Positions 1-35,536 of a stretch of 35,536 nt of DNA are shown here, one piece after another. The stretch spans positions 1 to 35,536 of the forward strand of contig JAMOQH010000135.1 in assembly GCA_027064085.1 (NCBI GenBank), given 5' to 3'. The DNA comes from a bacterium. Its GTDB lineage: Bacteria > UBP6 > JAFGXH01. Made by a program: the position numbers and the translations under genes. The notes below the pieces were generated by a model. The model made no database searches. It was not told the origin of the DNA and was given only the letters and a program-made list of their open reading frames with translations. Positions within the stretch are counted from its first letter, which is position 1, and every line of letters begins with the position of its first letter.

Positions 1-151
1 TTTTCTTTCATCTATATTAATCATAGTAAGTCCATCTGAATAAACTGATTTTACTATTTTTCATTAAAAATATCAAATTTATTTATGATTTCATCTTGAA
101 AGATTACAAAAAGTAATTATATTAAGTCAACTTAGTTTTTAGGAGTTAAAT

Positions 152-1930
152 ATGATTAAACGAAGTGAAGTAAAAAAAACAGATATGTGGAATGTATCAT
201 TAATTTATAAATCAGATGATGATTTTTTAGCTGAATATGAAAATATAAAAAGTCAAATATCTAAATTAGCTGATTTCAAAGGAAGTTTAAATAATTCGGA
301 GAATATTAAAAAATTTATAGAAGAAGACATAAGAATATCAAGAATTGTGTCAAAACTAGCAATTTATGCTCATATGAACCATGATACTGATACTAAAAAT
401 GCGACTTATGCTGATTTTAATGCTAAAATAGAGAGTTTAGCCAATAAAATGGGAGAAATAACATCATTTTACAGACCTGAATTACTTTCAAAAAGTGAAA
501 ATTTTTTAAATGAGCTTAAAAATGACCCCGAAATGTCTTTTTATAAACAATATTTAGATAATATTACTAGATATAAGCCTCATACCCTAAGTGATGCCGA
601 GGAAAATTTACTTGCAATGAGCAATGAAGCCCTTGAAGGGCCAGCAAATGCGTTTTCATACTTAAATTCGGCTGATTTAAAGTTTGAAGATGCTATAACA
701 AAAGATGGAGAAAAAAGGCCTTTATCTCATGGAAGTTTTGGTATGTATTTAATTGATGATGACAGGGAATTAAGAAAAGATGCTTTTGTAAAAATGCATC
801 AATCATATAAGAATCTTGAAAATACTATTGCTGCAATATTTAGTGCTAATATTAAAGGTGAAATTTTTGCATCGAGAGCTAGAAAGTTTAATTCAGTGAT
901 AGAAGCAAGTTTATTTAGTGATATGGCTCCGTTAAGTGTTTATAATTCTTTAATTGAAGCAGTAAATAAAAATTTACCAATTTTACATAAATATTTTGAT
1001 TTAAGAAAAAAGGTAATGAAATTAGATGAGATACATTTATATGATATGTATAAGCCTATGGCAGAAGGTTTTAACAAGAAATATACCTATGATGAAGCTC
1101 TAGAAATGGTTTTTGAGGCCTTAAAGCCTCTTGGGGAGCAATATATTTCTGATTTAAAGGCAGGTATAGAAAGAGGTTGGGTTGATAAATATGAAAATGA
1201 GGGGAAAAGAAGTGGTGCATATTCAACTGGTTGTCATGATACTGAACCTTTTGTTTTAATGAATTTTAATGGAACTTTAAATGATGTTTTTACATTAGCT
1301 CATGAGTTAGGACATTCAATGCACAGTTTTTATTCTAGAAAGCATCAAGAACCTTTATACAGTGGATATAAGATTTTTGTAGCAGAGGTGGCAAGTATAT
1401 TTAATGAAACTTTGTTAACTAAGTATTTACTCCAAAAAGCAGAGTCTAGAAATGAAAAATTTGGTTTATTAAATAAATATTTAGAAAGTTTTAGAACAAC
1501 TATGTTTAGGCAGGTTATGTTTGCTGAATATGAGCAGTTAGTTCATCAAAAAGCAGAAGAAGGGATTCCTTTAACTGTTGATAAATTAAATTCATGGTAT
1601 TATGACTTAAATAAAAAGTACTTTGGAGATGAAGTAGTTGTAGATAAGGAAATTGAAATAGAATGGGCAAGAATACCTCATTTTTATTATAATTTTTATG
1701 TTTATAAATATGCAATTGGTTTTGCAACAAGTTCTGCATTGGCTAAAAAAGTTCTTGAAGGTGGAAAACAGGAACTTAATGAATACCTTGGATTTTTAAA
1801 AGCAGGTAGTAGTGATTATCCTATTAATATTCTTAAAAAAGCAGGTGTTGATTTAACAACTCCAAAGCCCGTTGATGATGCAATGTCATTATTTGCTGAT
1901 ACTTTAAAGGAGTTTGAAAAATTAATCTGA
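152..1930 (+). CDS. pepF: Oligoendopeptidase F (M3 family metallopeptidase)
   Basis: 592 aa ORF; HExxH zinc motif in context 'FTLAHELGHSMHSFYSRKHQEP' and PepF-like C-terminus; SD-like 'aggag' upstream of ATG 152. Confidence 0.95.
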   Translation: MIKRSEVKKTDMWNVSLIYKSDDDFLAEYENIKSQISKLADFKGSLNNSENIKKFIEEDIRISRIVSKLAIYAHMNHDTDTKNATYADFNAKIESLANKMGEITSFYRPELLSKSENFLNELKNDPEMSFYKQYLDNITRYKPHTLSDAEENLLAMSNEALEGPANAFSYLNSADLKFEDAITKDGEKRPLSHGSFGMYLIDDDRELRKDAFVKMHQSYKNLENTIAAIFSANIKGEIFASRARKFNSVIEASLFSDMAPLSVYNSLIEAVNKNLPILHKYFDLRKKVMKLDEIHLYDMYKPMAEGFNKKYTYDEALEMVFEALKPLGEQYISDLKAGIERGWVDKYENEGKRSGAYSTGCHDTEPFVLMNFNGTLNDVFTLAHELGHSMHSFYSRKHQEPLYSGYKIFVAEVASIFNETLLTKYLLQKAESRNEKFGLLNKYLESFRTTMFRQVMFAEYEQLVHQKAEEGIPLTVDKLNSWYYDLNKKYFGDEVVVDKEIEIEWARIPHFYYNFYVYKYAIGFATSSALAKKVLEGGKQELNEYLGFLKAGSSDYPINILKKAGVDLTTPKPVDDAMSLFADTLKEFEKLI

Positions 1931-1960
1931 TTTAGATATTCATACCCTTGCTGAATAATT

Positions 1961-2875
1961 TTACTTTATAACTTTATATTTCTTATTTTCTTTTTTTATT
2001 GCCTTTTCTATTTGCTTTTTAATAGCTTTAGTATCTTGTAAATATATGCCAGAATACCCTATTGCTACATCAGAATAAAACTTAGCTTTTTTTAAGAATT
2101 TTAGCTTTCTAAAACCATCTTTTTGTTTTCTCGATAAAACATAATAAATTCTCGCTAAATTATAGTAAGACCTCTGATTTTTTTTGTTATATTTTAAAGA
2201 TTCAAAATATTCGTTTTTAGCTTTTCTATACTGACCTTTATTAAAATAAATATCACCAGTATTATTATAAAATTTAGCCTGAGGGTCTTCTGTAATTACT
2301 TTGTAGGCTCTCATTTGTGTATGTTCGCCTTCTTCATCTGAAATTTCTATAATTTTAGGTTTAGTACCGTTGTTGTTATATAATTCAGCAATCTCTTTTT
2401 TATTTAGTTTAGAGATTTTATTTCCTTTTTTACTCATTCTATATGCTTTTTTTCCTATTTTTCTTTTTAATGCTTTTAAAAACTTTGAATCGGAATATTC
2501 TACTTTTATATAGAATTTTTTGTATTTACCATTTGGGTATATTAACACTAAAGTTGGAAATCCAGTAATTTTATATTGTTGCATTATTTTTTTTACAATA
2601 TTTGATTTTGATTTACTGCCAATATTTATTGCTATTTTGGTAAATCCTTTTAAATACTCTTGAACTTTAGGACTAGCCAATTTTTTATCCATTTTTTTAC
2701 AATAAGGACACCAAGTTGCATAAACATATAAAAGAATTGGAACTTTGTCTTTTTTAATTGTTTGTATCTTGGTTTTATAGGCAAAAGAACTATTTAACCA
2801 ATTAACAGGAGGGGTCGCTTTTATTAAAAAGGGGAGTGAAATAAAAAATATGATTACAATTAACATTCTTTTCAT
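1961..2875 (-). CDS. Secreted thioredoxin-fold protein (CPYC active site) with C-terminal TPR-like region
   Basis: N-terminal signal peptide, 'VYATWCPYCKKMDKKL' redox motif, 'ITGFPTLVLIYPNGK' cis-Pro region, TPR-like 'FYNNTGDIYFNKGQYRKAKNEYFESLKYNKKNQRSYYNLARIYYVL'. Confidence 0.8.
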   Translation of the reverse strand: MKRMLIVIIFFISLPFLIKATPPVNWLNSSFAYKTKIQTIKKDKVPILLYVYATWCPYCKKMDKKLASPKVQEYLKGFTKIAINIGSKSKSNIVKKIMQQYKITGFPTLVLIYPNGKYKKFYIKVEYSDSKFLKALKRKIGKKAYRMSKKGNKISKLNKKEIAELYNNNGTKPKIIEISDEEGEHTQMRAYKVITEDPQAKFYNNTGDIYFNKGQYRKAKNEYFESLKYNKKNQRSYYNLARIYYVLSRKQKDGFRKLKFLKKAKFYSDVAIGYSGIYLQDTKAIKKQIEKAIKKENKKYKVIK

Positions 2876-2938
2876 ATCTAAATCCTAAAAATTATATAAT
2901 TTAAGATAGCTTATTTAGTAAAAAAATTCAATTTTTAT

Positions 2939-4285
2939 TTAGAACTTATAATTTATTGAGCATTTTAAGTGAAAACCTTCTAAATTTTTTATATTAATTT
3001 TTCCTTCTTCCTGAGTATTTTGAGTATAAGTAATAGATATTGGAATAACTTGAGATAATAATAAATTTAATTTTAAGTTATTGATTTTAAAAGATATCTT
3101 TGCTGACAGATGTATTAAATGAATTGATATATCATTGTTATACATAATTTGATTCTGTTTCGCCATACCCAAAAAACCTGCTTCATAAGTTTTAGAGTTA
3201 GGGTGTATTATTGTTAAATCATAAAAAATTTCAGGAATAAAATTTAATTTGTTATTAAAAAAACTTAGTTTATTTTTTATTCTTGAGATATATCTTTTAT
3301 ATTCAGGTTTAGATGAAAAATTAAATCTTCCTCCTACCCAAGAACTTTCATCATCTGTAAATGGCCATGATTCAATATTACCATAAAAATAAGAACTTAT
3401 TTTTTGATAAAAAATATCTATGCTTAATGTAGTGAATCTTTTAAATATAAAGCCTAAATTATAACTATAATTATTATAATCTTTAACTATAAATTTTGAG
3501 AATTTTACATTATCGAGTTCGTTTTTTATATCTGCAGAAATAAATTTCTCTAAATAATTAAAGTATATTGAATAATTTTTAAAATTAACTTGTGTTTTTA
3601 GTAGAAATTCATTTATTTTGCTTGTTTCTTCAATTGTAAAGTCTTTTTTGGGTAAATTTAATGTTTTAATGTTTGTAATTGTATTTGTGAAATTTAATTT
3701 AAGTTTATTATATAGATTTAGGTTAAATCCAAGTAGTTGGAATTTTTTATTATAATTATATGGAAATATAAAATCTTTATTTTGGGTAATTAAGTTACTC
3801 AAAGAAGAGTCTTGCTTTTCATATTTTGAAAAATAGATTTTATATTTTATATTTTTAACATCAAAAGTATAATTTAAATAAACTCCGTATTTAAGTTTGT
3901 CCTTTGAATGAAAATTAATATTTAATATTCCTTTTAATGAAATATTATATTTTAATATTCCTGATTTTAGTTCTAAATCATCTTTTTTTGTATTTTGTTT
4001 TAAGTTAAACTCGTTTGTATTGTAGTTAAAATAGTTATATTTTCTTTTATAATCAAAAGAAAATAAAATAAATTTATATTTGTAATTTCCTAAAAACTGG
4101 TTTTCATAGTTGTATATTTTGATATTATTTCTATCTAAATTTTTGTTAATGTTTAATTTATAAGAAATATTATTTATCTCTTGTGATTCTAGTGGAGTGT
4201 CAATTTTTATATATGGATTAATAAAATTATTTGTAGATTCATTTATAGGAAAGAAAGAGTATATCAAGAACAGAATGTTGAGCAT
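2939..4285 (-). CDS. Putative outer-membrane beta-barrel protein
   Basis: Hydrophobic N-terminus, many alternating aromatic/polar strand-like segments, C-terminal Phe ('LKCSINYKF') as in a beta-signal. No family assigned. Confidence 0.5.
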   Translation of the reverse strand: MLNILFLIYSFFPINESTNNFINPYIKIDTPLESQEINNISYKLNINKNLDRNNIKIYNYENQFLGNYKYKFILFSFDYKRKYNYFNYNTNEFNLKQNTKKDDLELKSGILKYNISLKGILNINFHSKDKLKYGVYLNYTFDVKNIKYKIYFSKYEKQDSSLSNLITQNKDFIFPYNYNKKFQLLGFNLNLYNKLKLNFTNTITNIKTLNLPKKDFTIEETSKINEFLLKTQVNFKNYSIYFNYLEKFISADIKNELDNVKFSKFIVKDYNNYSYNLGFIFKRFTTLSIDIFYQKISSYFYGNIESWPFTDDESSWVGGRFNFSSKPEYKRYISRIKNKLSFFNNKLNFIPEIFYDLTIIHPNSKTYEAGFLGMAKQNQIMYNNDISIHLIHLSAKISFKINNLKLNLLLSQVIPISITYTQNTQEEGKINIKNLEGFHLKCSINYKF

Positions 4286-4309
4286 TTTACTAAATTTCTA
4301 ATTGAAGAC

Positions 4310-5782
4310 TTATTTATCACCTGCCCATTCACAATAACTATCTGTATTGCAAGTTTCGTTACTGTCACAATCGGTATCATTTGAACATCTTTTACCGTAT
4401 TCACAAATATTTTCTGTTGAACAATGTTCTCCTGAGCTACAATTTGAATCTTCACTACATCTAGTACCATTTGCACAATAGTTGTCTGTTCCGCAATGTT
4501 CGTAAGTTTCACATTCGGTATCTGTTGAACATGCTTTTCCATATTTGCATGTAAAATCTTTTGTACAGTGATAATATGGGTCTCCGTCATAACATGAAAC
4601 ATTTGCTGAACATTCGTAAATCTCTGTAAATAATTTGATATCTTCTTGAGAAGGATTTCCTGCTAATAATCCACCAAATGTTGTATCAGGAAAGATTAAA
4701 CTTACTCTATTTTCTGCAACAAGTTTTACTTTTAATTCATTATTTTCAATTGAAACAGTGTAATCAGGAAGGAGTGCTTTTAGGTCAGTAGGAGCATTAT
4801 TAAAGAAATTTGATATTGTAAGACTTAAGGCAATTCCATTGTTTTTTAATTCATAAGGATTGTTTAAAGCGTCTTTAATCTTTAGTAAATTATCCTTAAA
4901 TTTATATATATTATCAACTGTTTTAGCTGTATTTTTTATTAAATCATTATCTTGGTCATCTGTTTCTGCTAATAAAAATTCTATAGCATCAAGAGCTTTG
5001 TTAACTGCTTCATTTGCTTTATTGTGTGCTGACACCATTTTTCCTGCATTAAGAAGTGTAAGGAAGTTAGAACCTTTGGTTAAAGCATTTTTAATTCCTT
5101 CTAGTGAGTAATCGTTAAGGTCTATTTTATATGCTTGTGTTAAATTAGTTCCTGCTTTTACTGACAGTAGAATTGCATGAAAAGCTTTTATTTCAGTCAT
5201 ATCAAGCTCAAAAGTATCTCCTTCTGTTTCATCATAAAATTCAGGTGTTATTAGATATACATAGTTTTTGTTTTCAGGTTTATCAAGAATGGCCATTCTA
5301 TCTAATGAATAGTCTATTGCTGGAATAAATGCATTATTTATAAAATTAGAGAATTTTAATCTTGCTTCTGTTAATGATGCACTATCAAGATCAAAATTAT
5401 TATTTACATTCCACCACGCATTTCTTAGTTTAATAAATTCAGGGTCTTTTAATAAAGCTAAAATTCTTGAAATTGCTGCACCTAATTGAGCATCTAAATT
5501 ACCTGGGTCTGCTTCAATTGCTTCATTATAAAGATTATAGGCGTTTGTAAAGTCAAAACTATCCATATCCTCAGGGTTTTCAATACCTGAATTACAGTCA
5601 TCTCCACTGCATTCAGTTGTTTCTGTTTTTTCTTTTACTATCTTTAAGGCTTTTGTAAAAGCATGATTTGCAAGCTCTGTTTTCATTTTTGATTTTTCTG
5701 GATCTACTTTATCAGAAGTTGAGTCAGTACAGCTTGTAATGATAAACAATGTAGTTAGTACTAAAACGATTATTTTTTTCAT
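4310..5782 (-). CDS. Lipoprotein with C-terminal Cys-rich tandem repeats
   Basis: Signal peptide and lipobox 'MKKIIVLVLTTLFIITSC|TDS'; C-terminal periodic Cys array 'CKYGKACSTDTECETYEHCGTDNYCANGTRC...'. Confidence 0.8.
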   Translation of the reverse strand: MKKIIVLVLTTLFIITSCTDSTSDKVDPEKSKMKTELANHAFTKALKIVKEKTETTECSGDDCNSGIENPEDMDSFDFTNAYNLYNEAIEADPGNLDAQLGAAISRILALLKDPEFIKLRNAWWNVNNNFDLDSASLTEARLKFSNFINNAFIPAIDYSLDRMAILDKPENKNYVYLITPEFYDETEGDTFELDMTEIKAFHAILLSVKAGTNLTQAYKIDLNDYSLEGIKNALTKGSNFLTLLNAGKMVSAHNKANEAVNKALDAIEFLLAETDDQDNDLIKNTAKTVDNIYKFKDNLLKIKDALNNPYELKNNGIALSLTISNFFNNAPTDLKALLPDYTVSIENNELKVKLVAENRVSLIFPDTTFGGLLAGNPSQEDIKLFTEIYECSANVSCYDGDPYYHCTKDFTCKYGKACSTDTECETYEHCGTDNYCANGTRCSEDSNCSSGEHCSTENICEYGKRCSNDTDCDSNETCNTDSYCEWAGDK

Positions 5783-6048
5783 GTTAAACTCCTGTAAATA
5801 AAAAATAATAACACAAGGTAGTTAAGCAAATGTTTTTCCTATTATTATTTATTTAATTTTATCTTGTTGTAATATGTTGATAATACTTGTTTATTTTTTT
5901 TATTTCCGTGTTTAGTGGTTTCATTATTTTTTTGTTAAAAAAAATAATGAATATAAATGAGGAGTAATGATGACATTTGTGTCTTAAAAACTGACTTGAT
6001 TCACGACATTTTTGTCATTTTTGTTTTTTATCAATTTTATAAAAGCAC

Positions 6049-6076
6049 TTGACATTCTTTAAAAAATTAATATACT
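6049..6076 (+). promoter_or_regulatory. Sigma70-type promoter of feoAB
   Basis: TTGACA (6049-6054), 16-bp spacer, TATACT (6071-6076), upstream of feoA ATG 6115. Confidence 0.75.
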
Positions 6077-6082
6077 TAATCT

Positions 6083-6097
6083 TGAAAATGGTTTTCA
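6083..6097 (+). promoter_or_regulatory. Fur-like box
   Basis: TGAAAATGGTTTTCA resembles the 7-1-7 Fur core TGATAATNATTATCA; located 7 bp downstream of the -10 and in front of feoAB. Confidence 0.7.
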
Positions 6098-6114
6098 TTT
6101 TCTTTGGAGGGTAT

Positions 6115-6348
6115 ATGACTGTATATGATTTAAAAATTGGAGATAATGCAAAAATTATTAATTTTTTAGCTGGTAGAGAATTTAGAAGAAGATTGGTTTC
6201 TCTTGGAGTAACAAAAGAAAGTAAATTTACTATTAAACATGTTACCATGATGCGTAATGTTTTTGAACTCGAAATGGAAAGTGGAACATTGGTTGCTTTA
6301 AGAAAAGGTGAAGCTAGAAAAGTAGAGGTGAAGTTATGCAAGAAATAA
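6115..6348 (+). CDS. feoA: Ferrous iron transport protein A (FeoA, SH3-like)
   Basis: 'MTVYDLKIGDNAKIINFLAGREFRRRLVSLGVTKESKF...LVALRKGEARKVEV'; SD 'ggagg' before ATG 6115. The ORF-track start (TTG 6049) coincides with the -35 box. Confidence 0.9.
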   Translation: MTVYDLKIGDNAKIINFLAGREFRRRLVSLGVTKESKFTIKHVTMMRNVFELEMESGTLVALRKGEARKVEVKLCKK

Positions 6349-8378
6349 AAATAGCATTTGTTGGGCAACCTAATGTTGGGAAATCAATGCTAATTAACGC
6401 AATCAGTAAATCCAATTTGAAAGTGGGCAATTTTAGTGGTGTAACAGTTGATAGTACTAATATTAATTTTGAATACAAAGAATACAAAATTCAAATAACG
6501 GATTTACCCGGAGCCTATTCTTTAAGCGATTTTACACAAGAGGAGAAAGTAACAAAAGACTTTTTAGAAAATGAAGAATATGATTTAATTGTAAATGTAT
6601 TAGATTCCACAAATTTAGAAAGAAATTTATATCTAACATCTGAACTTTTAATGCTTAATAAAAGGATAATAATTGTCTTAAATATGATAGATGAAGCGAA
6701 TAAAGAAGGGATAGATATAAACTCAAAACAATTATCTAAAATATTAGGAAGAAAGGTATTAAAAACAAGTGCTTCAAAGGAAATAGGAATACAAGAATTA
6801 ATAGATGCTATTATTGAGACATATAACTCTGATTTAAAGCTTGCTAAGATAAGATTTAGTGATGTTATAGAGGAAGAAATTATAAATATTGTTGATATTT
6901 TATCAAAAAGAAAGTTTAAATCTAAGCTTGATTATCATGTTTTGGCTATTAATTTACTAAAAAAAGACAAAAAAACAATACATATGTTTCATGAAGAGCC
7001 AATTTGGATAGAATTACATGAAGTTGTTAAATCTGCCTATGAACATATTTACATACACTATAATAACTATGATATTGATGAAATTTTTGAAGAAAATAGA
7101 GTTGCATTTTCAAAGGGAGCATATTCAGAAACCGTAAAACTAACTAAATCTAAAAAAAGTAATCTAACAGATAAGCTAGATTCTATTTTAATTCATCCTT
7201 TATTTGGTTTGCCTGTATTTTTGTTTTTGATTTGGGGATTATTTCAGCTTACATTCAAACTAGGGCAAATACCAATGGATTATATTGATTCTGCATTTAA
7301 TCTTCTTATTGAAATGGTCAAAAACTCACTAGGTAATGGTGAAATTGGTAGTATGCTGGGAGATGGAGCTCTTGCTGGAGTGGGGGCTGTTGTAATGTTT
7401 TTACCTAATATAATTATCTTATTTTTAGGAATAACACTATTGGAAACAACAGGCTATATGGCAAGGGCGGCTTTTTTACTAGATGGTTTTTTTCATAAAT
7501 TTGGCTTACATGGTAAAAGTTTTATTCCACTTGTTACTGGATTTGGTTGTACTGTTCCTGCTTACATGGCAACAAGAACATTAAAAAATAGAAAAGATAA
7601 ATTAATTACTTTATTTGTGTTGGGGTTTATTTCATGTTCGGCAAGATTACCAATTTATGTATTATTTATAGGTACTTTTTTTAAAGGCTATGATGCAGGA
7701 AATATACTGTTTTTAATTTATCTTTCAGGAGCTATGTTTTCTCTTGTTGCTGCCAAAATATTGAGAAAAACAGCTTTTAAGGGTGAAGACGAACCTTTTG
7801 TTATGGAAATGCCTAAATATAGATTACCATCATTTAGGTTGGTATGGCATTCTGTATATGGACAGGCAATTAGTTATTTAAAAAAAGCAGGTACTTTTAT
7901 TTTATTGGCTTCTGCTTTGGTTTGGTATGCAAGTAATTATCCTAAAATTGATAATAAATCTGTTGAAATTGAGCAAAGTTATTTAGGTAGCATAGGCAAA
8001 ACAATAGAGCCTTTTTTTGAACCTATTGGTTTTAATTGGAAGATGAGTGTTGCTATTTTAACAGGATTATCTGCCAAGGAAGTTGTTGTTTCTACTTTGA
8101 AAGTTTTATATGTTGATAAAGATAGTAGTAACGGAGATGTTCCTGATGAAGAAAATCAAGGACTAATTAAAGCTCTTAAAAAGAATATTTCTATACCTTC
8201 TGCAATAGCATTTTTAATTTTTATAATGTTGTATATCCCATGTTTTGCTGCAGCTGCTGTTTTTACAAGAGAAGCGGGAGGGATTAAATATTTAGGATAC
8301 TTATTTGTATTTACAACAACAACTGCATGGATATTTTCTCTTATAGCTTATCATTTATCTAAATTTTTAATTACTTAG
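6336..8378 (+). CDS. feoB: Ferrous iron transporter FeoB
   Basis: G-domain 'GQPNVGKS', 'DLPGAYSLSDF', 'NMIDEA'; transmembrane core 'LVTGFGCTVPAYMATRTLKNRKDKL'; overlaps feoA by 13 nt. Confidence 0.97.
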   Translation: MQEIKIAFVGQPNVGKSMLINAISKSNLKVGNFSGVTVDSTNINFEYKEYKIQITDLPGAYSLSDFTQEEKVTKDFLENEEYDLIVNVLDSTNLERNLYLTSELLMLNKRIIIVLNMIDEANKEGIDINSKQLSKILGRKVLKTSASKEIGIQELIDAIIETYNSDLKLAKIRFSDVIEEEIINIVDILSKRKFKSKLDYHVLAINLLKKDKKTIHMFHEEPIWIELHEVVKSAYEHIYIHYNNYDIDEIFEENRVAFSKGAYSETVKLTKSKKSNLTDKLDSILIHPLFGLPVFLFLIWGLFQLTFKLGQIPMDYIDSAFNLLIEMVKNSLGNGEIGSMLGDGALAGVGAVVMFLPNIIILFLGITLLETTGYMARAAFLLDGFFHKFGLHGKSFIPLVTGFGCTVPAYMATRTLKNRKDKLITLFVLGFISCSARLPIYVLFIGTFFKGYDAGNILFLIYLSGAMFSLVAAKILRKTAFKGEDEPFVMEMPKYRLPSFRLVWHSVYGQAISYLKKAGTFILLASALVWYASNYPKIDNKSVEIEQSYLGSIGKTIEPFFEPIGFNWKMSVAILTGLSAKEVVVSTLKVLYVDKDSSNGDVPDEENQGLIKALKKNISIPSAIAFLIFIMLYIPCFAAAAVFTREAGGIKYLGYLFVFTTTTAWIFSLIAYHLSKFLIT

Positions 8379-10252
8379 GTTTTTTTGATAACTGTCTGGC
8401 CTGCTTTTAAAGTAATGTCTTTTATAAAAATGATTTTTCCATTTTTTATTATCTTTAAATTGAGCCTTTCATTACCATTAGATAAAGGATTAGGTTTAAT
8501 TTCATAATTATATTCTTTATAACTTCCTTTATAGTTATTATTTATAAAGATATCTCCAGCTTTAGTGTTTATTACTTTTAATTTCGCAGATTTCCATTTA
8601 AGCCTAATTGTTAAAGGTTTTACTTTTTTATTTTTATAAAATAAAGTTTGGGTATGTTTATAGCAACCAATAGAGCTTATTTTTAGTTTATATTTTTGAT
8701 TAGTTTTTAGCTTTATTTTATTTAAACTTCCATAGCCATATAATTTGTCGTTAATATAGATAGTTGCGGCTTTAGGGCTAATTCTAATTGGGATTTCAAT
8801 AGGAATACTTGTTATTTTCTTTTTTTTCTTTATTTTTTTATTATCTCCTTTTTTACTAGGATAAGCTGTCAGCCTATCCTTACTATGGTGGATATCATTA
8901 TATTTATTTATTTGATTTATTATTATTTTTTCAATGTTTTCATTTGGTAATATTATATTCTTAGGATAAGGTGCTTTTTTGACAGGATAAGCCATTGGCT
9001 TATCCTTGCTGTTAGCCTTATCCGGAGAAGCTTGTTTTTTGGTAGGATGTGTCACCTCTGTAGTAGGATGTGTCTCCTCTATAGTAGGATGAGTCACCTC
9101 TGTAGTAGGATGAGTCACCGACTCATCCTTACTAGGGTATTGTATTACTGAGTATATTACAGTTAATATTATTATCGCTATAGCTATAGGTATATATTTT
9201 TTTACTATATTTCCTCTTTCTATTTTTTTTATTATTTCTTTTGCTTTGGTATTTTCTGGTTCGTATTCTAGAGCGAGATATGCATAAGGTATGGATTTTG
9301 AAAATAACTTTTTTTTATATAGTTTTTCTGCATATTGTATATATTTTTCAGGGATATTATTTATAAATCTTTTGTGGTATGCATTTGGAGTTTTGAAATA
9401 TATTTCTAATTCTGTTTTATAGTCAAAATTTAAATTTTTAAAATAAGTTTCTATTTCCTCTATGATAGTATCACTTTCTTTATACCTTGTTAGTTTTGAT
9501 TTTTGAAGGATTTTTTTTATTATTGTTCTTATTTCATTTGAAATCAAAGGATTCAGTTTTTGAGGATTTTCAAATTGACATTTTAATATGTTATTTAGTA
9601 GCTGTGCTGTGTTTTTACCATCAAAAGGATAGGTTTTTGTTAGCATCCAATATAAAATTATTCCCAGTGAAAATATATCACTCTGTTTATCTATTTTTTC
9701 ATCTGTTAAGTGTTCAGGAGACATGAACATTGGAGAACCCATAATCGAGCCTGTTGTTGTAAGATTGTGAACTTCACCAATAATTGAGGCTATTCCAAAA
9801 TCCATAATTTTTATTTTACCATCTCTAGATATCATGATGTTTTCAGGTTTTATGTCTCTGTGGATAATGTTTTTTTGGTGTGTGTAATTTATTCCCTTTA
9901 GTATTTTTAAAAATATTGCAAGTATTAATTCAGGATTGTTTATTGGATTTTTATCTATAAAGTCGGATAGAGTATCTCCATCTATATATTCCATAACAAT
10001 ATAGTTGTTTTCATTTTTATTTACAAAATTATAGACATTAACAATGTTTTCATGGTTTATTCTTGCAATTGCTAGTGCCTCTCGTTTTAATCTTTCTCTG
10101 TTTTTTTCATCACTAGACATTGCAGGATGCAATAATTTAATGGCAACAAGTCTATCAAGATTTTTATCTTTTGCAAGATATACTGTTGACATACCTCCCT
10201 TTCCAATAGGTTTAATTATTTTGTAATTGTCATCATCTAAGTGAAAAGCCAT
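8375..10252 (-). CDS. Membrane-anchored Ser/Thr protein kinase with repeat-rich linker and PEGA-like domains
   Basis: 'IGKGGMSTVYLAKDKNLDRLVAIKLL', 'HRDIKPENIMIS', 'MDFGIAS', 'GSPMFMSPEHL'; TM helix 'YIPIAIAIIILTVIYSVI'; PEGA-like 'PIRISPKAATIYINDKLYGYGSLNKIKL'. Confidence 0.93.
   Translation of the reverse strand: MAFHLDDDNYKIIKPIGKGGMSTVYLAKDKNLDRLVAIKLLHPAMSSDEKNRERLKREALAIARINHENIVNVYNFVNKNENNYIVMEYIDGDTLSDFIDKNPINNPELILAIFLKILKGINYTHQKNIIHRDIKPENIMISRDGKIKIMDFGIASIIGEVHNLTTTGSIMGSPMFMSPEHLTDEKIDKQSDIFSLGIILYWMLTKTYPFDGKNTAQLLNNILKCQFENPQKLNPLISNEIRTIIKKILQKSKLTRYKESDTIIEEIETYFKNLNFDYKTELEIYFKTPNAYHKRFINNIPEKYIQYAEKLYKKKLFSKSIPYAYLALEYEPENTKAKEIIKKIERGNIVKKYIPIAIAIIILTVIYSVIQYPSKDESVTHPTTEVTHPTIEETHPTTEVTHPTKKQASPDKANSKDKPMAYPVKKAPYPKNIILPNENIEKIIINQINKYNDIHHSKDRLTAYPSKKGDNKKIKKKKKITSIPIEIPIRISPKAATIYINDKLYGYGSLNKIKLKTNQKYKLKISSIGCYKHTQTLFYKNKKVKPLTIRLKWKSAKLKVINTKAGDIFINNNYKGSYKEYNYEIKPNPLSNGNERLNLKIIKNGKIIFIKDITLKAGQTVIKKT
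8858..8880. repeat. 23-bp palindromic element, copy A
   Basis: AGGATAAGCT-GTC-AGCCTATCCT; 10-bp arms with one G.T wobble in the transcribed sense. Confidence 0.8.
8984..9006. repeat. 23-bp palindromic element, copy B
   Basis: AGGATAAGCC-ATT-GGCTTATCCT; perfect 10-bp arms. Confidence 0.85.
9042..9104 (-). repeat. 21-bp coding tandem repeat (3 units, VTHPTTE-like) in kinase linker
   Basis: gtaggatgtgtcacctctgta / gtaggatgtgtctcctctata / gtaggatgagtcacctctgta, running into palindrome copy C. Confidence 0.85.
9107..9129. repeat. 23-bp palindromic element, copy C
   Basis: AGGATGAGTC-ACC-GACTCATCCT; perfect 10-bp arms; reverse complement is identical to copy D. Confidence 0.85.
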
Positions 10253-10254
10253 AA

Positions 10255-10902
10255 TTAATTCTGATTATCCTCCTTTTTAGCTTGTTCTTCAAAATATTTT
10301 TGGTCTCTTTCACTGATTAGTTCTCTTATCATGCTATATTTTTTCTTTTTGTTACATCTTAACTCTGAATAATTGATATTTTTTAATTTACAATCACCGC
10401 TTGAAAGTTCTGAGTCCTCGTAAGAATAAAATTTTGTTTTTATTTCTAATTTTTCATCTCTAAAACTACTTTCTTTCACTACATTTCTTGTAAAAATACA
10501 AGTTTTTCTAATATAATCATATTTTGCAGTTATAGGGGCTTCAAATGTCCAGTTTTCATTAGCTCCTTTTGCAAAAAGGTATTCATGTTCTTTGTCACAA
10601 GTGCTAAATCTTCTATCTTCACAATAATATAATAATAAGTCATTAATGCCCTCATCTAAACCTTTTCTTCCTTCAAATATAAAATAAGGCTGAATTTTTT
10701 CATCACTAATATCATCACCATAAAAATCATCAGCTTCGTCACAAGTTTTGGTTGCATATAGTGATTTATATCTGTACAAACCATTTAATACTGTTGTAAC
10801 ATAAGTGTCTTCTTCAACTGAATCACATGAATATACAAATAAACTTAATAAAATTAAGAATATTATCTGTGATTTATTTATGATGTTTTTTAGCTGTTCC
10901 AT
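10255..10902 (-). CDS. Putative lipoprotein of unknown function, immediately upstream of the kinase gene
   Basis: 215 aa; hydrophobic N-terminus ending 'LLSLFVYSC|DS'; stop is 2 nt from the kinase start codon (probable operon); 'aggaggct'-type SD upstream on the minus strand. Confidence 0.65.
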   Translation of the reverse strand: MEQLKNIINKSQIIFLILLSLFVYSCDSVEEDTYVTTVLNGLYRYKSLYATKTCDEADDFYGDDISDEKIQPYFIFEGRKGLDEGINDLLLYYCEDRRFSTCDKEHEYLFAKGANENWTFEAPITAKYDYIRKTCIFTRNVVKESSFRDEKLEIKTKFYSYEDSELSSGDCKLKNINYSELRCNKKKKYSMIRELISERDQKYFEEQAKKEDNQN

Positions 10903-11013
10903 TTTAGCCTCCTAATAATGATATATAGATTAGCTTATTCTACTAAAGTTTTCAAATAAATTTAATAAAAAAATAAATAATATGATTTTTTATTTTATGG
11001 TAACAATCCTTTC

Positions 11014-11042
11014 TTGAATTAAAATAATTCTTTTGTTATAGT
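11014..11042 (+). promoter_or_regulatory. Promoter of TPR/propeller/UDG/NfeD gene cluster
   Basis: TTGAAT (11014-11019), 17-bp spacer, TATAGT (11037-11042). Confidence 0.5.
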
Positions 11043-11081
11043 GTGAATGTTAGTGTTTTTGATTCTTTTGGAGGAATTATT

Positions 11082-12491
11082 TTGAAAAATATTATTTTAA
11101 TATCAGTTTATATACTTTCTTTTAATGTATTTGCTGTTCATCCTGCAGTTGTTACTGGCAATGAATATCTTAAAGTTAAAGACTATGAAAATGCTTATAA
11201 AAGCTATTCTTCTGTTTTAGTTGAAGATGCTAAAGATAAAAGTGCATTGTATGGTAAATCTTACACTTTATTTAAAATGAAAAAATATAAAGAAGCATTA
11301 AATTCTTTTGAGCAACTACTAAAAATAGATAGAAATTTTAGAGATTCTTTATATAGAACAGCCTTTTTATACAGAAAAGTTAAAAATTATGATAAAGCTA
11401 TAGAATACTACAAAGAATACTTAAAGCAAGTGAAAGATGACCCCGATAGTTATTATGGTTTAGCTAGAACGCATGAGCAAAAAAATGATACTGTTGGAGC
11501 AACTTACTATTTTTATCTTTATACAATAAAAGAAACTCGCTCTTCTGAAGATAAATGGGTTAAAAAAGCTCAAAAGAAAATAGAAAAATACAGAGCTAAA
11601 TTTACTCCAGAACAACAAAAACAATATGAATCTCTTATAAACAATAGTAGTAAGGATGAGTCGGTGACTCATCCTACTACAACGGTGACTCCTTCTGCTA
11701 CAACAGTGACTCATCCTACTACAACGGTGACTCCTTCTGTTACAACGGTGACTCCTTCTACTAAGAAAGTTACTCCTAAAGATGCTTTAAATATTCCTAA
11801 ATTAGATAAAAATGCTAAAAAAGTAGAAACATCAACAGATAAAAACTTAAATTATATTTTTATGAAAGGTGTTAAGTCTGATGATTTTTATTTAAATAAA
11901 AAATATAATGATGCTATTATTGAATATAGAAAATACTTAAAAGACCCATTGAAAAGAAGAGAAGGTTTATATAAAATGGCAATTTGTAATGCTTTACTTA
12001 AAAAATATTCAACATCAGTAAAACTTCTTTCTCAAATTATACTTGAAGAAGAGGGAAATAATAAAGTAAGAGAGTTATTAAAATTGTTACTTGTTAATAA
12101 ATCTGTTGTAAGTTCTTTAAAAGATGCTGATTCTTCTATTAAAAATAAAATAGGAATGGGAAAAGTTAATGAATTAATTACAAGAGGAGATTATTATGAG
12201 GCAATTAAAATTCTTGATATATTAAGTGCTAACATTAAAAATAATAGTGGAGCATTATTCTATAAAATCGATTTATTAAGGATTTTATCTAAAAATAAAG
12301 AAATTGAAGAAAATCTAAAGTCTTTTTTATCCATTTATCCTGATAATGTACTTGTTAATGAAAAATATGGAGATTTCTTAGCTTCTCAACATAAAAAAGC
12401 TGAAGCACTTAAATATTATAAAATTGCTATTTCTAAAACTACTGATAAAGAAATAAAATCAAGATTAGAAACTAAAACATCATCTAAATGA
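11082..12491 (+). CDS. Secreted TPR-repeat protein with Thr/Pro-rich tandem-repeat linker
   Basis: TTG start at 11082 after SD 'ggagg' gives signal peptide MKNIILISVYILSFNVFA; TPR-like 'ALYGKSYTLFKMKKYKEALNSFEQLLKID', 'YRKVKNYDKAIEYYKEYLKQV'. The ORF-track start 11043 lies at the predicted TSS. Confidence 0.8.
   Translation: MKNIILISVYILSFNVFAVHPAVVTGNEYLKVKDYENAYKSYSSVLVEDAKDKSALYGKSYTLFKMKKYKEALNSFEQLLKIDRNFRDSLYRTAFLYRKVKNYDKAIEYYKEYLKQVKDDPDSYYGLARTHEQKNDTVGATYYFYLYTIKETRSSEDKWVKKAQKKIEKYRAKFTPEQQKQYESLINNSSKDESVTHPTTTVTPSATTVTHPTTTVTPSVTTVTPSTKKVTPKDALNIPKLDKNAKKVETSTDKNLNYIFMKGVKSDDFYLNKKYNDAIIEYRKYLKDPLKRREGLYKMAICNALLKKYSTSVKLLSQIILEEEGNNKVRELLKLLLVNKSVVSSLKDADSSIKNKIGMGKVNELITRGDYYEAIKILDILSANIKNNSGALFYKIDLLRILSKNKEIEENLKSFLSIYPDNVLVNEKYGDFLASQHKKAEALKYYKIAISKTTDKEIKSRLETKTSSK
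11653..11675. repeat. 23-bp palindromic element, copy D
   Basis: AGGATGAGTC-GGT-GACTCATCCT; perfect 10-bp arms; inside a 34-bp block identical to the coding strand of the kinase gene. Confidence 0.85.
11664..11768 (+). repeat. 21-bp coding tandem repeat (5 units, VTHPTTT/VTPSxTT) in TPR protein linker
   Basis: gtgactcatcctactacaacg / gtgactccttctgctacaaca / gtgactcatcctactacaacg / gtgactccttctgttacaacg / gtgactccttctactaagaaa. Confidence 0.9.
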
Positions 12492-14254
12492 AAAAATTAA
12501 TTTTCCTTCTTATTTCTTTTTTTGTTATACTAATTTTAGTATTTATGCAAAAAAGTCAAAATGAAAAAGTTGAAGATATTATAAAAAAAACATCATTAGC
12601 TAAAGCGGTAAATTATACAGTAAAAACAACTTTATTTACTAAAAAACGAGATGTTGATTTTCATTTTACTAATTTAGATGATATTATTTTTTATAATAAA
12701 AAATTTACTGTAACAAGAGGTGGAATAATACAAAATGATTTTATTAATAAATATTATAATGCTACCGAGTTTAAAAGTATTACTGCTAAGGATGATAAAT
12801 TAGTTATAGGTTATAGAGATGGTTTTTTATTACTCAATAATAATTATATAAATCACTTCATATTTGATGAAGAAGTTAAGAAGTGTGTATTTAATAAAGA
12901 TAATTTATTTTGCATTAAGAATAATTTAATTATAAAAAAAGAAAAGGAAAGCTTTATAGAGTACCTTAAATTAAAAAACAGAGTAATTGATTTAGTATCA
13001 TATAAAAATAAACTACATATTTTAACAGATAAAAATTTAATAATAAAAGATGATTTTTCACAAAAGGCTATAGGAATTTTAGGAGCAAATAAACTAATTA
13101 TTTTAGAGAAAGAGCTATTCATTCTTCTAGATAGAGAGATCTTTAAGTTGAAAAATAACAGTTTAGCTAGTTTTAAAAAAGTTTCTTCAATTAGCAATTT
13201 GATTTTAAGAAACGAAAAAATTTATTATGTTTCAATGGCTGGAGTGATTTATGATGATAATCTTAAAAAAGTATATTCTTTAAATTCATTGATTAATGAT
13301 ATTGCTTATATTAACGGAAATATATATATATTAACTCCTAATGGAGCATATATTTGGAAAAATAAGATAGAAAAATTTAATATAAAAAATTTGGAAAGCT
13401 CTATTTCTGAAAACTATATTACAAATATTAAAAAATATAAAACTAATATTCTTATATCATATTTCAATAAAGGTATTGATCTTTTAGATAAAAATAATAA
13501 TATCAAAGCTTTTATAAAAGAATTAAATGGAGTAAATGATTTACTGCTTTATGATGATTTATTATATGTAGCAACAACAAATGGTTTATATGTTTATGAA
13601 GATAAAAGTTTAGGTAATTCTAAAGATATAAAAAAAATAAAATATTATAATAAAAAAAATGGAATTTTAGGTAGTAATATTTCAAAAATAGAATTATATA
13701 AAAATAATATTTTTATTGCTAGTGAAGGTGGTGTTTCTCAAAAAAGAGGAGATTTGTTTTATTCTATAAATGGATTACATGGATTGATAAATAATAGAGT
13801 TAATTATTTAAAAAAGGTTAATAATTATTTATATGCAGGTACCTTGGGTGGAATATCTATTTTAAAGGGATTGAAAGTTATAAAAAGCTTAAATAATAAA
13901 AATTTAAAATCACGGTGGATAACTGGAATTACAAATGCTAATGACAGGGTTTATATTTCAACTTATGGTGGTGGAATATATGAATACTATAATAATGAAA
14001 TTACTTATATTCTCAAAAATAAAAAACGATTATTTGTAAATTTAAATACTTTATTGAATTATAAAAATAAATATTTATTAGCAGGAACATTAAAAAATGG
14101 TTTATTTATATATAATTTTGAAAAAAAAGAGTATTTTTTCTTAAAAGATTTACCTTCTTTAAATATAACTGCTATAAATGTAATAGATGATAAGATTTTT
14201 GTTGGGAGCGATTTTGGTTTTTGGAATAGTTCTGTTGATAATATTTTGGAGTGA
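12488..14254 (+). CDS. Membrane-anchored beta-propeller protein (two-component-regulator-propeller-like)
   Basis: N-terminal TM anchor; repeated 'NDLLLYDDLLYVATTNGLYVYED', 'VNYLKKVNNYLYAGTLGGISIL', 'NANDRVYISTYGGGIYEY', 'INVIDDKIFVGSDFGFW' blades; 4-nt ATGA overlap with the upstream gene. Confidence 0.7.
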   Translation: MKKLIFLLISFFVILILVFMQKSQNEKVEDIIKKTSLAKAVNYTVKTTLFTKKRDVDFHFTNLDDIIFYNKKFTVTRGGIIQNDFINKYYNATEFKSITAKDDKLVIGYRDGFLLLNNNYINHFIFDEEVKKCVFNKDNLFCIKNNLIIKKEKESFIEYLKLKNRVIDLVSYKNKLHILTDKNLIIKDDFSQKAIGILGANKLIILEKELFILLDREIFKLKNNSLASFKKVSSISNLILRNEKIYYVSMAGVIYDDNLKKVYSLNSLINDIAYINGNIYILTPNGAYIWKNKIEKFNIKNLESSISENYITNIKKYKTNILISYFNKGIDLLDKNNNIKAFIKELNGVNDLLLYDDLLYVATTNGLYVYEDKSLGNSKDIKKIKYYNKKNGILGSNISKIELYKNNIFIASEGGVSQKRGDLFYSINGLHGLINNRVNYLKKVNNYLYAGTLGGISILKGLKVIKSLNNKNLKSRWITGITNANDRVYISTYGGGIYEYYNNEITYILKNKKRLFVNLNTLLNYKNKYLLAGTLKNGLFIYNFEKKEYFFLKDLPSLNITAINVIDDKIFVGSDFGFWNSSVDNILE

Positions 14255-14257
14255 TAC

Positions 14258-15031
14258 ATGGAATTAGTTGAAGTGTATAAACAAATAATTTTGGAGATAA
14301 AAAATAATCTAAAATACTATCAAAATGATGATATTAATTTTATATTTAATGAAAATGATAATAGTAAATTTAAATTTTTAAGTTCAGATAAAGAAACTCA
14401 AGATAAAAATACTTTTAAATCTAATGACAATAATCTTTCTAAAGAAAGTAAAATGGATAAAATCAATGCTCAAGTTATGCGTTGTAAAAAGTGTTCTCTT
14501 TATAAAATTAGAAATAATACTGTATTGGGAGAAGGAAGTTTAAATTCTGAAATTATGTTTATTGGAGAAGGACCAGGAGAAAATGAAGATTTAACAGGAA
14601 GGCCATTTGTTGGAAAAGCAGGAGAGTTATTGGTTAAAATTATTGAAAATGTTTTAAAGCTTAAAAGAGAAGATGTTTATATGGCAAATATTGTTAAATG
14701 TAGGCCACCTGGAAATAGAAATCCTAATGATCTGGAGGTTTCAGCTTGCATAAATTATTTACATGAGCAAATCAAAATAATTAATCCTAAAATAATTGTT
14801 CCATTAGGTAGTGTTGCTTTATCAAGATTACTTCCAAGATATAACGGTATAACTAAAAACCGAGGGCGTGAAATGAAGTTAATTCTTTCTAGAGAAGATA
14901 TTTACGATGTGATACCAACTTATCATCCATCTTATTTATTGAGGGGAAGCCAATCTGAAATTAATAAAAAAAAGAGAGAGGTATGGGAAGATATAAAAAA
15001 AATTATGAAAAAATTAAATATGCTTATATAA
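14258..15031 (+). CDS. Family 4 (Fe-S) uracil-DNA glycosylase
   Basis: 'MRCKKCSLYKIRNNTVLGEGSLNSEIMFIGEGPGENEDLTGRPFVGKAGELL', 'NIVKCRPPGNRNPNDLEVSAC' (C-x2-C and C-x16-C Fe-S ligands), 'TYHPSYLLR'. Confidence 0.93.
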   Translation: MELVEVYKQIILEIKNNLKYYQNDDINFIFNENDNSKFKFLSSDKETQDKNTFKSNDNNLSKESKMDKINAQVMRCKKCSLYKIRNNTVLGEGSLNSEIMFIGEGPGENEDLTGRPFVGKAGELLVKIIENVLKLKREDVYMANIVKCRPPGNRNPNDLEVSACINYLHEQIKIINPKIIVPLGSVALSRLLPRYNGITKNRGREMKLILSREDIYDVIPTYHPSYLLRGSQSEINKKKREVWEDIKKIMKKLNMLI

Positions 15032-16206
15032 TAGCTTTTTTTATTATTTTCATTCCTGTTAATATTTATTCTTCATCAGTTATAAATATAGATGGATATT
15101 TAAAAAAATATGATATACCTAAATTTACTAATATTTTAGAAAAAGAAAATAAAGATCTTTTTATTATGCTTAATTCTAGTGGAGGAAAGCTAGATACCTT
15201 GTTTACAATTGTTGATAGCTTAATAAGTATGAAGGCTAAGGGAATTAAAATTTATACCATAATAAATAAGGACAGTATTAGTTATGCAGGAGCTTTTTTT
15301 ATAGTTTTACTTTCTGATATAGTTTTTTATACAGAACCCTTAAACTTAGGTGTTTTCACTCCTTTATCTGAAAAAACATATTCTTTACATAAGAAAAGAT
15401 TTGATGAAGTTTTTAAAGCCATAAATAAGAGTAAAAATATAAATAATAGTACTGTTAAAAAAATATTTTTGAATGGAGATATGTTTAGGCCAGAACTCTT
15501 TAGTAAATTAAATATAACATTTATTCAAATTGAGGATTTATCTGATATTGAATATTCTGTAGTTTCTTATAAAAATATTAATTTACAAAATAGAATGAGT
15601 TTAACTTCTTATTTATATACTCCAAATTTTATATTTTTAATATTTAATTTAACTATAATATTAATATTTGTATCTGTTTATTTTACTAAAAATATACTGT
15701 TTTCTATTTTATCCATTATATTTATTTCTGTATTTATTTTCTTGTCATTTGAAATAACAATAAGTTTAAAGGCTGTTTTTGCTATATTTTTTACTCATTT
15801 CATGCTTATCTTTAAAGAATATGTGAAGTCTAAATACATTATTACGGTATTGTCATTTTCTATATTTATACTAAGCTCAATTTATTTAATAAATCCATTA
15901 AATAGTAATTATTATATTGATACAGGCTTTAGGGTGGATATTGTTATGATTTTCACAATGGTGTTTATTGTTATACTAATGTATAAGTTATTAATTCTAT
16001 TTTTTAATAGAAGATTTAAAAAGTTTAATAATAAAAAAAATGAATTAAAATATCAAAATGCAACAGTAATATCTGTTTATCCACTTAAAGTAAATATTTT
16101 AGGAGATGAGTTTCCTGCTCTATCTATAAATAAACTTTATATTAATAGTAAAGTTAAAATTATAGGTTTCAGAGGGATTAAAATTATTGTAGAAAGAGTA
16201 GAATAG
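14983..16206 (+). CDS. NfeD-like / ClpP-class membrane protein
   Basis: Clp-like 'FIMLNSSGGKLDTLFTIVDSLISM', 'ISYAGAFFIVLLSDIVFYTEPLNLGVFTPL', multiple TM helices, C-terminal OB-like 'NATVISVYPLKVNILGDEFPALSINKLYINSKVKIIGFRGIKIIVERVE'; overlaps UDG. Confidence 0.7.
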   Translation: MGRYKKNYEKIKYAYIIAFFIIFIPVNIYSSSVINIDGYLKKYDIPKFTNILEKENKDLFIMLNSSGGKLDTLFTIVDSLISMKAKGIKIYTIINKDSISYAGAFFIVLLSDIVFYTEPLNLGVFTPLSEKTYSLHKKRFDEVFKAINKSKNINNSTVKKIFLNGDMFRPELFSKLNITFIQIEDLSDIEYSVVSYKNINLQNRMSLTSYLYTPNFIFLIFNLTIILIFVSVYFTKNILFSILSIIFISVFIFLSFEITISLKAVFAIFFTHFMLIFKEYVKSKYIITVLSFSIFILSSIYLINPLNSNYYIDTGFRVDIVMIFTMVFIVILMYKLLILFFNRRFKKFNNKKNELKYQNATVISVYPLKVNILGDEFPALSINKLYINSKVKIIGFRGIKIIVERVE

Positions 16207-16383
16207 TATTGTTTTAACCTAAATTGTAAGTTATAAAAAATACTTATTCAAAAGATAAGGAATGTTTTATAAAACCTTATGAAAATAGAAAAAAGGAAAA
16301 ATATCACAAAAAAATCAATAACTACTTGACAAATCAAAAAAAGCAAATAATAATAGAATATGGTATTTATTATAGGAGGACCT

Positions 16384-16593
16384 ATGGGTTTAATTCCACA
16401 GAACGAAATTATGAGTAGAATAGGGAACTTGAAAGACGAACATTTTAGCCTTGAGCTTAAAATTGAAGAAATTAGAAGGAAGCCTATTCTATCCACAGAA
16501 GACCACTTTAAAATTAAAAATTTAAAAAAATTAAAACTTGTTACCAAAGATAAAATAGAAGAATTGAGTCATAGTCTAAAAAGAAAACAATAA
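16384..16593 (+). CDS. Small YdcH/DUF465-like protein
   Basis: 'RIGNLKDEHFSLELKIEEIRRKPILSTEDHFKIKNLKKLKLVTKDKIEEL' matches the YdcH pattern; SD 'aggagg' before ATG 16384; TTGACA at 16326. Confidence 0.7.
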   Translation: MGLIPQNEIMSRIGNLKDEHFSLELKIEEIRRKPILSTEDHFKIKNLKKLKLVTKDKIEELSHSLKRKQ

Positions 16594-16757
16594 AAATAAT
16601 ACAAATCTAACGATTCAAAACATATAGAATAGCGACATTTTTTTCATGGATTACTCTTATTCTTGTTTAATCTATTGAAATGGCTTGTCTTTTTTTTATG
16701 TAAAATATTGGAAAATACTTTGTTGTGTAATTGATTGTATTGTTTTAGGAGTTAGAC

Positions 16758-17921
16758 ATGATGAAGCTAGATAAAATGATTTTTAAAAGAAACAAGAATT
16801 TAAAAAAAGAGAGAATATTAGAGCCCATAGAGGCTATTAAAAATTTATCACCATATTCACCAACATCAAGTATGGATACAATTAATGAAAGAATTGAACA
16901 AAAACCTTATAAATTAGATTGGAATGAAGCAACTATTCTTCCTTCCCCTAAGGTCCTTGCAGCTATGAATAAATATCTTTCTGGTATGAATCATTTAAAT
17001 TGGTATCCAGAGATTTTAAGTAAAAGTTTAAAAACTAAATTAAGTTCTTATGTCGATTTACCTGAAAAAAATATTATTGTTACTAATGGTTCTGATGATG
17101 CACTTGAGCTTGTAAATAAAGTATTTGTTAATGAAGGAGATAGAGTAATAGTTCCTATTCCAACTTATACTCACTTTTATGTTCACTCTGGTCAAAGAAA
17201 TGCAGAAATAGTTAAAATTGCTTCACCTGATGTTTTTAAAACTAATTTAGAGGGGGTATTAAAAGCGATTACAGATAATACTAAAATTATTTATATAGTC
17301 AATCCTAATAATCCAACTGGAGTTATGTATAATGAACATCAAATCAGAACTATTTTAACTAGGGCACCTCATGCTATTGTTATTGTTGATGAGGCATATT
17401 ATGAATTTGCAGGAATTTCAATGTCTCACTTAATAAAAGAATATGATAATATTGTTGTAACAAGAACATTTTCAAAATCATTTGGTTTAGCGGCTCAAAG
17501 AATTGGTTATATGGTGGCATCTGATATGATAGTTGAGAACTGTATGAAAATTTTCAATCCTAAGTCTGTTAATAGGTTAGGGCAAATAGCTGCAGAAGCT
17601 GCTTTAGATGATATAGACCATTTAAATTCTTATGTTAAATCTGTAACAGAGGCTAAATATATACTTAAAAGATATTTTCTTTCAAGAGGTATTGAATTTA
17701 GAACAACACCAGCGAATTATGTTTTAATTCAGCATACTATGGCAAAAACATTAGTGCAATTACTTCAAGATGAAGGAGTTTATGTGCGTGACAGAACTAG
17801 TCAAATGGATGGTTATATTAGGATGAGTGTTGGCACTATTGAACAAACAGAAGAAGTTATGGAAATTTTTGATAGAGTTTTAGATAAGTTAGAAAAAATA
17901 GAGAGAAATTCTTTTAATTAA
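16758..17921 (+). CDS. hisC: Histidinol-phosphate aminotransferase-like class I/II aminotransferase
   Basis: 'IIVTNGSDDALELVNKVF', 'IYIVNPNNPTGVMY', 'IVDEAYYEFAG', 'VTRTFSKSFGLAAQRIGYMVAS' (PLP Lys region). Confidence 0.82.
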   Translation: MMKLDKMIFKRNKNLKKERILEPIEAIKNLSPYSPTSSMDTINERIEQKPYKLDWNEATILPSPKVLAAMNKYLSGMNHLNWYPEILSKSLKTKLSSYVDLPEKNIIVTNGSDDALELVNKVFVNEGDRVIVPIPTYTHFYVHSGQRNAEIVKIASPDVFKTNLEGVLKAITDNTKIIYIVNPNNPTGVMYNEHQIRTILTRAPHAIVIVDEAYYEFAGISMSHLIKEYDNIVVTRTFSKSFGLAAQRIGYMVASDMIVENCMKIFNPKSVNRLGQIAAEAALDDIDHLNSYVKSVTEAKYILKRYFLSRGIEFRTTPANYVLIQHTMAKTLVQLLQDEGVYVRDRTSQMDGYIRMSVGTIEQTEEVMEIFDRVLDKLEKIERNSFN

Positions 17922-18186
17922 TTTCATATCGGTAAAATCACATACAGAGTTAGTTTTTAAATATTACTATATTTTTATACAACTGCAAATTGAGTTCCTC
18001 ATAAGATAAAATAAAATATATTTATTTAACATACACTATAAGCTTCTTGTTCATTAAAACAAGAATAACTAATTTCTATATAATAAAAATTAAAGAAAAC
18101 TTATAGTTTTTATTTATTTTATTGAAAAAATTTGAAATAATTATTATTAAGTGGTAGATTTCCTATGAACTTTTGATGGAGAAAGT

Positions 18187-19071
18187 ATGAATTACGATTT
18201 TGAACAACTTAAGGGGTTCTTTTTAGAACAAATTCGTTTAGCCGCAACATCTTTACCTGCCCAAACAAGAAAGGGTCTTGAATTGGCAATGGAAAGAGAA
18301 GAAAATGGAAGTGTAGCCGAAAATGTTTTTAAACAACTTATTGAAAATGTAAAAATTGCAGAAGAGAATTCCGTTCCTATTTGCCAAGATACTGGCACTC
18401 ATATACATTATATATATTATCCTGTAGGGATGAGAGAGGCAGATATAGAAAAAGCTGTTTTAGAGGCAACAAAAGAAGCAACGGCCCTTAGTTATTTAAG
18501 GCCTAATGCTGTTGATCCTATTACAGATAAAAATAGTGGAAACAATATTGGTAAGAAGAATCCTCAAATTCATTTTCACCAATGGGATAATGATTATATA
18601 CATGGTAAATTAATGCTTAAAGGTGGTGGAAGTGAAAATGTATCTACTCAATATAAACTTCCTGATACTAAATTACATGCAGGAAGAGATTTGGAAGGTG
18701 TTAGAAAAGTAATTATTGATGCTGTTAGAAATGCTCAAGGAATGGGTTGTGCTCCTGGAGTTCTTGGAGTTGGAATAGGTGGAGATAGAGGAAGTTCATT
18801 TATTACTGCTAAAGAGCAATTATTCCGAAATTTATTTGATGAAAATGAAAATAAAGAATTAGCTGAATTAGAAAAGAAATTATTTGACCAAATTAATACT
18901 TTAGGTATTGGACCAATGGGATTTGGAGGGAATACCACTGTTATGGGAGTAAAGTTAGGTACAGCACATAGATTACCTGCTTCATTTTTTGTTTCAATTG
19001 CTTATATGTGTTGGGCTTACAGAAAAGCTGAAGTTATTATTAAAGCTGATGGTATTGAATATAAAAATTAG
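18187..19071 (+). CDS. Class I fumarate hydratase, alpha subunit
   Basis: 'PICQDTGTHIHYIYYPVG', 'VDPITDKNSGNNIGKKNPQIHFHQW', 'GGGSENVS', 'GMGCAPGVLGVGIGGDRGSS'. Confidence 0.92.
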   Translation: MNYDFEQLKGFFLEQIRLAATSLPAQTRKGLELAMEREENGSVAENVFKQLIENVKIAEENSVPICQDTGTHIHYIYYPVGMREADIEKAVLEATKEATALSYLRPNAVDPITDKNSGNNIGKKNPQIHFHQWDNDYIHGKLMLKGGGSENVSTQYKLPDTKLHAGRDLEGVRKVIIDAVRNAQGMGCAPGVLGVGIGGDRGSSFITAKEQLFRNLFDENENKELAELEKKLFDQINTLGIGPMGFGGNTTVMGVKLGTAHRLPASFFVSIAYMCWAYRKAEVIIKADGIEYKN

Positions 19072-19079
19072 GAGGAAAT

Positions 19080-19667
19080 ATGGCTGAATATAAAATAAAT
19101 TTACCTGTTACTGAGGAAGAAATTAGAAAATTAAAAGTTGGTGATCAAGTTTTATTAAGTGGTGTAATGAGTACAGGAAGAGATGGCGCTCATAAATATA
19201 TTATGAATCATCACCCTGATTTTATAAGACCTTACTTTGAAAATTCTGTTTTATATCATTGTGGACCAGTTGTGGGTAAAAATGAAGACGGCTCTTGGAA
19301 ATTTGTTGCTGCTGGGCCAACAACTTCAATCAGAGAAGAACCTTATGAAGCTCATGTTATTGAGGAGTATAAGCTAAGAGGAGTTATAGGTAAAGGTGGA
19401 ATGCGTGAAAAAACACTTGAAGCATTAAAGAAAAATGGAGCTGTTTATCTTCATGCTGTTGGTGGGGCAGCTGCTGCTCAAGCAAGTGCCGTTAAAGAAG
19501 TTCTTGATGTGTTTCTATTAGAAGAATTAGGTGTTCCTGAAGCATTCTGGATTATCAGAGTAGAAGATTTTCCTGTTGTTGTTACAATGGACAGTCATGG
19601 TAACTCTCTTCATGATGTTATAAGGGAAAAATCAAGTAAAATTGCAGATGAACTGATTGGTGAGTAG
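19080..19667 (+). CDS. Class I fumarate hydratase, beta subunit
   Basis: 'VLLSGVMSTGRDGAHKYIM', 'YHCGPVV', 'AAGPTTSIREEPY', 'GKGGMREKTLEALKKNGAVYLHAVGGAAA', 'VTMDSHGNSLHD'; SD 'ggagg' just before. Confidence 0.93.
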   Translation: MAEYKINLPVTEEEIRKLKVGDQVLLSGVMSTGRDGAHKYIMNHHPDFIRPYFENSVLYHCGPVVGKNEDGSWKFVAAGPTTSIREEPYEAHVIEEYKLRGVIGKGGMREKTLEALKKNGAVYLHAVGGAAAAQASAVKEVLDVFLLEELGVPEAFWIIRVEDFPVVVTMDSHGNSLHDVIREKSSKIADELIGE

Positions 19668-19713
19668 TAGAATATCCAATTCATAAATTTACTTTTAAGA
19701 AAAAAGAATAAAA

Positions 19714-20178
19714 ATGGAGAAAATTAATAATAAAAGTTATCTAATATATGGGGTTAAAGCATCTGGAAAAACTACTTATGCAGAAAAATTATCAGAAAAA
19801 TTATCTTTAGAATTTATAGATTTAGACAAGAAACTTCTTGAAATTTATAACAAAAACACTGTTTTTGAGCTTTATAATTATCTCCAAAATGAATTTAGAG
19901 TTACTGAATATAAACAATTTTATAACTTAGTAAACAATATCACAAAAAACACCGTTCTGTCTGTTGGTGGCTCAACTTTGCTTTATAAAGAGATTAAAAT
20001 AAAAGATATTAAGAAAAAGTTTAAATTTATTTTGATTGATACAGATTTTGAAGAAATTTATAAAAGGATTCAAAAACAGAACACCGTTTATAAAAGATAT
20101 AGCTATAAAGAATTAAAGGAACTTTATGGTAAAAGAATTAAGTTGTTCAGAAGTTGGGCGGATAAAATTATTAAGTAA
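19714..20178 (+). CDS. aroK: Shikimate kinase-like protein
   Basis: P-loop 'YGVKASGKTTYAEKL', 'FIDLDKKL', 'NEFRVTE', 'VLSVGGSTLL'. Some motifs are degenerate. Confidence 0.65.
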   Translation: MEKINNKSYLIYGVKASGKTTYAEKLSEKLSLEFIDLDKKLLEIYNKNTVFELYNYLQNEFRVTEYKQFYNLVNNITKNTVLSVGGSTLLYKEIKIKDIKKKFKFILIDTDFEEIYKRIQKQNTVYKRYSYKELKELYGKRIKLFRSWADKIIK

Positions 20179-20965
20179 ATATAAATATTGCACCGCCAAC
20201 AACTAAATCAATTACTCCTACGGCACTGAGCCCCATAACAACGGCTCTAGTTGTTGAATCTCCAACCGATTTACTACCTTCATTGCTCATTAATCCAGAA
20301 TAAACTCCAATAATAGGAATAAATGCTCCTATTGCAAATGCTTTTAAAACCCCCTGAACAATATCTGACTTTTCAACAAACTGAAAATTTATAAAAACTT
20401 CGTAAGGAACATTAAAAACAAATTTTGCTGTTAAAGCACCAGATATTTCAGCTACTAAAACAGCATAAATCATTAAAATAAATATCATGAAAAATCCAGC
20501 AATAAACCTCGGAACAATTAAATACTGTGTAATATTTGCTCCATTCATTTTTAAGGCATCTATTTGGTCAGTTATTTTCATCGCAGAAACTTCTGCTGAA
20601 ATTGAAGTTGAAACTCGATTTGCAAGCATCATTCCTGTTATAAAAGGGCCAAATTGTCTTACTATTAATTGTAAGTAAGGTCCGCCTACTTCGGTTGCAG
20701 TTCCTGTTATTTTAACACCTTGACTTCCAAATTCTGTTACTAAAATCATGCCTAGTATTCCCATAATAATTGAAATAAAAGGAATAGTTTTGTAACCTAT
20801 AATATACGCTTGCTTTATTGTTTCTTTAAGGCGTATTTTTGATGTAAAAGCAGTTATTATCGTTTTTAACAAAAGTCTTATTATTCCATCGCTATGTTTT
20901 TGAGAATAAACTAATAATCCTCCTAAATATAGTGCAAAATCTTTTAATAATTTAAAAATAAACAT
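20171..20965 (-). CDS. MlaE-family ABC lipid transport permease (paralogue 1)
   Basis: 'LANRVSTSISAEVSAMKITDQIDALKMNGANITQYLIVPRFIAG' matches the MlaE core motif; multiple TM helices. Confidence 0.88.
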   Translation of the reverse strand: MFIFKLLKDFALYLGGLLVYSQKHSDGIIRLLLKTIITAFTSKIRLKETIKQAYIIGYKTIPFISIIMGILGMILVTEFGSQGVKITGTATEVGGPYLQLIVRQFGPFITGMMLANRVSTSISAEVSAMKITDQIDALKMNGANITQYLIVPRFIAGFFMIFILMIYAVLVAEISGALTAKFVFNVPYEVFINFQFVEKSDIVQGVLKAFAIGAFIPIIGVYSGLMSNEGSKSVGDSTTRAVVMGLSAVGVIDLVVGGAIFIFT

Positions 20966-20972
20966 CTAAGCC

Positions 20973-21749
20973 TTATAAATCAAAAATTGATGTTAGAATA
21001 TAGTCAATTAAAAATATTGCAGTTGCTGTAAAAACCACTGATTTATTAACTAAAAAACCTATATCTTTACTGCTTCTTTTTGCATTTAGTCCATAGTAAG
21101 AGCTTACTAATGATATCATAATGCCAAATACAAATGACTTCATTAAACCTGTTGTAAAATCAGATATTTTAATATATGAAAAAAATGAATCCAGAAAAAT
21201 ATGATAATCCATTCCAAGGAGTAATTTTGCTGTAAAAACTCCTGAAAGTATAGTCATAAAATCTGCAATAACCGTTAAAAGTGTAATCATTACAACAATT
21301 GCAATAAATCTTGGAATAATTAAATATGTAATGGGATCAATTGTAAGGATTTTCATGGCATCAAGCTGTTCTGTTACCTTCATAGAGGCAAGTTCGGCTG
21401 TATTGTTTGCTCCGATTCTTCCCGAAAACATTAGTCCTACCATTAAAGGAGCAATTTCTCTGAATCCTGTAAAACCAGCTCCCCAGCCTAGCACTTCTGT
21501 TATATTATATGCTCTTACGTAAAATCCTGTTTGAATTACCATTATTGTTCCAACGAAAACCCCTGTCATAAAAATAATAGGTAAAGATTGAACACCAACA
21601 GAATATAATTCATATATTATTTCTTTGTAACTTGCTTTAAAGAAGTTTTTTATAATATTAAAAAATAATAAAAAAATTCCTCCAACTATAATTGTATATC
21701 GTATAAAAATATTACCGACAAATATAATTGGATTATAAATTATATTCAT
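20973..21749 (-). CDS. MlaE-family ABC lipid transport permease (paralogue 2)
   Basis: 'FSGRIGANNTAELASMKVTEQLDAMKILTIDPITYLIIPRFIA' matches the MlaE core motif; adjacent to paralogue 1 in the same orientation. Confidence 0.9.
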   Translation of the reverse strand: MNIIYNPIIFVGNIFIRYTIIVGGIFLLFFNIIKNFFKASYKEIIYELYSVGVQSLPIIFMTGVFVGTIMVIQTGFYVRAYNITEVLGWGAGFTGFREIAPLMVGLMFSGRIGANNTAELASMKVTEQLDAMKILTIDPITYLIIPRFIAIVVMITLLTVIADFMTILSGVFTAKLLLGMDYHIFLDSFFSYIKISDFTTGLMKSFVFGIMISLVSSYYGLNAKRSSKDIGFLVNKSVVFTATAIFLIDYILTSIFDL

Positions 21750-22108
21750 ATTCTACCATAATCATCTTCTAATCTGATAATATCATCTTCACCAAAATAT
21801 TCACCTGTTTGTATTTCTTTTATAATTAAATCATTTTTACCTATGTTTTTAACTCTATGAATACTTTCTTTTTGAATAAATAATTCATCATTTTTAGATA
21901 GTTTAAGTTTTTTACTATTTAATATAACTTCAGCAATCCCTTGTTCTATTTTCCAAAATTCATCTCTTTTTTCATGTTTTTGTAAAGATATTCTTTTATT
22001 CTGATATATGGTTATGATTTTTTCTTTGTATCTGTCTGTTTCTTTTATAACATCATAATGCCCCCAAGGTTTTTTTATTCTTTTATTGTTATTATGTAAA
22101 TTTTTCAA
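21746..22108 (-). CDS. Stand-alone cupin of mannose-6-phosphate isomerase type II
   Basis: 'KKPWGHYDVIKETDRYKEKIITIYQNKRISLQKHEKRDEFWKIEQGIAEV...IHRVKNIGKNDLIIKEIQTGEYFGEDDIIRLEDDYGR'. Confidence 0.9.
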   Translation of the reverse strand: MKNLHNNNKRIKKPWGHYDVIKETDRYKEKIITIYQNKRISLQKHEKRDEFWKIEQGIAEVILNSKKLKLSKNDELFIQKESIHRVKNIGKNDLIIKEIQTGEYFGEDDIIRLEDDYGRI

Positions 22109-22175
22109 TTTTATCTCAAAAAAAATGATTATAGTATGAGTTAAAGCTTAAAATCAAGATTAAATTAGTTTGGTC

Positions 22176-22204
22176 TTGTTTTTTTTTTATATTCAGCTTA
22201 TAAT
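22176..22204 (+). promoter_or_regulatory. Putative promoter for the kelch lipoprotein gene
   Basis: TTGTTT (22176-22181), 17-bp spacer, TATAAT (22199-22204). Confidence 0.4.
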
Positions 22205-22272
22205 ATGTAGTTGGTGTCGTTTTGGAGTTTTTAAATGTTATTTATTTTTAGAAGCTTAATTAAAGAGGCTTT

Positions 22273-23802
22273 ATGAAACAAATATATATGAAAATAAATA
22301 TTTTGGTATTACTGATATTCAGTATATCGTTTTATTCTTGTTCTGCTGATGGAGCAAGTCTTGCTGATAAAAGCTGTAAAGCTTCGTGTGAGTACTGGGA
22401 ATATTGTAATTTGGATACAGCTAAATGTGAACTAAATACAGAGGCGGAGTTTTGTAACAGAAACGATGATTGTTCTGATGATAACATTTGTAATACTGGA
22501 AATCATACCTGTGAAGTAAAGTTAAGTAACTGTAAAGATGGATGCTATGAATGGGAAAATTGTGTTGAAGGAATTTGTCAGTTAAAACCTGGTGCATGCT
22601 ATTGGGATGCAGATTGCGGTGATGGTAAATATTGTGATATTGATACAAATAAATGTTTAATGAGAGATACTTTGTGTGATTTGAAGTGTGAAACATGGGA
22701 AAGCTGTACTATTAATGACTTAAGTCAAGAGGAATGTGTTCCTTATTTTGGATTTAAATGGAATAAATTAAATTTAACAGATAATGATTCTATAAAGGCT
22801 ATTTACGGAATAGATACTTTGGCTTATGATTCCGAAAATAATACTATGGTTAATTATTTATCCTTACAGGAAGATTTGATTCCAGAAAGACAACTTGTTC
22901 TTGGAACGTTGAATCTTGATTCGGGCACACAGGAAGAAGTAGCATTATTTGATGAAGGTGGAATAACCGTTGAGCCATTTTGCAATGAGTTTAGTAAAAA
23001 TTGTGAATTTATATTCTATGATAAAGAAAATAAAAATTTTGTACTACTATCTTTGAATTCATCATCTGTAATTTATTTTAATTATCATAATGTATTTAAG
23101 AGCTCATTTGTTTTTACAGATATTCCGGTATTTTTAGAAAATGTATCAACTGTATTTTCTAAAAACAGTAAAAAGTTTTTTGTTTATAGCAATGAAAACG
23201 AAAGAGAGAGTGATAAGAGCCAATTATATGAATTTTCAATAACTGATATGAGCTGGAGAGAAGTTGCTGATGATTTACCAAATGTTTCTGACAACTGTCT
23301 TGTAGAACACAATAATGTTGTTTACAGTTTTGGAGGTATTATAAGTTATAATAGTAATAAAATACATAATCATATTTCCAAATACTATGAAATTTCAACA
23401 GAAACTGAAGATTTTACTTCTTTTGATATGCCTTCTGAATTTAATGAGCGAGCCAATATCAGTTGTGCTTATGATTCTAAAAGAAATTTAATATTTTTAT
23501 ATGGTGGAAGTAATATAATTAATGAATACAATGAATTGGATAATAAATACTATAGTGATTTATGGAGTTTCAATCCTTTAACAAAAGAGTGGAAAATGAT
23601 TTCTGAAATTACCAATCAGGGTACTTTTCTTCCTCCTGATGAAATGGGTAACAGAGTTTTTAACGGTAATATTGAATATCCTAACTTTGGTAAAAATAAA
23701 TCAAGAATGATTTATGATGAAGTTAATGATAGATTACTTTTATTAGGAGAAATACCGCCCTCAAAAGGTGTTCAGTTGTATACGATTAATCTATCTAAAT
23801 AG
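22273..23802 (+). CDS. Lipoprotein with Cys-rich modules and kelch/beta-propeller domain
   Basis: Lipobox 'FSISFYSC|SADG'; 'CNRNDDCSDDNICNTGNHTC', 'CYWDADCGDGKYCDIDTNKC'; kelch-like 'NNVVYSFGGIISYNS', 'RNLIFLYGGSNI...YYSDLWSFNPLTKEWKMIS'. Confidence 0.78.
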   Translation: MKQIYMKINILVLLIFSISFYSCSADGASLADKSCKASCEYWEYCNLDTAKCELNTEAEFCNRNDDCSDDNICNTGNHTCEVKLSNCKDGCYEWENCVEGICQLKPGACYWDADCGDGKYCDIDTNKCLMRDTLCDLKCETWESCTINDLSQEECVPYFGFKWNKLNLTDNDSIKAIYGIDTLAYDSENNTMVNYLSLQEDLIPERQLVLGTLNLDSGTQEEVALFDEGGITVEPFCNEFSKNCEFIFYDKENKNFVLLSLNSSSVIYFNYHNVFKSSFVFTDIPVFLENVSTVFSKNSKKFFVYSNENERESDKSQLYEFSITDMSWREVADDLPNVSDNCLVEHNNVVYSFGGIISYNSNKIHNHISKYYEISTETEDFTSFDMPSEFNERANISCAYDSKRNLIFLYGGSNIINEYNELDNKYYSDLWSFNPLTKEWKMISEITNQGTFLPPDEMGNRVFNGNIEYPNFGKNKSRMIYDEVNDRLLLLGEIPPSKGVQLYTINLSK

Positions 23803-23808
23803 GAAAAT

Positions 23809-24969
23809 ATGGGGATAATAGTTCAAAAGTATGGTGGAACTTCTGTTTCTAGCATAGATAAAATAAGAAAAATTGCAGAAAATATTTATAAAACAAAAAA
23901 GAAGGGGCATGAAGTAGTGGTAGTAGTGTCAGCAATGGGAAATACAACAAATGAGCTTTTGGATATGGCATCAAGAATTACTGATACTCCTGATAGAAGA
24001 GAACTTGATATGTTGCTTACAACAGGTGAAAGGCAAACTATTTCATTATTGAGTATTGCTTTAAAGAATTTAGGTCAAGATGCAATTTCTTTAACGGGGT
24101 CACAAAGTGGTATAATTACAAATACTGTTCATAATAAGGCAAAAATACTTGAAGTAAGGCCCTACAGGATAGAAGATGCAATAAACGAAAGTAAAGTTGT
24201 AATTGTTGCGGGTTTTCAAGGTGTTTCTTACTTAAAAGAAATAACTACTTTAGGGCGTGGGGGTAGTGATACTACAGCACTTGCCTTAACTGCTGCTTTA
24301 AATGCACTTTACTGTGAAATATATTCTGATGTTGATGGAGTATTTTCAGCAAATCCCAAAGTGGTAAAATTACCCCAAAAATTAGATGAAATTTCTTATA
24401 ATCAAATGCTTGCAATGAGTGAAAATGGAGCAAAAGTTTTAGCAGCTGATGCAGTTAGGTTTGCAAAACATTATAAAATTAAACTTTATTCAAAAAATGC
24501 CTTTAAATCAGGAGAAGGTACTTTTATAACAGACGAGGCAATAATGAAAACAATAGTAGCAGTAACTTCAGAAGATAATTTAATTATCTTAACCATGAAA
24601 AAAACTAATTTAGAGAGGCTTTTGATATGGCTTATGGAAGCAGATATTTTTTATAAAGAAGTTTGGCAAAACAATGATGAAATTACTTTTATTTTCGATA
24701 AAACTGATATACAAGATGAAAATTACTTTTTAGGATGGCTTGATAGGTGTGAAGTTGAATATTTTTCAGATAGAGGAAAGGTTTCGTTAATTGGTAATAA
24801 ACTTTACGAAGACCCAATGCTTCTTATTGAGGCAAATAATATACTTGATAAATATAAAATAAAGACTTATGGTTTTAACTTAAGAGATTTAACCGCTAGT
24901 TTTATTGTTGATAAAGATAAGGTTAAAGAACTAGTTAATTTATTTCATAAAGAATTTATTGATAAATAA
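23809..24969 (+). CDS. lysC: Aspartate kinase
   Basis: '[16 protein letters not shown]', '[15 protein letters not shown]', '[15 protein letters not shown]', '[19 protein letters not shown]', '[16 protein letters not shown]'. Confidence 0.95.
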
Positions 24970-25143
24970 TATGGCCACTTCAACCACATAAATGTGTTTT
25001 CCGTGGATTTTTGAGCTTGTAATCTCAAAAATAATTTTAAATATTGAAAAATAAAAGATCGTGTATATATTAATAATTGTAGGAATATTATTTTATATCC
25101 ATGAATACAGGTTTAAAACTTGTTTTATTGTAACGGAGGGAAA

Positions 25144-25578
25144 ATGGAAAAAATAAAAGTGGCTTGTCCAGCTTGTGGTGCGTTGAATATGGTTGCAAAT
25201 ACTAGTAATTTAGCTAAAGCTAATTGTGGAAAATGTCAACATGACTTGCTTGATAATAGTCCTGTAATTTTAAATGCAAAAAATTATGATAAATTTACAG
25301 TAAAGAGTGATTTGCCTATAGTTGTTGATTTTTGGGCAGAATGGTGTGCTCCATGTAGAATGATGGCTCCTAATTTTAAAGAAGCAAGTAAATCTTTTGT
25401 AATGAAAGCGAAATTTGGCAAACTAGATACAGAGGCAAATCCTAATATTGCAGGGCGTTATGGTATTAGGGGAATACCAACTATGATAGTTTTTAAGCAT
25501 GGTAAAGAATTAGGAAGAATTTCAGGTGCTTTACCTACTAATCAGATAATTTCATGGCTTAATGATGTTATTAAATAA
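25144..25578 (+). CDS. Thioredoxin 2-like protein with N-terminal zinc ribbon
   Basis: 'CPACGALNMV...CGKCQHDLL' zinc ribbon, 'VVDFWAEWCAPCRMMAPNF', 'GIRGIPTMIVFKHGK'; SD 'cggaggg' before ATG 25144. Confidence 0.92.
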   Translation: MEKIKVACPACGALNMVANTSNLAKANCGKCQHDLLDNSPVILNAKNYDKFTVKSDLPIVVDFWAEWCAPCRMMAPNFKEASKSFVMKAKFGKLDTEANPNIAGRYGIRGIPTMIVFKHGKELGRISGALPTNQIISWLNDVIK

Positions 25579-25738
25579 AAAAGTTAATGTTAAATAAATA
25601 ATTTACATATTTACATAAAGTTTTCTTAAGGATATAATTAAAAAATCTAATTTGCAAAAAACATACAAATAAATTATAATACAAAACATTGTGTCAATAA
25701 ACAATGTATTAAAGATTTTTAACTTTTGAGGGGTTTAT

Positions 25739-28486
25739 ATGAAAAAACTTGTTTTATGGCTAATTTTATCACTTTCTTTTAGTTTGTTTGTATCTTGTGG
25801 TGGTGATGACTCTAATGTAGATTATTGTAAAGCTAATCCTTGTAAAGATAGTCCTATTGCACATAAAACTAAATGTGTAGTTACAGATAGTGATTATAAT
25901 TGTGTTTGTGAAGATGGATATATGGCAGATGGAGCAGGTTGTAAACTAGAAGAAGTAACACCTTGTAATCCAAATCCGTGTACGGAAACTAACAAAACTG
26001 TTTGTAAAGAAACTGGAACAAGTGCAAATGATTACATTTGTGAATGTGATAGTGAATATTATGATAATAATGGTACTTGTACACTTGAAGCTAAATGTGA
26101 AGCTGATTCTTGTACAGAAACCAATAAAACTAAATGTTCTATTGTAAATCATGAAGTAAAATGCTCATGTGATAATGGTTTTATTGATAATAATGGAACT
26201 TGCGAAGAAGCTCAAACGGCTTGTGTTGTTACTAAAGGAACAAATAATAATACATTAGTAGTTGGAACTATTTTAATGGAAGATAAAGATTTAGCTTCAG
26301 GAGAATTAGTTTATGACAACAATGGTAAAATAATTTGTGTAGGGGCCGATTGTTCTAGTAAATCTAATGGTGCAACTATTATAAATTGTGGAACTAATGT
26401 TGTATCTCCTTCTTTGATTAATGCCCATGACCATATTTCATATACACAAAATGACCCTTCAAATTGGGGTACTGAAAGATATGAACATAGACATCAATGG
26501 AGAAAAGGCTTAAATGGACATACAAAAATTCCAGCAAGTGGTGGAGCAAGTGAAGACCAACAAGCTTGGGGGGAATTAAGAAACTTAATGGCTGGTGCAA
26601 CCGTTATGGCAGGAAGTGGAGGAGCCAATGGTTTCTTAAGAAATGTTGATAGAGGTAAAAATGATGGTATTAAGCTAAATGGTGTTAAATATAATACTTT
26701 CCCATTAGGTGATAGTAGTGGAACAATGATTACTAGTGGTTGTGGTTATAGTTTTAGAGATACAGAAAGCGTTTTAAGTAATCATTGTTATTTACCTCAT
26801 GTTGCAGAAGGAATAAATAAGGCCGCAAGAAATGAGTTTTTATGTGTAAGCTCCACAAATAACGGAGGGCATGATTTAACAGAAGCAAACTCAGCTTTTG
26901 TTCATATGGTTGGAACAAACGCAACTGATGGAAAAGTTATGGCAGATGAACATGCTGCTGTAATTTGGTCTCCAAGGTCCAATATTTCATTATATGGAAA
27001 TACGGCTCAAATACCTATGTATTATAACCAAGGTGTATTAGTAGGCTTAGGTACTGATTGGACTCCATCAGGTTCTATTAACATGCTAAGAGAATTACAG
27101 TGTGTTGATTATTTAAATAAAAATCATTACAACAATTATTTAACAGATAAACAAATATGGGAATTAGCTACAAGAAATAATGCAGAAGCATTATTAATTT
27201 CTGATACTATTGGTATTTTGAAAGAGGGTAGAGTTGCTGATATCGCTGTTTATGCTTTAAATGATGCTCCAAATCCTTATAGAGCAGTAATAGACGCTAA
27301 AATGAACGATGTTTTACTTGTTATTAAAGGTGGTAAACCTGTATATGGTGATAGTGATATTATGAGTCAATTTTCTTCAACTAGTGACTGTGATAATATT
27401 GGTAATGTTTGTGGAGTGGTTAAAACCCTATGTACTAAACATGAAATAGGCAAGAGTTTTTCAGCTTTAAAGAGTGCAAATTCTTCTTCTTATGATTTAT
27501 TTTTCTGTGGAGTACCAGCAGGTGAGCCAAGTTGTAAGCCTATGAGACCACAAGAATATAATGGCGATTTAGCAGGAAGTGATAGAGATGGTGACGGAGT
27601 AGAAGATAATAACGATAATTGTATTGATATTTTTAATCCAATTAGGCCTATGGATAATGGACACCAAGCTGATGTTGACAATGATGGAATTGGTGATGCT
27701 TGTGATAAATGTCCTACAATAGAAGGTGAGGTATCATGCTCTCCTAAATCCCCTTATGATAAAGATGATGATGGTATAGGAAGTGATGATAATTGCCCAA
27801 CTGTTTCAAATTCAGACCAGGTTGATAGTGATGATGATGGAAAAGGTGATGTATGTGATGCGTGTCCAAATATTGCAAACCCAGGTGATATGGGGTGTCC
27901 TGCAAGTATTCAAGATGTAAAACAAAAAACATTGCCACTTGGCTCAACCGTTACAATTAAAGGATATGTAACAGGAATAGATAGTGCTCATAGTGATAAT
28001 TTATTTGTTCAGTTGTCAAAAGAAGACCAAAATAGCAGTTTAAAAGAGAAGTTTAGTGGTATTTATGTCTATAAAAGTGGAAACAGTAGTTTAGCAATAG
28101 GTGATTTTGTAACTGTAACAGGAACAAGTAAAGAATTTTATGGTCAAATAGAGCTTGCTAATGTTACGGAAGCTAAAAAATTAACAGCAGAAGGAACTAT
28201 GCCTAATCCTATTGTTGTAAATCCAGGTGATATTAAAACAGGTGCTGGTTTGGCTAGTGCCTATGAAGGTGTTTTGGTAAAAGTTGAAAATGTATCAGTA
28301 TTAACCGTTGACCCTGACCAATATAGTAAATTAGAAGTAACTGGTGACTTATATATAGGTAAGATGATGTATACTATAACTGCAAGTGTTGGAGATAGCT
28401 TTTCTTCAATTACAGGGATTCTAAGATATCAAAGAGAAAACAGTAAACTTGAGCCAAGAAGTGCTTCTGATGTTGTTGCTCAATAA
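25739..28486 (+). CDS. Multidomain lipoprotein: EGF-like modules, amidohydrolase, thrombospondin type-3 repeats, OB-fold-like C-terminus
   Basis: Lipobox 'LFVSC|GGDD'; EGF-like Cys modules; 'INAHDHISY', 'LPHVAEGINKAARNEF', 'VHMVG...VIWSPRSNISLYG', 'GLGTDWTPSGSINML', 'GILKEGRVADIAVY'; 'DRDGDGVEDNNDNC...DVDNDGIGDACDKCP'; 'LGSTVTIKGYVTGI...GIYVYKSGNSSLAIGDFVTVTG'. Confidence 0.88.
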   Translation: MKKLVLWLILSLSFSLFVSCGGDDSNVDYCKANPCKDSPIAHKTKCVVTDSDYNCVCEDGYMADGAGCKLEEVTPCNPNPCTETNKTVCKETGTSANDYICECDSEYYDNNGTCTLEAKCEADSCTETNKTKCSIVNHEVKCSCDNGFIDNNGTCEEAQTACVVTKGTNNNTLVVGTILMEDKDLASGELVYDNNGKIICVGADCSSKSNGATIINCGTNVVSPSLINAHDHISYTQNDPSNWGTERYEHRHQWRKGLNGHTKIPASGGASEDQQAWGELRNLMAGATVMAGSGGANGFLRNVDRGKNDGIKLNGVKYNTFPLGDSSGTMITSGCGYSFRDTESVLSNHCYLPHVAEGINKAARNEFLCVSSTNNGGHDLTEANSAFVHMVGTNATDGKVMADEHAAVIWSPRSNISLYGNTAQIPMYYNQGVLVGLGTDWTPSGSINMLRELQCVDYLNKNHYNNYLTDKQIWELATRNNAEALLISDTIGILKEGRVADIAVYALNDAPNPYRAVIDAKMNDVLLVIKGGKPVYGDSDIMSQFSSTSDCDNIGNVCGVVKTLCTKHEIGKSFSALKSANSSSYDLFFCGVPAGEPSCKPMRPQEYNGDLAGSDRDGDGVEDNNDNCIDIFNPIRPMDNGHQADVDNDGIGDACDKCPTIEGEVSCSPKSPYDKDDDGIGSDDNCPTVSNSDQVDSDDDGKGDVCDACPNIANPGDMGCPASIQDVKQKTLPLGSTVTIKGYVTGIDSAHSDNLFVQLSKEDQNSSLKEKFSGIYVYKSGNSSLAIGDFVTVTGTSKEFYGQIELANVTEAKKLTAEGTMPNPIVVNPGDIKTGAGLASAYEGVLVKVENVSVLTVDPDQYSKLEVTGDLYIGKMMYTITASVGDSFSSITGILRYQRENSKLEPRSASDVVAQ

Positions 28487-28550
28487 TATTGTTATTCAAA
28501 ACTCCTAAATAAGTTTCTATTTTTACAAAATAATTTAATTGAAAAATATA

Positions 28551-29291
28551 TTAAATTCTCAGAAAATTTATAATTTCTTTATTTTTAATTTTATGAAATT
28601 CTTTTTGAGTTCCATCAAAGCCTATTTTACTTTTATTTATTATAATAATTCTATTTGTTAAATTAAAGATATTATCCAAATCTTGTGAAATTATTATTGA
28701 AGTGTTTTCTGAATTTTGTGCATTTTTAATTATATTGTATATTTTTGCAGAAGTAATTGGGTCTAGTCCCGCTGTTGGGTCGTCAAGAAGGAGCAATCGA
28801 GGGTTAAATATTAGCATTCTTGCTATTGCAACCCGTTTTTTCATACCTCCTGATAATTCATCGGGGTATAAGTTTTCAACATTATCAAGTTTTAATTCTT
28901 TTAGTAGTATTTTGGCTTTATTTTCTGATTCTGATTTATTAAAATCTCTTCTTAAAAGAGGAAATGTTATGTTTTTTAAGCAGGTCATATCATCGAAGAG
29001 GGCATTGTTTTGAAATAATAAGCCTATTTCTTTTTGTATTTTAAAAAGCTTATTTTCTTTTACTTCTGTGATGTTTTCATTTAAAACATATATTTTACCT
29101 TTTGTTGGTTTAATTAGGCCGGAAATAAGTTTAAATATTAATGTTTTTCCTGTATTACTATCTCCAATTAAAGAAATATTTTCCCCCTGTTTTATTTCAA
29201 ATGAAATATCATCTAGTATTAATGTGTTATTATCTTTAAATGAAACATTTTTAAATTTAATTATTGAGTTCATCACATACCTTTTTTGCAC
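28551..29291 (-). CDS. ABC transporter ATP-binding protein, MlaF-like
   Basis: Walker A 'LIGDSNTGKTLIFKLISGLIKPTKG', Q-loop 'GLLFQNNALFDDMT', signature 'LSGGMKKRVAIARML', Walker B 'LLLLDDPTAGLDPITS'. Confidence 0.85.
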   Translation of the reverse strand: MQKRYVMNSIIKFKNVSFKDNNTLILDDISFEIKQGENISLIGDSNTGKTLIFKLISGLIKPTKGKIYVLNENITEVKENKLFKIQKEIGLLFQNNALFDDMTCLKNITFPLLRRDFNKSESENKAKILLKELKLDNVENLYPDELSGGMKKRVAIARMLIFNPRLLLLDDPTAGLDPITSAKIYNIIKNAQNSENTSIIISQDLDNIFNLTNRIIIINKSKIGFDGTQKEFHKIKNKEIINFLRI

Positions 29292-30063
29292 TATTAAAAT
29301 ATGAAGAGAATTTTCTTTTTTTTATTAATTCACAACAGTATTTCTTATTGTCGATTTGACATAATTTGTAATAAGCATCATCTATTTTGTTATTTTCATG
29401 AAAGTTATTTATAAAGTTTTTTAATGTTTCTATTGCTTTGTTTTTTTTATTTTGTTTGATTAACAAATTTGCTTTCTCAATATAGGCATCATATAGATGG
29501 GATTGATTGTAAGTTCCTACATAAATTGAATATTCGTGGGTTGAAATTATTTTATTGAGATATTTGATAGCTTGATTATATGCTTTTATTTTTTTATAAA
29601 TCAGAAAAGAGTTCCATAGGGCATCATCATAAACTAGTGATTTGACATTATGATTTCTTTCTATCCATCTGTAAAATCTGATTGCAGAATAATATTTTTC
29701 TTTTTTTAAGAAAAAATTAGCAATAGCAAGTACTATTCGTTCTTTTGTTATATAATCTTTTTTGGTATTTGCAATTTTTACCAAGAATTCTATAGGTTTA
29801 ATATCTACAAAAGGATGTTTTTCATAAGTTCTGAGATAAAGAGCAGCTAAATCACCTAAATTTGGATTGTCATCAACTATTTTTAAGTAGTTTTCGGCTA
29901 CTTTAAGTGCTTTTTTGTATTCTTTATTATAGTAAAATTTATTAAATTCAGTATATAGGTTTACATTGTTAAATTCTGCCTTTAAATGGAGAGAAAATAT
30001 AGTAATAAAAAAAATAAAAAAATATTTCATAAACTCCTTGCATATATTTTTATATAAGCTCAA
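29257..30063 (-). CDS. Secreted TPR-like protein
   Basis: Hydrophobic N-terminal signal-like segment ('YFFIFFITIFSLHLKA'); helical-repeat composition 'YNKEYKKALKVAENYLKIV', 'KYYSAIRFYRWIER'; overlaps the start of the ABC ATPase. Confidence 0.6.
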   Translation of the reverse strand: MSLYKNICKEFMKYFFIFFITIFSLHLKAEFNNVNLYTEFNKFYYNKEYKKALKVAENYLKIVDDNPNLGDLAALYLRTYEKHPFVDIKPIEFLVKIANTKKDYITKERIVLAIANFFLKKEKYYSAIRFYRWIERNHNVKSLVYDDALWNSFLIYKKIKAYNQAIKYLNKIISTHEYSIYVGTYNQSHLYDAYIEKANLLIKQNKKNKAIETLKNFINNFHENNKIDDAYYKLCQIDNKKYCCELIKKRKFSSYFNSAKKVCDELNN

Positions 30064-30171
30064 AAACAGTTTATTATAAATGAAAAAATCACAGTATTCA
30101 ATAAAATCTTACATATTTGAAAAAATAAGCTAATTATGTTAAACTCGTTCTCTAATTTTTTGTGAGGATTA

Positions 30172-31716
30172 ATGAGTATTATTGATAGATTAAATGATAT
30201 TGAAAATCAATATTATAAGCATAATTTAAATTTTGAATTTACTAACTCAATGTTTTTCTTTAAAGAATATGATGATACTTTACTTGCATATCTAAAATCT
30301 TATTTTGAAAATGAAGACTTAGAATTAAAAAAGATTGCTTTATATATAGTTTTTTCATCATCTATCTTTGAAAAATCATTATTATATGATATTTTTGAAA
30401 CAGTATTTTTATTTAATACTGCAGATATAACAAAAGAATTTTTTGTATTTACTGAAAATTTTGATGAAAAAGAATTAGATAATTTTTTGTATATCTTGTC
30501 AACTAAATTAAAAGAAGAAGAATTATCATTTTTTATTAAATTTTTATCCCAAAAACATAGCAAAGAAAGAATTACTTTAATGTTTTTTTTACTAGAAACT
30601 TACAAGTTAAAAGAAGAAGATACTATAAATATTTATAAGTACTTACTTAAAAAAGAAGATAGTTCAATATTAACGGTTGAGGATTTTTATAATAATTCTA
30701 AATTAATAAAAGAATTTACTGATTCTATAGATGGTAAAGAAATATTAAAGCTATCATATAATGACATAGATAAAAAAGATTCTTTACTAAAAAAACGATT
30801 AAATAAAACAGGAAGTATAGCATATTTTTTTAACGAAGAAGTAAATGAGTATCAAATATGGGTAAGGCTTTCTTTAGTTCAAGTTAGAGCTTTTGAAGCT
30901 GTTGTTGGAATAGATTTTAATTCAACTATAGATTTCCCAAAAAATTTATTATTACATTTTTTATTTCATACAGAATATGGTGATAATCCTTTTAATATAG
31001 ATTTATTTTTTGGAAATATTTCAGATGCTTCTTTTATTAAGCACATTCTAATGAATAAAAAAATAAATTTTATATTTGTAGGTGATGATTTTATTCCAAT
31101 TAAAAGTTTTGACTTTGTGTTTTCTGGCCCTGTTTTATATAAATTAGTAAATAAAGCATGGTTGTCTTATTATTTTAAAGATTTTGAGTGGTTAAGGCTT
31201 AGAGATGCCTTATTTGAAATTGAAAAGGGGGATTTTTTACAAATTGATATTCCTATTTCTATTTTTAGAAGAATACACTTAGACTTATCCCTTTTTATCA
31301 ATGCTTTTACTTTTATAAATAAGAGCAAAAATGTTGAAAATTACATAAGGTCATTAAATCCTATTTTTTATACTGAAGAAGATATAGAAAATATTCCCAA
31401 AAAAGACTTAGAAAAAATAATAAAAGACTATATTATTGAATTAGACAAAGTTATTCCTTATTTAATATTATTTTTAAGTAATAATAACGAGGCAATGATA
31501 AAGTATATGAGTTATTTGTTAAATGAAGACTTTAGTGATGAAAATATTAAATCAGAAGTGGTAAAAAGGGTAGTCTTTATTGCAGGATATTTAAATTCAA
31601 GAAATATTATTTATTATGACCATATTAAGAAAATCGCAAAAATGTTTAAAATAGAATTAACAGAACAGTTTATGAATAAATTAGCTGATTCTTTTCAAAA
31701 GGAGGAGGATAAATGA
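30172..31716 (+). CDS. Hypothetical protein, no recognised domain
   Basis: 514 aa ORF, 'gtgagg' SD-like, ATGA coupling with the downstream gene. Confidence 0.6.
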   Translation: MSIIDRLNDIENQYYKHNLNFEFTNSMFFFKEYDDTLLAYLKSYFENEDLELKKIALYIVFSSSIFEKSLLYDIFETVFLFNTADITKEFFVFTENFDEKELDNFLYILSTKLKEEELSFFIKFLSQKHSKERITLMFFLLETYKLKEEDTINIYKYLLKKEDSSILTVEDFYNNSKLIKEFTDSIDGKEILKLSYNDIDKKDSLLKKRLNKTGSIAYFFNEEVNEYQIWVRLSLVQVRAFEAVVGIDFNSTIDFPKNLLLHFLFHTEYGDNPFNIDLFFGNISDASFIKHILMNKKINFIFVGDDFIPIKSFDFVFSGPVLYKLVNKAWLSYYFKDFEWLRLRDALFEIEKGDFLQIDIPISIFRRIHLDLSLFINAFTFINKSKNVENYIRSLNPIFYTEEDIENIPKKDLEKIIKDYIIELDKVIPYLILFLSNNNEAMIKYMSYLLNEDFSDENIKSEVVKRVVFIAGYLNSRNIIYYDHIKKIAKMFKIELTEQFMNKLADSFQKEEDK

Positions 31717-32807
31717 AAACAACGATATTCTTTTTAGTTATATTGTTTCAGATTTCTTTATTTGCTGAATATAGAGGTGAATTTATTAGTATCAATAATG
31801 TAAAGCTTGATGACAGTGAATTTTTAATTGATACCACTGCTGAAAAACCTCTTGATTTTGAAAATGCTCCTATAGGCAAGGAATCGTTTGACAAGGATTT
31901 AAAAATTTCAGTAAATTATTCACTTAATGTAGGTACAGATGTTTTAAATCCAACATTTGAATTGAAATATAATGGAAATAGAATAGATTATTCAGAAGAA
32001 ACCTCTACTACACTTTCTTTTGTCTTAAGTGAAATTTTTACAACAGTTCCAATAGAAAATTCAGGAGAATTTAAAATTGATTTAGTTATGTCTTATGATA
32101 CTTCTTTATCTCAAGACCAAAGTAAAACAACTAGTTTTACTTTTCATTATGATACTGTTGCTCCAAGTAAAGCCAGTAATTTAAGATTGATTGCAGGAGA
32201 TAAAAGTATTAATATTTCTTGGGAATATGCAAATGTAGATGAAAGTGAAATTGATAAAGTTGTAATTTACTATAAAGATAGTGAATCAGATAGTTATACT
32301 CAAAAAGAGGCCACCAGTTTATCTACCGAGTATAAGCTCGTAGACTTAATAAATGAGCATGAGTATTCTGTATATATAAAGCTTTATGATTTGGCAGGTA
32401 ATGAAAGTGAAAACAGTGAAGAATTAACAGCAATTCCTGTTCCTGTAGATGATTTTTATAAATATTATAGAAAATCAGGTGGCAAGGAAGATGGTGGTTA
32501 TTGTTTTATTGCAACCGCTGCTTATGGTTCTTATGATGATGGTATGGTAAAAATACTAAGAAATTTTAGGGATGCTTATTTACCTCAAGTTTTTATTGAC
32601 ACATACTACAAATATTCTCCGCCTATTGCAAATATTATTGCAAAGTCTAAAGTGCTAAGTTTTCTTACAAGAATTTTATTAGAGCCATTGGTTCTTTATG
32701 CAAACTTCTTTTTATATGCAAGTATATTATTTAAATTCTTATTACTTTTTATGCTTATGTTGCTCCTATTTGTAAAAACTAAAGTAAGGAGGATTTACTA
32801 TGTATAA
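31713..32807 (+). CDS. Secreted fibronectin type III-like protein with CFI-box C-terminal domain
   Basis: Signal peptide; FN3-like 'APSKASNLRLIAGDKSINISWEYANVDESEIDKVVIYYK...YSVYIKLYDLAGNES'; 'GYCFIATAAYGSYDDGMVKILRNFRDAYL' followed by TM helices and basic tail. Confidence 0.8.
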   Translation: MKTTIFFLVILFQISLFAEYRGEFISINNVKLDDSEFLIDTTAEKPLDFENAPIGKESFDKDLKISVNYSLNVGTDVLNPTFELKYNGNRIDYSEETSTTLSFVLSEIFTTVPIENSGEFKIDLVMSYDTSLSQDQSKTTSFTFHYDTVAPSKASNLRLIAGDKSINISWEYANVDESEIDKVVIYYKDSESDSYTQKEATSLSTEYKLVDLINEHEYSVYIKLYDLAGNESENSEELTAIPVPVDDFYKYYRKSGGKEDGGYCFIATAAYGSYDDGMVKILRNFRDAYLPQVFIDTYYKYSPPIANIIAKSKVLSFLTRILLEPLVLYANFFLYASILFKFLLLFMLMLLLFVKTKVRRIYYV

Positions 32808-33498
32808 ATTTATTATTATATTATTTTTATTCACAACTCCTTTTTTATTTGCTGAGAGTGAGCATAATAGCTTAATTGAAACACATTTTGGATTTTTTAC
32901 CCCTAGCATAGACCAAGAAAGTAGTTTAACAACTAAGCCATATAAAGATATTTTTGATAAAGATGGTCTTAGGTTTGGTACAAGTTATTCTTTTGAAGTT
33001 TTTAGTCAAGATTATTTAGGTAGTTTTTTTATTCTTTCTGGAGTTGAATATTTTATGGTTTCAGGGTATGGAAGATATGAAAATACTCCTACAGAAGAAA
33101 GCCAAGATGAAACCAAATTAACAATGATACCCATAGAAATTGCTCTTGTTTATAATTTAGATCAACTACAAAATTTATTGAATATTCCCTTTGTTTTTTA
33201 TGCAAAAATTGGATTAAATTATAATTTTTGGTGGATAACTAATGGATTGGGTTCTACTGTTGATTATGATAATGGAAATTCCCATGGTGGTAAAAAAGGC
33301 TGGCATTATGGCCTAGGAATAAGGTTTCTTTTAGATGTTTTAGATTCTGATGCTGCAATTAATCTTGATAATCAGTATGGAATTAATGGTAGTTATATCT
33401 TTATTGAATATAATTCTTCTAAAATAGATGATTTTGGGAAAGATGGCTTTAAATTAGGTGGAAGTTATCTAAGATTTGGTTTAGCATTACTCTTTTAA
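32800..33498 (+). CDS. Putative outer-membrane beta-barrel protein
   Basis: Signal peptide 'MYKFIIILFLFTTPFLFA'; strand-like composition; C-terminus 'GGSYLRFGLALLF'; 8-nt overlap with the upstream gene. Confidence 0.5.
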   Translation: MYKFIIILFLFTTPFLFAESEHNSLIETHFGFFTPSIDQESSLTTKPYKDIFDKDGLRFGTSYSFEVFSQDYLGSFFILSGVEYFMVSGYGRYENTPTEESQDETKLTMIPIEIALVYNLDQLQNLLNIPFVFYAKIGLNYNFWWITNGLGSTVDYDNGNSHGGKKGWHYGLGIRFLLDVLDSDAAINLDNQYGINGSYIFIEYNSSKIDDFGKDGFKLGGSYLRFGLALLF

Positions 33499-33666
33499 GC
33501 ATTTTATAGGCATGATTCTTTTACACTATGTAATTAATTACACAATATTTATTTGTTTTTATCTTTTTTAATATACTCAAATTAAATAAATAATATTTTT
33601 ATTGCTAATATTAGGAAAATTTATTGCTTTATAACTGTTGTTAAGTTGATTTTTTAAGGAGTTACT

Positions 33667-35536
33667 ATGAAATCTTTATTTTTGTCTTTGTTTTTATTCG
33701 GATTTACGATATTTGCCTACAAGCCATTACCTCCTGGAGCAGGTGCATCTGTAAAACCTAATGTTTTATTTATCATTGATGATTCTGGTTCTATGGGGGC
33801 ATCTTGTACAGGTGAAGGTGATTTAGATAATACTAATAAAACCTCTAAAATGTGCCAAACTAAAAGGGCTTTGAGGCTTTTGTTTCAAGATGACAGCATT
33901 ACTCAAAATATAAGGTATGGTTTAACCGAGTTTCCGCGTTATTGGTGTAAAAGTAAAAAAATGCTTTTAGTTCCTATTAGAAATAGAGATGACATGGATA
34001 TTTATAAAAATAATGGTGATACTAAATTACATAAAACTTATATAGAAGAACAAATGAAAACTATCCCAACAAATAACTGGACTCCTTTAGGTAAAGCTGC
34101 ATATTTTGCAAGAAGATATTTTCAAGGTCATGCTTCTTCAGATGGAAGTATTATTAATAATTTTGACTCTAGCATAGGTGAATCACCAATTATTGATAAA
34201 TGTCAAAAAAATTATATAGTTTTATTTACTGATGGAGGAGAAAGTAGAAATAACTGTAGTCATGGAGATTGGAAAAGTATTATTAAAGAATCTACTAAAA
34301 TGCAACAAAGTCCATTACAAGGTTTTGTCACTAAAGATGGTGAGGCTATAGCTAGTGGAAACGAAAACATTGATTTATATGCAGTTGGTTTAGGTAGTGG
34401 TGTAAATACAAATACTATGAATACTATTGCAGAACATGGTGGAACAGAGCAAGGATATTTTGCAGAAAATGATCCTAGTAAAATCCTTGAAATATTTCAA
34501 CAAATTATAGCTGATATTGGAGCTAAAAATATTACTTCTACTACTCCAACTTTAATACCTAGTTTTGCCGGTCCAGAAAATGATGTTCTTTATTTAACTA
34601 ATTTTCAACCAAGGGACAACAAGCAATGGAGTGGGCATTTATTTAAATATAAACTAGCTACAACAGGAAATAATGTTTTAGATGGTACTCCTAAATGGGA
34701 TTTAGCTCAAAAACTTTCTAATCAATTAGATTCAAGAAAAGTATATACTGTTTGTAAAGATATGAGTGGTCACTTAGTCAAAGATGCTTTTACTGATGAT
34801 GATAATAATCTTGCTCTTTTTGATTTAAATAATGCTCAAGAAATTGCTTTCTGTATGCTTCAAGGAGCAAATAATGGTGCAGGTAATCCAATGATTGCAG
34901 GAATTAGACAAACATTTCCGTGGAATGCAGCAGTTATTGGATGTTCTGGTGCTGGCTGGGAAGAACACTATGATTCTAATACTGGAAATGTAGATGGTTG
35001 TATGCCCACAAGAGAATGGATAGATCCTGTTTGTAAGAGTAGTGAAAATATTGTAGATATGATTAATGACCAATTTGAAATCTATAGGTCTTATTGTGGT
35101 GCAGGTGATTTTGAAGATTATGCAGTAGGTTTTCCTATACCTCTTCCAGACCCTGCTCATCCTGATGAGAGTATTCTTGAGGATGATGCAAGTGGAAGTA
35201 AGCGTTGTAAATTAGGTAGTCAAACAATTACTCTTCCAGATGGAACAACAAAAACTCTTACTCAAAAAGACAAAGCAAGATTTATTCAAAGATATTTATG
35301 TCAAGGTGCATCACATGCATTTTGTGGATGCTTTGAGCCATGGGAAGGAAGTCCTGCTCCTAATGTTAACAAAGCTCAAATGTGTATAAATGCAATTGGT
35401 GAAGAAGATAATACTATGTGTGGTGGAACTAATGCTACTCCAAGAGATCCAAGTAAGCCTAGTTGTTATGAAGGATATTGTGTTGGTAAACCTCTTGAAT
35501 ATGATAAAAATGCAATTTGGGAAAAGCAAGACATGG
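33667..35536 (+). CDS. PilY1-like protein with VWA domain (truncated by window end)
   Basis: Open frame from ATG 33667 to the window end, absent from the ORF track for lack of a stop. MKSLFLSLFLFGFTIFAYKPLPPGAGASVKPNVLFIIDDSGSMGAS (MIDAS DxSxS), 'IVLFTDGGES', 'VGLGSGVNTNTMNTIAEHGGTEQGYFAENDPSKILEIFQQIIADI', 'YLTNFQPRDNKQWSGHLFKYKL'. Confidence 0.8.
   Translation, partial: MKSLFLSLFLFGFTIFAYKPLPPGAGASVKPNVLFIIDDSGSMGASCTGEGDLDNTNKTSKMCQTKRALRLLFQDDSITQNIRYGLTEFPRYWCKSKKMLLVPIRNRDDMDIYKNNGDTKLHKTYIEEQMKTIPTNNWTPLGKAAYFARRYFQGHASSDGSIINNFDSSIGESPIIDKCQKNYIVLFTDGGESRNNCSHGDWKSIIKESTKMQQSPLQGFVTKDGEAIASGNENIDLYAVGLGSGVNTNTMNTIAEHGGTEQGYFAENDPSKILEIFQQIIADIGAKNITSTTPTLIPSFAGPENDVLYLTNFQPRDNKQWSGHLFKYKLATTGNNVLDGTPKWDLAQKLSNQLDSRKVYTVCKDMSGHLVKDAFTDDDNNLALFDLNNAQEIAFCMLQGANNGAGNPMIAGIRQTFPWNAAVIGCSGAGWEEHYDSNTGNVDGCMPTREWIDPVCKSSENIVDMINDQFEIYRSYCGAGDFEDYAVGFPIPLPDPAHPDESILEDDASGSKRCKLGSQTITLPDGTTKTLTQKDKARFIQRYLCQGASHAFCGCFEPWEGSPAPNVNKAQMCINAIGEEDNTMCGGTNATPRDPSKPSCYEGYCVGKPLEYDKNAIWEKQDM

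Follow-up and report, generated by a model that had tools for sequence, protein, structure and literature searches.

Palindromes in one reading frame of unrelated genes of a UBP6 bacterium: a probable RAYT-linked REP family

GTAG REPs are 20–40 bp hairpins with sub-families that carry alternative complementary stem residues; most are intergenic, and some lie within ORFs, including likely linkers of unrelated ORFs (Di Nocera et al. 2013, PMC3733652). In the REPtrons of TnpA-REP subclass 2.4, which is RAYT group 4, REPs lie in frame between the HuH and Y motifs of the transposase, and there are "double foot" REPs of the form GTAG...CTAC (PMC6006769). The E. coli TnpA-REP tolerates no change at the GTAG signature (PMC8266576). 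Rickettsia palindromic elements (RPEs) are palindromic DNA in frame in unrelated protein genes; they are 105–146 bp long and have long stem-loops and terminal inverted repeats (reviewed in PMC2229807). Those of R. conorii end in CGTC (PMC3733652). RPEs have no known transposase. PARCELs are stretches of DNA with dyad symmetry that code for repeats in bacterial proteins; they have tandem variants and form 25-residue amphipathic tandem domains (PMC2996958).

Here we describe palindromes from a UBP6 genome, starting from a window of 35,536 nt (the whole stretch analysed, contig JAMOQH010000135.1 of GCA_027064085.1). As with the subclass 2.4 REPtrons, the genome has double-foot REPs and a RAYT with in-frame palindromes between the HUH and Tyr motifs, but here the palindrome family has spread into about 50 host genes in one frame, its coding form is mostly GTAA-tagged, and the RAYT gene is not flanked by it. 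The family shares hairpin size, complementary-stem sub-families and some linker positions with the GTAG REPs of PMC3733652, but in its RGGAYRAG class genic copies outnumber the others about ten to one and keep to a single frame. An earlier note on this DNA had likened the palindromes to both RPEs and REP-like units. The likeness resolves towards RAYT-linked REPs. In-frame placement in unrelated genes is common to the family and the RPEs, but the size and end structure of RPEs are not, as the repeated unit here is about 30 bp, or about 80 bp without terminal inverted repeats. Unlike PARCELs, the inserts encode 8–10 hydrophilic residues, mostly as single copies.

Palindromes of the window and their host genes

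There are four exact matches to AGGAT-N13-ATCCT in the window (Table 1, copies A–D), against a mean of 0.04 and a maximum of 1 in 100 dinucleotide shuffles of it. Their coding-sense sequences are as the earlier note gave them, down to the single G.T wobble in copy A, and translation confirms that all four are in frame. The three-base loops are unconstrained (ggt, aat, gac). Each palindrome reaches further as an imperfect ~30-mer, AGTA(A)GGAT...ATCCTACT, and single-strand folding of the copies gives -13 to -16 kcal/mol (z -4.3 to -5.0).

Table 1. Features of the window, with positions numbered from its first letter
Feature	Coordinates	Strand	Basis
Host gene 1, coding for a Ser/Thr kinase of 625 aa with a kinase domain, a TM helix, a linker that holds copies C, B and A, and a C-terminal domain	8375..10252	-	ORF; Pkinase 3e-61 at residues 10-258
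Cassette of about 80 bp around copy A, QINKYNDIHHS-KDRLTAYP-SKKGDNK	8834..8914	-	Covariance model R2, 81 bits, E 2.5e-11
Copy A, 23-bp palindrome AGGATAGGCT gac AGCTTATCCT, KDRLTAYP	8858..8880	-	Pattern match; frame common to 47 other host ORFs
Copy B, AGGATAAGCC aat GGCTTATCCT, KDKPMAYP	8984..9006	-	Pattern match
Tandem array of 21-bp units, 3.7 copies at 91% matches, TTEVTHP repeats	9042..9119	-	Tandem Repeats Finder; sequence
Copy C, AGGATGAGTC ggt GACTCATCCT, KDESVTHP	9107..9129	-	Pattern match; model match E 5e-8
Host gene 2, TPR protein, probably exported	11043..12491	+	ORF; TPR families
Copy D, AGGATGAGTC ggt GACTCATCCT, KDESVTHP, identical to copy C	11653..11675	+	Pattern match; model match E 5e-8
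Tandem array of 21-bp units, 4.9 copies, with its start inside copy D, TTTVTPS / TTTVTHP repeats	11662..11763	+	Tandem Repeats Finder

Copies A–C lie downstream of an apparent transmembrane helix of the kinase, copy C just after it, and copy D falls within the middle linker of the TPR protein, which has an apparent signal peptide; both helix and signal were judged by eye. The TPR gene more likely starts at the TTG at 11082, behind GGAGG. Extracytoplasmic linkers, as the earlier note proposed, are therefore plausible for the copies of the window, but they do not hold for the family, which also occupies the cytoplasmic proteins IF-2, DnaX, TilS, CheA and an ABC-F-type ATPase. The units of each 21-bp array match the right arm of the adjoining palindrome (copy C or D) plus the bases after it. 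The cassette around copy A is a diverged member of the NKSSD...NGEK class described below, and because it belongs to the training set of model R2, its R2 score is partly by construction. Copy B belongs to the ~80-bp unit partly: it retains some of the left flank (SPDKANS), with an R2 match at 8960–9042 (E 0.0015).

A genome-wide family and the RAYT genes

Further copies exist elsewhere in the genome, in numbers well above the controls. The exact pattern has 34 sites genome-wide, compared with 3 for the reversed pattern, and a generalised pattern has 123 compared with 5. We fetched 843 kb in stretches chosen around matches, and it is on these stretches that our genic and intergenic counts rest; they hold 88 sites, whereas five Markov samples hold 0. 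Our model searches were limited to the 150 best candidates. The stem is 10 bp and the loop 3 bases, and 94.6% of pair cells are standard.

In the fetched DNA, 82 copies fall in 49 open frames. By direct reading, stops are absent from three of the unit's six frames, yet 48 of these 49 ORFs use one common frame and orientation, encoding SKDKxxxYPT and its variants. The hosts are unrelated by Pfam (IF-2, DnaX, YidC, CheA, ExbD, TilS, an ABC-F-type ATPase, kinases). Inserts are placed in linkers or termini, many of them shortly downstream of a hydrophobic N-terminus or separating domains, and some near the C-terminus (502/544 at C47, 845/864 at C164). Most host genes have an isolated single copy without an array; tandem arrays of 33, 42, 63 and 84 bp occur at C105, C111, C192 and C153. 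Loci of the RGGAYRAG class are about 51 genic and 5 non-genic. The family thus has the short hairpin of GTAG REPs (stem 5–13 bp, loop 2–20 bases) and their many dispersed copies, but not the predominantly intergenic location that is usual, though not absolute, for them. GTAG REPs have the tetranucleotide GT[AG]G as their 5' foot; here GTA is present in most copies, and the next base is G in 10 of 48 host ORFs and A in 33. An intergenic double-foot class, GTAGAGACAAGGCATTGCCTTGTCTCTAC (GTAG...CTAC), is fully GTAG, and so is most of an intergenic array of family palindromes at C189.

Two relatives (G001 and G002) and 25 other members of the phylum have the family pattern at background level, and a strict-pattern scan of 85k species genomes gave 11 single matches, near chance, and no second family. 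Among the genomes scanned, the family is seen in this genome alone. Kinase orthologues in G001 and G002 are 45–47% identical with a non-homologous linker, and the TPR orthologue in G001 is 39% identical. In two genomes of the same taxonomic family the matching linkers are N/S/T-rich, of low complexity and without the palindrome. The sites, which the earlier note proposed to compare in orthologues, are thus empty there, but the linkers have diverged too far to place a junction to the base, and we found no base-exact empty/filled pair. The nearest candidates are a short cassette at C178:14244, described below, and ExbD, where a solved ExbD has about 7 residues in place of the roughly 39 of the host ExbD.

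The REP-type (Y1/RAYT) transposase that the earlier note had in mind is represented by several genes. Y1_Tnp matches lie at C32, C182:24705 and C84, and none of these genes is flanked by this palindrome family. The C32 gene lies between copies of a different repeat, AACAAGGGG..CCCCTTGTT / ..CCCTTTGTT. Further RAYT-type proteins are encoded at C192, C185 and C182:61539, and two of the genes carry family palindromes in frame between the HUH and Tyr motifs. The C192 protein is RAYT-type by NF047646 (E 2.7e-15, below the curated cut-off) and by motif order; in its gene, MPNHIH and YYEHIIRN enclose seven palindromes, of which six are GGGATAAGGCGTTGCCTTATCC or close to it. The C182:61539 gene has one, AGACAAGGCAATGCCTTGTCT. 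There are no family copies within 2.5 kb outside the C192 gene. RAYTs of the relatives likewise contain in-frame palindromes at this position, of a kind peculiar to them, and those genes are flanked by their own palindromes.

Constraint on the palindromes and the longer cassette

For pair covariation we took a single copy from each host ORF (n=48) and compared the counts with a shuffled control. Watson-Crick pairs were found in 38 of 48 copies at pair 9-15 (13.3 when shuffled), 42 at pair 6-18 (23.4) and 42 at pair 5-19 (31.8), each with p<=5e-5, and in 43 at pair 10-14 (37.1, p 4.5e-4). Alignment A1 has 37 double-change cells, compared with 11 when shuffled, and 0 of 500 shuffles reached 37. 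In the peptide, residues 4 and 6 shift as base-paired sets (T-x-S, A-x-P, S-x-T, P-x-A), and paired changes turn K-D-K..Y-P into K-D-E..H-P or R-D-E..R-P. Lysine in the core is AAG in 104 of 106 codons, compared with 503 of 3533 (14%) in the rest of the hosts, where AAA is the usual codon; glutamate is GAG in 40 of 40, compared with 238 of 1688. The core also has a non-synonymous excess, with a non-synonymous/synonymous ratio of about 3.4 in the long class and about 1.4 over all hosts. Since the arms covary while the peptide changes, and AAG is retained, the constraint on the palindromes acts on the nucleic acid, which supports the reading of arm covariation in the earlier note.

About 18 copies lie within a coding cassette of about 80 bp, NKSSD...NGEK, and in another 13 cassettes the interior is a different or strongly diverged one, with a hairpin still in 11 of them. 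In all, about 30 cassettes with both flanks in common, and lengths in multiples of three, lie in unrelated proteins. The flanks have a ratio of about 1.2, so their peptide is not conserved. Nearly all hairpins of the other-interior cassettes are unique in the 843 kb read; the exception is one common to C7:12252 and C177:6461. To our knowledge the flanks match no described REP. We found no support for an outer stem TCTCC/GGAGA in the cassette, because the left side varies in the alignment while GGAGA is invariant. A short cassette at C178:14244 has no hairpin and could be empty or deleted.

Origin of the family

We believe that the palindromes are probably a mainly intragenic REP-type family of GTA-tagged hairpins, tied to the REP-associated tyrosine transposases (RAYT/TnpA-REP) of the same genome, which resemble subclass 2.4. 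They are best read as a RAYT-linked REP family that works like the Rickettsia RPEs without being one. The RAYT would recognise a single-stranded hairpin with a 5' GTA(G) foot, cut beside it and join it elsewhere; hairpin-templated recombination may be another way of spreading. Insertions that broke genes would be lost, so that the survivors would be in-frame inserts of about 30 or 80 bp, presumably neutral to the host, encoding hydrophilic SKDKxxxYPT where the protein has a flexible linker or terminus. The hairpin would stay near-perfect as its sequence drifts, with a change in one arm followed by a matching change in the other, perhaps by diversification of sub-families together with the enzyme or by template-switch copying of one arm. 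The arms may then seed tandem repeats and lengthen the linkers. Against a RAYT-linked REP family are the mostly GTAA tag of the coding copies, their mainly genic location, the unflanked C192 gene and three Y1 genes, the cassette flanks, which resemble no described REP and enclose other hairpins elsewhere, and the failure to find a base-exact empty/filled pair.

Instead, what spreads could be a self-contained in-frame coding cassette of about 80 bp, RPE-like and without a RAYT, with the palindrome as its variable core. The roughly 30 two-flanked cassettes, their mostly unshared hairpins and their unconserved flank peptide argue for this. We nevertheless consider it unlikely, because the palindrome lacks these flanks in about 30 of the 49 host genes, and likewise in the RAYT genes and the intergenic arrays, and the flanks are linked to no mobility protein. 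As a tentative suggestion, which we rate somewhat higher but still doubtful, NKSSD-hairpin-NGEK may be a distinct element with fixed coding ends and a sequence-free palindromic core, whose hairpins are exchanged or rebuilt in situ within genes and are recognised as single-stranded DNA or act in mRNA.

Action in mRNA could also hold for the hairpins in general, such as ribosome pausing after a membrane segment or between domains, keeping them palindromic and genic. Their strong folding, their frequent position at just such sites and the scarcity of intergenic copies are consistent with this, but the hosts do not form a single functional class, the placement relative to domains varies, with some copies near the C-terminus, and the same palindromes occur in the C189 array and in a RAYT gene, where no role in translation is needed. 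We find this very improbable. The same low weight goes to selection on a linker peptide K-D-K-x-x-x-Y-P, spread by ordinary duplication with the palindrome as a by-product: the single shared frame and the confinement to linkers or termini would fit, but the codon use, the pair covariation and the non-synonymous excess already contradict it. That 21-bp slippage made the linkers, with palindromes inside by chance, is scarcely credible, and as a source of the family it is refuted. Arrays do adjoin copies C and D and four other loci have arrays of other periods, but most host genes have one copy and no array, the shared sequence recurs in unrelated genes and intergenic DNA, and the Markov samples gave none. 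Slippage accounts for the flanking arrays alone.

REPs are named as extragenic, and this REP-like family is mainly intragenic, keeps to one frame, and alters the linker peptides by paired base changes. When unrelated proteins have a linker peptide such as SKDKxxxYPT in common, the cause is probably spreading DNA and not protein homology, which calls for caution by annotators. Whether RAYTs move REPs has long been asked, and the family offers a natural test of it; it also bears on how hairpins remain perfect during divergence and on how bacterial linkers grow.

An in-frame palindrome family

The four 23-bp palindromes of the window lie where the earlier note had placed them, with exact AGGAT and ATCCT ends (0.04 expected), and all four keep the reading frame, as it had claimed. 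Copies C and D are the identical 23-mer, and each copy with its flanks is an imperfect ~30-mer, AGTA(A)GGAT..ATCCTACT, that gives a strong hairpin on folding. In two 21-bp arrays, the repeated sequence is the right arm of copies C and D together with the spacer; comparable tandem arrays occur on contigs C105, C111, C153 and C192 too, and the palindromes appear to be primary and such arrays secondary. For the TPR gene, the probable start is TTG 11082, preceded by GGAGG, and not GTG 11043. This genome encodes some 20 Ser/Thr protein kinases akin to the window's (about 21 loci), and so do its two family members.

The draft genome (3.65 Mb, GC 27% in the part read) has 34 sites matching the strict pattern versus 3 for the reversed control, and 123 versus 5 for the generalised pattern RGGAYRAGNC-NNN-GNCTYRTCCY. 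With a covariance model from 37 copies, we found about 100 places among the best 150 candidates. Two genomes from the same taxonomic family and 25 others from the phylum are at background level, and as far as we have seen the palindrome family is restricted to the genus of the present genome.

Around hits we fetched ~0.84 Mb of sequence; in it, 82 copies fall within 49 open frames 120 codons or longer, and 48 of the 49 read the element as AGT AAG GAT AAG NCN NNG NCT TAT CCT ACT (SKDKxxxYPT) or variants (KDExxxHP, RDExxxRP, KDKxxxHP). By direct reading, three of the unit's six frames are stop-free, so stops alone do not dictate the single frame. About five loci of the RGGAYRAG class are non-genic, including an array on C189. 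This intergenic array has five GGGATAAGGCGTTGCCTTATCC units with a GTAG or GTGG foot and other repeats interspersed, and ends with a reverse-strand GTACGGGCGAGGCGGTGACTCGCCC unit ahead of a lipoprotein-like gene.

The host proteins are mutually unrelated, and the inserts are mostly between or outside domains: ahead of the periplasmic domain of YidC, between the Hpt and dimerisation domains of CheA, after domain III of DnaX, in the N-terminal linker of IF-2, between the two domains of TilS, and ahead of the C-terminal domain of an ABC-F-type ATPase. Further hosts are ExbD, amidase, GH3, M23 peptidase, alpha-2-macroglobulin and kinases; aligned with a solved ExbD, query residues 90 to 130 span 7 residues of the known protein. 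The idea that copies sit in extracytoplasmic linkers is therefore a local rule and does not extend to the family.

The kinase (in G001 and G002, of the same family) and the TPR protein (in G001) align well outside the linkers, at 39–47% identity, and the orthologues' linkers are unrelated and N/S/T-rich. These alignments gave no exact insertion junction; they are consistent with insertion into fast-evolving linkers.

Coordinates of palindromes, arrays and related loci (C, contig; L, locus; G000, this genome; G003-G006 and G008, other phylum members)
Feature	Position	Remark
Copy A	window 8858-8880	Ser/Thr kinase gene (8375..10252, -); diverged ~80-bp cassette
Copy B	window 8984-9006	same gene; retains part of one cassette flank
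Copy C	window 9107-9129	same gene
Copy D	window 11653-11675	TPR gene (11043..12491, +)
21-bp array	window 9042-9119
21-bp array	window 11662-11763
Intergenic array	C189:3796-4254 (L079:3770-4290)
Second RAYT-type gene	C182:61539	AGACAAGGCAATGCCTTGTCT form inside
Third RAYT-type gene	L216:4055-4744 (C185)
AACAAGGGG..TTGTT palindrome	L088:1339-1362 (G000:C32)
AACAAGGGG..TTGTT palindrome	L088:1883-1906 (G000:C32)
Phylum RAYT locus	L199 (G003:C50)
Phylum RAYT locus	L201 (G004:C1)
Phylum RAYT locus	L203 (G005:C7)
Phylum RAYT locus	L204 (G006:C47)
Phylum RAYT locus	L206 (G008:C1)
Short cassette	C178:14244	hairpin absent

Constraint at the nucleic-acid level

Taking one copy per host ORF, stem pairs 9-15, 6-18, 5-19 and 10-14 covary well above shuffles, which leave the relatedness of copies unmodelled. 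Pair 9-15 links the first positions of two codons, and therefore the peptide covaries as well (T-x-S, A-x-P, S-x-T, P-x-A). Lysine codons of the core are AAG in 104 of 106 cases (14% elsewhere in the same hosts), and glutamate codons are GAG in 40 of 40 versus 14% elsewhere. In the core of the long class, synonymous differences are below expectation and non-synonymous ones are not; the non-synonymous/synonymous ratio is ~3.4 there, ~1.2 in the left flank of that class and ~1.4 for the core across all hosts, all as rough pairwise counts made without a tree. Together, codon usage and covariation show constraint at the nucleic-acid level.

Link to REP-associated tyrosine transposases

A protein on C192 is of the REP-associated tyrosine transposase (RAYT) kind (NF047646, E 2.7e-15, under the curated cut-off and matching in two stretches), and its gene carries seven palindromes, all in frame, in the interval that separates the HUH motif (MPNHIH) from the Tyr motif (YYEHIIRN). 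A second RAYT-type gene also contains a palindrome, and a third has a repetitive loop at the corresponding place. This last loop, a long (LDK)n low-complexity stretch downstream of the HUH motif with RRGEVVTRP at its start, may be a decayed REP insert. Elsewhere in the phylum, RAYTs have their own palindromes at the corresponding place, in frame after the HUH motif and of GAGACGTTTCATGAAACGTCTC or GAGACGTGTCAGGTCACGTCTC types, and the same palindromes flank those genes.

In-frame REPs between the HuH and Y motifs are reported to be unique to TnpA-REP subclass 2.4, for which "double foot" REPs with GTAG and CTAC are also reported (Quentin et al., PMC6006769). GTAG REPs are known within ORFs, with sub-families that have alternative complementary stem bases (Di Nocera et al., PMC3733652). 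Our genome resembles subclass 2.4 in the position of the C192 palindromes and in having a double-foot form, GTAGAGAC[A/G]AGGC-AWT-GCCT[T/C]GTCTCTAC, which occurs between genes and at some genic sites. Because of the in-frame copies in RAYT genes, the double-foot form and these precedents, we classify the palindromes as a REP-type family linked to RAYTs. We do not claim formal membership in the subclass 2.4 REPtrons, because the GTAG foot is found only in part, with GTAA dominant in genes, and family palindromes do not flank the C192 RAYT gene.

The exact double-foot REP, GTAGAGACRAGGC-N3-GCCTYGTCTCTAC, occurs in two contigs of the viral collection IMG/VR (L147, L148) from one sample, metagenome 3300020045. 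On C32, near type I restriction-modification-like genes, a Y1 transposase gene has a different palindrome just upstream and inside its 3' end.

We propose that a RAYT would recognise, cleave and spread the palindromes, that selection would remove out-of-frame insertions, and that the arms would be corrected via template switching or via selection for recognition. The E. coli TnpA-REP cleaves at CT beside the hairpin in a GTAG-dependent manner, and tolerance of changes in other TnpA-REPs varies in degree (PMC8266576), so a GTAA foot may be possible.

The ~80-bp cassette

About 18 family copies lie inside a longer in-frame unit with the consensus GAAGTAAATAAATCTYCTGAT...[hairpin]...ACAAATGGAGARAAA (EVNKSSD...TNGEK), in unrelated proteins; its strict DNA pattern was found in none of eight relatives. 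In thirteen more cassettes the interior is a different one or has strongly diverged, and 11 of these 13 still contain a hairpin (best ungapped stems of 7–12 pairs, shuffle p 0.000–0.06 each), nearly all unique within the sequence read. There are two alternatives: different hairpins land in the cassette, or its core is regenerated as a palindrome. Of the whole finding, the cassette is what we consider most novel and least well explained.
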